Shown here piece after piece: positions 1 to 64,000 of a stretch of DNA of 64,000 nt (the first letter of the stretch is position 1; each line of letters starts with the position of its first letter). Source of the DNA: Salegentibacter salinarum (GTDB lineage Bacteria > Bacteroidota > Bacteroidia > Flavobacteriales > Flavobacteriaceae); assembly GCF_900168115.1 (NCBI RefSeq), contig NZ_FUZC01000010.1, positions 1 through 64,000 of the forward strand. Reading direction: 5' to 3'. The position numbers were made by a program, and so were the translations under genes. The notes under the pieces are model-generated. The model saw only the letters and a list, made by a program, of their open reading frames with translations, was not told the DNA's origin and ran no database searches.

Positions 1-1
1 C

Positions 2-1780
2 TCTGCAGTTCCTGCTACCTCCAGTCTTTTGGGGGATATATCGATCTACAGGGTTGGTTCTTCTGTAAGCGGATTAAAATTTTCTACAGGAAACAACAAG
101 GACTTCTTACAGGAGATCGATTATGCGTATAATATAAGGGGTTGGCTTAAGCAAATCAACGACCCGGAGAATCTGGGTGACGATCTCTTTGGTTTTGGGA
201 TCAATTATAATGACCCTACCGGTGGGGCACCCCCGCTATATAACGGGAACATCTCGGAGACGCATTGGAATACCCAAAGTGAGAATATAAGTGGTAACCC
301 GGTAAGCAATTATTATGGGTATAGCTATGATGCATTGAATAGGATCACCGGAGCCACGGACAATACGGGGAATTATAATTTAAGCGGGATTGCCTATGAT
401 AAAATGGGAAATATTTTATCTTTACAAAGGCAGGGGCAGACCGATGCCGGTGCTACGTTCTTTGGAACTATGGATGACCTTGGCTATGATTATGATGGCA
501 ATAGGCTCATGAAAGTTAGTGATAGTGGGGAGAAAACCTGGGGTTTTAAAGAACCTACAACTTCAACCGGCAATGATTATGAGTATGATGTCAATGGCAA
601 CTTAACATCCAATGCCAATAAGGGAATAGCCGCAGGTGGTATTGAGTACAACCACCTGAACATGCCTACAAAGATTACGGTAAGTAATGCGGGTAGCAAC
701 AATGGGGTTATCGATTATGTTTACACTGCCGACGGTATAAAACTCCAAAAGAAAAAGACACAGGGAGAAGTAGCGACCACCACCGATTATGCAGGGGACT
801 TTGTTTACGAAAACAATACGTTGAAACAGTTTTACCAGCCGGAAGGTTATGTAGAACCAGATGGTAGTGACTGGCAATACGTCTACCAGTACAGGGATAT
901 CTGGGGCAATACCCGGATCACCTACGCTGATGATGATAACAGCGGTAGTGTAACTAGTGCTGAAATACGAAGGGAGCAAAACTACTACCCATTTGGATTG
1001 GAACACAAGGGTTATAACAATTATTCTTACGGAGCCAAGAATAATCTAAAAACCTACCAGGGACAGGAATTTACCGAAGACTTAGGGCTTAATACCCATG
1101 AATGGAAATACCGCATGAGCGATCCTGCCATTGGAAGGTTCTGGCAGATCGATCCGTTAGCTGAAGATTATACCTATAACTCTACTTATGCTTTCCAAGA
1201 AAATAAGATGGGATTAGGAACTGAACTAGAAGGTAAAGAATTAGATCCTTTCGGAGTTGCTCGTACAGTTTCATATTATTCTCGAAAAGCGATTGCTAAA
1301 ACTGTAGAAACAACTAAGAGAATAGATACTTATTTAAAATCAGAAGGAGGTGGTTTTAATTTTAGAAGTAAAAATGGCGGTAACGGAGATCCAGGAAGAG
1401 ATGGTGGAAGAAACGTAGAGATGGTGGATGCCGATGGATTACTACAAGCTGCAGGTTTTGCAAAAACTGGAGGAACTATGGGACCTAAAAAAAACCCAAA
1501 AGATTACGGCGAAGTTGCAAAGAACGTATTTACAATAGCGGCTAATACTTTAGATGGGATGGAAACTGGAGGTGAAATTGTAGAGGAAACAGAAAATTTA
1601 ATTGAAGCTACTGCTAAATTTCCAACAGGAGAAGTTATTGAGGGGGAAGGTAATTTTAAAATATATCCTGTAAAAGATTCTATGGCGACATTTGAAACTC
1701 AGATTGAAGCAGATAATTTTAAAAAACAAGCACAGACTGAAAAGAAAAAATTAATTGAAAAAACTTATGAAAATCAATAA
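2..1780 (+). CDS. RHS repeat-associated core protein, 3' part of a polymorphic toxin gene
   Basis: The frame is open from the left edge, so the gene starts outside the window; TTG at 29 is only an internal codon. Residues up to about 395 carry YD-type repeats (YDYDGNRL, YEYDVNGNL, YSYDALNR) and the RHS core with YYPFGLEHKGYNN, WKYRMSDPAIGRFWQIDPLAEDY and YAFQENK. These proteins build a secreted shell that encloses a C-terminal toxin. After about residue 405 the sequence becomes lysine/glutamate-rich and AT-richer, with no catalytic motif I recognise; this is the expected place of the variable toxin tip. A small lipoprotein gene overlaps the 3' end. RHS identity is firm; toxin activity is inferred from family architecture. 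Confidence 0.88.
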   Translation, partial: SAVPATSSLLGDISIYRVGSSVSGLKFSTGNNKDFLQEIDYAYNIRGWLKQINDPENLGDDLFGFGINYNDPTGGAPPLYNGNISETHWNTQSENISGNPVSNYYGYSYDALNRITGATDNTGNYNLSGIAYDKMGNILSLQRQGQTDAGATFFGTMDDLGYDYDGNRLMKVSDSGEKTWGFKEPTTSTGNDYEYDVNGNLTSNANKGIAAGGIEYNHLNMPTKITVSNAGSNNGVIDYVYTADGIKLQKKKTQGEVATTTDYAGDFVYENNTLKQFYQPEGYVEPDGSDWQYVYQYRDIWGNTRITYADDDNSGSVTSAEIRREQNYYPFGLEHKGYNNYSYGAKNNLKTYQGQEFTEDLGLNTHEWKYRMSDPAIGRFWQIDPLAEDYTYNSTYAFQENKMGLGTELEGKELDPFGVARTVSYYSRKAIAKTVETTKRIDTYLKSEGGGFNFRSKNGGNGDPGRDGGRNVEMVDADGLLQAAGFAKTGGTMGPKKNPKDYGEVAKNVFTIAANTLDGMETGGEIVEETENLIEATAKFPTGEVIEGEGNFKIYPVKDSMATFETQIEADNFKKQAQTEKKKLIEKTYENQ

Positions 1781-2225
1781 TAATACAACGAAAAATTTCA
1801 TGCTACTTTTTGTACTAGTTTCTCAAATATTTTTTTCATGTAATGTAAGGAATGACAAAGATTTTTCGAAAATAGAAAGAGAAAGAGACTCCCTAAAGAC
1901 GATTTTAAATAATATTAATCAAAAGTACGTTTTTGATAATGTACGTATAGTTACTAAACCAAGTAGTGAGAATGTTATTAGCCCAGGGAATGAATATAAC
2001 CTAGAAGTCTATTTTATAGGCTATAATAATGATAGCTACTTTAAAAATTATGATTCAATTAATAATAACTCAATTGATTCTATATATCCCCAAAAAGGAA
2101 TATTTCATTTTAAAACTATTTTGGAAAAAAGTGGTAATGAATTTAAAGGTCTAATTTCTACGAATAGTGAATATGGAAAAAACTATGAGGCTATATTACA
2201 TAACCCAGATTTATTGAAGCAATAG
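1767..2225 (+). CDS. small lipoprotein, candidate immunity protein of the RHS toxin
   Basis: Product of about 152 aa beginning at ATG 1767; a TTG at 1755 is in frame but less likely. The N-terminus is a lipoprotein signal: a hydrophobic stretch (FMLLFVLVSQIFFSC) ending in a lipobox Cys near residue 25 of this start. The mature part is rich in Asn, Ser and Asp, begins with a short coiled-coil-like stretch (ERERDSLKTILNNINQ), and matches no family I know. It overlaps the RHS 3' end by 14 bp and shares its AT-rich composition. That position is where immunity genes sit. A lipoprotein would protect the envelope side, which would suit a toxin acting in the periplasm. The immunity role is inferred from position only. 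Confidence 0.6.
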   Translation: MKINNNTTKNFMLLFVLVSQIFFSCNVRNDKDFSKIERERDSLKTILNNINQKYVFDNVRIVTKPSSENVISPGNEYNLEVYFIGYNNDSYFKNYDSINNNSIDSIYPQKGIFHFKTILEKSGNEFKGLISTNSEYGKNYEAILHNPDLLKQ

Positions 2226-2232
2226 ACTAAAT

Positions 2233-2436
2233 TTATTTATCTATGAGCTTCTCCAGATAAGAAACCTTGTCCTTCTCGGCCTACACCAGTCGCTCATAGA
2301 GTTTTTTATTTTCTTCGTAAGCTTCCACCAGTTTATCAAGCGGGTTAAAGGTACAGTGATGATTAACCGTAGGCCCAGCATTAATGGTAGATCCTTCGTA
2401 GTAGTTCTGAATATTGTTGAAGATCGCTTCCTCCGC
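2233..2436 (-). pseudogene. C-terminal remnant of a helix-turn-helix regulator
   Basis: Reading the minus strand from 2436 gives AEEAIFNNIQNYYEGS, then FNPLDKLVEAYEENKKLYER, an in-frame TAG, and AEKDKVSYLEKLIDK before TAA. The last part is the coiled tail common in small Bacteroidota HTH proteins that sit near mobile elements. No start codon or HTH core remains, and the frame has an internal stop. It therefore appears to be a truncated leftover, cut exactly at the 12-bp repeat that I interpret as an attachment core. Family assignment is from the tail only. Confidence 0.5.
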
Positions 2437-2438
2437 CA
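2427..2438. repeat. candidate attachment site, left copy of a 12-bp direct repeat
   Basis: CTTCCTCCGCCA occurs here and again at 16622-16633 in the same orientation; including the following N-TTA the match is 15 of 16. The integrase gene starts 240 bp inside this copy. Each copy is followed within about 25 bp by a terminator-like hairpin. The role as attL is inferred from this arrangement. Confidence 0.5.
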
Positions 2439-2458
2439 ATTACACTACAAATTGAAAC

Positions 2459-2495
2459 AAAAAGCCCCAAAACCTACGGATTTGGGGCTTTTTTG
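2459..2495. terminator. rho-independent terminator
   Basis: The stem AAAAGCCCCAAA pairs with TTTGGGGCTTTT around a short loop and is followed by a T run. It lies between the regulator remnant and the integrase promoter region. A near-identical stem occurs at 21512-21545. Confidence 0.75.
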
Positions 2496-2534
2496 TTTTT
2501 CAACATATCAAAAAATAACAGTTAATATCAATCT

Positions 2535-2584
2535 ATTCGGTTACACATTCGGTTACACCTGTCACCCTTAAATTAGGTGTAACC
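2535..2584. repeat. tandem and inverted ATTCGGTTACAC repeats, candidate integrase arm sites
   Basis: ATTCGGTTACAC occurs twice in tandem (2535-2546, 2547-2558). The second copy continues into GGTTACACCT, which has an inverted partner AGGTGTAACC at 2575-2584. The same 12-mer occurs once at the far end of the island (16547-16558). Short repeats flanking a core at both ends are what arm-type integrase binding sites look like. The inverted pair lies 95 bp before the integrase start and could also be an operator. Confidence 0.45.
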
Positions 2585-2678
2585 AAAGTAATATAATTCC
2601 TACAAAATAAAACTTAACACCCTAAATATAAAGGGATTATGTTGTATCTTAAAACTGTCTAATAAAATTTATATAGTT

Positions 2679-3902
2679 ATGAATACAATATTTTCCCATC
2701 TTTTTTACTTGAGAAAAAGTAAGACTAAAACGGATTCTGGAATAATATACTTCAGAATAACAGTGAATGGCAAGCGGGCAGTTACCACAACTGGACGAGA
2801 AGTCCCAGTCTCACTATGGAACCCGGCTTCCGGTAAAGCAACTGGAAATTCGGCTCAAGCTAAAGCTGTTAATAGATTTCTCAGTAAAGTTGAGAATGAT
2901 ATTTATAATGCTCATCAGAGACTTGTGGACAAAGGAGATTTTTTCTCCTCTAAGGATATTATAGATATCTACCTTGGAAAAGACAAGAAAAAAGAGGATG
3001 AGGAAAAGATACTTCTAGAGATCTTTCAGGAACACAATGATCGTGTTAATAGACTTGTAGGTAAGGATTTTGCAAAGGGTACGGCCGAAAGGTATAGAAC
3101 GGCTAAAAAGCACGTTGAGGAATATATAAAGAAAGAATACAAAACTTCCGATATTCCCGTAATGGATGTTAATCACAAATTTATTACTGGTTTTGAATAT
3201 TATTTAAAAACAGAAAGAAACTGCGCGCATAATTCAGCGATTAAATACATAACAAATTTTAAAAAAATAATCCGCATTGCTTTTACCAATGAATGGATCA
3301 GTAGGGACCCATTTCAGAACTGGAAGGCTAAACTAAAGGTGGTGGACCGGGAGTTTTTAACTGAAGGGGAACTTCAGGTCTTGATATCTAAGGAAATTAA
3401 AAACGAACGCTTAAGTTTGGTTAAAGATATTTTTACGTTTAACTGCTTCACGGGGCTTTGTTACGCCGATGTAAAGAAACTATCAGAAAAAGATGTGGTG
3501 GTCGGTTTTGATGGAAAACGTTGGATTAAAACTAACAGAACTAAAACTAAAAGCAGTATTCCAATTCTTCATACGGCAGAAGCCATTTTAGAGAAATATT
3601 CCGCGCATCCCGAAGTTAGTGAAAAGCATTTAATTCCGATTTTAAGCAATCAAAAAATGAATGCTTATATCAAAGAAATTGCAGATATCTGTGGCATAAA
3701 TAAAAACCTCACTTTTCATTTGGCCAGACATACTTTTGCTACTACAGTTACGCTCTCAAATGGAGTTCCAATCGAGAGTGTTAGTAAGATGCTGGGGCAC
3801 AAGAATCTTCAAACTACCCAGCACTATGCTAAAATTCTAGATCGAAAAATAAGTGATGATATGGCAATTTTAAGAGAACGATTGGTCGCTAAAAATTTTT
3901 AG
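2679..3902 (+). CDS. tyrosine recombinase / integrase of the Bacteroidota mobile-element type
   Basis: Protein of 407 aa with the usual three parts: an N-terminal arm-binding domain (about 5-95), a SAM-like core-binding domain (about 112-215) and a catalytic domain (about 225-395). The catalytic signature shows HLARH (His347, Arg350), LGHKNLQTT (His374) and QHYAKI, with Tyr383 as nucleophile; Lys289 or Lys291 is the likely beta-hairpin Lys. The first catalytic Arg is replaced: FTGLCYADV has Cys261 where FTGLRYxD is canonical. IntDOT of CTnDOT also lacks this Arg, so activity is not excluded. It reads into the island away from the left repeat and is probably the enzyme that integrated it. Confidence 0.93.
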   Translation: MNTIFSHLFYLRKSKTKTDSGIIYFRITVNGKRAVTTTGREVPVSLWNPASGKATGNSAQAKAVNRFLSKVENDIYNAHQRLVDKGDFFSSKDIIDIYLGKDKKKEDEEKILLEIFQEHNDRVNRLVGKDFAKGTAERYRTAKKHVEEYIKKEYKTSDIPVMDVNHKFITGFEYYLKTERNCAHNSAIKYITNFKKIIRIAFTNEWISRDPFQNWKAKLKVVDREFLTEGELQVLISKEIKNERLSLVKDIFTFNCFTGLCYADVKKLSEKDVVVGFDGKRWIKTNRTKTKSSIPILHTAEAILEKYSAHPEVSEKHLIPILSNQKMNAYIKEIADICGINKNLTFHLARHTFATTVTLSNGVPIESVSKMLGHKNLQTTQHYAKILDRKISDDMAILRERLVAKNF

Positions 3903-4503
3903 AGAATACTTAGAAGTGAGGTCAAACCACAACGCTAGCATTGCTAACCTTGCATTGAGGATCTAGCTGTCCACTTAATTAAAGATCACCAAATAATCTT
4001 ACTAGTCCGGTAATTGAACTAGTAATAGACCAGTAGGGAGCAAACTATGAATCCCTTCTGAAGAAGATCGGATGCGATTGGTCTCGAAGATTACAGAGAT
4101 GCGCTATTGAGTTTAAAACTTATCAAATTTTGTTAAAAAGTTTTTTTATTTTGCTATGCCCTATAAATCTTTACTTTATGTTTTCAATTTCACCACTTTT
4201 TAAAAACAAAAAAAGGGGAAATAGTATCCCTTTACTGGATAAAAAATAAAACGTAGAGAACGCCCTGTATTTCAATTTACCAGTGTTAACAAAGCATCTC
4301 ATAGAGCCTTAAATTTTTGGTCACCGAATTGGTCTCGCTTCAACAAATTTTAACTTTTACAGGTTTAATCAATTTTTATTCGAGGCTTTTTGATACGATT
4401 TTTTAAAATCTAATTCAGGTGATCAAACAAATAATTGGTATACTTAGAACTCAAGCTTTCTTTAATTTAATGAGTATTAGAATTTTTAAACATTGCCATC
4501 TCA
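3903..4503. other. about 600 bp without a recognisable gene
   Basis: Downstream of the integrase I find no frame with a convincing start, length and protein-like composition. Short open stretches such as RSDAIGLEDYRDALLSLKL near 4060-4120 look coding-like but are broken by stops. The region is AT-rich and is probably decayed island DNA. Confidence 0.4.
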
Positions 4504-4545
4504 CTAATAACCCGAAGGTCATTGGTTCGAGTCCAGTTCCCGCTT
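4504..4545 (+). pseudogene. tRNA 3' half without its 5' half
   Basis: The stretch folds as the end of a tRNA: anticodon loop CTAATAA (4504-4510), 3' anticodon strand CCCGA, variable loop AGGTC, T-stem ATTGG/CCAGT around the canonical T-loop TTCGAGT (4526-4532), then acceptor strand TCCCGCT. The bases before the anticodon loop (TCTCA) do not pair with CCCGA, and no D-arm or AGCGGGA acceptor strand precedes it. Homology therefore stops in the anticodon loop, a known crossover position for tyrosine recombinases. CATAACCCGAAGGTC-like sequences are typical of initiator tRNA, but the isotype cannot be assigned. A strong terminator follows. Confidence 0.55.
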
Positions 4546-4556
4546 CTAGCAAAGAC

Positions 4557-4590
4557 AAGGCTTCACAGAAATGTGAAGCCTTTCTTTTTT
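4557..4590 (+). terminator. strong rho-independent terminator after the tRNA fragment
   Basis: An 11-bp perfect stem AAGGCTTCACA/TGTGAAGCCTT closed by a GAAA tetraloop is followed by TCTTTTTT. It lies 12 bp after the tRNA-like acceptor strand, as expected for a former tRNA transcription unit. Confidence 0.85.
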
Positions 4591-4803
4591 GTAATGGGTA
4601 CAGAATTTTGGTTTTTTTATTCCATGATCATAATCTGACTCTAATCGATTTCATTTACCTATAAATATCATTAAGATCCTAAATGTTTTGTAAACAAAGA
4701 TTAGGGGGTGTGTTAATTATTTTTGGCACCTTTTATATTGAAGAAAATCTTTAAAGTTTTTTTGTCTCAAAAAAGGCGTGATTTTGTGACATAATAAAAT
4801 CCT

Positions 4804-4980
4804 CTAGAATTGCACGTTTTTGTTATTACCTGCAACTTGTTCCGAATCATCTGTCTCTAAATATACCAGAATATGACCATCTATTTCTATAAGATCTTCA
4901 TAAGAAATTAATGTTTCGTCATCCTGTTCTGTAACTCTTGTAGGTTCTAATTGACAAACTATCTCTTGATTTCGGAATGA
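4804..4980 (-). pseudogene. short coding remnant of unknown family
   Basis: The minus strand is open for about 58 codons (RNQEIVCQLEPTRVTEQ, then ETLISYEDLIEIDGHILVYL, ending KNVQF) and has protein-like composition. No ATG, GTG or TTG start is in frame, and a TAA precedes it. It resembles the tail of an acidic cytoplasmic protein. I do not recognise the family and consider it a truncated leftover in the island. Confidence 0.35.
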
Positions 4981-5002
4981 TTATTATTTGTAAAGTATGC
5001 CT

Positions 5003-5374
5003 TTACAAAATAAGTTTAAAATTTTCATCGGTTAATAATACTATAAAACAGGAAATACAACAAAATAAGGCTGTATAAAAATATTTATAATCACCGTGGG
5101 AAAAATGGACCATTAATGCTCCTATAGCAAATGCAAAAAGCCATATGGTGGAAAGGTTTTTAACATGATGCATCCAAATGCCAAGAATAAGACCAAGAAC
5201 TCCTAGTAATTCCCCATAGCCTATTATAAGTGTCCAAATTTTTCCAAATCCAAAAGCCTCCATATTTTCCATCATACTTGGCTTTTGAAAAACTTTAAAT
5301 AGACTAGCATAACCAAAAGCATAGACTAAATAACCGTAAGCAATCCAGTGAATAAGCTGTCTTAGTACATTCAT
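5003..5374 (-). CDS. DoxX-like membrane protein
   Basis: A 123-aa integral membrane protein with four predicted helices. WIAYGYLVYAFGYASLFKVF opens the first, then a loop with FQKPSMMENMEAFGF leads to IWTLIIGYGELLGVLGLILG. The pattern (first helix, K-F-x-K-P, gly-rich second helix) fits the small DoxX family, whose biochemical role is uncertain. It is divergent from the HxlR regulator at 5464 with an 89-bp shared upstream region, so regulation by that protein is likely. Confidence 0.75.
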   Translation of the reverse strand: MNVLRQLIHWIAYGYLVYAFGYASLFKVFQKPSMMENMEAFGFGKIWTLIIGYGELLGVLGLILGIWMHHVKNLSTIWLFAFAIGALMVHFSHGDYKYFYTALFCCISCFIVLLTDENFKLIL

Positions 5375-5463
5375 TGTTTATTTTATTTTTTTCAAAACTA
5401 ATTCATATATTCAAAAAATGAAAGTACTTACAAAATTGTATGGTACTAACAAAAAAGTAAGAA

Positions 5464-5814
5464 ATGAGAAAACAAAGCTCTACCAATACAATAAACAAAG
5501 AACATATAGAATCAAACTGTGGAATTGCCTATACAAATTCTGTTTTAAATGGACGATGGAAGCTTAATATTCTCGCATTTCTTTTAGATGAAGAGAAGTT
5601 GAGATATAGTGAATTAAAAACCCGACTTATAGGTATTTCCGAAAGAATGCTCATAGCGCAGCTTAAAGAATTACAAGCTGATGGTTTGGTACATCGTAAT
5701 TCCTATCCTGAAGTTCCTCCCAGAGTGGAATATTCACTTACACCAAAAGGTAAATCTTTAGAAAAAATATTAATCCAAATGGCAGAATGGGGTACAAAGA
5801 ATAATCAAAATTAA
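5464..5814 (+). CDS. HxlR-family winged-helix transcriptional regulator
   Basis: A 116-aa protein of normal HxlR length. The N-terminal Cys (SNCGIAYTNSVLNGRWKL) is at the position used for redox or aldehyde sensing in some members. The winged helix follows: LRYSELKTRLIGISERMLIA is the recognition region, and PRVEYSLTPKGKSLEKIL forms the wing and last helix. It binds DNA as a dimer and usually controls the adjacent divergent gene, here the DoxX-like protein. The ATG at 5464 follows AGAA and sits next to the divergent promoter region. Confidence 0.9.
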   Translation: MRKQSSTNTINKEHIESNCGIAYTNSVLNGRWKLNILAFLLDEEKLRYSELKTRLIGISERMLIAQLKELQADGLVHRNSYPEVPPRVEYSLTPKGKSLEKILIQMAEWGTKNNQN

Positions 5815-6068
5815 GAGCTCCACTTTTTCACTCTTTTTAAACCTTATTCAAAAATCACCATATTGTTAGGCACTTATAATTGCTGCTCAAGCGGTTTACT
5901 TAGGTGTAAAATATTTCAAATTATAACCGCTGTAGGCTTACAAAGGTATTGTAAAATCAATTTGCTATAGCCTTAAAAAGTAACCGAAATTTGTCTTTTT
6001 GTATTACTATAAATAACTTTAGTTATTATGAGAATTGATTAAAACCGGAAAGCTCTTTATAGCCAAGT

Positions 6069-6602
6069 ATGAGACATGTGTTAATAATAGGGGGGACAGG
6101 AATGTTGCGGGATACAAGTGAATATTTTATTAAAAAAGGTCACTTTGTTACTTTACTTGCCCGTACCAATTATCGGATGGATGCCATCAAAGCAGAGTAT
6201 CCAGATAAAGAAAAAAACATTTTTACCATCTCACAAGATTACACTGAGCCTGAAAAAGCTTTAAACGGTATAAAAATGTCTATTGATACTTTTGGACCGG
6301 TGGATATAGCCATACTCTGGATTCATACCTCTGGTGAAGAGTTTTCTAATTTGATAAAAACATTTTTATTTTCTCATTCTCCAAAAACCACAATTTTCCA
6401 GGTATGGGGAAGTGCTTCTGTTAACCCCAAGAGTTTCACCCAGAAAAACTGGAAGGAGAAGTATCCTAATAGATATAAAGAAATATTTCTGGGGTATAAA
6501 AGAAAGAATGGATCTGTCCGGTGGTTGACTAATTCAGAAATTTCAGAAGGAATAATAAAGGCAGTGCAAGAAAATGATTCTGAAAGTATAATAGGCCGAT
6601 AG
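6069..6602 (+). CDS. Rossmann-fold short-chain dehydrogenase-like protein
   Basis: A 177-aa protein starting with a dinucleotide-binding motif (VLIIGGTGML, residues 4-13), followed by beta strands and helices typical of an NAD(P)-binding domain (HFVTLLARTNYRMDAI; VDIAILWIHTSG). It lacks the YxxxK catalytic pair of classical short-chain dehydrogenases, and the C-terminus (WLTNSEISEGIIKAVQ) is helical. It resembles the short family of about 180 aa annotated as short-chain dehydrogenase with no known substrate. Neighbours give no pathway clue. Confidence 0.7.
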   Translation: MRHVLIIGGTGMLRDTSEYFIKKGHFVTLLARTNYRMDAIKAEYPDKEKNIFTISQDYTEPEKALNGIKMSIDTFGPVDIAILWIHTSGEEFSNLIKTFLFSHSPKTTIFQVWGSASVNPKSFTQKNWKEKYPNRYKEIFLGYKRKNGSVRWLTNSEISEGIIKAVQENDSESIIGR

Positions 6603-6672
6603 AACCGTGGATATAATTTTACAGCTTGCCACAATGAAGGATCTCCAGAATAAAATTTTAAAATGACAGGTT

Positions 6673-7092
6673 ATGGAAACTAAACTAACGTTGAAAAAAG
6701 ATTTCTTCTCCAGTAAATACACGCTTTATTCCAATAATGAATCCATTGGAGGGTTAAATGATAAAAGCTTTTCTCAAACTGTTATTGGAGAATTTAGGGG
6801 TAAGAAATACATATTTATTTCAAAAGGATTTCTGGCTCCCCCAACCGTTATTATTGATAAAGAAAAAGATGAGAGAATTGTATAATAATTGGTACTTTAA
6901 AGCTACAATTACAGTGAATAATAAGATGTTTAATTGGAAATATGAGAATATATGGAATACAAAATGGAGAATTTTTAATTCTGAGAAAATTAATATAGAG
7001 TATGCCGGTTCTTCCAGCCGTGGCGAAATCGAAACCGGATGGCACTGCTTATAGCAGTTTTTATCCCTGTATGGTTAACTATTTTTAGTTAA
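6673..7092 (+). pseudogene. frameshifted small membrane-anchored conserved protein
   Basis: Two overlapping frames make one protein. The first, from ATG 6673, reads METKLTLKKDFFSSKYTLY up to PPTVIIDKEKDERI. The second continues with YNNWYFKATITVNNKMFNWK, then NTKWRIFNSEKINIEYAGSS. A third frame supplies a final hydrophobic segment (MALLIAVFIPVWLTIFS) just before TAA at 7090. At least two indels, near 6880 and 7040, separate the parts. The pattern of beta-rich domain then C-terminal helix matches a small Bacteroidota family of unknown function that I know only as hypothetical. It is probably inactive. Confidence 0.6.
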
Positions 7093-7136
7093 ACTGAGAA
7101 GGGCGATAAGGGCGTTTTATTATCAAATTTATTAGT

Positions 7137-7598
7137 ATGGAAAAGATAAGGAAGAAACTATTTGTTAGAATTGTAAAAGGAGAGGCATTTAATAAATTTG
7201 TCAATGAGATTAATCAATGGTGGCCAAAAGATTATTCTTGGTCCGGGGATGAATTGAAAGAAATAAAGATTGATGCCAGTAAAGATGGCCTATGTACCGA
7301 AATTGGTCCGTTTGGATTTCGTTGTGATTGGGGCCGTGTAACGCAAATTAACGTAAACGAGAAAATTGAACTGAAATGGCAAATAGGTCCGAACCGGGAG
7401 CCCATTCCCGATCCGGAAAAAGCGAGTGAGCTTGAAATTGCATTCATAGAAAATGGAAATTCTACCACCTTGGTGGAGCTTGAACATCGCCTCTTTGAAA
7501 AACATGGAGAAATGGGAGAAGATTACTTTAAGATGATGGACTCTGAACAAGGCTGGGAGTTTATCCTGGATAATTATAAAAAGTATTGTGAAAGTTAA
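7137..7598 (+). CDS. SRPBCC / AHSA1-type START-like domain protein
   Basis: A 153-aa single-domain protein. The N-terminal strand (KKLFVRIVKGEAFNKFV), the INQWWPKDYSW segment, a run of antiparallel strands (RVTQINVNEKIELKWQIG) and the final helix (EQGWEFILDNYKKYCES) form the helix-grip fold of AHSA1-like proteins. The fold holds hydrophobic ligands, but no ligand can be named. It is the first of three SRPBCC genes within 3 kb of this island; the other two are on the opposite strand. Confidence 0.85.
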   Translation: MEKIRKKLFVRIVKGEAFNKFVNEINQWWPKDYSWSGDELKEIKIDASKDGLCTEIGPFGFRCDWGRVTQINVNEKIELKWQIGPNREPIPDPEKASELEIAFIENGNSTTLVELEHRLFEKHGEMGEDYFKMMDSEQGWEFILDNYKKYCES

Positions 7599-7692
7599 TT
7601 AGGAAAATACATATAACAAATTGAACTTTTAATAAATGTTTGATTATTTGATTAAGACAAAACGAATACATACTCCCAGGGGAAAAAAAGTA

Positions 7693-8046
7693 TTACAAAT
7701 GGGTTACTAAATTTATGGTAACCCCGTTAGGATCCTTTACAAAAAAACGCCTAACACCCCAACTTTCGTTGGTGATAGGATAAACAATTTCAATTGCTCG
7801 ATTTTTAGCATCTTCGTAACACTGATCAATATCACAAAGTTCAATTGATAAAAATATTGCCGAATTATCTAAAGGCTTATTATTTTTATTTTTGAAAATT
7901 GATATCTGTGCAGTTTTGTTTTCCTTTGATGCGAAAGTGAGTATCCAGCCCATATCCATAACTAAGTCCATTCCTAAAAATTCGGTATAGAACTTTTTAC
8001 TTTTTTCTAAGTTATTTGAATAAATATTGGGAACAATTCTTCGCAT
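7693..8046 (-). CDS. VOC-family (glyoxalase/dioxygenase fold) protein
   Basis: A 117-aa protein with the paired beta-alpha-beta-beta-beta modules of the VOC superfamily: IVPNIYSNNLEKSKKFYTEF at the start and RRFFVKDPNGVTINLVTHL at the end. Metal ligands typical of active members are only partly visible; the final strand lacks the usual Glu (IxxVxH instead of ExxQ), so a binding or resistance role is as likely as catalysis. It lies 62 bp downstream of the SRPBCC gene on the same strand and may be cotranscribed. Confidence 0.82.
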   Translation of the reverse strand: MRRIVPNIYSNNLEKSKKFYTEFLGMDLVMDMGWILTFASKENKTAQISIFKNKNNKPLDNSAIFLSIELCDIDQCYEDAKNRAIEIVYPITNESWGVRRFFVKDPNGVTINLVTHL

Positions 8047-8108
8047 ATTTAATCTTTTTTAGTGGTATGAGTTCATTTTTTAAGTTTGCTTAATGGTTTT
8101 ATTACTTT

Positions 8109-8537
8109 CTAAAAATCACGTTCTTGATAGGGTAGTCCTTTTTGATTTTCACAATACGTCTTTAAGCTAAATAAAAACATTCCCCAATTATAACTACACC
8201 AACGATAAAAATCAGTTCGTTCTCTCCAGTCATAGTGTTTAAGAATAACCGCTGTGATGCCATCTTTTTCCGATAGTTCAAAGGACACCCTCGTTCCTAC
8301 CCATTCTTCATCTGATGCCAAACATTCCCAAACAATCTTGCTGTTTTCTTTCAGTTCAATTATTTTAAATTTGGTAATATAATCTTCCTCAAAATCAAAC
8401 TCATTTATAAAACCAATTTCAGGTTGTACTTTTAGATTTTTTGTCCACACATGTCCTAAACCTTCCTCTGAAGTTAATGCATCGTAAACAGTGGTGATAG
8501 GGGCTTTAAGGTAGTTGATTTGTTCTATACTTTCCAT
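8109..8537 (-). CDS. SRPBCC / polyketide cyclase-like domain protein
   Basis: A 142-aa helix-grip protein beginning SIEQINYLKAPITTVYDALT, the standard first strand and helix of AHSA1-like proteins. The WECLASDEEWVGTRVSFELS strands and the C-terminal helix ending LKTYCENQKG complete the fold. The segment YRWCSYNWGMFLFSLKTY is the usual long helix. The ligand is unknown. It is in a same-strand row with VOC (8046) and DUF4180 (8967) genes separated by 62-73 bp, suggesting a loose operon or independent small units. Confidence 0.82.
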   Translation of the reverse strand: MESIEQINYLKAPITTVYDALTSEEGLGHVWTKNLKVQPEIGFINEFDFEEDYITKFKIIELKENSKIVWECLASDEEWVGTRVSFELSEKDGITAVILKHYDWRERTDFYRWCSYNWGMFLFSLKTYCENQKGLPYQERDF

Positions 8538-8610
8538 TACTGAATATTTTAATAAGCCTGATGATTAATTTGGTTATTTTTGATTATCAGGGCTATTGTA
8601 AAATATGATT

Positions 8611-8967
8611 TTATTTTTTTAATTTCAATACTTCATTTAATGATGACAAAAAATTAACTTGTTTTCCCTTATTACTTTCATAGATAAAAGCTTTTAAACT
8701 TTTGCTGGTAATGTGTGAAAATTCACCAACTATTACTAATCTAAAACGATAATTTGAGAATTTTTGTAGAATGTCTCCCGCCATTTTATTTTTTAAATCA
8801 AAAAAATCTGGGGTAATATTTTTCTGGTGAATGATAATCTTATCATAGCCCTGGTAATACAAATTACCCATTAAATCCAACGCATCATCAGTGTGCTGAA
8901 TGAGTATTTCATTGGAAATTACTTCTGCGACTTTTATTTCCTCTACAATATATTCTTTGATTTCCAT
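8611..8967 (-). CDS. DUF4180 protein
   Basis: A 118-aa protein fitting DUF4180 in length and motifs: IQHTDDALDLMGNLYYQGYD, then IIIHQKNITPDFFDLKNKMA (the conserved phrase in which an Asp-Phe-Phe-Asp-Leu stretch is typical), GDILQKFSNYRFRLVIVGEF, and a C-terminal SLNEVLKL. The alternating alpha/beta pattern is SpoIIAA/STAS-like. No activity is established for the family. It has no signal peptide or membrane segment. Confidence 0.85.
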   Translation of the reverse strand: MEIKEYIVEEIKVAEVISNEILIQHTDDALDLMGNLYYQGYDKIIIHQKNITPDFFDLKNKMAGDILQKFSNYRFRLVIVGEFSHITSKSLKAFIYESNKGKQVNFLSSLNEVLKLKK

Positions 8968-9013
8968 TTTAGTTAGGGTTTATCATAGTGTACTACCGGT
9001 TGACAGGTATATT

Positions 9014-9370
9014 TTATAATTTATTCTGCCGTGCCTGTTCTTTAATCAGCTCTTTTATTTCTGTTGTTGGTACTTCTTGGTCAAACTTAATCTGAATTGT
9101 TTTTTTACCCGTTTTATATCCTTTTTCTTTTAGTATTTCACGCATTTCGGTTGTTAAGGAATCAATACCAAAGCTAACGTGCTTTTTAGCCAATGAAAAT
9201 CCGGCAAGAATACCATAATATTTATAGATAGGGACATTCCAGCTTATTCCCTCTTCTGCATTCGGAACAGTAACTTCTATGAGTTTTTTAAGCCTTAGCA
9301 TAATCCCTTGTGATTCCTGAGGGGCAGCATTAATAAACTCGTCAACAGTTGTTGGGTTAAAATCTTTCAT
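9014..9370 (-). CDS. DUF1801 / YdhG-like protein
   Basis: A 118-aa protein with the DUF1801 fold: TVDEFINAAPQESQGIMLRL, then AEEGISWNVPIYKYYGILAG and HVSFGID, ending in KFDQEVPTTEIKELIKEQAR. Relatives of this YdhG/CyaY-like fold have been proposed as iron chaperones, but many are uncharacterised. Its ATG overlaps the TGA of the upstream DoxX gene (9367-9370), so the two are translationally coupled in the ArsR-led operon. Confidence 0.82.
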   Translation of the reverse strand: MKDFNPTTVDEFINAAPQESQGIMLRLKKLIEVTVPNAEEGISWNVPIYKYYGILAGFSLAKKHVSFGIDSLTTEMREILKEKGYKTGKKTIQIKFDQEVPTTEIKELIKEQARQNKL

Positions 9371-9756
9371 TTTATTTCTGGAATTAATTTTCTATCGGGT
9401 GGTCTAAAATACCAGGATATAATCGTAAGCACCAATAACAGTAGGGGACCAAAAAGGGTGATGATTTCATCTCTAACCATTAAATGGGAAATCGCAGCCC
9501 CCGTCATTACAAAAAAGAATCCGGCATAAGCCCATTCCTTTACTAGTGGTGCTTTAGGGATAAGAATAACGATAGTCCCTAAGATTTTCCATACGCCAAG
9601 TATGTATAGTAAGTAAGGTGGGTAACCTAAGGAATTCATACTTGCTACTTCTTCTTCCATTTTAATTAATTGGACAATACCTGTCGAAAGCATTCCCAAA
9701 GCCAGCCAGATGGTGGCAATCCAGTAAATAATTTTTTTCTGTTTTATTGTGGCCAT
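9367..9756 (-). CDS. DoxX-family membrane protein
   Basis: A 129-aa protein with four hydrophobic helices: IIYWIATIWLALGMLSTGIV, then PPYLLYILGVWKILGTIVIL, EWAYAGFFFVMTGAAISHLM and LFGPLLLLVLTIISWYF. The loops KMEEEV and LIPKAP match the DoxX pattern seen next to ArsR/SRPBCC pairs. It starts 2 bp after the SRPBCC gene and overlaps the DUF1801 gene by 4 bp, so the four genes form one tightly packed operon. Confidence 0.85.
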   Translation of the reverse strand: MATIKQKKIIYWIATIWLALGMLSTGIVQLIKMEEEVASMNSLGYPPYLLYILGVWKILGTIVILIPKAPLVKEWAYAGFFFVMTGAAISHLMVRDEIITLFGPLLLLVLTIISWYFRPPDRKLIPEIK

Positions 9757-9758
9757 AA

Positions 9759-10226
9759 CTATTTATTTGTATTCATAATTGCTTCCAATCGATGGTGTGC
9801 CAGATCAAAACCTATAGTGAAGGGTTTTTTTAGTAGTTCATTTCTTATTTCAGCCGATTTAAAAATGATGTGCATCGTTAAAATACTTTTCTCACCTGTA
9901 ATGGCCTTAAAATTTAAAAACTCCAGTTGCGGGGGAAGTGAAAACACATCCATTTCAAAAGTTCTAACAATCATTTTATTCGGTATTAAGCTGTGAAATG
10001 CACCTTTCCCGCTAAACATTAAATCTCCTGTGGGACTGCGTGTTTCAAAATGATATTTTCCATATTCCTTAAATTCAAAGTCTAATAAATTCGTCCCCAT
10101 CCATTTTGCGAACAACTCTTTATCTTTATATGCTTTATAGAGGGATTCGACAGGCAAATTGAATTCCCTGGTAATTAGTAGCTCCTGCTTTCCTTCTTCG
10201 GCTTTTATTTTTGTTTTTTGTTCCAT
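9759..10226 (-). CDS. AHSA1-type SRPBCC protein paired with ArsR
   Basis: A 155-aa helix-grip protein: LLITREFNLPVESLYKAYKD, KELFAKWMGTNLL, then GKYHFETRSPTGDLMFSGKG and a last helix around GFDLAHHRLEAIMN. An ArsR-type regulator immediately followed by an AHSA1-like protein is a widely conserved gene pair in bacteria. The physiological substrate is unknown. It lies 6 bp downstream of the regulator. Confidence 0.87.
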   Translation of the reverse strand: MEQKTKIKAEEGKQELLITREFNLPVESLYKAYKDKELFAKWMGTNLLDFEFKEYGKYHFETRSPTGDLMFSGKGAFHSLIPNKMIVRTFEMDVFSLPPQLEFLNFKAITGEKSILTMHIIFKSAEIRNELLKKPFTIGFDLAHHRLEAIMNTNK

Positions 10227-10232
10227 GAGTTA

Positions 10233-10556
10233 TTAGGATTCTGATTGATGGTCTTTCATTAAATTTTCCAATTTATCGAAACGATCATCCCACATTTTTC
10301 TGAAAGGCTCGATAAAATTGGCGATTTCTTTCATTCCTTCCGAATTTAAATGATAATAGATTTCCCTGCCATTCTGCTCTTGTTTTAATAGTTCGCATTC
10401 AGTAAGGATTTGAATATGTTTTGAAATAGTCTGTCTCGAATAATCGAAGTTCTCAGCAAGGGCAGTCGGTGTCATTGCCTGAAGCGCTACTAAAGAAATT
10501 ATTGTTCTTCGCGTGGGGTCAGCTATGGCTTGAAATACATCTCTTCTTAGTTTCAT
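10233..10556 (-). CDS. ArsR-family winged-helix repressor
   Basis: I place the start at the internal Met ([17 protein letters not shown]), giving 107 aa, because ArsR proteins of this clade begin there; the frame is open to ATG at 10587-10589. The domain shows the dimer helix, the HTH ([20 protein letters not shown]) and the wing ([12 protein letters not shown]). No CxC metal-binding motif is visible, so this is the SRPBCC-associated metal-independent group. It probably autoregulates the downstream SRPBCC-DoxX-DUF1801 operon. Confidence 0.88.
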
Positions 10557-10717
10557 TTTGCAGTCATTTAACTTCAAATATATATGCAATCATATAACTG
10601 CGCAAATTTTTAAAGAATAAATGTTTTAATACTAGCTTTTTGGGTTATTAAAAATCTACTTGAGAAACTAAAAGGAAATTCATAAATAGAAGTATAGGAG
10701 GGGGCGGTCAGGAAAAA

Positions 10718-10936
10718 CTATTCCGGTAATACATCAATTTGGAAGCCACTGTTTCTAACAAACATAGCTACAGTTGAAGCATCAATCTCGCCCTCTGCCA
10801 CCTCAATACGCAGAATTTTATCACAATCTTCTAAATCAAAGTTGATTTTATAATCGGGAAAATGTTGTTTTAAGTTTTACCAGTATTGAGCCGCTTTCTC
10901 TAGCGAATTAATATTTGTTCGAAAAACCTCAACCAT
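10718..10936 (-). pseudogene. small conserved protein broken by a stop codon
   Basis: From ATG at 10936 the minus strand reads MVEVFRTNINSLEKAAQYW, then TAA, then NLKQHFPDYKINFDLEDCDK and LRIEVAEGE, ending FQIDVLPE. The intact version is a small cytoplasmic protein of about 70 aa, common in Bacteroidota, with the ferredoxin-like pattern of heavy-metal-associated domains but without CxxC. A single in-frame stop interrupts it. The reading after the stop is well preserved, so the mutation is recent or the frame is read through. Confidence 0.55.
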
Positions 10937-10972
10937 TTTATTCTAAATTATTATTACTTAAATAATGGCTAT

Positions 10973-11842
10973 TTATAATGTTTGTTTCAGATACTTTTCA
11001 AAGGTGGTACTCAACCTAATTGGATTTTTTCCTTTTCTTTCAAGTTTTGCATTTCCTTCGGTTACTAATTCCGTCATTTTAATAAAGTTTTCCGCAGCAT
11101 TTTTGGAAAAACCAATGCTTTCCATAGTTGGGAACCATTCCTCTTGTGGAATTTCCTGAACCTTTACTTCTCGACCGAGAACTTTTGCCATATTGTTTGC
11201 TACATCTCTTGAAGAATATTTTTCAGGCCCCACCAGTTCTATCACTTCTGATTTATCAATACCTTTAATGATGATATCTGAAATAAATTCAGCTACCTCT
11301 ATTGGTGAATTCATATCAATTTTCAGATCAGAGGGAAAGAAGGAGGGTAAAACGTCTTTTTCTTTTACCATATCAATAGACATAAGCCAATTACTATAAT
11401 AATAGGAGGGACGAACGAATACTTGATTTAATGGTAAACTTACAAATTCATGTTCAAGCATATTTGACATGAGTAAGCTGCCAGTATGTCTTTCATATTT
11501 TTCGTAGTGGGCCCCTCCCGAAGAAAGTCCGATTATAGATTTAATTTCAGAACCTTTAATAGCTTTTCGATAATTCTCCAGAATTCTTTTAGTGTCACCA
11601 AGTATGTCATCGGTTTTAATTGTTTCCGGGGTGATTACGAAAATTACTTCCCCTTCTTTGACAGCATTTTTCAAGGCCTTTAAATCAAAATAATCGGCAA
11701 TGGCAACTTCTGCTCCTTTTTCTTTTAATATTTCTGCTTTTTCCTGATCCCTGATTACCGCTTTCACTGGTAATTTATTTTCTAACAGAAAATCTGTAAT
11801 AGCCGATCCGACCTGTCCCGTTGCTCCTAAAATAATATTCAT
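10973..11842 (-). CDS. NmrA-like NAD(P)-binding protein
   Basis: A 289-aa protein of typical length for the NmrA/quinone-oxidoreductase-2 group. It starts with MNIILGATGQVGSAITDFLL, the GxxGxxG dinucleotide motif. LPVKAVIRDQEKAEILKEKG determines NADP(H) selectivity (Arg31). The core continues with IGLSSGGAHYEKYERHTGSL and VFVRPSYYYSNWL. Members act as redox-sensing regulators or NAD(P)H quinone reductases. It is preceded, 15 bp upstream, by a truncated YafY-type regulator fragment that once probably controlled it. Confidence 0.85.
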   Translation of the reverse strand: MNIILGATGQVGSAITDFLLENKLPVKAVIRDQEKAEILKEKGAEVAIADYFDLKALKNAVKEGEVIFVITPETIKTDDILGDTKRILENYRKAIKGSEIKSIIGLSSGGAHYEKYERHTGSLLMSNMLEHEFVSLPLNQVFVRPSYYYSNWLMSIDMVKEKDVLPSFFPSDLKIDMNSPIEVAEFISDIIIKGIDKSEVIELVGPEKYSSRDVANNMAKVLGREVKVQEIPQEEWFPTMESIGFSKNAAENFIKMTELVTEGNAKLERKGKNPIRLSTTFEKYLKQTL

Positions 11843-11857
11843 AACCTTCGTTTTTTG

Positions 11858-12010
11858 TTATATAGCAAAGATAAATAGTTGTGGTGACAGCTGTATGTCA
11901 GGGGTATTATATTGTTTTTCAGCAACATCTTTTACAGTTGTTAAGCGTTTGGATTTTAATTGATTAAAAATTGCTGTTAATCTTGCCAGACTTGGTATAC
12001 TGTTGCCCAT
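11858..12010 (-). pseudogene. N-terminal remnant of a YafY-type HTH regulator
   Basis: The 50-codon minus-strand frame from ATG 12010 reads MGNSIPSLARLTAIFNQLKS, KRLTTVKDVAEKQYNTPD and a short tail before TAA. It matches the start of YafY/WYL regulators (PRLSRLTAILTQLQSKR with the first HTH helix) and then departs. The recognition helix and WYL domain are missing. It is a truncated gene just upstream of the NmrA-like gene. Confidence 0.5.
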
Positions 12011-12131
12011 CTCTGTATTTTGGAATCTGATTTTGATAGTAGATTTCGGCTTTCGATCGGTATAGAGAGTATTTAATTATAGTTCAATGTAAAAATAAGG
12101 TCAGTAAACATTGATGCCTGATTCTTGTTAA

Positions 12132-12518
12132 CACAGGGTATCTGGATTTTTAAGAGGTCTTCAAGAAGATTTGAGAGAAAAGTCTCAAGTCTTAGATTTT
12201 TCGGATAAAAATTATTTCACTGGAACTCATATGATTAATCCAATAAGACCTACTAGGAAGAATTGGCAACGAATATTTAATACTGTTCTTGAAGACCTTA
12301 CAGGTTTAATAAGTCCAAGACAAATAATTTATTGTGAGGGAAAAGATAAACCCGGGAGAAATGGGGAAGAAAAAGGATTTGATGCTAAAGTATTAAATTC
12401 CATATTTGATGAAAAATATCATGACACAGTTTTTGTGTCCAGTGGAGGAAATACAGAACTCGATCAGAGAAGCAACGAATCTCTATCCTTTGAATTACAT
12501 AAAATTACATCTGAATAA
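12132..12518 (+). pseudogene. fragment of an ATPase-associated TOPRIM-like protein
   Basis: The frame is open from 12132 (VSGFLRGLQEDLREKS) without an ATG; TTG at 12171 is the first possible start. LISPRQIIYCEGKDKP and VFVSSGGNTELDQRSN resemble the TOPRIM part of OLD/AAA nucleases, where IxxCEGxxD carries the metal ligands. After residue 100 homology ends in a short unrelated tail. Both ATPase domain and C-terminus are missing. It probably is a relic of a defence-type ATPase/nuclease, broken by the IS256 remnant that follows. Confidence 0.45.
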
Positions 12519-12579
12519 ATAGGCGAAAAAACTGCTTACAAAATTATACCCAATTTACCACGGGGGTACTTAGCCGACT

Positions 12580-12971
12580 GACTACTTTACAGCAGATATG
12601 AAGCATATCTACAACGCACCTAACCAGCAAGCTGCCAAAGCTGCCCTGGATGATTTTGCAGGGCTATGGGAAGGTAAGTATTCCTATGCCGTGAAGAGCT
12701 GAAGGGACAACTGGGAAGACCTTACGGTATTCTTTGAGTTCCCCCTGGAAATAAGAAAGATCATTTATACCACGAACCTTATTGAGAACCTCAATGGGAA
12801 AATCAGGAAGTACACCAAAAATAAATTGTCTTTCCCGACAGATGAGGCAGTGATGAAATCGGTATATTTGGCTACAAGAGAAGCCACTAAGAAGTGGTCA
12901 ATGCCTCTCAGGAACTGGGCATTATCTTAAATCAGTTCCTTACTATCTATGAAAAAAGGGTCAGACTTTAA
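12580..12971 (+). mobile_element. IS256-family transposase C-terminal remnant
   Basis: The frame reads YFTADMKHIYNAPNQQAAKA, LDDFAGLWEGKYSYAVKS, a TGA, then [39 protein letters not shown] and SMPLRNWA. These are the C-terminal motifs of Mutator/IS256 transposases (TTNxIENxNxxIRK is diagnostic). A deletion near 12925 shifts the last part ([15 protein letters not shown]) to another frame. The N-terminal two thirds and the left end are absent. It is a dead insertion-sequence relic. Confidence 0.82.
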
Positions 12972-13282
12972 AAAGTCCAACCCCTGTTATTTTAACTTTA
13001 CATGCTTTGCGGCCTAGTGTCCATAAATCTTATCAAAATACTATTTCAGATAAGCAAAAAGCCAAAACAGCAGGTAACAATGATGCTAAACACTATAGCG
13101 GTTAAGTAGAAACTTGAATCCCTATTTTCTTTTAATTATGTACCTTACAATTCAAAGATTAGTGCTTGTAGTCTGCTACTGCACTTACTCTTTATCGCCT
13201 GTTGTATAATTAAAAAAACGCACAGAAATCAATTAAAACCACCTTGTACTTACAGGTTGGTTTTAAGATTTTAACTTTTAGT
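12972..13282. other. gap between the IS256 relic and the fusion gene, no gene seen
   Basis: About 310 bp. The first bases form an imperfect hairpin (GGGTCAGACTT with AAGTCCAACCC) that may be the right end of the former IS. A second weak hairpin (AAACCACCT...AGGTTGGTTT) lies near 13240-13264. I see no coding frame. Confidence 0.4.
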
Positions 13283-13306
13283 ACCACCAAACATCTATTT
13301 GGTGGT
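13283..13306. terminator. hairpin overlapping the stop of the fusion gene
   Basis: ACCACCAAA (13283-13291) pairs with TTTGGTGGT (13298-13306). The TAG of the minus-strand gene lies in the loop. The T run following on the minus strand is short, so termination is plausible but not certain. Confidence 0.5.
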
Positions 13307-15043
13307 TTCTAAAATTGGGTAATCTATATAACCTTCTTTACCAAAGGTATACAGTGTGTCTTGATTAGGTTCGTTATAGTCTGCCCCGCGCTCAATGCGT
13401 TCAACTAAATCTGGATTTGCAATAAACGGAAACCCTATAGAAACTAAATTTTTATCATTTTCAAAAACTACTTTTTCAGCACGCTCTAGATCAAAGCCAA
13501 ATCCGCCATTAAAAATAACGTTCCCGCTAAATTCTTTACCTAAATCTTCTAAAAAACCTTCAGGAATATCTTCCGAAAGAGAGACCATATGTAAATATGC
13601 CAAATCTAAAGTGTTTAGTTTTTCTATTAAATAATAGTATGTTTCTGAAATCTCTTTATATAAAGCCATATCATTAAATACGCCATAGGGAGAAATACGA
13701 ATTGCTGTTTTATTATTTCCGATTTCTTTTGCAATTTCTTTAGTTAATTCAATTAAAAATCGAGTTCTGTTTTCTACAGAGCCACCATAATTATCAGTTC
13801 TTTGGTTGGTGCCTTTATTTAAAAATTGATCGGCTAAATAACCATTCGCAGCGTGAATTTCGATACCATCAAAACCAGCTTCAATTGCATTTTTAGCAGC
13901 TTCTACAAATTCTTTTTGAGTTTGTTTAATATCTGTAGTAGTCATTTCTAGAGGTATAGGGAACGGTTTTAGTCCTTCGCTTGTGAGCACTTCACCAGCT
14001 GCTTGTATAGCAGACGGAGCCATAACTTCACCACCTTTTGGTAAATTTAATTGGTGCCCTATACGACCTGTATGCATAATTTGAAGGAATATTTTTCCAT
14101 TGTTATTATGTACAGCTTGAGTTGTTTTTTTCCAACCAGTAATTTGTTCTTTAGAGTATATAGCAGGAATATTAATATAACCTAGCCCGTTTTTTGAAGG
14201 CGAGGTTGCTTCGGTAATTATTAAACCTGCAGTTGCTCGTTGTGAGTAATAGGTTGCCATGATATTGTTTGGAAGATTATTAATAGCCCTGGACCTTGTC
14301 ATAGGTGCCATAACCACATGGTTTTTTAAATTTAAATTTTGTGAATTAAAAGCCGAAAGTAATTTTGAATTTTTCATAGGCGATTTTTTGTTTAAAGATT
14401 TAAGGATAGTTGTAATTTCGGTTGGTTCAGCTCGATTTCTGTATTCTGGGTCTAAAAAGGCGTAAGCTATTGTCCCATCTTCATTTATTATATAGGTTGC
14501 AGCTAATGGAAGCTCATTAAAGTCATCTCCATTGTAATTTTTTAAACCAAACGCACTGTTGTAAGTTTTTGCCACCTCATCTGTTAATTTAAAAACGATA
14601 CCGTATTCTTTTGCAATATTGTTTCTTAAATCACTTAAAACCTCGAATTCTAAATTATGTTTTTCAGAAGTACTTAAAGATTGATCAGGTACCTCTGGCG
14701 TTAAAGCAATTAATGTAGCATTATGGGCTTTAAAATTCGGCAATTCTTTATTCAACTGTCTCAAAGTTAAATTGCAAAAAGGGCACCAACCCCCTCTATA
14801 CCATGTTAAAACGACTTTACCTTTTTTAAGGAAGTCTTGTAACTCAACACTATTTCCTAAAGCATTATTTAAAATAAAGTTAGGTGCCCTATCACCAACC
14901 TTTTTTGCATTTGCTACTATATCACCTTTTCTTACTGAATCCACACCTTCATTAAAAACTCTTATAAGTGAGGCATCAGCTTGCGATTCAAAGTCATTTT
15001 TGACTTCATCTAATTGTCCTTGTAATGTTTGCTTTTTCTTCAT
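13295..15043 (-). CDS. fusion: peroxiredoxin-like protein plus old yellow enzyme (ene-reductase)
   Basis: One 582-aa frame holds two complete proteins. Residues 1-220 are an AhpC/TSA-type peroxiredoxin-like domain with WYRGGWCPFCNLTLR (Cys87, Cys90). Residues 223-582 are a full-length FMN-dependent old yellow enzyme: VVMAPMTRSRA, IITEATSPSKNGLGY, and EIHAANGYLADQF with the substrate-binding His397/Asn400 pair, then RTDNYGGSVENRTRF. The join LNKK-SP-MKNSKLLS reads TCG CCT ATG at 14383-14375, exactly where a first gene should stop and a second start. A TAG-to-TCG stop loss in a former two-gene operon would explain it. It lies downstream of a TetR gene and a palindrome, so electrophile or redox induction is likely. 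Confidence 0.87.
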   Translation of the reverse strand: MKKKQTLQGQLDEVKNDFESQADASLIRVFNEGVDSVRKGDIVANAKKVGDRAPNFILNNALGNSVELQDFLKKGKVVLTWYRGGWCPFCNLTLRQLNKELPNFKAHNATLIALTPEVPDQSLSTSEKHNLEFEVLSDLRNNIAKEYGIVFKLTDEVAKTYNSAFGLKNYNGDDFNELPLAATYIINEDGTIAYAFLDPEYRNRAEPTEITTILKSLNKKSPMKNSKLLSAFNSQNLNLKNHVVMAPMTRSRAINNLPNNIMATYYSQRATAGLIITEATSPSKNGLGYINIPAIYSKEQITGWKKTTQAVHNNNGKIFLQIMHTGRIGHQLNLPKGGEVMAPSAIQAAGEVLTSEGLKPFPIPLEMTTTDIKQTQKEFVEAAKNAIEAGFDGIEIHAANGYLADQFLNKGTNQRTDNYGGSVENRTRFLIELTKEIAKEIGNNKTAIRISPYGVFNDMALYKEISETYYYLIEKLNTLDLAYLHMVSLSEDIPEGFLEDLGKEFSGNVIFNGGFGFDLERAEKVVFENDKNLVSIGFPFIANPDLVERIERGADYNEPNQDTLYTFGKEGYIDYPILETTK

Positions 15044-15077
15044 TTTTATATTTAATTTTTTGGGTTAAAAGGTTTTA

Positions 15078-15103
15078 AATAACTAAATAATTATTTAGTT
15101 ATT
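15078..15103. promoter_or_regulatory. perfect 26-bp palindrome, candidate TetR operator of the fusion gene
   Basis: A perfect inverted repeat centred at 15090.5 with core AACTAAATAATTATTTAGTT. It is 35 bp upstream of the fusion gene start and just after the tetR stop. A close relative of the core precedes tetR itself (15697-15720), which marks both as likely binding sites of the same repressor. Confidence 0.7.
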
Positions 15104-15118
15104 GGTTAAAAAAAAATG

Positions 15119-15679
15119 TTATATCGTTTTAAATACCATATTAATAAAGTCTTCGATTTCTTGCTTTGTATTAATTCTAGAGATCGTTGCCAAAGCGTGT
15201 AATGAGAGAACTAAAAAGTTGGCTTCACTTAAAATAGTAGCTTTACTTTTAGTATGGTCAGTTTCTAATTTTTTAATAATGTGTTGTTTAAAATTTTTAC
15301 GGTTTTTGACTTCCTTTAATATAAAATCATCATCACTATTTGGAAATTCATTTATAGTATTTGTTATTAAGCAACCATTTTGTTTTCCATTTGAGTACCA
15401 AACAGAAAAAAGACTTCTAAATAGTTTCTTAATATCTTCAACACCATCCTCACTGTTTTCAAAATTTGAAAATATGTAATTTGTTTTTGCTTTATAAGCT
15501 TTTAAACATTCTTTAAAAACACCCTCTTTATTGCCAAAACTAGAATAAATGGAAAACATATTGATACCCATACCCTTTTCTAATTCTTGAATGGAAGTGT
15601 TGGAATACCCTTTTTGCCAAAACAAATACATTGCTTTATCAATGACTTCTTCTTTATTATATGCTTTTTTTCTAGCCAT
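15119..15679 (-). CDS. TetR/AcrR-family repressor
   Basis: A 186-aa protein with an N-terminal HTH (VIDKAMYLFWQKGYSNTSIQ, then GINMFSIYSSFGNKEGVFKE with the recognition helix) and a helical ligand-binding domain containing a GCLITN segment (QNGCLITNTINEF) typical of the NemR/TetR_C_16-like group. Such regulators often control old yellow enzymes and respond to quinones or electrophiles through a Cys. It is upstream of, and collinear with, the Prx-OYE fusion. The two palindromes suggest both autoregulation and a second promoter for the fusion. Confidence 0.88.
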   Translation of the reverse strand: MARKKAYNKEEVIDKAMYLFWQKGYSNTSIQELEKGMGINMFSIYSSFGNKEGVFKECLKAYKAKTNYIFSNFENSEDGVEDIKKLFRSLFSVWYSNGKQNGCLITNTINEFPNSDDDFILKEVKNRKNFKQHIIKKLETDHTKSKATILSEANFLVLSLHALATISRINTKQEIEDFINMVFKTI

Positions 15680-15696
15680 AATTTTAATAACACTAC

Positions 15697-15720
15697 AAAT
15701 CTAAATAATTATTTTGAAAT
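15697..15720. promoter_or_regulatory. imperfect palindrome upstream of tetR, second candidate operator
   Basis: TCTAAATAATTATTTTGA (centred at 15708.5) matches the core of the perfect palindrome at 15078-15103 with changes only at the outer positions. It lies about 20-40 bp upstream of the tetR start. Confidence 0.55.
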
Positions 15721-15842
15721 AAAATCAAGTTTCACACTATATTAATTTAATTAGTAGTTGGTGGCGAAAATGGACATTAATTAGGTTTAAGACAATATTA
15801 TTTTCTCTAATATGCTCTAGCGTTTTCCTTATTCAAAAATTC

Positions 15843-16085
15843 ACTCTTGACCTAAGGAATTTAAAATTCACTTATGACAACGGTAGTATTCCAACCCTAA
15901 CAATTATTACCGCAGCAATTATTTCCATAATTTTTGTGGCTTGTGATGTTTGGACAAATAGAGAGATTGCTACACAGAGAGAAAACGAAAAATTTTTTGG
16001 TCTTTTACAAGATCCTAATTTGGAAAAAGAAATTAAAGAAGAAATTTTAAAAATTTTAAAAGGGAAGTACCAACACTGCACATAA
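15843..16085 (+). pseudogene. remnant with one membrane helix, no start codon
   Basis: The plus strand is open from upstream of 15843 to TAA at 16083. It encodes TLDLRNLKFTYDNGS, a hydrophobic segment (LTIITAAIISIIFVACDVW) and an acidic tail rich in Glu and Lys (LLQDPNLEKEIKEEIL). Composition is protein-like and it resembles a small membrane-anchored protein. No ATG, GTG or TTG in frame could be found upstream, so it is likely truncated. The family is unknown. Confidence 0.35.
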
Positions 16086-16202
16086 CAGCGGTCATCTTAA
16101 ATAACGGGTAAACCAGAAAAAGTATAATTTTAGAAACCAAGCAATAAATAGGTAATATTTGGGTTCAGGATTTTCAGGGCATAGAATTAAACAACTACTT
16201 TT

Positions 16203-16444
16203 GTGATTATTTCACCAAATGAAATGAATAAATATTTGAGAACTATTGTTGTAGCTCCAATGACTACAAACCTCAAAAAATACCCACTCGGATTTCGATT
16301 AAAACAAATGACAAAAAGGGAATAATAGCAATTGACCAGATTCGGACAATTGATAAGCAAAAGATTGTAAAAGTCTTTGATTCTCTAACCAAATCCGAGA
16401 TTCGAAAATGTAAAGGAGTACTGAGAGAAACATTTGTAGACTAA
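16203..16444 (+). pseudogene. PemK/MazF toxin remnant, frameshifted
   Basis: VIISPNEMNKYLRTIVVAPM is the central part of MazF-type endoribonucleases. After TTNLKKYP the reading jumps frame to PTRISIKTNDKKGIIAIDQI and continues with the normal C-terminus (VFDSLTKSEIRKCKGVLRE). A missing C around 16289 explains the shift. The first 30 or so residues and any antitoxin gene are absent. The toxin is inactive as read. Confidence 0.75.
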
Positions 16445-16546
16445 AATGTACTAATAAAAACACAGACGGTTAATCGCCAATAGACAGCAGCGTTTAAAAG
16501 AACATAAATATAAGTTATAAAGTTAAAGTTATATTAAAGGTGTCAA

Positions 16547-16558
16547 ATTCGGTTACAC
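16547..16558. repeat. right-end copy of the ATTCGGTTACAC arm-like repeat
   Basis: Identical to the two tandem copies at 2535-2558 and in the same orientation, 63 bp inside the right copy of the 12-bp core. Its presence at both ends of the island is the main reason to read it as an integrase arm site. Confidence 0.45.
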
Positions 16559-16621
16559 TAGAATTTTGCTCTCTCTGAAAGGCCAGTAATAGTAGGGGTA
16601 AGCCATTTTTGGATAGTTCCT

Positions 16622-16633
16622 CTTCCTCCGCCA
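16622..16633. repeat. candidate attachment site, right copy of the 12-bp direct repeat
   Basis: CTTCCTCCGCCA, identical to 2427-2438. It is followed by a terminator hairpin. Genes to its right are conserved chromosomal types, those to the left are small or broken accessory genes, so this is the likely island boundary. Confidence 0.5.
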
Positions 16634-16636
16634 CTT

Positions 16637-16677
16637 AAAACCGTAACACACTGATAAAATAGGAGTTGCGGTTTTTT
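16637..16677. terminator. hairpin terminator next to the right repeat
   Basis: AAAACCGTAAC pairs with GTTGCGGTTTT (one mismatch) and is followed by T residues. Confidence 0.65.
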
Positions 16678-16990
16678 ATTTTGTATTTGTCCGTAATTGG
16701 TATCGGAAAAAGGAATCATTCTTAATGGATCAAGCCTAATTGTTGTAGTTAATCTGTATATATGGATTCTTTAATTTCACTTCCCTAAACCCTCTTATTT
16801 TTACACTGGAAGATTCGGTGAAAGCATATATACTTCTGTTGATGAAGTAATTTAGAATAGTCCTATAGTTTAAAACCAAAAAAGCCGAAAATAAATTCGG
16901 CTTTTTCAGTCACTTTAGGACAACCATCTTTCAAAATTTGAAAAATGGCCCCTCTTGCCCATAAAGTGTCCCCAACAACTATGTTCTTAA
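16678..16990. other. gap right of the island, with a terminator
   Basis: About 310 bp without a gene. At 16879-16906 a hairpin AAAAAGCCGAA/TTCGGCTTTTT with T run forms a good bidirectional terminator for the lipoprotein operon to the right. Confidence 0.65.
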
Positions 16991-17320
16991 TTAAGTCGCT
17001 TCATCTGAATCAGAACAGCTCCAGTTTTCCATATCATCCCAATCTTCTTCTTCGTATTCTTCTGTCCACATACTACAATCTTTGTAGCTTTCATAGAAGT
17101 TAATGACTGCCTGTCTATAATCCTCACAATTTTCTTCGGTTGGATCATTAATGTAAGTATTGGCTACTGACATCACATCTTCATAAGAGTTCTCAAAATC
17201 GGCACAGCCTGCGCTTATATCATCGGTCTCGTCAATACTATCATCGTCTTCAGAACATGAAGTGAGAAATCCAAAAGAAAAGACCATTAACAGTGATAAA
17301 AAATTTAATTTTAGATTCAT
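16991..17320 (-). CDS. small acidic lipoprotein
   Basis: A 109-aa protein with a lipoprotein signal peptide (FLSLLMVFSFGFLTSCSEDD, lipobox Cys22). The mature part is extremely acidic, with runs such as EEYEEEDWDDMEN, and carries five Cys residues (including CADFENSY, NCEDYRQ, DCSMW, SCSDSD), which could form disulphides in the periplasm. The family is unknown to me. It is the last gene of a possible three-gene unit with DUF4870 and a beta-barrel protein. Confidence 0.72.
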   Translation of the reverse strand: MNLKLNFLSLLMVFSFGFLTSCSEDDDSIDETDDISAGCADFENSYEDVMSVANTYINDPTEENCEDYRQAVINFYESYKDCSMWTEEYEEEDWDDMENWSCSDSDEAT

Positions 17321-17351
17321 AATATTATTTTAATGGTTAATAAATTACTTA

Positions 17352-17702
17352 TTACATATTCTTAAACCAGCTTTCAAATTTATTCCCAAGGGCCGGCACC
17401 GGTTTCTCTTTTCCGTTTATGGCATTTAAGAGGCCCATAATCCAAAAAACAAGAAGAAAGAGAGAGCCCAAAAAGCTTATAATCCATCCTAAAATTGGAA
17501 TAAGTCCCACGATAAATATGGCGAACCCAACAAGGCACAATCCCAGAGATTGTTTTATATGATAAGTAGCAAACTCGTTATTTTTATCTTTATTCATTAT
17601 AAAAGCAGCTACTAGGCCTATTAGGGTTAAATAAGCTATAATGCCTATAGATTTGTCTTCGGTTTTTTCGTTATTTCCGGCAATACTTACTTGTGATTTC
17701 AT
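17352..17702 (-). CDS. DUF4870 / Tic20-like membrane protein
   Basis: A 116-aa protein with the DUF4870 layout: a first helix (IIAYLTLIGLVAAFIMNKDK), the conserved FATYHIKQSLGLCLVGFAIF, the GLIPILGWIISFLGSLFLLV helix pair and a terminal amphipathic stretch with PALGNKFESWFKNM. Function is unknown; the family is commonly found as small inner-membrane proteins. It lies 31 bp from the lipoprotein gene and 22 bp from the beta-barrel gene. Confidence 0.85.
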   Translation of the reverse strand: MKSQVSIAGNNEKTEDKSIGIIAYLTLIGLVAAFIMNKDKNNEFATYHIKQSLGLCLVGFAIFIVGLIPILGWIISFLGSLFLLVFWIMGLLNAINGKEKPVPALGNKFESWFKNM

Positions 17703-17724
17703 AGTTGAATTTATAAAAGGTATT

Positions 17725-18225
17725 TTATATACTGAATTTCACACCAGCACCTAATACTAATTGTCCGCCGTCTATAATTACATATTTCAATTCAGCAAAA
17801 GGAGTAATATTACTACCTATATTAAAGTTGGCACCTGCCCCCAGGTTTAACCCAAATCGGCCATCGCTAGATTCAATACCTCCAAAACTTTCATCTCCCC
17901 AGTCAAAACTTACATGGGTATAATTAAGTCCGCCAAGTCCATAGAAACCGAGATTTTCATTATTCACAAAATAATAGTTAGCGTTTCCGTTAATTTCCCA
18001 CCAGTTTAAGCTTCCTCCATATTGATCTCCGGGGAAATAGTAGATAAAGGCCGGTGAAATGCTTAGGTTTTCTAGAATGGGAAATTCAGCGTTGGCACCT
18101 GCGCCAATGGCTTCTACTTCGGTTCCGTAATTAAGCATAACCCCAATTCGGTTATCTTGTTGAGCTGAACTCATATAAATTCCTGCAAAAAAGAATAAAA
18201 CAGCTACTAGTAAGTTAGTTTTCAT
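17725..18225 (-). CDS. outer-membrane beta-barrel protein
   Basis: A 166-aa protein with a cleavable signal (LLVAVLFFFAGIYMSSAQQD) and alternating strands rich in Gly, Asn and aromatics (GLGGLNYTHVSFDWGDESFG, FGLNLGAGANFNIGSNITP), ending LVLGAGVKFSI with the aromatic-rich barrel C-terminus. Length fits an eight-strand OmpA/OmpX-like barrel. It is the first gene of a minus-strand unit and diverges from the LytTR regulator 324 bp away. Confidence 0.83.
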   Translation of the reverse strand: MKTNLLVAVLFFFAGIYMSSAQQDNRIGVMLNYGTEVEAIGAGANAEFPILENLSISPAFIYYFPGDQYGGSLNWWEINGNANYYFVNNENLGFYGLGGLNYTHVSFDWGDESFGGIESSDGRFGLNLGAGANFNIGSNITPFAELKYVIIDGGQLVLGAGVKFSI

Positions 18226-18549
18226 AATTAATAGTTTGATTAATTAGTTTGCATTTTTTGATTTCTGAGGGTGAAGGTGCAAGCTTTATCTTCTGTTTTC
18301 AAGACTTAATGAGTAAAAGGCCCTTATGGATTAGTTAATCGACGAATTACAGGAAATTTTGATTTTTAGCTAAAAAATCACTTTCCCTAAACCAAAACTT
18401 CATTTCCCTAATATAAAAGCGTATTTTATCCTTAATTTTTTCTTAATTGGTTAATAACAATTAAATTAGGAAGACATTAATTTCAATAACCGGAATAATC
18501 ACTCCTAAACTTTTAGTCCCAATCATTAGAAGAATAAATTTTCACACAA
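18226..18549. other. divergent upstream region, no gene
   Basis: About 320 AT-rich bp between the beta-barrel gene and the response regulator. It must hold both promoters. I could not pick a convincing TAnnTTTG element with a partner at the correct distance. Confidence 0.5.
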
Positions 18550-19314
18550 ATGAAAGTAGCTATTTTAGACGATGAAGTACATTGCGTAGAGGGCCTGGTG
18601 CTTCACCTGCGCAAAAATTTTCCTGATGCCGAAATCATCTATAAAGGCACACGTCCCGAGGCTGCACTGGAGGTATTACCGAACGCTAAAATAGATTTAC
18701 TCTTTCTTGATGTAGAAATGCCAGGAATGAATGGTTTTGAACTCCTGGATCAACTTCAGGAAACCAAATTTGATGTTATTTTTACCACCGCATACAGCCA
18801 ATATGCTGCACAGGCCTTTAAAGCCAAGGCTGTAAACTATTTGCTAAAACCCATAGATGAAATCGAATTCAGGGAAGCGATTTTAGACTGGCAGGAAGAA
18901 CGTAAAAAGAAAAATAATTTCTCTTCTGAAAAAATAAGTGACTTGCTTACCTATATGCGACGCGAAGGTATTTTAAAAAATAAAATCGCCCTTCCCGTAG
19001 CCGATGGTTATGAGTTTATTGAAACCAACGAAATCCTCTATGCACAAAGCCAGAATAACTACACGCAGCTTTTTCTCTCTGATAAACGAAATCTGGTACT
19101 TAGTAAAACCCTGAAGGAATTTGAAAAATTACTCGACAAGTATTTCTTTATTCGCATACATAAGTCTTACCTCATCAATCCCAACTATATGAAAAAATAT
19201 TACAAAAATGACGGCGGCTATCTGGTAATGCAGGATGGGAAAACCATTCCCGTTAGTAAAACCAAAAAAGATTTAATTACCAGTCTTTTTGATGCCATTA
19301 CCAAAACTTCCTAA
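18550..19314 (+). CDS. LytTR-family response regulator
   Basis: A 254-aa protein: receiver domain with phosphoacceptor Asp54 in DLLFLDVEMPGMNG and the T/K signatures (IIFTTAYSQYA, LLKPID), then a LytTR DNA-binding domain from about residue 140 (ILYAQSQNNYTQLFLSDKR; FFIRIHKSYLINPNYM; KTIPVSKTKKDLI). It is a cytoplasmic transcription factor phosphorylated by the sensor encoded 14 bp downstream. The regulator-before-kinase order and close spacing indicate one operon. The target genes are unknown; the divergent barrel operon is a candidate. Confidence 0.95.
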   Translation: MKVAILDDEVHCVEGLVLHLRKNFPDAEIIYKGTRPEAALEVLPNAKIDLLFLDVEMPGMNGFELLDQLQETKFDVIFTTAYSQYAAQAFKAKAVNYLLKPIDEIEFREAILDWQEERKKKNNFSSEKISDLLTYMRREGILKNKIALPVADGYEFIETNEILYAQSQNNYTQLFLSDKRNLVLSKTLKEFEKLLDKYFFIRIHKSYLINPNYMKKYYKNDGGYLVMQDGKTIPVSKTKKDLITSLFDAITKTS

Positions 19315-19328
19315 ACCTTATAAACCCT

Positions 19329-21419
19329 ATGCCACTGCCTCAGTTTAGAAATTTCAGCGGATTATTTTCTTTAATTTGCCTCGCAATTTTATTTCTACCC
19401 GCCGGGTTATTATCCCAGTCAAAAATAGACAGCCTAAACACTGAATTTCAGCAGGCCGAAAAGGATTCACTCAAAGTGGTCACTCAAATTCAGTTAAGCC
19501 GGCAAATTCATCGTGAGGCACATGATGAAGAGGAAGAATTATTACACGCACAGGAAGCGGTGCAAAAAGCACTTCAGTTAAATGACACCTTGTTGTATGC
19601 CCACGCTTTAGATAACCTGGGGCTTTTGATGCGCTACCACCAAAATTACGACGAATCTTTACCGCTACATACAAAGGCCTATAACCTGGTAAAAGACAAA
19701 GATATCAATCCGCTGAACAAGATGATCTTTGCTAATAATGCCGGGGTGGCCGGGCGTTATAATCAAAATTATGATACAGCTATTTCTTATTATATGGAAG
19801 CGCTTAAAATCGCCGAAAAGGAAAACGATCTTAAAAATATTGCTATTGCCAGCAATGGTATCGGGAATGCCTTAACTTCCATTCCCGGTCGCGCCGACCA
19901 GGCTTTAGATTATTTTGAGCGTTCCCTGGAGGCCGAAAAACAACGAAATAACAGTCTGGGTGTGGCGATGAATTACCTTTCCATAGGCGATTATTACATC
20001 GATAAAGGTGAGTTTACGAAAGCCCGGGAATATTTAAACGAACTTTTGGAAATTAACCGCGAGCGAGAAGACCAATACGGTTTGGCGATAACCAACGAAT
20101 TTTTAGGTAAGGCATATTTGGTGGAAGGCAAAAATTTAGAACGCGCCAAAGAGTTCTTTAATATATCTCTTGTAGGTTTTCAACAAATGGGAGATAGACA
20201 AAAACAAGCTGAAATTCTTTCCAGCCTTGGCGATATCGAGAAAAAACAGGGCCAGCCGGTAAATGCAGAAAAATATTATCAGAATTCGCTTGACCTGGCT
20301 TCAGCCTTAAACCTACACGGCCTACTAATGGAAAACTACCTGCGAATGGCCGATTTAAAAGAAGAGACCGGTGAACCCGCTGAAGCTTTAAGCTATTATA
20401 AGCAGGGGAAAGCTTATGAAGACAGTATAAAACTCAGCCAACAGAATGTGGAAATCGCAGCCCTAGTAAGAAAATACGATCTTGAGAAGAAGGAAAACCG
20501 AATTGAATTGCTTCAAAAAGACAGGGCATTACAGGAAACCCGGCTGAAAACCCAGGAACAGTTATTGGAAGAACGCCGGATTTTAATGCTGTTGATGGGA
20601 ATTGGGTTATTACTCATTTTAATCATCATTTTTTTGCAATACCGCAACGCGCAAACCAAGAAGAAAACCAATGCCCGTGTTTTAAAGGAAGAAAAGGAAA
20701 AAATGAAGGCCATTTATGAGCGTAACCTTGCCAGGGCTGAGATATTGGTAACCCGTCTGCAAATCAATCCGCATTTTTTGTTCAATAGTTTGAACGCAAT
20801 AACTTATCTCATCCAAACTAAAGAGAATGAAAAGGCTATGAAATACCTCGTGGTTTTTAGCCGCTACACGCGTATGGTATTGGAAACTTCGCAGAAACAT
20901 ATAATTCCGCTTAGCGAAGAGATAAAATTGACTCGCTATTATTTAACTCTGGAGGAAAACCGCTTTGAAAAAGATTTCACTTATGAAATTAAGTTAGAAG
21001 AATCGGCTGTAGAAGGTATTAATATCCCACCACTTTTACTGCAGCCTTTTATTGAAAATGCGATATGGCACGGACTGCTGCCGAGCAAATGCGACAAAAA
21101 ACAATTGCTTATTAATATAATTCCTGCCGAAGATGAAATTACTATTATCATAGATGACAATGGGGTAGGCCGAAAAAATGCAGGGAAGAAAACAACCTCA
21201 GGTAAAAAGCATAAAAGTATGGGAATGCAAATTATTCAGGAGCGTATAAGCCTTTATAATAAGAGCTATTCAGGAAAAATAACCTATGAAATCATCGATA
21301 AAAAAGATGAAAATTGTGAACCAAAAGGTACAAGAGTAGTTTTAAAACTTCAAAGAATAAAAGGTGAACACCAGGAAGATAATTTCTATAAAATTGACAC
21401 TGAGATTTCAGAAACGTAA
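19329..21419 (+). CDS. TPR-containing LytS-type sensor histidine kinase
   Basis: A 696-aa sensor. A signal peptide (residues 10-30) exports a TPR domain with at least five repeats (about 60-360, for example AQEAVQKALQLNDTLLYAHA, KAREYLNELLEINRER and AEKYYQNSLDLASALNL). A coiled coil leads to one membrane helix (ILMLLMGIGLLLILIIIFLQ). The cytoplasmic part has the LytS/His_kinase domain with the phospho-His motif LQINPHFLFNSLNAITYLIQ, then a HATPase_c domain (LQPFIENAIWHG, IDDNGVGRKN, GMQIIQERISLY). This architecture is the standard partner of LytTR regulators in Bacteroidota. Confidence 0.93.
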   Translation: MPLPQFRNFSGLFSLICLAILFLPAGLLSQSKIDSLNTEFQQAEKDSLKVVTQIQLSRQIHREAHDEEEELLHAQEAVQKALQLNDTLLYAHALDNLGLLMRYHQNYDESLPLHTKAYNLVKDKDINPLNKMIFANNAGVAGRYNQNYDTAISYYMEALKIAEKENDLKNIAIASNGIGNALTSIPGRADQALDYFERSLEAEKQRNNSLGVAMNYLSIGDYYIDKGEFTKAREYLNELLEINREREDQYGLAITNEFLGKAYLVEGKNLERAKEFFNISLVGFQQMGDRQKQAEILSSLGDIEKKQGQPVNAEKYYQNSLDLASALNLHGLLMENYLRMADLKEETGEPAEALSYYKQGKAYEDSIKLSQQNVEIAALVRKYDLEKKENRIELLQKDRALQETRLKTQEQLLEERRILMLLMGIGLLLILIIIFLQYRNAQTKKKTNARVLKEEKEKMKAIYERNLARAEILVTRLQINPHFLFNSLNAITYLIQTKENEKAMKYLVVFSRYTRMVLETSQKHIIPLSEEIKLTRYYLTLEENRFEKDFTYEIKLEESAVEGINIPPLLLQPFIENAIWHGLLPSKCDKKQLLINIIPAEDEITIIIDDNGVGRKNAGKKTTSGKKHKSMGMQIIQERISLYNKSYSGKITYEIIDKKDENCEPKGTRVVLKLQRIKGEHQEDNFYKIDTEISET

Positions 21420-21511
21420 ATTTCTTAGGTAAACCTAATACATACTCAAGATGAAGTAAAACCTAATTGGCAAGGGAGGGTTCTTTCAGCATTCGTACTA
21501 TAAAATTGATA

Positions 21512-21545
21512 AAAAAGCCCCAAACAGTAAATTTGGGGCTTTTTG
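21512..21545 (+). terminator. rho-independent terminator of the two-component operon
   Basis: AAAAGCCCCAAA/TTTGGGGCTTTT with T run, about 95 bp after the kinase stop; nearly the same stem as at 2459-2495. Confidence 0.8.
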
Positions 21546-21657
21546 AATTTCCAATTAATCAAGTTTTTACAGGTTTGATTTGTATATATAAGTTCGAAAT
21601 TATTTCCAAGCAAGCTTCAGAAATTAGATTACGAGGAACTCAACATTATTTTATTTC

Positions 21658-23112
21658 TTACAGATCGTAAGCTTTATCTGCCTCTTCTAATAGATCTTTC
21701 ATTGTAAAAACTCTTTTTTTACCGTGCGTTGGTACCCAATCCCGATTGTTGCCTAAAAAGGACTCTCTATCAAGTTCCAAAAGACCTAGAAGTACCTCTG
21801 CCACGATTCTGCCGCCCACAGGGCCCAGGCCTTCTCCCGAAGAGAATTGAGTGTCAGAGTCCTGCCTTCCTATTACTTCTGCTTCTGCCAAAACGTAATA
21901 CCACAGCGGTATGCCCGCAGACAAATCAACATCCACCATTTTTTCCTTATTGTTCACAAAGTCTACCACCTGCTCAATTTCACTGTCTTCTCTTTGCATA
22001 TGTCTCGCAACATTTTCTCCAGAAGGTAGAAGAAAGCTTTGTCCTCTTCTAAAATTCCTTGTTGCTAAAGATTTATCATTTGGATCATCAGAAGGCACAA
22101 AAGGTAATTCCAGTAAAATAGGAGCTAAGGTTGTGTCCAGTTTTTCTGCCTTTTGGAAATCGGTACCATAATCAAAAAAAGCGTTCCACTCAATTGCCTG
22201 GTCGCTACTGGTTAATCTTGAAAAACCTTTCCCAAATTCTTTTGAAAAGATACTCTTCATTTCACCATCTTGTTGCAGTTTTAATTTCTGCGCAATCATA
22301 GTATGTCCGAATCTAAAAGCTGCTACAGAAAATTCTACCGGAATGAATGCACTATAAACAGGCTTATAAAATTTACGACCATTTCCTAAAATATCGGCCA
22401 CTAAATATTTTCCGCACATCATTGGTAGAAATTCATTTACAACAATCCATTGATAATGCCATGTTGTTGTTTTTCTTGCTTCTTCATATAAATGTTCAGG
22501 ACTATATCCCGGGTTAGCGTCCTTCATTATTTTATAATTGGCATTATAAAATCTAACGAAAGCTAACTGCATTTGGGAAATCACCCGGTTTTCATCGTTC
22601 CTGGGATCTCCAATTATGGCGGTTTCCTTTCCGTTGCGCTGCAGGTCATTTTTTTCTGTAGCCTGGTTTTGACCTATATTATTATTACTCAATGCGGTTA
22701 ACAGGTAGTAACCTTCTTCTCTTGGTTTGTAAAGAAAGGGATCATCTTCGGGGCCACCCCCAAATACGCTATCCAGGTCTAAATTAGCAGAACGTGAGTT
22801 TTCAATTTCATTGGGATTATTAATACTACTAAAGCTGGTAGAGGTATCAAAAGTTATATCATGGTCAATAAACTGACCAAAAAATACCATCCCTAATGGA
22901 ACTGAATTAGTAAATTTAGGAGAATTACCTCCATTCATTGGTCCATCTTTTTTTCCTAATCCGGAAAGTGTGGATGGAGGATTATAAAGCGGTGACAACT
23001 CTCTGAACATTCTACCAAAACGGCCAAAGCTTTCTTCTTCAAAAGAATGATGCGAGCAAAGCACGTTTTTACCCTCAAAACTGTGCATTCCATGGTGATT
23101 TGAATCTGACAT
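21658..23112 (-). CDS. animal-type haem peroxidase (An_peroxidase family)
   Basis: I start at MSDSNHHGMHSFEGKNVLCS (23112), giving 484 aa; 26 codons upstream are open but look non-coding. The distal signature GQFIDHDITFDTSTSF matches the DHD motif of mammalian peroxidases, and FRFGHTMIAQKL holds the proximal haem-ligand His. LPMMCGKYLVADILG, IPLWYYVLAEAEVIGRQD and GRIVAEVLLGLLELD follow the family pattern. No signal peptide is visible, so the product may act in the cytoplasm or be exported by another route. Bacterial members use peroxide to oxidise halides or phenols. It is a single-gene unit, convergent with the kinase operon. Confidence 0.88.
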   Translation of the reverse strand: MSDSNHHGMHSFEGKNVLCSHHSFEEESFGRFGRMFRELSPLYNPPSTLSGLGKKDGPMNGGNSPKFTNSVPLGMVFFGQFIDHDITFDTSTSFSSINNPNEIENSRSANLDLDSVFGGGPEDDPFLYKPREEGYYLLTALSNNNIGQNQATEKNDLQRNGKETAIIGDPRNDENRVISQMQLAFVRFYNANYKIMKDANPGYSPEHLYEEARKTTTWHYQWIVVNEFLPMMCGKYLVADILGNGRKFYKPVYSAFIPVEFSVAAFRFGHTMIAQKLKLQQDGEMKSIFSKEFGKGFSRLTSSDQAIEWNAFFDYGTDFQKAEKLDTTLAPILLELPFVPSDDPNDKSLATRNFRRGQSFLLPSGENVARHMQREDSEIEQVVDFVNNKEKMVDVDLSAGIPLWYYVLAEAEVIGRQDSDTQFSSGEGLGPVGGRIVAEVLLGLLELDRESFLGNNRDWVPTHGKKRVFTMKDLLEEADKAYDL

Positions 23113-23812
23113 AATTAACTGGTTTTTAGTTGTTAATAAAATTTTTATTACGGTATATCCTGATAATTGAGGCATGAAACATTTAAGCACAATTTGGGGT
23201 GCTTTAAGTCCGAAAAATTAGTTGACCATATACAACCAATTCGATCAAAAAATAATTGATCTAATAGGGTGTATAGGGGTTAAATCGGGATATTAATCCC
23301 GGAACTAAATGTATGTAGGGGAAATGTTGAGAGGGATATAATCTGAAAATAAACCTTTTTCAAAAATGGTTCATTTCTATGATTATAGTAAAAGTTGAAA
23401 TTATAAATGTAAGGTGTAGCTTAATTGATAAATCTATATTGCAAGCTACTGAAAATTAACATCTTAATTTAACTTTGTGGCAATTTAATAAAATTTTTTA
23501 ATTATCGATCTAAAAGGAAAAATATTTTCCTTAAAAATATAAAGGACAACCGAACTATAACTTAATTTGATGTAAGTAATAATGTTCTATTTCAGGCAAA
23601 CCACCTCGGAGTATTTAATCTCTTATTGAGTAGATACTAATTTTCAAAGCTAAATTTTATCACTTAAACTATTAAAAGACATCTGATTAATAATAGTTTA
23701 ACTATTTCACCCGAGGTTTAGGAAAAATTTAAAAATCCTTATTTTCTATAGTTAATACCTGAACTTATTTTTATGGATTCACGCTATAAAAATAATTTTT
23801 TAAACCTAACTA
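23113..23812. other. 700-bp gap with one copy of the dispersed repeat
   Basis: AT-rich sequence between divergent haem peroxidase and PAP2 genes. I see no coding frame. It contains one copy of the interspersed intergenic repeat (23596-23634). Confidence 0.5.
23596..23634 (+). repeat. dispersed intergenic repeat, copy 1
   Basis: AACCACCTCGGAGTATTTAA followed by TCTCTTATTGAGTAG. Compared with copy 2 the terminal TCGATTATCGA-like palindrome is degenerated. Confidence 0.5.
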
Positions 23813-24418
23813 ATGATTTTTCAAACTTCTACCTATCAACAAAATGAACCTGCTTATGTAATCAAGAAAATATTTTTAGTCATTTTCTGTAGTATTTTTT
23901 TATTATCAACCGATAACACCTACAGTCAGTTTTTTGAAAAGGAAGATTCATTTATTGAGAAATCCGGAGATGCTTCGGTTATTTTACTTCCGGTTTCGGC
24001 CCTTACTACTTCATTAATTCTAAAAGACCACAAGGGGTGCTGGCAGTTTACAAAGAGTTTTCTGCTTAATTTGGCGGTAACCGGCGCGGGAAAGTATTTA
24101 ATAAATAAAGAACGCCCCCTTCAGGGAGGAGGTTATGCTTTTCCATCGGGACATACCTCGGTGGCATTTCAGGGTGCTTCATTTTTTCATCGTAGATATG
24201 GTTTTAAATATAGTATTCCAGCCTATATTCTTGCAGGTTTTACCGGTTATAGTAGGTTAAATGCTAAACGGCACGATGGTTGGGATGTGCTGGCCGGAGC
24301 AGCAATAGGAATAGGAAGTACTTTCTTTTTCACCACTCCTTATGAAGATCAACAAATGGAAGTGACTTTTTCAAGCGGGGACGATGCCTACCTGCTTGGC
24401 TTTCGGTATACCTTTTAA
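23813..24418 (+). CDS. PAP2-family membrane phosphatase
   Basis: A 201-aa protein with an N-terminal membrane/signal segment (IFLVIFCSIFLLSTDN) and the three phosphatase motifs: KERPLQGG (motif 1), YAFPSGHTSVAF (motif 2 with the catalytic His) and SRLNAKRHDGWDVLAG (motif 3 with the Arg-His-Asp triad). It probably hydrolyses a lipid phosphate or undecaprenyl pyrophosphate on the periplasmic side. The C-terminus after residue 185 has a strand-like ending (AYLLGFRYTF). A repeat copy lies about 180 bp upstream. Confidence 0.88.
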   Translation: MIFQTSTYQQNEPAYVIKKIFLVIFCSIFLLSTDNTYSQFFEKEDSFIEKSGDASVILLPVSALTTSLILKDHKGCWQFTKSFLLNLAVTGAGKYLINKERPLQGGGYAFPSGHTSVAFQGASFFHRRYGFKYSIPAYILAGFTGYSRLNAKRHDGWDVLAGAAIGIGSTFFFTTPYEDQQMEVTFSSGDDAYLLGFRYTF

Positions 24419-24619
24419 GCAGTTTTTTTTCATTTTTCTTTTAAAGGAAGTTTGGGATCAACGCACGTAATACGTACTTAATCGTTATTCTTCAGGTTGA
24501 AAATGAATGTATTAGCTTTTTTAAATCCTTCAAAAAATTAAAATAAAGTGATTTTCATCATTTTTATAAAATTAATCTTGCTATAGTTTTGCATACTTAC
24601 TGAACTAATATACAGTAGT

Positions 24620-25424
24620 ATGAATGTACTTATTTTGACAGATCTCTCTGATGTAGCTAGAAATGCCGGAAGTTATGCGGTACAGTTTCTTGGCGATATT
24701 CCTGTGAATTTTTATATGCTTAATATAAGAGGATTTAATCCTGAAGCCAGCCTGGAACAGGAAAAAGAAGGAACTTGCTCTAAAAAAACTGCACCAGAGA
24801 ATGGAGGAACTCCAGGAAATAAGTACAAATAACGATCACAAATTTTTCGCTTTATATTCAGAAAGTGACTTGCTAACTGCTACCCGTAAATATGCCGATG
24901 AAAAAAATGTAGACCTAATTGTAATGGGAGCAGCCCATAAAGGCCATTCCCCGTTTACAATTATTGGTAATCATACTTATGAAGTGATTAAAAAAATAAG
25001 GTATAATATTTTGGCGGTTGCAGAGCATTGCGAGTTTAAACCCTTAAAGAAAATGATTTTTCCAATAGATTATTCAACTTCCCTGAATAAAGATATTTTT
25101 ACCATCTTCAATAAACCAAAAATTTCTGAAGGGGCAGATTTAACAGTTATAGAGATTGGGGATCCCACGAAAGGAGTAGATGTGGAAAAAGGAAGAAAGA
25201 TTTTCTCCCAAATTAAGAACAGGAAAGTGAAGGTGATACCTTTTAAAGACAAAAACATTTTTTCTGATTCTAACCTGCAAAAAATTCAGGATCGTTTTGA
25301 TATGATTGTTATGATGGGAAAAAACCTGGGATTATGCGACAGTTTTCTTCATACCAAACGCGGTATTTATTCTAAAGTATCAAATTCAATTCCTATTCTC
25401 GTACTACACGGAAGTGAAAAATAA
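24620..25424 (+). pseudogene. tandem universal stress protein (UspA) with a frameshift
   Basis: The first frame from ATG 24620 encodes MNVLILTDLSDVARNAGSYA and then breaks near 24777. The second frame continues LALKKLHQRMEELQEISTNN and a full UspA C-terminus (LIVMGAAHKGHSPFTIIGNH), followed by a second, divergent Usp half (MIFPIDYSTSLNKDIFTIFN, VMMGKNLGLCDSF). One extra G in the GAAGG stretch at 24775-24780 restores one 268-codon frame if removed. Bacteroidota carry such two-domain Usp proteins. A candidate promoter is TATAGTTTTG upstream (24577-24586). Inactive as read unless the indel is a sequence error. Confidence 0.8.
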
Positions 25425-25444
25425 TTCATTTCCTAATTAAGAGC

Positions 25445-25897
25445 TTATTTACGTGATTTTGTAAGCTCCCGGTAAAGGAATTCTTTAAGCTCCTGGTTTT
25501 CTGATTTTAGTCTTTTATTTTCTTCTATTAAGGCAGCCGGCGTTTCAAGTTGAGTAAAAGTCACTATAAGGCCGGTAATGGCTTCTTCATTTTCAGAAAA
25601 ATAAGGTTGAATACACATTAAGAACCTGCGTTCATCACTCAATTTAATTTCCTTTTCCAGGACTGTTTCGGTAATTAAAACACCCCTAACGTTCTCAATA
25701 AAAGACTTGTGTTTCATTTTTTCTTTAATTCCGCATATATTTCTATCCAAATGTTCCTTATTCAGCTTAAAAAGTCTTCCCGCCGCCGGGGTAAAATCTT
25801 TTAAGAATAATTCAGAATCAATAAGAAGCTGGGGAACAATAGAATTTTCAAAATATTGTTTTAGGAAATTATTCTCCGGTGATAAACTATTGTACAT
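25445..25897 (-). CDS. PAS-domain protein with C-terminal coiled coil
   Basis: I start at the Met preceded by GGAAGGAG (ATG 25897, MYNSLSPENNFLKQYFENSI), which gives 150 aa; two more upstream Met codons (25933, 26002) are in frame. PAS residues include LLIDSELFLKDFTPAAGRLF and AITGLIVTFTQLETPAA, followed by a coiled coil (LIEENKRLKSENQELKEFLY). This matches the PAS domain often attached to CheR-type methyltransferases or kinases, but here it stands alone. Possible use is as a signal-binding partner. No DNA-binding or kinase domain is present. Confidence 0.7.
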   Translation of the reverse strand: MYNSLSPENNFLKQYFENSIVPQLLIDSELFLKDFTPAAGRLFKLNKEHLDRNICGIKEKMKHKSFIENVRGVLITETVLEKEIKLSDERRFLMCIQPYFSENEEAITGLIVTFTQLETPAALIEENKRLKSENQELKEFLYRELTKSRK

Positions 25898-26002
25898 AGT
25901 AACTCCTTCCTGAATGCTATTATTAGTGATCATTTTTGTTATGATTATTGAATAAAAATTAGAGAATTCGGTGTGCCAAACGTAGGCAAACCGAATTCTC
26001 AT

Positions 26003-26059
26003 TATGAAAATTCCGGGTTAATTTTGCCGCACTAAAATTTGTTTAGTTTTGCTTTAAAA
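26003..26059. other. gap before the small basic gene
   Basis: Short AT-rich spacer without features. Confidence 0.3.
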
Positions 26060-26182
26060 TTAACCTCCCACTTTTCTTCTGCCCTTCATTTTCTTTTCTT
26101 CAAGTTTACGTGCAGCTTTTTCTTGTTTACGTGCTTTTAAATCGACTTTTGAAGGTTTTAAATTTGTACCTCGCTTTGCCAT
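26060..26182 (-). CDS. 40-aa highly basic protein
   Basis: A compact frame with ATG at 26182 and TAA at 26060-26062. It encodes MAKRGTNLKPSKVDLKARKQ followed by EKAARKLEEKKMKGRRKVGG. Nearly half the residues are Lys or Arg, predicted to be one amphipathic helix, and the composition suggests nucleic-acid or ribosome binding. It is too short for many gene callers. I know it only as a conserved-looking hypothetical; the function is not established. Confidence 0.55.
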   Translation of the reverse strand: MAKRGTNLKPSKVDLKARKQEKAARKLEEKKMKGRRKVGG

Positions 26183-26290
26183 TTTATAGAATATTTTAAT
26201 TGAACAAAAATTTAATTAAATACCTACCTGTAGTAAAACCTTTATATAGCGAGTTAGGTTTCCCGTTTCGGGGAAATAGTAATTTCGTAG

Positions 26291-26331
26291 AGGCAAGCCT
26301 CAGCGTTTTTAACCTCGATTTTCGAGTAAAT
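26291..26331 (+). repeat. dispersed intergenic repeat, copy 5
   Basis: GCCTCAGCGTTTTTAACCTC followed by GATTTTCGAGTAAAT. It differs from copy 2 mainly in the GCGTTTTT centre. Confidence 0.5.
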
Positions 26332-26645
26332 AAAATTTAAAATAAAGGATGCAGGTTAAGAAAGCACACTCGCGGGTGCTTAATAAGTCGGGAAGATGAT
26401 CTTAAGTTTAGAAAAAACCTTGTTCATAGCTAAATTGCTAATAATTAAAATATTAACCTGCAATTTACCACCTTCTTGCATATAAACCAAAAAAAAAATT
26501 AAAAGCAGGAAAAATATTTAGGAGTGTGATAGGGTTAACTTTAAATCCATTTTGAGCCATATTTTAAAATGAAAACCATCTTTTTGTACCTTTAGGATTG
26601 GTAGTTTCAATTTTTAATCGGCAGTGAAAAAATAGCGTTTCAGTT
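26332..26645. other. gap upstream of the Crp-type regulator
   Basis: Roughly 310 bp with a poly-A tract (about 26490). TTTTTGTACCTTTAGG at 26581-26596 resembles a Bacteroidota promoter (TTTG...TAxxTTTG-like), about 50 bp before the regulator start. Confidence 0.4.
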
Positions 26646-27224
26646 ATGGAGAGTTTTATTAGGAAAAATATAGAAAGAACTCTGGGCGAAGAAATTTCGT
26701 CGGAAATGCTTACCCATTTAAAAGAGCTTTCTTTTGAAAAAACCTACGACAAAAAGGAATACTTAGTTGAAGCCGGAAGTGCCTGCAATTACCAGTTTTT
26801 TATTCTTGAAGGGGGGTGTTTTTCTTACTACCTTAGTGAAAAAGGAGATAAAAATGTAATTCAACTGGCTATTGAAGAATACTGGATCACAGATGCTTCC
26901 AGTTATTTTAGGGATACTGAAGCCGTTTCCACTATAGAAACGCTGGAGCCCACCAGAGCATTACTTATCAATAAAGAAAATTTCGAAAAACTCTGTCGCA
27001 TGCATCCCTTATTCGATAGGTTTTTTAGAATTCTACTCCAGAATTCATTAGCTTCCTTACATACGAGAATTGCCAAGACTATTAGTGAAGATGCCGATCA
27101 TAGGTATAAAAGTTTTTCAAAACGTAACCCGCATTTTATAAAACGCATTCCGCAGTACCTTATCGCATCCTACCTGGGGATTAAACCCCAATCTTTAAGC
27201 AGGATTCGTAAGAACCTTTACTAA
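26646..27224 (+). CDS. Crp/Fnr-family transcriptional regulator
   Basis: A 192-aa protein with a cyclic-nucleotide-type sensor domain (KEYLVEAGSACNYQFFILEG; YYLSEKGDKNVIQLAIEEY) and a C-terminal helix-turn-helix (IPQYLIASYLGIKPQSLSRI). The residues for cAMP binding are not conserved, as in the Bacteroidota Crp/Fnr subfamily with no known ligand. It lies upstream of, and collinear with, the DsbA-like/YceI/DODA genes and could regulate them; a repeat copy sits between them. Confidence 0.9.
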   Translation: MESFIRKNIERTLGEEISSEMLTHLKELSFEKTYDKKEYLVEAGSACNYQFFILEGGCFSYYLSEKGDKNVIQLAIEEYWITDASSYFRDTEAVSTIETLEPTRALLINKENFEKLCRMHPLFDRFFRILLQNSLASLHTRIAKTISEDADHRYKSFSKRNPHFIKRIPQYLIASYLGIKPQSLSRIRKNLY

Positions 27225-27292
27225 ACCCCACTTAATTAACATAGGTGAATTATTTTAATAAGATTGTTCCCCATCTTTGTATAACAATTATT

Positions 27293-27337
27293 GAGTAAAC
27301 TACCTCGGAGCATTTAAATCTTGATTATCGAGTTAAA
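27293..27337 (+). repeat. dispersed intergenic repeat, copy 2
   Basis: GAGTAAACTACCTCGGAGCA followed by TTTAAATCTTGATTATCGAG. It is the best-conserved copy and lies 30 bp upstream of the DsbA-like gene. Confidence 0.6.
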
Positions 27338-27366
27338 TTTATATTCAGCATTATAAAAAAAGAAAT

Positions 27367-28068
27367 ATGAAAGTTAAAATATGGTCAGACGTAAGATGTC
27401 CTTTTTGCTACATCGGAAAGAAAAAATTTGAAGCTGCGCTGGCAAAGTTTCCACAGGAAAAAGAAATAGAGGTTGAATGGAAAAGTTATCAGCTAGATCC
27501 AAATTTAAAGACCGATCCTAATCTCAGTACCCTGGAGTATTTCGTTAAAGCAAAAGGTGTAAGCGAAACTCGGGCAAAAGAAATGTTTAGCGGCGCAACC
27601 AATATGGCTGCTGAAGTTGGGTTGAAGTTTAATCTGGAAACTTCGGTGACCGCCAATTCATTTATGGCCCACAGGCTTATTCAAATGGGTAAATCAAAAG
27701 GCCTGGGAAATGAAATTGAAGAAGCACTATTTATAGCTCATTTTGAGGAAGCAAAAAATATAGATAATGCTGAAGTTTTACAGGGCATTGGTATCTCAAG
27801 AGGGTTAGAAACGGGAGAAGTAAAAAACACCCTGGAATCTGATGCTTTTGCTTATGAAGTGAAGCAGGATGAAATGGAAGCGCGCAATATTGGAGTAAGA
27901 GGAGTTCCATTTTTTGTGATAGATGATAAATATGCAATTTCGGGAGCGCAGCCTACAGATGCCTTTTTGCAAACCCTGGAAAAAGCCTGGAAAGAATTTA
28001 AACCGAAGAAAAATCATTTGGAAGTTTCTGAAGGAGATTCCTGTGCAACTTATGGAAATTGTGATTAA
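27367..28068 (+). CDS. DsbA-family oxidoreductase (FrnE-like)
   Basis: A 233-aa thioredoxin-fold protein. MKVKIWSDVRCPFCYIGKKK has the CPFC active site (Cys12/Cys15), and the helical insert and the cis-Pro loop (GVRGVPFFVIDDKYAISGAQ) follow the FrnE/2-hydroxychromene-carboxylate isomerase group. No signal peptide is present, so it is cytoplasmic, and it is likely a thiol oxidoreductase or isomerase. Extra Cys in the tail (GDSCATYGNCD) gives a second potential redox pair. The start ATG is 30 bp after the repeat copy. Confidence 0.9.
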   Translation: MKVKIWSDVRCPFCYIGKKKFEAALAKFPQEKEIEVEWKSYQLDPNLKTDPNLSTLEYFVKAKGVSETRAKEMFSGATNMAAEVGLKFNLETSVTANSFMAHRLIQMGKSKGLGNEIEEALFIAHFEEAKNIDNAEVLQGIGISRGLETGEVKNTLESDAFAYEVKQDEMEARNIGVRGVPFFVIDDKYAISGAQPTDAFLQTLEKAWKEFKPKKNHLEVSEGDSCATYGNCD

Positions 28069-28070
28069 AT

Positions 28071-28154
28071 ATGAAAATTGCTCTAATAGGCGCCACCGGA
28101 TTTCTGTGGTTAGAAGTATTAGATAGAGGCTCCCAAGTAACTGGTGCTGATTGA
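28071..28154 (+). pseudogene. truncated start of an NAD(P)-dependent oxidoreductase
   Basis: MKIALIGATGFLWLEVLDRG then SQVTGAD and TGA: the first beta-alpha of an SDR/NAD(P)-binding domain (GATGFxG pattern, last Gly lost), followed directly by a stop. It starts 2 bp after the DsbA-like stop. The rest of the gene is absent. Confidence 0.5.
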
Positions 28155-28218
28155 TGAGTCCGAAAATCCGGCATATATTAAACAATGAAACTTTATTAAT
28201 TAATCTAAACTAAATATT

Positions 28219-28791
28219 ATGAAACAAGTATTTTCTTTTTTGTTTATCGCTTTTTTAAGCACAAACATTTTCGCACAAACAACCTGGAAGGCCGATCCGG
28301 CCCATACGCAGGTTTCTTTTGACATTGTACACCTTGGAATTGCTGAAATAGAAGGGCAATTTGGAGAATTTCAAGGTAGTATAACAGCATCTAATGACGA
28401 TTTTAGTAAGGCAGAATACGAAATGGAAATAGATGTAGCCTCTATTAACACTGGCGTAGAAAGAAGGGACGGCCACCTTAAAAGTGCCGATTTTTTTGAT
28501 GTTGAAAACCATCCTAAGCTGATTTTTAAAAGTAATTCTTCAGAAAAAATTGGAGATAGCAAATATAAGGTTACCGGAGACCTTACTTTTCACGGAGTTA
28601 CAAAACCGGTTACTTTAGAGGTTTGGCACCGTGGTACGATAGAAAATCCGCAGAGTAAAGATATGACTTCCGGATTTGCTATTACAGGAACCATAAAACG
28701 ATCTGACTTTAATTTAGGAGCCGATTTCCCTGAGCCAATGCTTAGTGATGAGGTGAATATTGAAGTAGACGGAGAATTCATTAAGCAATAA
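28219..28791 (+). CDS. YceI-family periplasmic lipid-binding protein
   Basis: A 190-aa protein with a signal peptide (FSFLFIAFLSTNIFAQ, cleaved near residue 20). The mature lipocalin-like fold begins TTWKADPAHTQVSFDIVHLG and contains VASINTGVERRDGHLKSADF and FHGVTKPVTLEVWHRG, the family landmarks. YceI proteins bind isoprenoid or other amphipathic molecules in a beta-barrel. It is followed 66 bp later by the DODA-type gene, likely in the same operon. Confidence 0.93.
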   Translation: MKQVFSFLFIAFLSTNIFAQTTWKADPAHTQVSFDIVHLGIAEIEGQFGEFQGSITASNDDFSKAEYEMEIDVASINTGVERRDGHLKSADFFDVENHPKLIFKSNSSEKIGDSKYKVTGDLTFHGVTKPVTLEVWHRGTIENPQSKDMTSGFAITGTIKRSDFNLGADFPEPMLSDEVNIEVDGEFIKQ

Positions 28792-28857
28792 ATATTGAGA
28801 GGAGACTGTAAGTTCATGAACTGAATTTATAAGCCTCCTCTTTTTAAAATACATAAA

Positions 28858-29691
28858 ATGTCAGCCCTATCAGATTTTAATAAGTTTACAGCTAACCTAC
28901 CCAGAAAGGAACAACCCATGCCTGTTTTGTTTATTGGTCACGGTTCACCTATGAATGGCATTCAGGATAACGAATTTAGTAGCGGCTGGAAGAAAATGGC
29001 AGAAGAAATGCCTACGCCAAAAGCTGTTTTGGTGGTTTCGGCGCATTGGCTCACTTACAGAACCAGAATTACAAGTATGGAATTTCCTAAAACCATCCAC
29101 GATTTTGGTGCTTTCCCTCAGGAATTATTTCAGGTTCAATATCCTGCACCGGGAAGTCCTTTAATAGCTAAAGAGACCAGAGATTTGGTGAAATCTACAG
29201 CCATTGTAGAAGATCACGATTGGGGTTTAGACCATGGTGCCTGGACCTTAGTGAGGCATATGTATCCGGCAGCAGATATTCCGGTTTTACAACTCAGTCT
29301 AGACCATAGTAAAGACGAAAAATATCATTTTGAACTTGCCAAGGAATTAATGGAACTCAGGTATAAGGGTGTTTTAATTATTGGTAGCGGTAATATGGTT
29401 CACAATCTAAAAATGCTGGCCTGGGATAAAATAGAAGAACCGGGTTATGGTTATGATTGGGCTTTGGAGATGAATGATAAATTTAAAAAGTATATTTCTG
29501 AAGGCGATTTTAATCGGCTTATTAATTATAAACATCTGGGAGCAGAGGCGAAACTGGCCATTCCAACTCCAGAGCATTATCTCCCCTTGCTTTATACCCT
29601 TGGGTTAAAAGATAAAAATGAAGAAATATCCTTTTTCAATGATAAAGCCGTCGCGGGCTCTTTAACAATGACTTCAGTAAAAATTGGATAA
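28858..29691 (+). CDS. DODA-type extradiol dioxygenase family protein (YgiD-like)
   Basis: A 277-aa class III extradiol dioxygenase-like protein. The conserved His/metal ligands are visible in MPVLFIGHGSPMNG, LVVSAHWLTY and DYDWGLDHGAWTLVRHMYP-like DHDWGLDHGAWTL. Additional family features are VLIIGSGNMVHNLKML and PTPEHYLPLLYTLG. Members cleave catechols; YgiD in E. coli acts on L-DOPA in vitro. The conserved cluster YceI/DODA in Bacteroidota suggests an envelope or phenolic stress role. The substrate is not known here. Confidence 0.9.
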   Translation: MSALSDFNKFTANLPRKEQPMPVLFIGHGSPMNGIQDNEFSSGWKKMAEEMPTPKAVLVVSAHWLTYRTRITSMEFPKTIHDFGAFPQELFQVQYPAPGSPLIAKETRDLVKSTAIVEDHDWGLDHGAWTLVRHMYPAADIPVLQLSLDHSKDEKYHFELAKELMELRYKGVLIIGSGNMVHNLKMLAWDKIEEPGYGYDWALEMNDKFKKYISEGDFNRLINYKHLGAEAKLAIPTPEHYLPLLYTLGLKDKNEEISFFNDKAVAGSLTMTSVKIG

Positions 29692-29883
29692 AAATCAGCT
29701 TAATGGCTGAAATTAAGACTGAAAGTTTGAAATAAAAGTTACCTATTTCTTTTTGAAAAAACTCTAAAAAGGAAATTCTGAAGATTTAAACTTTCGGAAC
29801 GTTTGAATAATTTAATAACCTGATTCCCGTCATTTTTAAAAGCTGACTAAGCATATAATTTTGTGTCTCTAAAAGCAGTTAAG

Positions 29884-31565
29884 ATGATGACTACTACGCC
29901 ACTTACCGACCTTGAAATTGCTCAAAAGATCGGGTTAAAACCTATTGCTGAAATTGCCCTAAAATTTGGACTTGATGCTCAAGAAATTGAAATGTATGGT
30001 AAGTCCAAAGCCAAACTTCCACTAATAGAATTGAAGGAAAAGGTATAAAACAGCAACCTAATCCTGGTTTCGGCTATTTCCCCCAACTCCGGCCGGGGAA
30101 GGGAAGACAACCGTTTCCATTGGACTTTCAGAAGCCTTAAACCGACTAGGAAAGAAAACCACGGTTGTTTTACGTGAACCTTCTTTGGGACGGGTATTGG
30201 GATTAAAGGTGGCGCCAAAGGAGGAGGCTGTTCGCAGGTTCTCCCTATGGAAGATATAAACCTTCATTTTACTGGAGATTTTTTAGCAATAGATAAATAT
30301 CATAATTTGCTTGCTACCCTGGTAGATAACAATATTCAGTCAAAAATAAATAATCTTGATTTTGATCCCCACACTATTTCTCTTAAAAGAGTGATGGATG
30401 TAAACGATCGTTCCCTTCGGAATATCGTTATTGGGCTTGGAGGAACCGTTTCAGGAATTCCAAGGGAGAGCGGATTTGACGTTACTGCGGCTTCAGAGAT
30501 TATGTCCATTATGTGCCTTGCCGAAAATCTGGACGATTTAAAAGGACGTTTAGGGAATATTTTTATTGGGTATACCTTTGGAAAAAAAACAAGTTTTTGC
30601 CCGTCATCTTAATGCCGAAAGTGCTATGGCTACCTTACTTAAAGATGTGTTTAAACCAAACCTTGTACAACTATTGAAGGAAATCCTGCAATTATTTATT
30701 TAGGTCCTTTTGCAAATATCGCCCAGGAACCAGCTCTGTTATCGCCACTCGAATGAGGTGAGTCTTTCAGATTATACGGTGACTGAGGCTGGTTTTGGTT
30801 TTGATCTTGGTGGAGAAAAATTCCTTGATATAAAATGTCAAAGTGCAGGCCTGGCGCCTAAGGTTGTGGTAATGACAACAACTATTAGAGCGCTAAAGTA
30901 TCCCGGCGGTGCAGATTTAAAGACGCTTACAATTCCTAATGTAGAGGCCTTAATTAAAGGACTTCCCAATCTGGAAAAACACCTGGAAAACGCACAATTA
31001 TATAATATAACCACGGTTATTGCCATCAACAAATGTTACACCGATAGCGATGAAGAGATTCAGGTTATTTTTGACCTGGCCCGAAAACTAAATATTAAAG
31101 TTGCCCTTTCTGATGGTTGGGCTAAAGGAGGAGCAGGAGCGCGTGATTTAGCTGCCAAAGTAATAGAAGCTATTGAAGAGAATAATTCAGATTTTAAACC
31201 GCTTTACAACTGGGAGCAGGATGTGGTGACCAAAATAGAAACCATTGCTAAAAAAAGTACAAGGAGCTGAAAGGGTAGAATTTTCTCCCAAAGCGAGGAG
31301 AAACCTTAAAACCATTATAGATCTGGGACTGGAAGAATTAGCGGTTTGTATCGCAAAAAACCAAAAATCTTTATCGGATAATCCGGCACTATTAGGAAGA
31401 CCTACAGGATTTACATTAACTGTGAGAGAGATTGAAATAGCTACCGGTGCAGGATTTCTTATTCCCATAACCGGAGATATGATGCGAATGCCCGGCGTAC
31501 CGGCGCATCCTGCTTCAGAAAATATAACAGTAAATTTGGAAGGAAATATTTCGGGGCTGGTTTAA
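29884..31565 (+). pseudogene. fhs: formate-tetrahydrofolate ligase, broken by several indels
   Basis: The remains of formyl-THF synthetase are spread over several frames. In order: TPLTDLEIAQKIGLKPIAEI (29893), TAA, the P-loop [20 protein letters not shown] (about 30092), [20 protein letters not shown] (30235), [40 protein letters not shown] (30797), AKGGAGARDLAAKV, and REIEIATGAGFLIPITGDMM before TAA. At least five frame changes and one in-frame stop separate the parts, though residues remain well conserved, so decay is recent. A functional gene would make 10-formyl-THF from formate. TATAATTTTG (29853-29862) is a promoter candidate. Confidence 0.9.
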
Positions 31566-31597
31566 GGGCAAGATTTATTTTTTTTCAAATTCAAAAG

Positions 31598-31627
31598 AAC
31601 CTTCCGGTGTTTGCCGGAAGGTTTTTA
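31598..31627. terminator. rho-independent terminator between fhs relic and agcS
   Basis: AACCTTCCGG pairs with CCGGAAGGTT around TGTTTG and is followed by TTTT. Confidence 0.8.
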
Positions 31628-31641
31628 ATTATCTAAAATTA

Positions 31642-31680
31642 TTTATTCGATAATCAGGATTGCTCTGAGGTATTTTACTC
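31642..31680 (-). repeat. dispersed intergenic repeat, copy 4
   Basis: On the minus strand: ACCTCAGAGCAATCCTGATT followed by ATCGAATAAAT. Its left part overlaps the last codons of the symporter gene. Confidence 0.5.
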
Positions 31681-33738
31681 TGAAGTTTTAGTAGATAATT
31701 CTCCTGCTTTCAACTTTCGGTTATATTCCTTTAGGTCATTTCTTACCTCGCCAGACATAATGTATAAACCTATAATATTGGGGAAAGACATGGTTAAAAT
31801 CATCATATCAGAGAAATCAAGCACAGCTCCAAGCCCTACTGAAGCCCCAACTACCACAAATAGAAGGAACATAGATTTAAAAACCAATTCGCTCCTGTTG
31901 GTTTTTCCGAATATATAAGTCCACGCGCGAAGCCCGTAATAAGACCAGGAAATCATAGTAGAAAATGCGAAGAGAAATACAACCACACTCAACACATAGG
32001 GGAACCACGGCATTACGGTAGCAAAAGCTCCCGAGGTAAGTTGCACCCCGCCAATGCCTTCTACCTCGTGCATCCCTGTAAAAATTAGAACAAGGGCGGT
32101 CAAAGTACAGATGATTACAGTATCAATAAAAGGTTCAATTAAAGCCACATAACCTTCAGAAGCAGGATGTCTTGTTTTTCCCGCACTGTGGGCAATGGCC
32201 GCCGAACCCACTCCAGATTCGCTGGAGAATGCAGCTCTTTGAAAACCAACAATAAGAACGCCTATTACTCCGCCTTTCAAGGCTGTAGCATTAAATGCTC
32301 CATTATAAATTGCAGAAAATGCTGAACCAATATTTTCGAAATTTACGCCAATAACTACAAGTGCAGATACGACATAAATTAAGGCCATTAAAGGTACAAT
32401 TCTTCCGGTAACTTTACCTATACTCTCAATACCTCCAAGGATTACCAGGCCAACCAATCCTGCAAGGGCCAAACCAAAATAAAAACCATTTCCTTCCATA
32501 AATTTAAACTGACTTGCAAGAATCTCGAAAGACTGGTTTGCCTGAAACATATTCCCGCCACCCAGGGTTGCTCCAATACAAAGAACAGCAAAAAGAACCG
32601 CCAGAACCTTTCCGAAGCCTTTCATGTTTCTTCGTTCAAGCCCGTGTTGTAAATAATTCATAGGGCCACCAAAGATCTTTCCTTCCTTATTAATAACCCT
32701 ATATTTAATCCCCAAAGTACATTCAACAAATTTTGAAGCCATACCTAAAAGTCCGGCAATAATCATCCAAAAGGTTGCTCCAGCTCCTCCCAAAGATATA
32801 GCAATGGCTACACCGGCAATATTTCCCAGCCCCACCGTAGCAGAAACTGCGGTAGCCATGGTTTGAAAATGAGTAATTTTTCCGGGTGCAGTAGGATCAT
32901 CATATTTTCCCCGCGCCAGGTCTATAGAATGTCTTACCCCTTTAAAATTTATAAAACCCATTTTTACCGTAAAAAAAGCAGCACCAAATATCAACCAAAT
33001 CACTATCAGAGGTATATTATGGGTTTGAGGATCTCCATTAGGATGAGCAACCGGCAGGGGAGTGGGGTATTTAATTTCGGCTAAATTATGAGCGCCGGCT
33101 TTAATAAGGTCATCGCTGTTGTTGGAATCGTAAATTACATCTCCGGTCTTGGTTAGGTGTTTCAGGCTCCCGTTGGTATTCGCATAAATATTTAAATCAC
33201 CCTGGTTTTTTGAATTTACTATCGCTATAAGATCTCCTTCATTTACCTTTTCACCCTCATTAACTTTCCATTCCTTAAGTAAATAACGATCTTCTATAGA
33301 AGGGCTCCAATTTGGGATAGGTACTTTAGCAACTTCGGCATAAACTACTGGATCATAAATCCCAAATGCGGTAAACGGATCCCAAAACAGGAAACTCCCA
33401 AGGCTTTCTACCAGGGGAACAGCGGCACCATTAAAATGTTCGGTAATTGCTTTGGGCTTTATTTTAAACTCACTGGTAAGACTGGTACCTTCACTATCGG
33501 TAATCTTTACTTTATAAGAAATTCCTTCTGTAAGTCCGTAAGCCGATTTTGATTCTAAACCGGTATTTTGATCAGACCATTTATAAGTATAAGGAGGTTC
33601 ACCACCCGAGACCTCTAAATCAATAAATCCGTCATTGATTAAATTTGATATATTTCCGGCTTTAACATCTACCTTAAGTTCCTGGGCATTTAAAATTGAG
33701 AGCGGAAGTAAAAGGATTAAAAGAAAATATTTTTTCAT
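31675..33738 (-). CDS. Na+/alanine-type symporter with extracytoplasmic SprB-like and lipoyl-like domains
   Basis: A 687-aa protein. Residues 1-18 form a signal peptide (FLLILLLPLSILNAQ). Residues 37-85 resemble an SprB-type repeat (DLEVSGGEPPYTYKWSDQ, YKVKITDSEGTS). Residues 150-205 look like a biotinyl/lipoyl-type domain (LLKEWKVNEGEKVNEGDLIA, GSLKHLTKTGDV) without an obvious modified Lys. Residues 240-670 are a normal AgcS carrier (VSATVGLGNIAGVAIAISLG, GFQRAAFSSESGVGSAAIAH). The carrier moves alanine or glycine with Na+ across the inner membrane. The N-terminal part of about 240 residues is not present in ordinary AgcS proteins and would sit in the periplasm. Domain calls are from motif recognition only. 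Confidence 0.85.
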   Translation of the reverse strand: MKKYFLLILLLPLSILNAQELKVDVKAGNISNLINDGFIDLEVSGGEPPYTYKWSDQNTGLESKSAYGLTEGISYKVKITDSEGTSLTSEFKIKPKAITEHFNGAAVPLVESLGSFLFWDPFTAFGIYDPVVYAEVAKVPIPNWSPSIEDRYLLKEWKVNEGEKVNEGDLIAIVNSKNQGDLNIYANTNGSLKHLTKTGDVIYDSNNSDDLIKAGAHNLAEIKYPTPLPVAHPNGDPQTHNIPLIVIWLIFGAAFFTVKMGFINFKGVRHSIDLARGKYDDPTAPGKITHFQTMATAVSATVGLGNIAGVAIAISLGGAGATFWMIIAGLLGMASKFVECTLGIKYRVINKEGKIFGGPMNYLQHGLERRNMKGFGKVLAVLFAVLCIGATLGGGNMFQANQSFEILASQFKFMEGNGFYFGLALAGLVGLVILGGIESIGKVTGRIVPLMALIYVVSALVVIGVNFENIGSAFSAIYNGAFNATALKGGVIGVLIVGFQRAAFSSESGVGSAAIAHSAGKTRHPASEGYVALIEPFIDTVIICTLTALVLIFTGMHEVEGIGGVQLTSGAFATVMPWFPYVLSVVVFLFAFSTMISWSYYGLRAWTYIFGKTNRSELVFKSMFLLFVVVGASVGLGAVLDFSDMMILTMSFPNIIGLYIMSGEVRNDLKEYNRKLKAGELSTKTSE

Positions 33739-33748
33739 AGTTTAATTT

Positions 33749-33904
33749 CTAAATTTGAAATTCCACACCGGCAAAAACAGTGTTTTTTCCCTTAGAAATC
33801 ATCGGGTTAGCTTTTATGTATTTCAATTTAATCTCTCTTGAAAATGAAGCGATAAAAAAGGGAAAATTATTCAAATTAGAAAAAAATCTTAGGTCACCGT
33901 GTTT
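33749..33904 (-). pseudogene. C-terminal fragment of an outer-membrane protein
   Basis: The minus-strand frame reads LRFFSNLNNFPFFIASFSRE, IKLKYIKANPMISKGKN and TVFAGVEFQI before TAG at 33749; no start codon is present. The ending with alternating aromatic residues and a terminal F-x-I is a beta-barrel C-terminus. It lies just upstream of the symporter gene and is probably a remnant. Confidence 0.35.
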
Positions 33905-34089
33905 TCATCAGGTAGATAAAATAGAAAATAAGAAAAGCATAAGCTCCCGTGACCACCGAGAAGAAAAATAAAACGGTTTTTACTCCTGTTTTATTCTTAT
34001 ATGAATTTGAAAAATTAGCTGTAAAGATAAAGTATAATCATTAGTTAGAAAAATTGAAAAACAAACATTTAAACTCAAAATAATGAGGC

Positions 34090-34190
34090 TTACTCGATAA
34101 TCTAGGTTTAAATGCTCCGAACCTAAGATTGAAAATTAAACAATGGTTCTCAATGGATACCTTGTGAGCGTGCTTCGGGGTAGTTTACTT
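34090..34190 (-). repeat. dispersed intergenic repeat, extended copy 3
   Basis: On the minus strand: TTCGGAGCATTTAAACCTAG followed by ATTATCGAGTAAG. The second part of the region, also read on the minus strand, is AAGTAAACTACCCCGAAGCA followed by CGCTCACAAGG, which repeats the AAACTACCYCGRAG start again. It may be two copies or an extended form. Confidence 0.5.
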
Positions 34191-34251
34191 CCTAAATATT
34201 TTAGAAGCGTATAATTTTTTCCTATTTTTAGTTTCTTAAACCTGCCATAAC

Positions 34252-34692
34252 ATGAAGAATATCTTAGTAGCCGTAGACCATAAAAAAGATGCCGAAACGC
34301 TTATTTCACACGCGGTTAATATTTCTAAATTAACAAGCGCCAAAATTTGGATAATTCACGTTACCGAAGCCGATCCCGATGATTTTCTTGCAAGGGAAGC
34401 CGGGCCCCAATATGTATATGAGAAAAGGGCCGAGGAGCGAAAAGAAGAAAAGGCTATCATAGAAAAATGGGCTGAAAATCTTACGAAAGAACATAATGTA
34501 GATGTGGAAGGACGTCTAATTGAAGGCTCTGTAATAAAATCTATCAAAAAGTTGGTAGAGGAGTGTAATATTGATTTGGTAGTTGCCGGGCATAAGAAAA
34601 GAAATCTGGTGTACGGACTTTTTACATCTAACAAGAAAAAAGATCTTATAGACGAACTCCAAATTCCTTTACTGGCAGTACCATTGGGGTAA
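34252..34692 (+). CDS. universal stress protein (UspA fold)
   Basis: A 146-aa single-domain protein. The start MKNILVAVDHKKDAETLISH and the end VVAGHKKRNLVYGLFTSNKK then ELQIPLLAVPLG fit the UspA fold; the G-x(9)-G-S/T-type ATP site is only partly conserved (GHKKRNLVYGLFTSN). It is cytoplasmic. Expression in stationary or stress conditions is inferred from the family. It is monocistronic, 284 bp ahead of dodecin. Confidence 0.9.
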   Translation: MKNILVAVDHKKDAETLISHAVNISKLTSAKIWIIHVTEADPDDFLAREAGPQYVYEKRAEERKEEKAIIEKWAENLTKEHNVDVEGRLIEGSVIKSIKKLVEECNIDLVVAGHKKRNLVYGLFTSNKKKDLIDELQIPLLAVPLG

Positions 34693-34976
34693 ATCTATAA
34701 ACGGTAAAACAAGGCGATTGTCTTAATTTAAATATTTAGCTCTTAAATTTAAGTTAAGTGTCAAACTGGGTTGTATTAAATCACCAAAGTAGGCTTTTGC
34801 ACGGCATTTTCTCTGTCTTAAACAAGCTATGTTTTTCCTGCACATTTTTTCTTAAAAACAGTTTTTTAATTTTTTTAGGAATAAAGATTTAAGTGCGTGT
34901 TATAGTTTGTTAAACCTTTTATATAGGCTAACTCATTCATTAACTTTAAGATATAACCATAAAAACGAAAAAAATT
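34693..34976. other. gap between Usp and dodecin
   Basis: AT-rich, no gene. Promoter region for dodecin; no convincing element was found. Confidence 0.3.
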
Positions 34977-35180
34977 ATGAGTATTGTAAAAGTTATTGAA
35001 GTAATTGCAACTTCAACAGAGAGTTTTGATGATGCAACCAGAAATGCCCTTGCAGAGGCTTCTAAAAGTGTAAAGAATATAGAATCGGTTTACGTGAAAG
35101 AAATGCACGCGAATGTAATTAATAATAAAATTGCGTCGTACGCAGTGAACGCAAAAATATCATTTAAAAAAGAGAGCTAA
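34977..35180 (+). CDS. dodecin, flavin-binding dodecamer protein
   Basis: A 67-aa protein with the dodecin fold: MSIVKVIEVIATSTESFDDA, TRNALAEASKSVKNIESVYV and the last strand (YAVNAKISFKKES). Dodecins form hollow dodecamers that store riboflavin or FMN. The family's tryptophan (W36-type, halophilic dodecin) is replaced here by other residues (SVYVKEM), as in many bacterial versions. It is a monocistronic gene. Confidence 0.92.
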   Translation: MSIVKVIEVIATSTESFDDATRNALAEASKSVKNIESVYVKEMHANVINNKIASYAVNAKISFKKES

Positions 35181-35594
35181 ATTTGGTTCTTTTGATTTTT
35201 TGGGGAAGTAATTTATTATTTAAATACTTCCCATTTTTATTTGAATTTTCTTCATAAAAACCCTGAATAGCCTCAAATTTCCTTACTTCTTGCCATTACT
35301 TATTAGGGGAAAATGATAAGGATTTTCACGAAAATATTTTCTATTTAATTCTTGAAGTTAATTAATAAGGGATTTCCCCCTTTCCAAAAATGTACTTATA
35401 GTCTTAAATTAAAGGTGAACTTTTTTGGACAATAACATAAGAATATGGTGGGAAATTACCTTTAAAAATTCTGATCAGTTTATCTTGAAAGTGTAAAACT
35501 TCAAAGTTATCTTTTCAGTATAAAAAGTTTATGCCACTACTTTTTTATAGCGAATTTCTATTAAGGTTCTATGTCTAACCTTAATATTTGTGCT
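35181..35594. other. gap after dodecin
   Basis: About 410 bp, AT-rich. No coding frame with a usable start, no clear hairpin. Confidence 0.3.
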
Positions 35595-35744
35595 ATGAAT
35601 CCTTTTTATATTTTTCTCGAAAATTACAAAACAGCCACTTCCGGTTTTCACTTTTTGGCCAAACTCTTTATTTTATTAATTTTGGCCTGGATATTTATTG
35701 CGGCTATTTTCGCGGTATGGGGAACTCTTAACCTTATATTTTAG
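35595..35744 (+). CDS. 49-aa single-pass membrane protein
   Basis: A short frame, ATG 35595 to TAG 35742. Product MNPFYIFLENYKTATSGFHF then LAKLFILLILAWIFIAAIFA and VWGTLNLIF, with one strong transmembrane segment (residues 20-42). It stands alone on the plus strand between dodecin and the kinase gene. The combination of ATG, hydrophobic core and stop in a gap is suggestive, not conclusive. Confidence 0.45.
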   Translation: MNPFYIFLENYKTATSGFHFLAKLFILLILAWIFIAAIFAVWGTLNLIF

Positions 35745-35792
35745 GCTTGTGTTTTATATAAGGTGATAAGATAGTTTTCTGGCTGTCCCTGG

Positions 35793-36884
35793 TTAGCTTT
35801 GCGCCGGCATTACAAAACTGAAAACAGTTTCTTTGTCTGAAGAACTTACGTTTATTTGTCCGTTATGAGCTGAAGCGATTTCTGAAGCAATATAAAGACC
35901 CAGGCCTAAACCTTTTTTGGGTTCTTTTCCTTCAATACGATAAAATGGTTCAAATAATTTTTCCCTTGTTTCCTTAGGAATTTTCACGCCTTTATTAGTT
36001 ATTTCTAATTTAAATTCTCCATTTAAGCATACCGCTTCAAGTTCTATAGATTTATCTGCTGCACCGTGGGTTACTGCATTTCCAAGAAGGTTAGAGCATA
36101 ATTGTGCAATTCTATCTGGATCACAATTCACCGGATTTTTTATTTGAATTTTAGAAGAAATTTTCTGTTCAGGAGAAGTGATTTTTAATTCGTTTATTAC
36201 CTGTTTTAATACCTCTTTCAACTTTTTAGACTCGGTAGTCTTATTAAGTTTTATCCCTTCTCCCAAGCGTCCACGGGCAAAATCTAACAAATTATCAATT
36301 AAACCTTCCATCCTGATGCTGGTAGATTTAATAAGGGAAGCATTGCGTTTTACAATCTCTTCTTTACTAAATTTCATTAAAATTTCAGCACTCATTCGGG
36401 TAGTGGCAATCGGGTTTTTTAAGTCGTGACCTAAAATTGCAATAAATTGTTCCCGAAGTTCAGCTATATGCTGCTCTTCGTTAAGTTCGGCTACGGCATT
36501 TTCTTTTTCCTCAATAGCTTCCAGGTGAAAACTTATTAACTCGGCATAAAGCTCAAACATCCCCCTAATTTCTTCGGTATCTATTTTGGCTTTTTCTTTA
36601 TCTATAGCGCAAATAGTACCAAAAAAACTCCCATCTTTTTTATAAAGAGGAACCGAAATATAACTTGAAAAACCATACATAGCAGGAGTTGGATGCTTGG
36701 CATAGGTTTCACTGGTAGCTACATTATCTATAAAAACCGCCTGTTCATGCTGGCGTACCTCGTTACAAATAGTGGTCTCTACTTTAAGCTCGTCTCCCGG
36801 TCTTAATCCGAATTTAATTTTATCGTTTACAGCGCAGGTAATCCATCTATCTTCTGTGACCTTGGCAATAGCCGTAAACCCCAT
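35793..36884 (-). CDS. GAF-domain sensor histidine kinase
   Basis: From the first ATG (36884) the product is 363 aa: GAF domain (about 1-125, GLRPGDELKVETTICNEVRQ, VPLYKKDGSFFGTICAIDKE), dimerisation domain with phospho-His (FIAILGHDLKNPIATTRMSA), and HATPase_c (AQLCSNLLGNAVTHG, KKGLGLGLYIASEIASAHNG). It has no membrane segment, so it senses in the cytoplasm. The open frame and family-like sequence continue upstream to 37001 (NKIPIVTQLLDIICLTTGMG), with no ATG/GTG/TTG. The real start is therefore uncertain. No response regulator is adjacent. Confidence 0.88.
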   Translation of the reverse strand: MGFTAIAKVTEDRWITCAVNDKIKFGLRPGDELKVETTICNEVRQHEQAVFIDNVATSETYAKHPTPAMYGFSSYISVPLYKKDGSFFGTICAIDKEKAKIDTEEIRGMFELYAELISFHLEAIEEKENAVAELNEEQHIAELREQFIAILGHDLKNPIATTRMSAEILMKFSKEEIVKRNASLIKSTSIRMEGLIDNLLDFARGRLGEGIKLNKTTESKKLKEVLKQVINELKITSPEQKISSKIQIKNPVNCDPDRIAQLCSNLLGNAVTHGAADKSIELEAVCLNGEFKLEITNKGVKIPKETREKLFEPFYRIEGKEPKKGLGLGLYIASEIASAHNGQINVSSSDKETVFSFVMPAQS

Positions 36885-37150
36885 TCCTGTTGTAAGACAA
36901 ATAATATCCAGTAACTGGGTGACAATTGGAATTTTATTAATATTCGCAATATCTGCTTTGAAATTCGGATGGTGAGTTGGATTCTTAATAGAAATAATTT
37001 TTTAAAATAAAAGTTGGTAAAATTAATTAAAATTTATGAGTAAATATATTACCCGCAAATTTTTAAGGATGTTAGTTTAAAATGGCTATTGAACATATAA
37101 TTCGGAAATTTATTAAGCTCATTTTTCAGAAATAACAGAATAACCAAAGA

Positions 37151-38233
37151 TTATAATTTTAATCTTTCCCCACCATTAGCTGCAGATTCATAGATTTTTT
37201 CAAGAATTACAATATCCTTTAATCCATCTTCCCCGGGAACCATCACTTTTTTATCATTGATAATGGCCAGGGCATCATCATCCATTTGCACTGCCTGTTG
37301 ATTTTTCCCAAAAGGAGGTAATACGGTACCGTCGCTGGCTTTTCCTTTAACTCCAGAGTAAGATTGGAAAGGTCGTAAATAGTACCAGCCATCTTCACAA
37401 TCTATTTCCAGGTTATTCATACTTTCCCCAAAACTGGTTTTGCAATTAGCAACAATTCCGTTAGGAAATTCAAGATCAAAAACCGTGGTTTCATCAACTT
37501 CATCAAAAATTTCAGGTCTATTTATAATATGTTTTGCGCTAACCGAAATTGGTTCTAAGCCGGTGGTATAGCGCGCTGCATTTAGCGGGTAAACGCCCAT
37601 ATCGTACATAGCACCGCCACCCATTTCTTTTTCTAGTTTCCAGGGATTCATAGGATCACCATAATAACCGGCTTCGGCTTTTACGTTTTTCATTTTACCA
37701 AAAGGTTTGGTTTCAGCCCATTTCATTAAGGTTTGCGTATTTTTCTCGTGTTGCATTCTATAACCAATAGAAAGTTTCACCCCGTTATCATTACAGGCTT
37801 CAATTATTTGTCGACATTCTTCTGAAGTTTTAGCCATAGGCTTTTCGCACCAAACGTGTTTACCTGCGTTGGCCGCTTTAATAGCGAACTCGGCGTGGAG
37901 TCCCGTGGGTAACACTATATAGATTACATCTATGTCATCATTATTGGCAATCTCATCCATGTTATCATAATTATACACGTTTTGATCTTTAATCCCATAT
38001 TTCTTTTGCCATACAGGGATTTTCTCAGGGCTTCCCGTTACTATTCCTCTTAATTCGCAATAATCGGTTTCCTGAAGTGCAGGAGCAAGTTGTCCGGTGC
38101 TGTAATTTCCAAGGCCTACCAGGGCTACTCCTAGTTTTTCTTTATTCTTCTGAAGTAAAAAATTAGGAATTGGAAGCGTAGTGGCGGCGACAAATAGCCC
38201 CGACTTCTTGATAAATGTTCTGCGATCTTGCAT
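37151..38233 (-). CDS. Gfo/Idh/MocA oxidoreductase with Tat-type signal
   Basis: The start is taken at the Met (38233) that begins the Tat signal MQDRRTFIKKSGLFVAATTL (RR motif), giving 360 aa. The NAD(P)-binding domain (LGVALVGLGNYSTGQLAPAL) and catalytic EKP (HVWCEKPMAKTSEECR) are classical; substrate domain features include MYDMGVYPLNAARY. These are periplasmic sugar or glucose-fructose-oxidoreductase-like enzymes that keep a tightly bound NADP. The substrate is unknown. It is monocistronic and divergent from the DJ-1 gene. Confidence 0.9.
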   Translation of the reverse strand: MQDRRTFIKKSGLFVAATTLPIPNFLLQKNKEKLGVALVGLGNYSTGQLAPALQETDYCELRGIVTGSPEKIPVWQKKYGIKDQNVYNYDNMDEIANNDDIDVIYIVLPTGLHAEFAIKAANAGKHVWCEKPMAKTSEECRQIIEACNDNGVKLSIGYRMQHEKNTQTLMKWAETKPFGKMKNVKAEAGYYGDPMNPWKLEKEMGGGAMYDMGVYPLNAARYTTGLEPISVSAKHIINRPEIFDEVDETTVFDLEFPNGIVANCKTSFGESMNNLEIDCEDGWYYLRPFQSYSGVKGKASDGTVLPPFGKNQQAVQMDDDALAIINDKKVMVPGEDGLKDIVILEKIYESAANGGERLKL

Positions 38234-38380
38234 AATTATGTTTTTGGCTGAACCCAAAAGTTACTCAAGCTTTTTTTAAAATGGCAATCAAAAATTATAT
38301 TTAACTATTTTTTAAAAACTGATTACCAGTGCTTAGACTTAATTTTCTTAACTTAAAAATTGACTAAAACCAATATTATT

Positions 38381-38956
38381 ATGAAAAAAATACTTTTTTT
38401 AACCGGAGATTTTGCTGAAGATTATGAAACTATGGTTCCCTTCCAGATGTTAGAAATGCTGGGGTATACTGTGCATACGGTTTGTCCGGGAAAGAAAAAA
38501 GGCGACAAGATAAAGACTGCAATTCACGATTTTGATGGAGACCAGACCTACACTGAAAAATCCGGTCATTTGTTTGAGCTCAACTATTCTTTTGATGAGG
38601 TTTTTGCAGACGATTATGACGGATTTGTAATGGCTGGTGGCCGCGCCCCGGAATATCTTAGATTGAACCAAAAAGTAATAGAAATTACGAAACATTTCTT
38701 TGAAAAAGATAAGCCGGTGGCTTCAATTTGTCATGCTATTCAAATTCTTACTGTAGCAAGAGTTTTAAAAGGAAGAACGCTCACCGCTTATCCAACCATA
38801 GGTCCTGAAATAGAACTGGTTGGTGGGACCTATAAAGAAGTTGAACCTACTGAAGCGGTGGTAGACGGTAACCTGGTAACCTCACCAGCCTGGCCTGGCC
38901 ACGCAGCTTTTATAAGGGAATTTGTAAAATTACTTGGCGCAAAGATTGAGATTTAA
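38381..38956 (+). CDS. DJ-1/PfpI superfamily protein
   Basis: The start [20 protein letters not shown] at ATG 38381 is preferred over TTG 38360; product 191 aa. The catalytic Glu (FAEDYE), the GGRAPEYLR motif and the nucleophile elbow [10 protein letters not shown] with Cys are all present, and the last part is [20 protein letters not shown]. Members are glyoxalase III-like, deglycase-like or amidotransferase-like; the activity cannot be told here. It is cytoplasmic. Confidence 0.93.
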
Positions 38957-39125
38957 GAGCGGGGTTTAACCACCCCTTTCTATAGCTGCGCTGAATTTAT
39001 TCCCCTCCTAGAAAAGGAGGGGAGCTGTTTATGGTTTCTTAATTCATGTAAGTAGAATTATTCAAGCTCCTCCCCTTATTTTCATGGGGAGGTGACCGAA
39101 GGCCGGAGGGGTTACTGTTGAGATT
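38957..39125. repeat. GC-richer multi-hairpin intergenic repeat
   Basis: Three hairpins in a row: GGGGTTTAACCACCCC, CCCCTCCTAGAAAAGGAGGGG (split here at 20 bases), and CTCCCCTTATTTTCATGGGGAG. The end (GTGACCGAAGGCCGGAGGGG) resembles a motif I know as widespread in Flavobacteriaceae intergenic regions. It lies between converging DJ-1 and miaA genes and could act as a bidirectional terminator. Confidence 0.55.
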
Positions 39126-39141
39126 TGTTTAAGAATTGGAT

Positions 39142-40053
39142 TTATTCAGCGATTTTTACCTCAATAAATTCTTGAATTTCTTCCGGTGGAGTTTTAAAAT
39201 CGAACCAGTGAATATCTTGATCTTTTCTAAACCAGGTAAGTTGTCTTTTTGCGAATCTGCGGGTATTTTTTTTGATTTCAGCTATTGCGGTTTCAAGGGA
39301 AATTTCTCCTTCCAAAAAACTAAAAAGCTCTTTATAGCCTACCGTATTTAAAGCATTGAGATCCCTTTGAGGGAAAAGCTTTTCGGCTTCCTCTAGTAAG
39401 CCTTCTTTCATCATTAAATCTACACGTCGGTTAATACGGTTATAGATTATTTCCCGATCGGCGGTAAGTCCAATACTTATCGGGATAAAATTGCGCTGTT
39501 TATTAGGCTGATTTAAATAAGAAGAATATGGTTTTCCTGATGCTATGCAAACTTCTAGGGATCTTATAACACGCTGCGGATTTTCAACATCGGCTATTTT
39601 ATAATATTCGGGGTCGTGTTTTTGTAATTCTTGTTGAAGTGGTAACAAACCTTCTTCTTCAAATTTTAAATTCAGATTATGCCTGATTTCCGAAGGAACG
39701 TCAGGAAAATAATCCAGGCCTTGCAGAACACTTTTCGTGTACAAACCACTGCCGCCAACCATTATTGCCAAATCGTGATCTTGAAAAATCTCTTTTAATT
39801 TCTGAATGGCTTCAGATTCAAAATCGCCAACATTATAATTATCTTCAATAGAAATATGTTGAATAAAATGGTGTTTAGCAACCCGTAGTTCTTCAGTTGA
39901 AGGAACGGCGGTGCCGATGCGCATTTCTTTATAAAACTGCCGCGAATCAGCTGAAAGTATTTCAGTATTAAATTTTTTAGCGAGATTGATGGCCAGGGAA
40001 GTTTTACCGATAGCGGTAGGGCCAACTACATTAAGTAGATAATTATTCTTCAT
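39142..40053 (-). CDS. miaA: tRNA dimethylallyltransferase
   Basis: Start at MKNNYLLNVVGPTAIGKTSL (40053) gives 303 aa, the usual MiaA length. P-loop GPTAIGKTS, catalytic Asp region LSADSRQFYKEMRIGTAVPS, GGSGLYTKSVLQGLDYFPDV and the tRNA-binding C-terminus (LTWFRKDQDIHWFD) are present. It adds the dimethylallyl group to A37 of tRNAs reading UNN codons. Its start overlaps the channel gene's end (40043-40053). The MiaA start would not need the upstream open frame. Confidence 0.97.
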   Translation of the reverse strand: MKNNYLLNVVGPTAIGKTSLAINLAKKFNTEILSADSRQFYKEMRIGTAVPSTEELRVAKHHFIQHISIEDNYNVGDFESEAIQKLKEIFQDHDLAIMVGGSGLYTKSVLQGLDYFPDVPSEIRHNLNLKFEEEGLLPLQQELQKHDPEYYKIADVENPQRVIRSLEVCIASGKPYSSYLNQPNKQRNFIPISIGLTADREIIYNRINRRVDLMMKEGLLEEAEKLFPQRDLNALNTVGYKELFSFLEGEISLETAIAEIKKNTRRFAKRQLTWFRKDQDIHWFDFKTPPEEIQEFIEVKIAE

Positions 40054-40876
40054 TGAGCTTTTTTCCGCAGTTATGGCAAAATTCAGCATCATCCATATGT
40101 TTGGCTTCGTTACAATGAGGGCAAACCTGGGTATTGGTAGGAATTGGTTTTTTTTGAGCCCGGGTAATTTCAGAAGTAACGATTCCGGTTGGGACCGCAA
40201 TAATTCCATAACCTACAATCATAATAAAAGATGCGATAAACCTACCAAGGGGAGTGACCGGATGTATATCACCAAAACCAACTGTAGTAAGGGTTACAAT
40301 AGCCCAATAAATACTAAGGGGAATATTATCAAAACCTCCTTTTTCTCCTTCTACCAAATGCATCACCGTTCCCATAATCACACAAATAATAAGCACGGCA
40401 AAGAGAAAAACAATAATTTTAGGCCTACTATTACGTAATGCTAATAAAAGTCGGTTAGATTCCCCGATATAGCGCGTAATCTTTAAAATTCTAAATACTC
40501 TGAGTAACCTTAACGCCCTTACCGCAAAGAGTAAATTATGGCCCCCAAGAATAAGGGAGAGATAGGTTGGGAGGGTGGAAAGTAGATCTACAATCCCATA
40601 AAAACTAAAAATATAATTTTTAGGTCTTTTAATTGCTATTACCCTTAAGATATATTCTATGGTAAAAATTATGGTAATAATCCATTCGGCAATATAAAAA
40701 TGCCAATAAAATTTGAGATTAAGTGTGCTAACACTTTCCAGCATTACCAGAATAATACTTATAGCAATAACAATAAGTAAGGCAACATCAAAAAATTTAC
40801 CTGCCGGGGTATCGGCCTCATAAATTATTTCGTGGATTTTGGATTTCCAGCCTGGTTTAGGTTGCGTTCTGTTCAA
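40043..40876 (-). CDS. voltage-gated-type potassium channel with C-terminal zinc ribbon
   Basis: A 277-aa protein with six membrane segments. S4 carries regularly spaced Arg (RALRLLRVFRILKITRYIG), the pore contains the K+ filter TLTTVGFGDIHPV, and S6 is FIASFIMIVGYGIIAVPTGI. The tail is a zinc ribbon with CPHC and CHNC (Cys spacing typical). It is a tetrameric inner-membrane channel for K+. The miaA start codon lies inside its 3' end. Confidence 0.93.
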   Translation of the reverse strand: MNRTQPKPGWKSKIHEIIYEADTPAGKFFDVALLIVIAISIILVMLESVSTLNLKFYWHFYIAEWIITIIFTIEYILRVIAIKRPKNYIFSFYGIVDLLSTLPTYLSLILGGHNLLFAVRALRLLRVFRILKITRYIGESNRLLLALRNSRPKIIVFLFAVLIICVIMGTVMHLVEGEKGGFDNIPLSIYWAIVTLTTVGFGDIHPVTPLGRFIASFIMIVGYGIIAVPTGIVTSEITRAQKKPIPTNTQVCPHCNEAKHMDDAEFCHNCGKKLNEE

Positions 40877-40944
40877 AAATGAATTTTTTGGAATTATTCA
40901 AATTTAAATAAATTCCTCTATGTTCTGAGTAATTTAAAACTTAT

Positions 40945-42315
40945 TTAGTCTGCCGGGGCTAATGGTACAATTTTTAAGCGGGAATTTCGGCGTAAATAGC
41001 TTTGTATTATGTGCTGGGCGTCCCGGTCGTTTTTCATAGGAGTAATTATAGACCTGATAATATCTATATTGTTGATCTGGTGATTTAAGTTAAAATACCC
41101 AATACCTTTAAATTCGCCATCCTCAACGAGCAATGCGCTTTTTTCGTCTATATCACGGCCACGATCTATAACCAGCATATGTTGGTTTTTATAAGAATGC
41201 TGATTGATTAAGGCTCTCACCCTTTCGTTGTAAACTTCAGCCGATTCTGATTTTATGCAGGCCCCATTACATTTTTCTATGGTATAATTAAAGCAATTTC
41301 CATCACCTTTTTCCAGATTACATAACCTGGAGCAGAGCTCATAGGTTTTTGTCCACATCTCTAAAACGTTTTGAGCTCGTTTTAAAGAAGAAAAAGTGGT
41401 AATACTATTTTTTCTGCCGGCACGACCAATTTTTAAATTAATATAGCCGTCTTCATCGGTAGAGTAGTAAAGGGCGTGGCTGAATATATTCTTTTTTAAA
41501 ACCTTATTGAATTTAGGTTTGTTATGTTTTATCTCCTGATTTTCTTTTAAAAGGGCTGCCAGTTCGTTTCCTGTGGCTTCAAAACTAACCGAGCTAACTT
41601 CTTTCTGCATTTCCCGGGCTTTTCGCTGTTCATTTGTGAAATGCTGGGTTACCCGTTTTTTAATATTCTGGCTTTTTCCTATGTAGATAATTTCGCCTTC
41701 TTCGTTATGAAAATAATATACACCCGTAATTACCGGTAAATCTTCAAGGATATAAACAAGACGGGTATCTATCTGGCGTTTTGGTTCTAATTTTACCGCA
41801 TCTTTTAGAATATTCTTTTCAATATCTTTTGCGAGTAACATTTTAAAAAGCTTTACCGTCGCCTGCGCATCGCCACTGGCACGGTGCCTGTCGCTTAACG
41901 GAATTCCCAGCGCTCTAACCAGTTTTCCCAAACTATATGAGTCCTGCCCGGGAATAAGTTTTTTGGAAAGTTCTACCGTACAAAGAGATCTCCTTTCAAA
42001 ATCGAAACCAAGCCTTTTAAATTCGGTGCGAAGAATTCTATAATCAAATTTCGCATTGTGGGCTACCAGAACACAATCTTCAGTAATTTCTACAATGCGT
42101 TTAGCTACTTCGTAAAATTTTGGTGCATTACGAAGCATTTCGTTATTAATTCCCGTGAGGTTAACCACAAAGGGCTGAATTGGTTTTTCGGGGTTTACAA
42201 GACTTATAAACTGGTCTACTACTTTTAAACCATCAAATTTATAAATTGCAATTTCCGTAATTCCTTCTTCGTTATATTTACCACCGGTGGTTTCTATGTC
42301 TACTACTGCGTACAA
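40945..42315 (-). CDS. exonuclease (DEDDh) plus GIY-YIG nuclease protein
   Basis: A 456-aa protein. The N-terminus is a DnaQ-like 3'-5' exonuclease: MYAVVDIETTGGKYNEEG (DxE), HNAKFDYRILRTEF and HRASGDAQATVKLFKML with the last acidic residues. Around residue 200 a GIY-YIG endonuclease starts (GVYYFHNEEGEIIYIGKSQN), as in UvrC. Several Cys in the C-terminal third (CSRLCNLEKGDGNCF, KCNGAC) resemble the UvrC Cys region. Proteins of this type are common in Bacteroidota and probably act in DNA repair. Confidence 0.92.
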   Translation of the reverse strand: MYAVVDIETTGGKYNEEGITEIAIYKFDGLKVVDQFISLVNPEKPIQPFVVNLTGINNEMLRNAPKFYEVAKRIVEITEDCVLVAHNAKFDYRILRTEFKRLGFDFERRSLCTVELSKKLIPGQDSYSLGKLVRALGIPLSDRHRASGDAQATVKLFKMLLAKDIEKNILKDAVKLEPKRQIDTRLVYILEDLPVITGVYYFHNEEGEIIYIGKSQNIKKRVTQHFTNEQRKAREMQKEVSSVSFEATGNELAALLKENQEIKHNKPKFNKVLKKNIFSHALYYSTDEDGYINLKIGRAGRKNSITTFSSLKRAQNVLEMWTKTYELCSRLCNLEKGDGNCFNYTIEKCNGACIKSESAEVYNERVRALINQHSYKNQHMLVIDRGRDIDEKSALLVEDGEFKGIGYFNLNHQINNIDIIRSIITPMKNDRDAQHIIQSYLRRNSRLKIVPLAPAD

Positions 42316-42334
42316 AAAATATTTTCTCTATCTC

Positions 42335-42991
42335 TTAATAATTCCTTTCACCAAAAATATCACTTCCTATGCGTACCATATTACTACCGCTATCTAAAGC
42401 GATTTTGTAATCTCCGCTCATTCCCATAGAAAGGATATTCATATCTGAATATGTCTCTTTAAAATCGTCAAAAACCGATTTAAGGTGTTCAAATTCTTTT
42501 TTTACCTGAGATTCATCATCTGTAAAAGTAGCCATTCCCATGAGTCCTTTTACCTTGATGTGATTTAAGCTTTTAAACTTGTCTGAATCTAATATTTCCC
42601 TGGCTTCTTCAGTCGAAATTCCATATTTACTCTCTTCTTCAGCAATCTTAATTTGCAGAAGACAATCTATAGAACGTTCATTTTTGTCGGCTTCTTTATT
42701 AATTTCTTTCAATAATTTTAAACTATCTACCGCGTGAATCAGAGAAACGTAAGGCGCCATGTATTTCACCTTGTTTCGCTGCACGTGCCCAACCATATGC
42801 CATTTAATATCTTTGGGAAGTTCTTCCCATTTCTCAGTCATTTCCTGAATTTTATTCTCTCCAAAATGTCTCTGGCCGGCTTCATAAGCTTCTAAAAGAT
42901 CTTCTGTAGGTTTGGTTTTTGAAATAGCCACTAAAGTGACATCTTCAGGAAGTTCAGTTCTATATTTTTTTATATTTTCAGCAATACTCAT
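42335..42991 (-). CDS. yggS: YggS-type PLP homeostasis protein
   Basis: A 218-aa protein: VTLVAISKTKPTEDLLEAYE carries the PLP-binding Lys, and HFGENKIQEMTEKWEELP, HMVGHVQRNKVKYMAPYVSL and LSMGMSGDYKIALDSGSNMV are the conserved blocks. The protein binds PLP and controls its free level; it has no known catalytic activity. It is cytoplasmic and part of a minus-strand row with short gaps (10-20 bp) to the exonuclease and DUF1015 genes. Confidence 0.95.
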   Translation of the reverse strand: MSIAENIKKYRTELPEDVTLVAISKTKPTEDLLEAYEAGQRHFGENKIQEMTEKWEELPKDIKWHMVGHVQRNKVKYMAPYVSLIHAVDSLKLLKEINKEADKNERSIDCLLQIKIAEEESKYGISTEEAREILDSDKFKSLNHIKVKGLMGMATFTDDESQVKKEFEHLKSVFDDFKETYSDMNILSMGMSGDYKIALDSGSNMVRIGSDIFGERNY

Positions 42992-43002
42992 GCAATCAAT
43001 TT

Positions 43003-44247
43003 TTAGTTGGTTTCAAACTCGTAGATAGTGAGGCCGTTTAAAAGTTTGGGTTCAATATAGGTACTTTTGGGAGGCATCGTTAATCCTTCGTCGGCAGTTT
43101 CTTTTATTTCATCAATACTTAAGGGAAGCATTCCAAAACCGACTGCAAATTCACCTTTATCTATACGAGTTTTGAGCTCAATTAAATCATTTTTACCGTG
43201 AATATAAGAAATACGCTTATCATTTCTAAGGTCTTCAATTCCCAAAATTGGTTGAAGCACTTTTTTATACAGAATATAGGGATCTAATTTAGTCAAAGAA
43301 TCTCCAAATTCATAGTTTGTTTTTCGCAAATAAAGCGAATAAAATTCCCCGTCTAAATACATATTAAAATGATGCTTTTGCTGGGGTTTATAAACTTCCA
43401 TCCCGTGGTTTTCAATTCTGAAATATTCATCCAGCTGGATAAGAAATTCTTCTTTGGTATTCCCGTTTAAATCGGTAATGAGTCTGCTGTATTCGTGAAT
43501 ATTAAGGTTACTTTCTGAAATAAGGTAACTCATAAAAAAGTTATAAGGTTCTTTCCCGGTATGATTTGGGTTAGCCTTCCTGGATTCCTGCGCCAACAAA
43601 TAGGAGGAAGCACTTCGATGGTGACCGTCTGCGATATACAAATGCGGCATTTGCTCGAATTCTTCCTGAATTTGCTTTAATAAATCAACCTGATCTATTT
43701 TCCAGAGATAATGAATTTCCCGGTTTACAGTGGCAAATTCATATTCGGCACGGGTTTGCATTACCTGGTCAATAACTTCATTTATTTTGGAATTATCGGG
43801 GTAGGTTAGAAGTACAGGTTCGGTATTAAAACCTACAACTTTAAGATAATCCTTAAACAAAGTTTCACGGCGCGCAATAGTATCTTCGTGCTTTTTTATA
43901 AGATTATTCTCATAATCTTCGGCACTGGCAGCAGCAATAATACCGCAACAGGTAGTTTCCCTGCTTACTATTTTATACAGATAATAGGCCGGTTTTTCAT
44001 CTTTTATAAATGAATTTTCTTCCCTGAATTCCAGGTAGCGATTTTTTACCATCTGGAAGCGTTGCCCGCCGGTTATTTCATGCTGGAATTTATAACCCGG
44101 ATTCAAAATATGTAAAAATGAATAAGGGTTATATTGTAAAATTGATCTTATTTCAGCTTCAGTATAATCTTCAAAAGATTTTGTAGCTACAAGTCCGGCT
44201 TTGGCCCGTTGCGGCCTTACAGCTCTAAATGGAAGTATTTTTGTCAA
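43003..44247 (-). CDS. DUF1015 family protein
   Basis: A 414-aa protein with the landmarks of the family: KILPFRAVRPQRAKAGLVAT, YNPYSFLHILNPGY, PHLYIADGHHRSASSYLLAQ (the metal-type HH motif) and GFGMLPLSIDEIKETADEGL, ending MPPKSTYIEPKLLNGL. The SerC/kinase-like fold is suspected to handle a phosphorylated serine substrate in some archaeal relatives, but the role in Bacteroidota is not established. It lies in a probable operon with YggS and the dehydrogenase. Confidence 0.92.
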   Translation of the reverse strand: MTKILPFRAVRPQRAKAGLVATKSFEDYTEAEIRSILQYNPYSFLHILNPGYKFQHEITGGQRFQMVKNRYLEFREENSFIKDEKPAYYLYKIVSRETTCCGIIAAASAEDYENNLIKKHEDTIARRETLFKDYLKVVGFNTEPVLLTYPDNSKINEVIDQVMQTRAEYEFATVNREIHYLWKIDQVDLLKQIQEEFEQMPHLYIADGHHRSASSYLLAQESRKANPNHTGKEPYNFFMSYLISESNLNIHEYSRLITDLNGNTKEEFLIQLDEYFRIENHGMEVYKPQQKHHFNMYLDGEFYSLYLRKTNYEFGDSLTKLDPYILYKKVLQPILGIEDLRNDKRISYIHGKNDLIELKTRIDKGEFAVGFGMLPLSIDEIKETADEGLTMPPKSTYIEPKLLNGLTIYEFETN

Positions 44248-44265
44248 ATCTAATTATACATTTAT

Positions 44266-45153
44266 TTAGCTGAATTGTGCTGAAACCTTTTCGGCTTTTT
44301 TACTTTCAGAATAGTCGTAAAAACCTTCTCCAGATTTTATTCCCAGTTTCCCGGCCATCACCATATTCCTCAATAATGGGCAAGGTGCGTATTTCGGATT
44401 TTTAAAACCATCATACATCACTTCTAGAATAGAATGGCAAACATCAAGACCTATAAAATCGGCCAGTTGAAGTGGGCCCATTGGATGCGCCATCCCGAGT
44501 TTCATAACAGTATCGATTTCTTTTACACCGGCCACGCCGTTATAATAAGTTTCAATCGCTTCGTTAATCATTGGCATTAAGATTCGGTTGGCTACGAAAC
44601 CGGGGTAATCATTAGCTTCAACCGGAACTTTATTTAGTTTTTCTGAAAGTTCCATAATGCTTGAGGTAACTTTATCACTTGTGCTGTAACCGCGAATAAT
44701 CTCTACCAGTTTCATAATTGGCACCGGATTCATAAAATGCATTCCAATTACACGTTCGGGATTAGAAACTACCGAAGCGATTTTTGTAATAGAAATAGAA
44801 GAAGTATTACTCGCTAAAATCGTTGAAGCTGAACAATTCTCGTCCAGTTGCTTGAAGATTTTTAGTTTTAAACCTTCATTTTCTGTAGCGGCTTCAACTA
44901 CCAGGTCTACTTCTTTTATTCCGGTAGGAATATCGGTAAAGGTTGTAATGTTGTTTAAGGTCGCTTCTTTATCTGCTTCGCTAATTTTTTCTTTAGAAAC
45001 CATTCGGTCTAAATTTCCCGAAATAGTTTTCATCCCTTTATCGAGGCTTTCTTCTGAAATATCTATTAATTTAACCTGGTATCCAAACTGGGCAAAAGTA
45101 TGGGCGATTCCGTTGCCCATGGTTCCTGCTCCTATAACTGCTACATTCTTCAT
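44266..45153 (-). CDS. 3-hydroxybutyryl-CoA dehydrogenase
   Basis: A 295-aa protein with NAD-binding VAVIGAGTMGNGIAHTFAQF, the ASNTSSISI segment and the catalytic IGMHFMNPVP (His) and VANRILMPMINEAI; AHPMGPLQLADFIGLDVC follows. It oxidises or reduces the 3-hydroxyacyl-CoA in fatty-acid or ketone metabolism. The Gfo/Idh gene lies 66 bp upstream on the same strand. No other butyrate genes are nearby, so the pathway cannot be read from context. Confidence 0.95.
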   Translation of the reverse strand: MKNVAVIGAGTMGNGIAHTFAQFGYQVKLIDISEESLDKGMKTISGNLDRMVSKEKISEADKEATLNNITTFTDIPTGIKEVDLVVEAATENEGLKLKIFKQLDENCSASTILASNTSSISITKIASVVSNPERVIGMHFMNPVPIMKLVEIIRGYSTSDKVTSSIMELSEKLNKVPVEANDYPGFVANRILMPMINEAIETYYNGVAGVKEIDTVMKLGMAHPMGPLQLADFIGLDVCHSILEVMYDGFKNPKYAPCPLLRNMVMAGKLGIKSGEGFYDYSESKKAEKVSAQFS

Positions 45154-45218
45154 TTTATGTGGTTTTATATAGAATCAAGTTCAAAATAATTCTGAAACTT
45201 GATTGTAATTAATATTTT

Positions 45219-46184
45219 TTATTTACTAAAATTTGCAATAACTCTATTTGCGACGCGCAAGGCTTCAGCGCCCTGTTCCAGCGTTACAATTGGCGTGGTA
45301 TTATTATTTATGGCATCGGCAAATGTTTCTAACTCATCTAAAATGGCGTTGTTTGGAGAAACATCAGGGTTATCAAAATAGATTTGCTTTTTAACGCCTT
45401 CCGCATTTTGTAAAACCATCGCGTAATCATCCGGAGTTTCCGGAGCGTCTTTCATTTTTACGACCTCGCATTTTTTCTCCAGGAAGTCTACCGAGATATA
45501 CGCGTCCCGCTGAAAAAACCTTGATTTACGCATATTTTTCATTGAAATTCGGCTGGCGGTTAAATTGGCTACGCATCCGTTTTCAAATTCAATCCGGGCG
45601 TTGGCAATATCGGGAGTATCACTAATTACTGAAACTCCGCTGGCGTTAATATTTTTCACCTTAGATTTTACTACACTTAGTACCGCATCAATATCGTGAA
45701 TCATTAGATCCAGGACCACAGGAACATCAGTTCCGCGCGGATTGAACTCTGCAAGGCGATGCGCTTCTATAAACATAGGATTTTCAATCCTGGAAGCCAC
45801 AGCCCTAAATGCGGGGTTAAAACGCTCTACGTGGCCTACCTGGCCTTTTACACCGTGTTTTTTCGCTAAACCGATAAGTTCTTCGGCTTCAGCAAAAGTG
45901 TTAGTTATGGGTTTTTCTATAAAAAGATGTTTTCCCTCAGTAATAGTTTTTTTGGCGACTTCAAAGTGAGAAAGGGTAGGAGTTACCACGTCGACCACAT
46001 CTACGGCGGCGATAAGCTCACCTATGGAATCAAATTTTTTATAACCGAATTCTTTAGAAACCTTTTCGGCATTTTCTGAATCGGCATCGTAAAAACCGAC
46101 AAGTTCATATTTTTCAGACTGATTAAGTAATTTGAGATGAATCTTTCCTAAGTGTCCTGCACCAAGCACGCCAGCTTTCAACAT
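45219..46184 (-). CDS. Gfo/Idh/MocA family oxidoreductase
   Basis: The start is at MLKAGVLGAGHLGKIHLKLL (46184), 321 aa; a Met four codons earlier is less likely. NAD(P)-binding GAGHLGKIH and the EKP motif (GKHLFIEKPITNTFAEA) are classical, and IHDIDAVLSVVKSKVKNINA starts the substrate domain. It has no signal peptide and is therefore cytoplasmic, unlike the Tat-type relative at 37 kb. The substrate is unknown. Confidence 0.92.
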   Translation of the reverse strand: MLKAGVLGAGHLGKIHLKLLNQSEKYELVGFYDADSENAEKVSKEFGYKKFDSIGELIAAVDVVDVVTPTLSHFEVAKKTITEGKHLFIEKPITNTFAEAEELIGLAKKHGVKGQVGHVERFNPAFRAVASRIENPMFIEAHRLAEFNPRGTDVPVVLDLMIHDIDAVLSVVKSKVKNINASGVSVISDTPDIANARIEFENGCVANLTASRISMKNMRKSRFFQRDAYISVDFLEKKCEVVKMKDAPETPDDYAMVLQNAEGVKKQIYFDNPDVSPNNAILDELETFADAINNNTTPIVTLEQGAEALRVANRVIANFSK

Positions 46185-46265
46185 ATTAATTAGCATTTTT
46201 CACAAAAATAGCATTTTGATTGCAAATAGTTTAGCAATATAGAGGAGAATCTCCCCCGTTTTCGC

Positions 46266-46297
46266 TTGGCATCTTTGACTTCTAATGAGTATTTTTG
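46266..46297 (+). promoter_or_regulatory. candidate promoter of pcm
   Basis: TTG at 46266-46268 and TATTTTTG at 46290-46297 match the Bacteroidota -33 (TTG) and -7 (TAnnTTTG) elements with 21 bp between. Transcription from about 46304 would exclude the upstream TTG and support the GTG start at 46317. Confidence 0.45.
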
Positions 46298-46316
46298 CAT
46301 TTTAAACGGGAAGAAA

Positions 46317-46961
46317 GTGATTGAAGATAACTATAGACATAAGGGAAAAAGACAGCAATTGGTAAAAACCGTAAAGAAAAAGGGAATTACCGATAAAGCA
46401 GTTTTAGATGCAATTGGGAAAATTCCTAGGCATTTATTTATGGATAGTAGTTTTGAAGATCACTCCTACCAGGATAAGGCTTTCCCTATAGCGGCAGACC
46501 AAACGATTTCCCAACCATATACGGTTGCTTTTCAAACCGAAAAACTGGAAATTGAAAAAGGTGATAAAGTTTTGGAAATAGGAACCGGAAGCGGGTACCA
46601 AACTGCCGTTCTTTGCGAACTTGGCGCAAAAGTCTATAGTATTGAACGCCAACGGGAACTTTATAAGAAAACAAAAGCCTTTTTAAATAAAATAGGCTAC
46701 CGCCCTAAACATCTAAGTTTCGGTGATGGTTACAAAGGAATGCCAGATTATGCTCCTTTTGATAAAATAATTGTGACTGCCGGTGCGCCTTTCGTGCCAA
46801 ATGATCTTTTAGGACAATTAAAGGTTGGCGGTAAAATGGTAATTCCTGTGGGCGACGATATACAAATAATGACCCTTTTTATAAGAAAATCGCCGAAGGA
46901 ATTTGATAAAACCGAGTTTGGACAATTCCGGTTTGTACCTTTGCTGGGGGATAAGAATTAA
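46317..46961 (+). CDS. pcm: protein-L-isoaspartate O-methyltransferase
   Basis: GTG at 46317 (VIEDNYRHKGKRQQLVKTVK) fits the family start better than TTG 46266; product 214 aa. Class I methyltransferase motifs are VLEIGTGSGYQTAVLCELGA and KIIVTAGAPFVPNDLLGQLK, with the substrate motif DQTISQPYTVAFQTE conserved. It repairs isoaspartyl residues with S-adenosylmethionine. It is divergent from the Gfo/Idh gene, with a promoter candidate 20 bp ahead. Confidence 0.95.
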   Translation: MIEDNYRHKGKRQQLVKTVKKKGITDKAVLDAIGKIPRHLFMDSSFEDHSYQDKAFPIAADQTISQPYTVAFQTEKLEIEKGDKVLEIGTGSGYQTAVLCELGAKVYSIERQRELYKKTKAFLNKIGYRPKHLSFGDGYKGMPDYAPFDKIIVTAGAPFVPNDLLGQLKVGGKMVIPVGDDIQIMTLFIRKSPKEFDKTEFGQFRFVPLLGDKN

Positions 46962-46990
46962 AAAAGACTGTTTAAATAGTTTCAATCCTT

Positions 46991-47016
46991 TCGTCATCCT
47001 GAATTTATTTCAGGAT
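46991..47016. repeat. short flavobacterial intergenic hairpin (TCATCCTGAA type)
   Basis: CGTCATCCTGAATTTATTTC then AGGATC forms a small hairpin (ATCCTGAA/TTCAGGAT). I know such units as frequent in Flavobacteriaceae intergenic DNA. Confidence 0.5.
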
Positions 47017-47028
47017 CTAACTTGTTAT

Positions 47029-47077
47029 TAAATAGTAAAGCCGGTTTAAAACATTTTTAAACCGGCTTTACTATTTA
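47029..47077. terminator. 22-bp perfect bidirectional terminator between pcm and yidC
   Basis: The arm 47029-47050 (TAAATAGTAAAGCCGGTTTA...) pairs with 47056-47077 without mismatch around a 5-nt loop. It lies between two converging genes. Confidence 0.85.
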
Positions 47078-47087
47078 AGGAATCAAC

Positions 47088-48953
47088 TTATTTCTTTTTC
47101 TGCTTTTGTTGTTGCTCTGCCTGCTCCATCATTTCCTGCATTTTCCTGGTGAACTTGTTTTGCTTTTTAGGCTTCTTCTTGTTCTCCTGGATTTTTGCGT
47201 GAATTTTATCTTCATCAATAATCACATATTTAATCACCAACATAATTCCGATAGTAATAAGGTTAGAGGTGAAATAGTAAAGTGAAAGTCCACTGGCAAA
47301 GTTGTTAAAGAACACAAGCATAAATAACGGCGACAGGTACATAATAAATTTCATATTTGGCATTCCCGGTTGTTGGGCCTGCTGCATACTTTGGCCGGTG
47401 GTCATCATCATATAAACAAAGATAGCTATAGATGCTAAAATTGGGAATAAACTTACGTGATCTCCATAAAAGGGGATATGAAACGGTAATTCGGCGATGG
47501 TATCATAACTCGATAAATCATCTGCCCATAAAAATCCTTTTTGTCTTAGCTGGAATGCACTTGGGAAAAACTGGAAAAGTGCATAGAAAACCGGAATTTG
47601 CATCAGAGCCGGTAAACAACCACTCATTGGGCTGGCTCCCGCTTTGCTGTAAAGCTTCATGGTTTCCTGCTGCTTCTTCATCGCGTTATCTTTGTACTTC
47701 TCGTTAAGCTCGTTAATTTCAGGTCTTAAAACCTTCATTTTAGCTTGAGAGAGATAAGATTTATAGGTAACAGGAGAAAGCACAATTCTCACCACAATGG
47801 TCATTACAATAATGGCAATACCGTAACTAGGTAGAACTCCGCTAAGAAATGAGAAAAACGGTATGAAAACATATTTGTTGATCCATCCAAAGATTCCCCA
47901 ACCTAATGGTACAATTTCATCCAGATTACGATCATAATTATTAAGGATTGTATAATCTGTTGGGCCGTAATACCAGTTCATATTATAATTAAGCTCTCCG
48001 CCATTTAACTCTAGTGGCATTTGAGCAGCAAAATTTTTGGTATAAACCGTATCTACTTCCTCATCCTGTACCAGGTTTTGCGAATTGAATTTTCCACGAG
48101 TAAATGGAGTGTCAGTTAGTAAAATAGAGGTAAAGAAATGTTGTTTAAAGGCTACGTATGTAACATTCTCATCTTCCTGCTCTTCAGAGTCACCGCCACC
48201 TAGATAGTCATCGTCACCATCATCATATTCATAAATGAGTTCAGTATATTGATTTTCGTATGAAATACTTTTGGCGTGACGGTAACCTTTTAACTGCCAA
48301 TCCATATTAATATCCCTGGAACTGCTAAATACGTTACTTAGACCCTGAGATCTAATGCTGAAATCCAGCATATATTCTCCCGGTTTCAATACATAGCGAT
48401 ATTCAAGGAATTCGTTTTCTGCAACCTTCAGTTTCATAGAGATAATCTGGTTATCTCCGCTTTGAGTAACTTCAGGTTCGAAATAAAGGTTTTCAGTATC
48501 TAATGTTCTACCGTCTGTAGTGGTAAAATTAATGTTGAAAGAAGCATTTCCGTCTTTAATTAAATAAACCGGAATAGAATCAAAGGTTTTAAAATTCGTT
48601 AATCTTGCTTCTGAAATATACCCACCCTTATTATCAATTTTAAGTTCTAAAACATCATTAGAAATTGTAGTAGTATTTTCTGTAGCCGATGGAAGACTGG
48701 CTGAATACCCAAAGGCACCCAAACGCTCACGAGCCTGGGAAAGGGCAGTAGAATCTGCGCCCGGAGTTTGTGTTTCCTGTTGCTGTGGGGGTTGATTGGA
48801 ATCTGTATTTCCGGGAACTTCAACCTGTTCGGTTTCCTGTTGTGGTTCTACTTCTGCTTCCGAAGGGCTGTTGGTGTACAACATCCAAAGTAAAATTCCA
48901 CCAATAAGTATGAATCCAATTAAGGACTGAACATCAAATTTTTTTTCTTCCAT
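47088..48953 (-). CDS. yidC: membrane protein insertase
   Basis: A 621-aa protein with an N-terminal membrane anchor (SLIGFILIGGILLWMLYTNS), a Gln/Glu-rich linker, the large periplasmic P1 domain (about 80-350) and the conserved five-helix insertase core (GVLPSYGIAIIVMTIVVRIV, GCLPALMQIPVFYALFQFF, YLSPLFMLVFFNNFASGLSL). The tail is Lys/Gln-rich, as in ribosome-binding YidC forms. It inserts membrane proteins with or without Sec. pyrG lies 46 bp upstream. Confidence 0.97.
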   Translation of the reverse strand: MEEKKFDVQSLIGFILIGGILLWMLYTNSPSEAEVEPQQETEQVEVPGNTDSNQPPQQQETQTPGADSTALSQARERLGAFGYSASLPSATENTTTISNDVLELKIDNKGGYISEARLTNFKTFDSIPVYLIKDGNASFNINFTTTDGRTLDTENLYFEPEVTQSGDNQIISMKLKVAENEFLEYRYVLKPGEYMLDFSIRSQGLSNVFSSSRDINMDWQLKGYRHAKSISYENQYTELIYEYDDGDDDYLGGGDSEEQEDENVTYVAFKQHFFTSILLTDTPFTRGKFNSQNLVQDEEVDTVYTKNFAAQMPLELNGGELNYNMNWYYGPTDYTILNNYDRNLDEIVPLGWGIFGWINKYVFIPFFSFLSGVLPSYGIAIIVMTIVVRIVLSPVTYKSYLSQAKMKVLRPEINELNEKYKDNAMKKQQETMKLYSKAGASPMSGCLPALMQIPVFYALFQFFPSAFQLRQKGFLWADDLSSYDTIAELPFHIPFYGDHVSLFPILASIAIFVYMMMTTGQSMQQAQQPGMPNMKFIMYLSPLFMLVFFNNFASGLSLYYFTSNLITIGIMLVIKYVIIDEDKIHAKIQENKKKPKKQNKFTRKMQEMMEQAEQQQKQKKK

Positions 48954-48999
48954 GCTTTTCTAAACTATAACTTGCTTTTGGTCAATAAGTCGGCCACTT

Positions 49000-50682
<1,683 letters not shown>

Positions 50683-50762
50683 TTACAAAGAAGAATAGAA
50701 AAGCCGTTAATTTTAAACCTAATATTTTTAAAGTTAAAACCGCGTTTTAGACTGAAGAATAC

Positions 50763-50999
50763 TCAGGGTTTTGGAAACTTTCTTCTTATATCTCTAAGCA
50801 ATTGTTCCATCCCGTTGAGTTTAAGTTCAAACACCTCGCTCATTTGTTGGCCAAGTTTACCTTCTGGGAATCCTTTTTGGCGATACCAAACCAAATAATA
50901 TTCCGGAATGTCGCTTAAATAATAGCCTTTATATTTTCCAAAATGCATTTTAGCGTGGGCAAGTTCTAAAAGTGCTCTATGATTTGGTTTTAAGCTCAT
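50763..50999 (-). CDS. DUF3820 family protein
   Basis: A 78-aa protein: ALLELAHAKMHFGKYKGYYL, SDIPEYYLVWYRQKGFPEGK and LGQQMSEVFELKLNGMEQLL. The MPFGKYKG-like and DIPxxYLxW motifs define the family. It is a small cytoplasmic protein of unknown function, similar to the C-terminal piece of some exonucleases. A repeat copy lies directly upstream of the ATG. Confidence 0.88.
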   Translation of the reverse strand: MSLKPNHRALLELAHAKMHFGKYKGYYLSDIPEYYLVWYRQKGFPEGKLGQQMSEVFELKLNGMEQLLRDIRRKFPKP

Positions 51000-51030
51000 T
51001 TACTCGATAATCGAGATTAAAATGTTAGGA
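51000..51030 (-). repeat. dispersed intergenic repeat, copy 6
   Basis: On the minus strand: CCTAACATTTTAATCTCGAT followed by TATCGAGTA, with the palindrome TCGATTATCGA intact. It abuts the start codon of the DUF3820 gene. Confidence 0.55.
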
Positions 51031-51093
51031 GATTAATCTCTAAGTTTGAAATATTTTTTTTATGAACGGCTTGGAAGTTTTCCTCGATGTAGG

Positions 51094-51462
51094 TTACGAT
51101 TGTTGCAAAAGCGGTTGGAGCTGGGCGAATTTATTCTTGTTCAAAGGCTTTTCTATAAATTCTATTACCGAAGGATATTCTTTTGCTTTATTACGGTCTA
51201 CGGCACTGGTACTGGAGGTAAGGATAATTATCCTATGCTGATGCCCTTTAGCTTTCAGGCAATCAAGAAATTCCCAACCATTCATTTCAGGCATATTTAG
51301 ATCTAAAAATATAAGCGTGTTTTGCCGCTCTTCCAAATAGGCCAGGGCTTCTTCTGGATTAGTGAAGTCTACTACATCTTTATCATAACCTTCTATTTCC
51401 AAAAGTTTTCGGGTAATAAAATTGGCTATGGGCTGGTCGTCTACAAGGATAATGGTCCTCAT
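51094..51462 (-). CDS. single-domain response regulator (receiver)
   Basis: A 122-aa receiver: TIILVDDQPIANFITRKLLE, phospho-Asp in NTLIFLDLNMPEMNGWEFLD, conserved Thr/Ser and Lys in IIILTSSTSAVDR and IEFIEKPLNKNKF. There is no output domain. It overlaps the upstream kinase-like gene by 4 bp (ATGA), so the pair is coupled. It probably passes the signal on to another kinase or acts on protein partners. Confidence 0.93.
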   Translation of the reverse strand: MRTIILVDDQPIANFITRKLLEIEGYDKDVVDFTNPEEALAYLEERQNTLIFLDLNMPEMNGWEFLDCLKAKGHQHRIIILTSSTSAVDRNKAKEYPSVIEFIEKPLNKNKFAQLQPLLQQS

Positions 51463-52325
51463 AATTCTTTTGCTTTTAGCTGGGTTAATTCTAAAGAAGC
51501 CATTTCAATAACTTCCCTTAATACCTTATCCATTTCTTCTGATGATTGTTTAAGTTTTGGTACTAATTCTTCCCTGCAGGTTTTATCGTCAAAAACTTCA
51601 AAAAGCTGAACTATACCCTGAATTCGGGATAAAGGTTCTCTAACATTATGGGCATTTAAAGCTGAAATATGTAATAATTTCTCATTCTTTTCTACCACTT
51701 CTTTAGTACGGTCAGCGATGGTTTGCTTTTGGTTTTCTACGATTTGATTGATTTTTTTATTCTGATTTTTAATTACGTCTAATGCTTGTAGCAAGGATTG
51801 ATTTTTATGGTAAAGCTCTTCTTTTAAATAAATTTCCTGAAACTTCGCCTGGAAACTATCGCTTATTAATTTTAGCATTTCAATATCTCCAACATCAAAA
51901 GCTTTATTTTTATCTGAGATTAGGGAAACAGTAAAATCTACATCCATTTTTTTAAAAGTCCAGCACCATAAAGATGGGGATTCTAAGGTGGTAGAAACAA
52001 TTTTCTCACTTAATTGAAACGGAATTTCTTCCGTCTTAACCGGAATATTATTCTCTAAAATCCGCAATTCATGAGCAAGTAAATTTTCTTTTGAAATAAG
52101 ATCAAATTCACCACTGGAATTGCACTGGCAATAGACTAAATATGAGCCGGCCTGGTTTATACAAATTCTAAAAAGATGAAAATTAAGCAGATATTTTAAA
52201 AAACGCACAGAAACCTGAGAAACTTCTTCTAAATTTTTGCAACGATTTAGATTATTGCTGAATTTAGAAAAAGTTTCATAAGTAATTCTATAAACCCGGG
52301 AGGTTCTGTCCTGTAAGGATTCCAT
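51459..52325 (-). CDS. kinase-like sensor without ATPase domain
   Basis: A 288-aa protein: a sensor part of about 170 residues (FHLFRICINQAGSYLVYCQC, KKMDVDFTVSLISDKNKAFD; GAF-like), a coiled coil (LLQALDVIKNQNKKINQIVE) and a dimerisation/H-box (HISALNAHNVREPLSRIQGI, with HNVREPLSRI). It stops after the second helix (QLKAKEL). No N, G1 or G2 box of HATPase_c follows; the frame ends and the receiver gene starts. The His is present, so it could act as a phosphotransfer or docking protein for the adjacent receiver. Confidence 0.78.
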   Translation of the reverse strand: MESLQDRTSRVYRITYETFSKFSNNLNRCKNLEEVSQVSVRFLKYLLNFHLFRICINQAGSYLVYCQCNSSGEFDLISKENLLAHELRILENNIPVKTEEIPFQLSEKIVSTTLESPSLWCWTFKKMDVDFTVSLISDKNKAFDVGDIEMLKLISDSFQAKFQEIYLKEELYHKNQSLLQALDVIKNQNKKINQIVENQKQTIADRTKEVVEKNEKLLHISALNAHNVREPLSRIQGIVQLFEVFDDKTCREELVPKLKQSSEEMDKVLREVIEMASLELTQLKAKEL

Positions 52326-52337
52326 ATAAAAATGAAC

Positions 52338-52910
52338 TTATTCCGGAGTTTCCAGTAATTCGTTGTCTATTTTAATTCCTGAAACATCGGCTATGGTATT
52401 CAGCATATTCACTAAATCGGCCTGGGCCATTAATTCCTGAACTTCTCGTTGAGAAAAACCTGCTTTTTCCAGTTCCTCAAAATCTTCATCTGAAACTTCG
52501 CTATGGTTTAACGCGGCATGGGTGACAATTTTTACCGCAGTTCTAAAACTAGCCGGCATTGAAGGGGAATTGATGTTTTCTGTAGCTTTAAAACCTTCAT
52601 CTTCAGAAATCATAGCACTCATACTATCGGCAAAAATCCCGTGAGCGTGAGAACAATAATTACAGCCACGTTCCTTAGACACATTGTATATTATAAGTTG
52701 TTTAAGCACATTAGGTACTTCTCCTTCCATCAAGGTATTCTTCAATTTACTCCAGTTTCCTTTTAATAAAGTAGCGTTGGTGCCCTGGCATTTAAACCAA
52801 TTTAAAACAAATGGAAGTTGGAGGGTTTTTTTGGTATCATCATAAATTTCCTGAACTTCGGGAGAGGCCTCTTCATAAGAAACCATAGGGTAGCGGGCTG
52901 TAGAATTCAT
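52338..52910 (-). CDS. carboxymuconolactone decarboxylase / AhpD-like protein
   Basis: A 190-aa helical protein with the alkylhydroperoxidase signature: YNVSKERGCNYCSHAHGIFA (CxxCxxxH). LPFVLNWFKCQGTNATLLKG, ALNHSEVSDEDFEELEKAGF and VQELMAQADLVNMLNTIADV are the other blocks. Members are AhpD-like peroxidases in which the Cys pair is reduced. It is cytoplasmic and 12 bp upstream of the sensor gene, likely one transcript. Confidence 0.9.
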   Translation of the reverse strand: MNSTARYPMVSYEEASPEVQEIYDDTKKTLQLPFVLNWFKCQGTNATLLKGNWSKLKNTLMEGEVPNVLKQLIIYNVSKERGCNYCSHAHGIFADSMSAMISEDEGFKATENINSPSMPASFRTAVKIVTHAALNHSEVSDEDFEELEKAGFSQREVQELMAQADLVNMLNTIADVSGIKIDNELLETPE

Positions 52911-53080
52911 TCGGGTAGTTGTATAAAATAGATTTGGGTTTTTAAAGCTTGTCCAAAATAAGTCAATATTTTAAAACCTCCTAAATTAATTTAGTGGCAT
53001 TAGCCTTTTAACAATTGTCTAATTCTATTAGTTTTAACAGACAAATTTGAAAAGTATATTTTTGTGACAGATTTTATAAA

Positions 53081-54640
53081 ATGAAGTATCAATATCAAAT
53101 TCGAGTAAGCCCGGAAGAGGCTGCAAATCAGCATAAACTTAAGCAGGCAGTTTCCCGGCACGGGGGTATAGCTAAAAAGGATATTACTTATGTAAATGTT
53201 TTAAAACGATCTATTGATGCCAGGCAAAAGGATATAAAAATCAATTTAAAGGTTGATGTATACGTAAAAGAAGCATTTACTGAAGAAAAAATTTATCTCC
53301 CAGATTACCAGAATATAGAAAATAAAGAAGAAATTATAATTATTGGAGCCGGCCCTGCCGGTCTTTTTGCTGCACTACGTTGTATTGAATTAGGATTTAA
53401 ACCCATTATTATTGAAAGGGGAAAGGACGTCAGAACCCGGCGGCGAGACCTGAAAGCACTCAATATTGAACATATTGTAAATGAGGATTCCAATTACTGT
53501 TTTGGAGAAGGTGGCGCCGGAACTTACAGTGATGGAAAACTCTACACCCGCTCTAAGAAACGCGGGGATGTAGATAGAATTCTGAAATTATTAGTTGGTT
53601 TTGGGGCTACTTCAGAAATTATGGTAGAGTCGCACCCGCATATTGGTACAAACAAACTCCCGGCGATTATTGCGGATATCAGAGAGCTCATTTTAAATTG
53701 TGGTGGAGAAGTTCTTTTTGACACCCGGATGACCGATATCCTTGTTTTAAATAATGAAGTTACCGGAATTAAAACCCTAAAAGGCGAAACAATTAATTCG
53801 AAAAAAATTATCCTGGCTACGGGACACTCGGCCAGGGATATTTTTGAACTTTTACATAGGAAAAATGTAAAAATTGAAGCCAAAGCTTTTGCGCTAGGGG
53901 TTAGGGTAGAGCACCCACAAGAACTTATAGATCAAATTCAGTATAAATGTGATTCCAGGGGAGAATTTCTTCCACCTTCGCCTTATAGTATTGTGAAGCA
54001 AATAGGGGGTAGGGGTATGTACTCTTTTTGTATGTGCCCCGGCGGAATTATCGCTCCCTGCGCTACCGCTCCGGGTGAAGTAGTTACCAACGGCTGGTCT
54101 CCCAGTAAACGCGATCAACCAACCGCGAATTCGGGAATTGTGGTAGAGTTAAGGCTTTCAGATTTCAAAAATGCTGAAGGGAATCCGTTGGCTGCAATGG
54201 AATTTCAGAAGCAAATAGAACAAAAAGCCTGGTTGGAAGGCGGAAGCACCCAGAAAGTTCCTGCGCAACGTTTAGTGGATTTTATCCGGGGAAAAGTTTC
54301 TGCTAATTTGCCGGTTACGTCTTATAAACCCGGTGTAACTTCAACTGATTTGGGTGAAGTTTTTCCCGATTTTATTCATAAGACTTTACAAGGCGGGTTT
54401 AAAGAGTTTAACAAAAGTATGCGTGGTTTTTTAACCAACGAAGCTGTGGTTCACGCCCCGGAATCCAGGACTTCCTCCCCGGTAAGAATCCCGCGAGATC
54501 CTTACACTTTTGAACACGTGCAAATAAAAGGGCTTTATCCCTGCGGGGAAGGTGCAGGTTATGCCGGCGGAATTATTTCTGCAGCAATAGACGGGGAAAG
54601 GTGTGCCGAAAAATGTGTGGAAAGTCTCCAGCAATCTTAG
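53081..54640 (+). CDS. FAD-dependent oxidoreductase (COG2509-like)
   Basis: A 519-aa flavoprotein. After an N-terminal domain of about 80 residues (KYQYQIRVSPEEAANQHKLK, SIDARQKDIKINLKVDVYVK) comes the dinucleotide motif IIIGAGPAGLFAALRCIELG, then SNYCFGEGGAGTYSDGKLYT and a final FAD segment (YPCGEGAGYAGGIISAAIDG). It belongs to a conserved bacterial flavoprotein family with no known substrate. TATTTTTG at 53056-53063 is a promoter candidate. Confidence 0.93.
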   Translation: MKYQYQIRVSPEEAANQHKLKQAVSRHGGIAKKDITYVNVLKRSIDARQKDIKINLKVDVYVKEAFTEEKIYLPDYQNIENKEEIIIIGAGPAGLFAALRCIELGFKPIIIERGKDVRTRRRDLKALNIEHIVNEDSNYCFGEGGAGTYSDGKLYTRSKKRGDVDRILKLLVGFGATSEIMVESHPHIGTNKLPAIIADIRELILNCGGEVLFDTRMTDILVLNNEVTGIKTLKGETINSKKIILATGHSARDIFELLHRKNVKIEAKAFALGVRVEHPQELIDQIQYKCDSRGEFLPPSPYSIVKQIGGRGMYSFCMCPGGIIAPCATAPGEVVTNGWSPSKRDQPTANSGIVVELRLSDFKNAEGNPLAAMEFQKQIEQKAWLEGGSTQKVPAQRLVDFIRGKVSANLPVTSYKPGVTSTDLGEVFPDFIHKTLQGGFKEFNKSMRGFLTNEAVVHAPESRTSSPVRIPRDPYTFEHVQIKGLYPCGEGAGYAGGIISAAIDGERCAEKCVESLQQS

Positions 54641-54747
54641 CCGTTTATAAAGGTTAAATTATTGATAATTGTCAAGACATTAATAATGTTGATTTTGGTT
54701 TTTTTTATCTTCAATTTTGAATATAACCACCAATAAAAATCAAGATT

Positions 54748-56274
54748 ATGCCCATAGTAGGTTCCTTAATTAAAAGTCTTATAGATCTTCGCGATACCAT
54801 TGTTTCTGAACCGGAAGCAGAAGAAGCCCAAAAAGAGGTACTTACTAAATTGCTTAAAAAGGCACAAGACACCCAATTTGGAAAACATTACGATTTTGAA
54901 TCTATTTTAAAGTCAGGTGATGTTCAAAAGACATTTGCTGATAAGGTGCCTTATTTTGATTACAATAAGCTTAATAATGAATGGTGGTATAAATTACACG
55001 ATGGTGAAAAAGACGTTACCTGGCCGGGAAGGCCTCCTTATTTTGCCGTAAGTTCTGGAACTACCGGAACAAGCAGTAAACGTATCCCAGTTACCGATGA
55101 AATGCTGGAATCTATTAGAAAGGCAGGTATTAAACAGGTGAGTGCATTAAGCAATTTTGATCTTCCGCCAGATTTCTTTGAAAAGGAAATTATGATGCTA
55201 GGAAGCTCTACCGATCTTGAGAAAGAAGGCGACCACGAAGAAGGTGAAATTAGCGGGATTAGTGCAAGTAATATTCCTTTTTGGTTTCGCGGGTATTATA
55301 AACCCGGGGAAGAAATTTCAAAAATTGAAAAATGGGATGAGCGCGTTCAACGTATTGCCGAAAATGCTAAAAACTGGGATATTGGAGCCCTAAGCGGAAT
55401 CCCGTCCTGGCTTGAACTTATGATGAAAAAGGTTATTGAACATAATAATCTTGATAATATTCACGATATCTGGCCAAACCTCAGAGTTTACGCTTCAGGC
55501 GGAGTTGCATTTGAACCTTACGAAAAGAGTTTTAATGATTTATTGGGCCACCCAATTACAGTTATTGATACTTACCTGGCTTCAGAAGGATTTTTGGCAG
55601 TCCAGGCGCGACCTGATACTAATGCCATGAAGTTGATTCTGGATAACGGAATTTATTTTGAATTTGTTCCTTTTAAAGCTGAATACATTAATCAGGATGG
55701 TTCTATTGTTGAAGATGCACCGGTTATTTCTTTAGGTGAAGTTGAAGAAGAAAAAGATTATGTGCTGCTGATTAGTACCGTTTCTGGCGCGTGGAGATAT
55801 TTAATAGGAGATACCATTAAATTTACTGATGTTGAACGAAAGGAAATTCGCATCACCGGAAGAACAAAATTCTTTTTAAACGTGGTTGGTTCTCAACTTT
55901 CAGTTAATAAAATGAATGATGCAGTGCAGGAGCTCGAAGAAAAATTCGATATTAAAATTCCTGAATTTACGCTGGCTGCGGTAAGAATTGATGGAGAGTT
56001 TCATCATCACTGGTATTTAGGAACCAAGGGTTCTACTTCTGAAGAAGAATTAACTACAGCTTTAGATGAATCTTTAAAAAATGCGAATAAAAATTATAAG
56101 GTAGCTCGTTCTAAAGCTTTAAAAGGCGTAAAAGTAACGAAAGTGCATCCAGAGATGTTCCCTGAATGGAACGCCGCTAATAAGAAAAAAGGAGGACAGG
56201 TAAAAATGGAAAAAGTGATGGATGAGGAGAAATTTGCGAAATGGGAAAAGTTTGTAAAAGAACAAAAAGCCTAA
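54748..56274 (+). CDS. GH3 (auxin-responsive) family adenylating enzyme
   Basis: A 508-aa member of the GH3 family: the ATP-binding motif YFAVSSGTTGTSSKRIPVTD (P-loop of adenylating enzymes), WDIGALSGIPSWLELMMKKV, YASGGVAFEPYEKSFNDLLG, and the last hinge region (FTDVERKEIRITGRTKFFLN). Plant GH3 proteins conjugate amino acids to jasmonate or auxin; bacterial ones are uncharacterised. It is cytoplasmic. Its 3' end overlaps the convergent metalloprotein gene by 4 bp. Confidence 0.93.
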   Translation: MPIVGSLIKSLIDLRDTIVSEPEAEEAQKEVLTKLLKKAQDTQFGKHYDFESILKSGDVQKTFADKVPYFDYNKLNNEWWYKLHDGEKDVTWPGRPPYFAVSSGTTGTSSKRIPVTDEMLESIRKAGIKQVSALSNFDLPPDFFEKEIMMLGSSTDLEKEGDHEEGEISGISASNIPFWFRGYYKPGEEISKIEKWDERVQRIAENAKNWDIGALSGIPSWLELMMKKVIEHNNLDNIHDIWPNLRVYASGGVAFEPYEKSFNDLLGHPITVIDTYLASEGFLAVQARPDTNAMKLILDNGIYFEFVPFKAEYINQDGSIVEDAPVISLGEVEEEKDYVLLISTVSGAWRYLIGDTIKFTDVERKEIRITGRTKFFLNVVGSQLSVNKMNDAVQELEEKFDIKIPEFTLAAVRIDGEFHHHWYLGTKGSTSEEELTTALDESLKNANKNYKVARSKALKGVKVTKVHPEMFPEWNAANKKKGGQVKMEKVMDEEKFAKWEKFVKEQKA

Positions 56275-56939
56275 TCGTCGTCTTCGTCAATTTCATCAAT
56301 TAAAGCCATAATCTCCTCTTGTGACAGGTAGAGTTTTTTAATTCGGGCTTTATAGGCATCAGCGAGGTGAGTGTGGTTTAAAATAAAATCTTTAGTAGCA
56401 ATAATATATTTTCCAAGTCCATGGTTTACTGCGTATGTATCTGCGGCTCTTTCCGCTTCCTGGATATATCTTTTGGAAGTAAGATATTTAGCCCCAAACC
56501 ATACCATATTTATTGCACTGCGTTCGCGATAATCCATAATGTGGCCTAGTTCGTGCCCAATCCAGCCAATAAGCACATCTGAAGGAACATTTTTCACATC
56601 AAAGACTTCATCTTCAATTTTAATATGCTCACTTATCATCACAAAATATGAACGATTTTTTTTATTCTTTAGCAATCCTGAAACTTTTGGCTGTGCCTGC
56701 ATAAAAGATTTCTGAATCTTCTTTTTAAATTTGAATTCAATAGGAGTGTCTTTTAACTCCGGGTAATGGGAAAGGGCTACATAGGTTTCCCTCCAAATTT
56801 CATCGGGCACAATTTTATTTTCAAATTTTAAAGTATCTTTTTGTTTCATTTTTTCCTGGGCATAAAGCGCACTCCAATTCCATTGGCAAAATAGAATTGC
56901 TGTAATTAATAAAAAATATGTTTTAAGTATAGATTTCAA
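56271..56939 (-). CDS. HELGH-motif zinc metalloprotein with signal peptide
   Basis: A 222-aa protein. An N-terminal signal (YFLLITAILFCQWNWSALYA) is followed by SKYFVM-like strands, and GWIGHELGHIMDYRERSAIN carries HELGH with a downstream EAERAADTYAVNHGLGKYII, which supplies the third (Glu) ligand as in gluzincins. The length after the motif is short and the tail is acidic (EIDEDDD). It is probably a small periplasmic or envelope metallopeptidase. Its 3' end overlaps the GH3 gene. Confidence 0.8.
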   Translation of the reverse strand: MKSILKTYFLLITAILFCQWNWSALYAQEKMKQKDTLKFENKIVPDEIWRETYVALSHYPELKDTPIEFKFKKKIQKSFMQAQPKVSGLLKNKKNRSYFVMISEHIKIEDEVFDVKNVPSDVLIGWIGHELGHIMDYRERSAINMVWFGAKYLTSKRYIQEAERAADTYAVNHGLGKYIIATKDFILNHTHLADAYKARIKKLYLSQEEIMALIDEIDEDDD

Positions 56940-57017
56940 TTTGGACTGTTTCTGTATAGAGCTAAAAATATAGTAAACCTGCTGGTTTCGCCAAGAAAGT
57001 AGTTATAAAATAAACAT

Positions 57018-57050
57018 AAAAAAAGGCCACCTATAGGGGTGGCCTTTTTT
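57018..57050. terminator. rho-independent terminator downstream of DUF4168 gene
   Basis: AAAAAAGGCCACC pairs with GGTGGCCTTTTTT around TATAGG with T/A-rich flanks, effective in both directions. Confidence 0.85.
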
Positions 57051-57080
57051 ATTACAATATTTCTAAAACTTCTTTAGAAA

Positions 57081-57563
57081 TTATCCTTGCATTAACTGCT
57101 GTAATCTCTGTTGTAGTTCAGTATCGGTTTGAAGTGCCATTGCGATTTTCTCGTAACGTGCAACATCAAGACCTTCCTCTGAAATAGCACTTTCCATTTC
57201 TTTCTGGAATTCGCCTTGCATACCTTCAATTTCAGTAACAACTTCTTTGTGCTTTGTCATTTCTTCTTCAGTAGCATCAACCTCGGTATTTGGGTCTAAA
57301 GAGGCCTGGTGAATTTCATTAAAACGCTGAATGTCAAATCCGCTATCTTCTACTTTCTTCGCCATCTCCTGTTGCGCCTGCTGGTTTACCATTCTAATTT
57401 TTTGGTAAGCATCAGCAAATTTAGAAAGCTCCTCGTCACTAACATCTACTTCTACAGCTTGCTGTTGTTGCTGTGGCAGTTGTTGAGTTTGGGCAAATAC
57501 ACTTGCTGATCCTAATAAGGCAAAAGCAAATAATAAACCTGCAATCTTTTTTGATTTAATCAT
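57081..57563 (-). CDS. DUF4168 domain protein
   Basis: A 160-aa protein with a signal peptide (IAGLLFAFALLGSASVFAQT) and a Gln-rich linker. DEELSKFADAYQKIRMVNQQ, DIQRFNEIHQASLDPN and DVARYEKIAMALQTDTELQQ follow the DUF4168 helix pattern. It probably is a periplasmic, helical protein of unknown function. It is preceded by the frameshifted DUF2490 gene. Confidence 0.85.
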   Translation of the reverse strand: MIKSKKIAGLLFAFALLGSASVFAQTQQLPQQQQQAVEVDVSDEELSKFADAYQKIRMVNQQAQQEMAKKVEDSGFDIQRFNEIHQASLDPNTEVDATEEEMTKHKEVVTEIEGMQGEFQKEMESAISEEGLDVARYEKIAMALQTDTELQQRLQQLMQG

Positions 57564-57680
57564 AATCTTTGTTTAAAGTTTTTAATGAAACGCAATCTAA
57601 AAAGATCATATTGGGACACAAAAAATATCCGTAATTTGTTTTATTTTTTTAGAGAAAGTTAACTGAAAACAGGAAAATTG

Positions 57681-58504
57681 TTAAAATTCGTTCTCTAAAA
57701 CCTGTATTTTTTCTTTTTGCTTTTCAATCCTTCTACGGTGAAAATCTAAATTATGGTACACGCTAACTCTTGGTATATGTCTATGCTCAAAACTATTGGG
57801 CCCTTCTTTATACCTAAAGGTCCACATATATCCTACCTGTACTTGAATGTTTTCATTTAAAATATAACCAAGGCCAAGGAACATTCGGTTATCTTCTAAA
57901 TAATCGTAAGTAATAGATTTACCGGCTTGAACAAAAATTTCTTCATAAAAAGAAAGGAATAATGTATTGTTGATTAGCTTATAATTGTTTAGAGGATAAT
58001 ATGCAGTTAATTTATACCGAAATCTATGGCTTAATTTAAATGGAGAATCTTCTATATAATCCCTTTTCCAGCGCTGCTCAAATCTAAATTGATGATTCAA
58101 CTTTAATCTTTCAAATGGCTGAACAAAACAATTTGCTGCCATAACCTGTATTGCGGTACTACGTTATCCTGATTTGCTAAATTCTGCTCCGGAGCCCAGT
58201 AGAAAGGCGTAACAACCCCGGCGGTAAGTTCTACCTTGGGGTTTATTAAATAGGTAAGACCAAACCTAAGATAGATTTGAGCCATATCGTTCACAAAATT
58301 ATTTCTACGTCTAAAATGGTATTCTCCATAATAGAATAGTTTTTCATTAAGTCTATATTTTGTATAAAGTCCCGTCCATAACCCGGTGGTATGGGTAAAT
58401 TCTTTATCGTAGTTATTATTTAAAATCGAAGGTTCATTTTCTTCCTGTGCTAATGAAGAAAATGAAATTAAACATACAACGAATAGCGAAAATATTTTCT
58501 TCAT
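57681..58504 (-). pseudogene. DUF2490 protein with frameshift
   Basis: Two frames form one gene. The first (ATG 58504, with signal FSLFVVCLISFSSLAQ) reads GLWTGLYTKYRLNEKLFYYG up to RLWQQIVLFSHL; the second continues FERLKLNHQFRFEQRWKRDY and ends IEKQKEKIQVLENEF. A missing T in the run at about 58113-58116 (CAT TTT GAA becoming CAT TTG AAA) explains the break. It is a beta-barrel-like envelope protein. Its ATG overlaps the TAA of the upstream gene (TAATG), so it is translationally coupled. Confidence 0.82.
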
Positions 58505-60438
58505 TACAGGCTTCTAAGTAGTTCTAATTTCTCGTTAAAGGAGTCGGTTCTACGTAATTTTCTCTCCAGGTTTTTTGTATTCTTATCTTCCATAAAAATT
58601 AACCTGTCCTGCATTCTTTGTATTGAATTAAACTTTTTAAGGACTTCTTCCGGGTCACGATATGCTGCGCGGGCCTGGTTTTTTAAACCCTCAATAATAG
58701 TATTATTAATTTCGTTGTATAAGGTTTTCTTTTTTCTCGCCGGAACCTGATCGCTGTAAGTAAAAGGGTCAAAAGTGTATTCGGTGTATAAAGTATCTAT
58801 TTCACCTTCTAATTCTGTTATTCTCTCCCCGGTTTCCCAAATAGTTTCCAGAAGTTCTAATTGTCTTAAAATGGAATTTCCCCGCTCTATTTGTATCGCA
58901 TCATCTTCGGTATCTTCCAGGAAATTATTGACTAATTGCGGAAGGCTGTCCTGGTAAAAATTATTCTTGGTTTGTTTTACAATTTCATCCAGAGCCTCAT
59001 CATTAAGTTGGTTGCTGTAAAGTTCTTCTATATTTCTTCGGGTGCGTGAAACCTCGTCATTTAACCGGCCAATTTCTTTATCTAAGCGTAAGTCTTCTAT
59101 GGCTGAGGTAAGACTAATAATTAAACTGTCTGCAAGTTCATTTCTCTTCTTAAAATTCTCTGTAACATAGAGTAAGAAATTATTTGATTCTTCTTCACTG
59201 CGGTAATCATAAATAAGCTTTTCTCCCTGCACCATAAGGGTGTCCTGGGCTAACAATTCTTTAGCATAATTCACCAACAGTCCCTCACGATTGTAAAATG
59301 GCAACTGTTCTTTATAAAAAATATCGTTCCAGGGTTTTATATATTCATTTAGAGAATCTTGTTTTTGCTTCCATTTTAACGCTTTTTGAATATCAGCATT
59401 TTCAACCAGGTTTAGGTTTTCAATTTCCAGGTTGGTGATACTATCTATATTTTTTCGATACTTATTCTCAATTTCCTTCCATTCCTCAAGGGCGTTTTCT
59501 TCTTCGCTCTTTAGAGGGTAAAAAGCCCTGTTAGTACCTAACGGAAGTTGCTCCATAGGCTCTATTTGTGGATCGTATTTAAAAATTGCCTTGAAAATAT
59601 TCTGAATAAGCTTTTCGCCTTTCTTCTGCGCCTTAATGTATTTGGAATTACGGGGATAACCATCACTAAAAGTTAAGCTTAATGGGCGATTTACGAGTTC
59701 CACATCGGTTTGCTCATTCGCCAGGGCAGCTTGGAGCCCTTCACTTAATGGATATTTTATTTCTTCAATAGTTCTTCCATTTTCATTGCGTTCCAGGCTT
59801 AATAAAATTCCCCTGTCGTAAGTGCGAATTTCCTGGATATCTTCGGTGAAATAATTAAACTCCCAAATTCCATCCATTAATCCGTTCACCATATTTCCTA
59901 TCACCGAAACACTATCGTTCTCCCGGTTGGCAATAATATAATCGAACTTCCCGGTCATTCTTTGGTTCTGAAACTGGGTTTTCAGATATTCCAGCGTTTT
60001 CACCCGATTCCCATCCACGTATAATATAGTTTCCATAAGGAGATCCCCGGCAGGGTAACCATCGCGGTAGGTGACTTCCATAATCTCATCCTCTGTAAGA
60101 ATATCGTAATCTAATTCCACATCGGAAATCTCATTGATTTTTACAATGTGATGCTTAACTTCATAGCTCCAATCATCAACTTTTTGGTTATTTTCATATT
60201 TTCCTTCCCAAAAATTATAGGTAGCAGAAGTTTCAGCCAGGCTATCTTTATTCTCTCTTAAAAAAGAGAATTCACCATCTTTTATTTTCTCATCCTCGTT
60301 TGCTAATTTGTAAGTAAACTGAGCTTTTCCTGTAATTCCCGGAATGGGTTGGTAAATACTATCGTAAGAATAATTTTGTCCAGAAACACCGGTGCAAATA
60401 AGGTTAATTAAAAAGAGTAGGAGTACAGGTCTCTTCAT
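58504..60438 (-). CDS. MORN/YwqK-like large envelope protein
   Basis: The start is at [20 protein letters not shown] (60438), a signal peptide; product 644 aa. The first part has repeated motifs such as [20 protein letters not shown] and [20 protein letters not shown], related to MORN/YwqK-type antitoxin repeats. The second part is long, charged and helical ([39 protein letters not shown]). I do not recognise the complete protein. It is probably periplasmic or surface-exposed, and it is upstream of the DUF2490 gene. Confidence 0.65.
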
Positions 60439-60722
60439 ATTTAGGACTGGTTTAAAGGAAATTTTTATCCAGCCTGAACTACTCAAGTTTTACGCCAACT
60501 GAAATAATATGACTAAAGTTTGGCGTTTTTATTAGAATCTAAGAATTTAAAAATAAACTGGTTTTATGTATAAGCATTCAAGCCGCTGACAAATAGGTGT
60601 TTATTAAAAATAATGCTTTTAAACAATCACGGGATTAATTAATAAGATTAACACCGGGAATAAGACACTTGCCGAGTTTTCTGCCAAAAATTCTACAAAT
60701 GTGTTGATATACTTCACAGGTG
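60439..60722. other. gap upstream of the large protein
   Basis: About 280 bp between same-strand genes; no gene, promoter not identified. Confidence 0.3.
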
Positions 60723-62588
60723 TTAGAATCCGCGAGCAGAAATCACTTCCAGATTAATAGATTCTCCAATATCTTCTTCTAACTGTTTTTTAATATCCCT
60801 AATTTGATCCCCAGTCAGATTTTCAGGGCCAACCAGGGTTAGGGAAACCCGCAAGGGATCTCCAAACCTAACTTTTACATCCCTAATTACCAATTCGTTT
60901 ACCGTAGAACCTTCTAATTCGCGGGTAATACTGGCTTCTTTTTTAATTCGGTTAAAAGAAAGGGAAAGAGGCACCATCACCATCCCGATTAGAATTAAAG
61001 TATAGACCAAACCGAGTTTTGCCCTTTTAAATGGAGCAAAACCAAGGATGAGAAAGGTGATACCGGCAAACATAATAATTCCGGCAAGGTTGGTTAAATA
61101 CAATAAAAATGCTCCCGAAAATACCTGCCAGTCCCACCAGCCAATTCCAATTCCGGCAACTGCCAATGGCGGTACCAGGGCAACCGCAATGGCTACTCCC
61201 GCGAGGCTTTTTGCAATTCCTTCTTTGGCATGCGCGTAAGCTGCAGCAACTCCGGAGGCTACTGCAATTCCCATATCTAAAAGCGTGGGCGATAGACGCG
61301 CATCAATTTCAGAAGTAATTAATTTTATTGGAATTATAAGGGTAACACCCGACGAGAATAAAAGCGAAACCCCGGTTCCAATTAAAATGGTGATTATTCC
61401 TCTTTTCAGCATATTGGTATCGTAACGTACCATTCCCATCGCGAAAGAAACGATAGGAGAAATAATAGGGGCCAAAATCATCGCCCCTATTATTACCGGT
61501 GACGAATCAGCGAACAATCCAAAAGTGGCGATAAGAGTTGAAAGAATCATCATTACCACATAAATAGAACTGGATTTTGAGTTTTCTCGCAAAACCTTAA
61601 ATAATTCCTGAAATTCTTCGGTTGTGGCGCGGGGTAGAATTGGTATGGTACGTTTGGTTAATTCCTCACGTTTTTCGCCGGTGGGCAGAGTATCGGTCTT
61701 GTTACTCTTTTTTAAATTAGCTTCATCTTTCTCGGTGCAATATTTACTGGCCTGCGCCAGGCAAAGCGATTCTGGTTCTACCCTAAGTGATATTTCTTTG
61801 GCCTTCTCTTTTTCTCCATCTATGGTGAATTCAATATCAGAAGAATTTTTAATTTCCAGGTTGGCAATTTTTATTCTTCCAATAAAAGGAGGCGTTTTAT
61901 CTAATTGTTTTCCGCCGGGAAGTAAACTGCGCAATAAAAACCATATTAACTGTAATAAATTAGTAGGCGATATTATAAGTGCAGTAAACATCCCGTCGTT
62001 CAAAGAACTTTCTGAAACGAGTCTCCTGGCCACAACCGAGCTTAAAGCATGTTCCACTACAATTATTCCCAGGGCTGAGGTATGAATTATTTTTTCACCT
62101 TCTGAGCTTATAACATAGGAGTTATGTGAAAGGGAAGATAAATGCCGTATATTCTTGAAAAAGGTATAAACTTCTCTTACAAAGTTGTTGTTTTGGTGAT
62201 CTTCAGTAAAAATAAAAACATTCCCAATATTAACCGACTGGAATATGGGAATATCATTACAATAGAGCATATCTAAAGTATGTGCTTCTTCATTTTCAAG
62301 AATTTCTTTTATAACTTCCTTCGGGTCATTGGCAATTCCCAAACCTTTGGTGGTATACGTATTCTCGGGGTGAGGGAGAATTCCAACTTTTTGATTTTGC
62401 TTCGCAGCTTTTGGTAAAAATTCTCTTAGGAACTCATCGCTTAAATAAGTAATTACTATATCGTTTTTTCCTGCTTCAAATTCGGTTTCGGGGTAATCTA
62501 TGGTTTGTTTTTCGGTATTTTCTAATAGAGGAAAAATATCATTTTCCACAGTTTCCCTATCATCAGGATGATGTAAAATATACAGCAT
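60723..62588 (-). CDS. DUF389 membrane protein with diacylglycerol-kinase-like N-terminus
   Basis: A 621-aa protein. The first 290 residues look like a lipid-kinase (DAGK-like) domain: DYPETEFEAGKNDIVITYLS, LPHPENTYTTKGLGIANDPK and SLNDGMFTALIISPTNLLQL. The C-terminal part is the DUF389/TIGR00341 membrane domain with several helices (VVMMILSTLIATFGLFADSS, PVIIGAMILAPIISPIVSFA, GVSLLFSSGVTLIIPIKLIT, LAGVAIAVALVPPLAVAGIG). A lipid-kinase-like domain joined to DUF389 is known in this family. The function is unknown; it may be a transporter with a regulatory domain. Confidence 0.82.
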   Translation of the reverse strand: MLYILHHPDDRETVENDIFPLLENTEKQTIDYPETEFEAGKNDIVITYLSDEFLREFLPKAAKQNQKVGILPHPENTYTTKGLGIANDPKEVIKEILENEEAHTLDMLYCNDIPIFQSVNIGNVFIFTEDHQNNNFVREVYTFFKNIRHLSSLSHNSYVISSEGEKIIHTSALGIIVVEHALSSVVARRLVSESSLNDGMFTALIISPTNLLQLIWFLLRSLLPGGKQLDKTPPFIGRIKIANLEIKNSSDIEFTIDGEKEKAKEISLRVEPESLCLAQASKYCTEKDEANLKKSNKTDTLPTGEKREELTKRTIPILPRATTEEFQELFKVLRENSKSSSIYVVMMILSTLIATFGLFADSSPVIIGAMILAPIISPIVSFAMGMVRYDTNMLKRGIITILIGTGVSLLFSSGVTLIIPIKLITSEIDARLSPTLLDMGIAVASGVAAAYAHAKEGIAKSLAGVAIAVALVPPLAVAGIGIGWWDWQVFSGAFLLYLTNLAGIIMFAGITFLILGFAPFKRAKLGLVYTLILIGMVMVPLSLSFNRIKKEASITRELEGSTVNELVIRDVKVRFGDPLRVSLTLVGPENLTGDQIRDIKKQLEEDIGESINLEVISARGF

Positions 62589-62686
62589 AGTTTTTTATTG
62601 CGATTGCACCGCCAAGATAAGGCTTTTTGAAACCGGCACTAAAAGTTTAACCTGAGTTTTTGAGTTCTCCCTAAGAACAGCACGAG

Positions 62687-64000
62687 TTATTCTTCTTCTT
62701 TTAAGTATTTATCTAAAAATTGTCTTATTTGCCTGTAGCCTTCAATTTCATTTTCTTTTTTAATAAACCCATGACCTTCATCTTCAAAAACTACATACTC
62801 TACAGGAACATTATTTTCTTTTAATGCAGCAACAATTTCATCTGATTCTACCTGAAGTACCCTCGGGTCGTTAGCACCCTGTAAAACCATTACCGGATTT
62901 TTAACCTGTTCAGCGTGAAAAAGCGGTGATTTATTATATAGAGCAACCGAATCTTTTACTGGATCCCCCATTTCTTCGTAAAGCGCTTCGCGGAAGGCTT
63001 CCCAGTAGGGAGGAATAGATTTTAAGGTACGCAACCAGTTGGTTACACCAAAAATGTTTACTCCGGCTTTAAATTCATCAGGGGTAAAAGTCATTGCCGC
63101 CATCGTCATATAACCGCCATAGCTGCCCCCAATAATTCCTATTTTTTCTGATTCTATGTATTCCTGCTCCTGAAGCCATTTTTTACCCCAAATACAGTCT
63201 TTTAAATCTTCCTCTCCGTGTTTTTTATCGTCCATTTTAAAGAATGTCTTTCCATAGCCGCTACTACCACGATTATTTACCGCCAATATTGCATAACCCT
63301 GATTTACTAAATATTGAATTAAAGCAGAATAACCAACCCGCGATTGGCCTCCCGGGCCGCCGTGAACCCACACCAGGGCGGGAACTTTGTTGTTTTCTGT
63401 AGCTTGATGAGGTTTATAATAAATAGCTGGAATTTCCAACCCATCAAAAGATTCGTAACGAACTATTTCAGCTGAAACCAAGTCTTCTGGATTGATTTCG
63501 GGATTTAAAGTATTGGTTAATTTTTTTAATTCTCCCGATGAAAAATTATAAACGTACAGATTGTTAGGTGCTTTTGCTGTTCCAATGGTAAGCCGCATCA
63601 GTTCTTCACTATCTGAAATATTTACGGCCACAATATCTTCATTTTCCATATCTGGAAGGTCTACTTCTTCCCCGGTGTCGTTATTTTCAATAATCAAACT
63701 GTTTTTTCCATCTTCATTAATTCCTATCACCCTGTACTTATCATTTTCACTAAGATAACTGTACATTACATCCCAGTCTGTCTCAAATAAATTGCTGCTT
63801 TCTTTAGTTTCAAGATTATATTCTATTAAACTTTTAAATTCCCGTCCCTCGTTGGTGATATAATAGAAATATCCATCATTTTTATCAAAACCGGAAGCCG
63901 AATATTCAGCAGATTTTTCTGAAAGTTCAGTCATTTCTTCGGTTTCTAAATTGTATATATAAAGTTTATTCTCACTGGTGGTAATGGCTTTGGTAAGAGC
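62687..64000 (-). CDS. S9 family prolyl oligopeptidase, 3' part
   Basis: The frame is open to the right edge (64000), so the start is missing. The remaining 437 residues have beta-propeller repeats (FDKNDGYFYYITNEGREFKS, ENIVAVNISDSEELMRLTIG-like stretches) followed by the alpha/beta-hydrolase domain: VWVHGGPGGQSRVGYSALIQ, the catalytic Ser in IGIIGGSYGGYMTMAAMTF, Asp in MVLQGANDPRV and His in FEDEGHGFIKK. It is probably an envelope or secreted acylaminoacyl-peptidase/DPP-like enzyme. Confidence 0.92.
   Translation of the reverse strand, partial: ALTKAITTSENKLYIYNLETEEMTELSEKSAEYSASGFDKNDGYFYYITNEGREFKSLIEYNLETKESSNLFETDWDVMYSYLSENDKYRVIGINEDGKNSLIIENNDTGEEVDLPDMENEDIVAVNISDSEELMRLTIGTAKAPNNLYVYNFSSGELKKLTNTLNPEINPEDLVSAEIVRYESFDGLEIPAIYYKPHQATENNKVPALVWVHGGPGGQSRVGYSALIQYLVNQGYAILAVNNRGSSGYGKTFFKMDDKKHGEEDLKDCIWGKKWLQEQEYIESEKIGIIGGSYGGYMTMAAMTFTPDEFKAGVNIFGVTNWLRTLKSIPPYWEAFREALYEEMGDPVKDSVALYNKSPLFHAEQVKNPVMVLQGANDPRVLQVESDEIVAALKENNVPVEYVVFEDEGHGFIKKENEIEGYRQIRQFLDKYLKEEE

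Follow-up and report, generated by a model that had tools for sequence, protein, structure and literature searches.

On the minus strand of the window (the whole 64,000-nucleotide stretch of DNA analysed here) lies a single open reading frame (ORF) of 582 residues (13295..15043, stop codon included) that runs with zero internal stops through a peroxiredoxin-like (Prx-like) half and an old yellow enzyme (OYE) half. The Prx-like half spans residues 1-221 (14381..15043, minus strand), with its CxxC motif at C87/C90, and the OYE half spans residues 223-582 (13298..14377, minus strand) and retains its own ATG (14377-14375) as well as H397, N400 and Y402. The junction between them reads ILKSLNKKSP (14378..14407, minus strand), which is the end of the Prx-like half plus a linker and contains a run of six A residues (14389-14384). 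The earlier note described both halves as full-length and well conserved, and the Pfam profiles bear this out: AhpC-TSA matches residues 49-194 over profile positions 1-123 of 124 (E 3.7e-28) and Oxidored_FMN (PF00724) matches residues 234-554 over profile positions 8-339 of 342 (E 9.4e-80), with CPFC at 87-90 and HAAN at 397-400. Upstream on the same strand is an intact gene for a TetR-family regulator of 186 residues (15119..15679); a perfect 26-bp palindrome (15078..15103) separates it from the fused gene and a degenerate, partial second copy of the palindrome lies upstream of the TetR gene (15694..15714; direct repeat D6, 86%). The source genome is a 4.31 Mb draft in 40 contigs (completeness 99.98, contamination 0.03) that holds two further OYE matches (47 and 46% identical) and two weak Prx-like matches elsewhere.

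Beyond the end of the fused gene is a broken remnant of a Mutator-family transposase (12574-12927, plus strand), for which 12703-12927 matches PF00872 at E 1.3e-15 and 12574-12699 at E 0.0046, the latter below the curated cut-off; this remnant may bear on how the cassette arrived. The approximately 1.3 kb upstream of the TetR gene (15680-16990) hold no ORF above 69 residues wholly inside them and are possibly decayed coding sequence. Further away, a compact cluster on the minus strand (9014-10589) encodes an ArsR-like HTH regulator, an AHSA1-family protein, a DoxX-like protein and a DUF1801 protein.

The OYE half is an old yellow enzyme by its near-full PF00724 profile and its H-x-x-N-x-Y motif, which provides the substrate His/Asn pair and Tyr of OYEs, and FMN-dependent ene-reductase activity is predicted for it; its top match in the PDB is the ene-reductase 6uff (E 7.3e-95). 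The Prx-like half is a member of the AhpC/TSA superfamily by its domain and conserved cysteines (C87 is invariant and C90 is present in at least 90% of an alignment of 27 sequences). The canonical peroxiredoxin active-site motif, PxxxTxxC, is absent from it, with T80 and G84 occupying positions -7 and -3 relative to C87, and the active site is instead a thioredoxin-like WCPFC. The half is thus better named a thioredoxin-like peroxiredoxin-like protein, and its top PDB match is ResA (E 4.8e-10), followed by BCP-type peroxiredoxins. By eye, the N termini of four of its homologues (L049, L051, L088 and L112) resemble signal peptides with a lipobox-type cysteine, and given such N termini some members of this family may be exported. 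In a predicted structure, computed from the window protein together with nine OYE rows, the OYE half is mostly good and the Prx-like half poor (pLDDT mostly ~30-50), so nothing was inferred from it about the packing of the two domains.

The regulator carries a TetR_N domain (Pfam, E 5.6e-10) and a cysteine, C103, within a GC(L/F/M) motif that is found in all 14 aligned TetR homologues, two of which (L112 and L113) are near-identical. Its nearest solved relative is CifR (E 7.5e-12), with GCL aligned, and the alignment is limited to residues 3-107, so the relation is one of similarity and not of orthology. Of the 16 genomes with a TetR relative in the loci compared, 14 have a core of the palindrome, CTAA-N8-TTAG, no more than 90 nt beyond the TetR stop (G942 and G962 lack it, and G942 and G1084 are near-identical in the region compared), as against 12 of 7500 shuffled stretches in which base composition alone was preserved. 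The same core also stands 32-44 nt before the TetR start in 10 of the 16 genomes, a position at which the window has its degenerate copy only. The TetR gene of G258 and G186 comes after the Prx-like gene, hence the palindrome after TetR does not lie between the two. Within the source genome the 20-bp core of the palindrome has one exact occurrence, and the three sites with three mismatches equal the number of control hits (three). Transcribed into RNA, the palindrome could fold into a hairpin, for which the z-score is modest (-1.94). Taken together, the sequence comparisons make the 26-bp palindrome a likely, if putative, TetR operator, and its placement after and before TetR genes could possibly be the signature of a regulon. 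A palindrome close to AACTAACCGATTGTTTAGTT is seen in many relatives (L031, L033, L048, L055, L075, L078, L113 and others).

The two enzyme genes are found apart in close relatives. In four genomes from two other genera of the same family (G346, G411, G249 and G419), genes for TetR, the Prx-like protein and the OYE follow one another as separate genes in the same order and on the same strand, with tblastn identities of 79, 80, 78 and 75% for the Prx-like protein and 71, 71, 69 and 70% for the OYE, respectively. The Prx stop codon is TAA in G346, G411 and G249, and the spacer from that stop to the ATG of the OYE is 4 nt in G346 and 11 nt in G411, G249 and G419 (taken from ORF coordinates in G419). 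A fifth genome, G226, which is the only one of seven in its genus with a match at E <= 1e-60, has the order TetR - OYE - Prx, also unfused. G346 holds in addition a second, distant Prx - OYE pair (34 and 42%; L077). The genus search that yielded G411 found matches at E <= 1e-60 in two of eight genomes (G346 and G411), both with the Prx-like gene, and that which yielded G419 found matches in seven of nine, with the Prx-like gene adjoining the OYE gene in G249 and G419. For the OYEs of G314 and G038 (65 and 64% identical), no Prx match lies within their loci, which reach 1.5 kb. Across the draw from the window's family, 13 of 397 genomes (own included) match at E <= 1e-110. In the window's own genus, 14 of 15 genomes (own included) match at E <= 1e-20 and the Prx half is matched only in the window's own, so the junction has no second sample. 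Separate adjacent genes with a stop between them are what the earlier note had said would speak for recent stop loss, and the four operons do make loss of the separation the likelier history.

How the separation was lost is less specific than first thought. In reading order the join is TCG (14383-14381), CCT (14380-14378) and ATG (14377-14375), just as the earlier note had read it, and its arithmetic, that one A-to-C change turns TAG into TCG, is correct; the TAG-to-TCG route itself we reject as a demonstrated history, given that the three relatives whose stop was read have TAA and out-of-frame spacers and that many alternative single steps exist. In the alignment the Prx stop of G346 and G249 falls at K220 of the window, which continues for three residues to the OYE methionine. 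The Prx and OYE genes of the relatives are out of frame with one another and those of the window are in frame, so the length must have changed, whether together with loss of the stop by substitution or in place of it. Over the 14 codons that precede the OYE ATG, any of seven single substitutions would create a stop. Deletion of one base anywhere in 14393-14378 (the run of six A residues included) would end the Prx-like gene at a TGA overlapping the OYE start (ATGA), and if the base were lost in 14419-14394 the gene would stop 17 nt short of the OYE ATG, similar to the relatives. Such proximity to a stop is ordinary: a single substitution could turn 207 of the 582 codons into a stop, and at least one such codon occurs in 505 of 578 five-codon windows, so the argument from a single change has little weight. 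With so many one-step routes at the junction, both slippage in the organism and a sequencing error are plausible.

Sequencing or assembly error would mean that the organism has two real genes and that a junction base was miscalled or miscounted, for example in the A run. The substitutions and the deletion that would restore two genes are compatible with such an error, as is the unfused state of all five three-gene relatives; short overlaps, those of 4 nt included, are moreover common among bacterial gene pairs (PMC10666635). Set against this are a nearly complete and clean assembly, a frame open for 582 codons and an intact adjoining TetR gene, none of which probes the base itself. We regard an error as rather unlikely and, as a matter of judgement and not of computation, hold the fusion to be very probably real in the organism.

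A join that exists in the DNA might still have little consequence if translation mostly yields a separate OYE from the ATG at 14377, which would make the fusion a neutral by-product. The OYE half keeps its start codon and begins with MKNSKLL, in agreement with the unfused relatives, and the stretch that precedes this ATG is A-rich, which suits initiation in bacteria of this kind. By our reasoning, however, the missing stop would also abolish any coupling of termination to reinitiation, and we find it improbable that separate translation predominates.

The condition of the two halves bears on whether the locus is decaying. In the Prx tree the window falls in a six-row clade with five operon relatives (support 99/98, end branch 0.21) and in the OYE tree in an eight-row clade (support 100/99, end branch 0.18), in trees whose inner branches are open in 12 of 24 (Prx) and 6 of 19 (OYE) cases and in which distant rows carry a long-branch warning. 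The window is placed outside all seven remaining rows of its OYE clade (95/89), so a date cannot be put on the fusion. Conservation was scored in a close set of 19 of the 27 Prx rows and 14 of the 22 OYE rows, at columns where 90% or more of the set agree. Departures from the conserved residue number 3 in 86 such columns (Prx-like half) and 2 in 119 (OYE half) for the window, and 4 in 87 and 3 in 118 for the unfused G226. For the four nearest relatives they number 0, 0, 0 and 1 (Prx-like) and 0, 0, 0 and 3 (OYE), counts that are lowered by the resemblance of these four to one another. A recent damaging mutation, after which the fused protein would misfold or lose an activity and the locus would decay, could be read into the flanks, which contain stretches without long ORFs, including the broken Mutator-type transposase. 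The conserved residues are nevertheless retained in both halves with few changes at conserved columns, and the TetR gene and palindrome are intact, all of which makes damage a very improbable account. The suggestion in the earlier note that the gene is damaged thus receives no support from the protein sequence of either half; these sequences give no sign that would favour decay, and they say nothing about selection for the fusion itself.

To place the fusion among its relatives, we ran the Prx half against four draws of genomes that overlap one another (E <= 1e-30 in the family; E <= 1e-40 in the order, class and phylum), with matches in 63 of 397, 23 of 395, 17 of 395 and 14 of 365 genomes, respectively. 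These amount to 96 distinct genomes with a relative of the Prx half, or 98 when G411 and G419 are added, the window's own included. A Prx-OYE fusion occurs in one of the 98, the window's own, and in none of the other 97. The fused homologues by which the earlier note would have recognised a real two-domain enzyme are therefore missing from this set, and an established two-domain Prx-OYE family is rejected, a second case being absent from the genomes searched. Proximity without fusion is also uncommon: among 68 Prx-anchored loci from the family, order and class draws (L045-L074 and L088-L125; L156-L159 lie outside this set) checked for OYE within 1.5 kb flanks at E <= 1e-5, four have a match, namely the window's own, G346, G249 and G226. 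The Prx-OYE neighbourhood is a minority arrangement, and most relatives of the Prx-like protein are not beside an OYE.

The Prx-like protein has another partner elsewhere. Among the Prx matches listed, open frames above 300 residues (stop to stop) are those of the window (589), G308 (496) and G962 (503). In the latter two, a domain of ~270 residues with a lipoprotein-like start is joined to the N terminus of the Prx-like protein (L048:1495-2985 and L111:1492-3003, both minus strand), with a TetR of the same type adjoining; the added domain of G308 has no Pfam match. The two genomes belong to different families (kinship table f1 and f35) and their added domains are 57% identical to each other, so the join is not confined to a single genome. 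G089 encodes a relative of the lipoprotein-like domain (63%) as a gene of its own, which one further gene separates from the Prx-like gene. These joins resemble the window in the Prx family (67 and 64-65% identical), the TetR type and the retention of a second start methionine, and differ in that the partner is at the N terminus of the Prx-like protein and is not an OYE. By sequence, G308 and G962 suggest that the Prx-like protein tolerates a joined partner.

The pairing does recur at a distance: in nine of 2468 matching plasmid records, a single place accounts for 80% or more of the query as two pieces, and 110 records match the Prx half at all. Annotation was examined for four of the nine best records (a fifth carries none). 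Plasmids of Rhizobium, Bradyrhizobium and Paraburkholderia have adjacent genes annotated as peroxiredoxin-like and alkene reductase, in either order, and on a Kozakia plasmid the Prx match falls in an unannotated stretch after an alkene reductase; glutathione S-transferase genes adjoin the Prx/OYE genes on the Rhizobium and Kozakia plasmids. For an Aureibacter plasmid copy of the Prx-like gene (50% identity), no OYE is annotated within the 6.7 kb shown. Among phage records 41 match and none covers 80% of the query, and among viral contigs no relative aligns with the whole protein or the Prx half and 17 loci align with the OYE half. Seven of the OYE ORFs (L133-L139; 351-367 residues) lie on IMG/VR contigs classed as viral and may be prophage cargo or misclassified host DNA. 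A scan of genome contigs with the whole protein returned one locus, with an OYE at 46%. Among the titles and abstract openings listed for open-licence PMC papers, none concerned a Prx-OYE operon or fusion, which is weak evidence of absence.

Two characterised operons offer points of comparison. NemR is a TetR-family repressor, and NemA and MorB are OYEs; nemRA-gloA is not known to include a Prx-like gene or a fusion. The window operon would resemble nemRA-gloA of E. coli in being induced by electrophiles: nemRA is induced by methylglyoxal and glyoxalase I by readthrough (PMC3739934). The cif operon of P. aeruginosa is alike in that CifR, the nearest solved relative of the window's TetR, is a TetR-like repressor released from DNA by epoxides and that the inducible operon includes morB, and unlike in that cifR is divergent and that the operon holds genes for an epoxide hydrolase and an MFS transporter, a Prx-like gene being unnamed in the portion of the account consulted (PMC8244358). 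Closest of all are the operons of G346, G411, G249 and G419, which share the gene order, regulator type and palindrome position of the window and differ in that a stop codon and a spacer of 4 or 11 nt keep the two enzyme genes apart.

The reading that we favour, and consider probable, is that a TetR-controlled stress operon is present here in which the Prx-like protein and the OYE have become one functional polypeptide of 582 residues in this lineage. The two enzyme genes would have merged into one frame through a small local change where they meet, be it an indel, the loss of a stop or both. Our best inference for its control, drawn from sequence and from analogy with the known operons, is a cysteine-triggered electrophile response through TetR and the palindrome: an electrophile or oxidant would modify the TetR cysteine and so free the palindrome. 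The protein would be made fused and working, perhaps alongside some OYE started at its own ATG. Reduction of peroxides or disulfides would fall to the Prx half and that of activated alkenes, such as products of lipid peroxidation, to the OYE half. It is a bolder and doubtful step to a bifunctional enzyme in which, on oxidised lipids or electrophiles, the CxxC Prx-like half reduces the hydroperoxide and the ene-reductase then the enone, with the Prx-like gene having joined partners at least twice.

The fusion is an ordinary kind of event, in which neighbouring, co-regulated genes of a functionally suggestive operon were joined in a single lineage, and the result seems a modest variant of a stress-defence operon, not a new type of system. 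The physiological role of old yellow enzymes is not fully resolved (PMC5891007). If the fusion is real, it would be 'Rosetta stone' evidence that OYEs can have a functional partner in this little-characterised family of peroxiredoxin-like proteins. Independently of the fusion, the recurrent TetR neighbour, the palindrome and the cysteine together constitute a concrete, testable regulatory unit.
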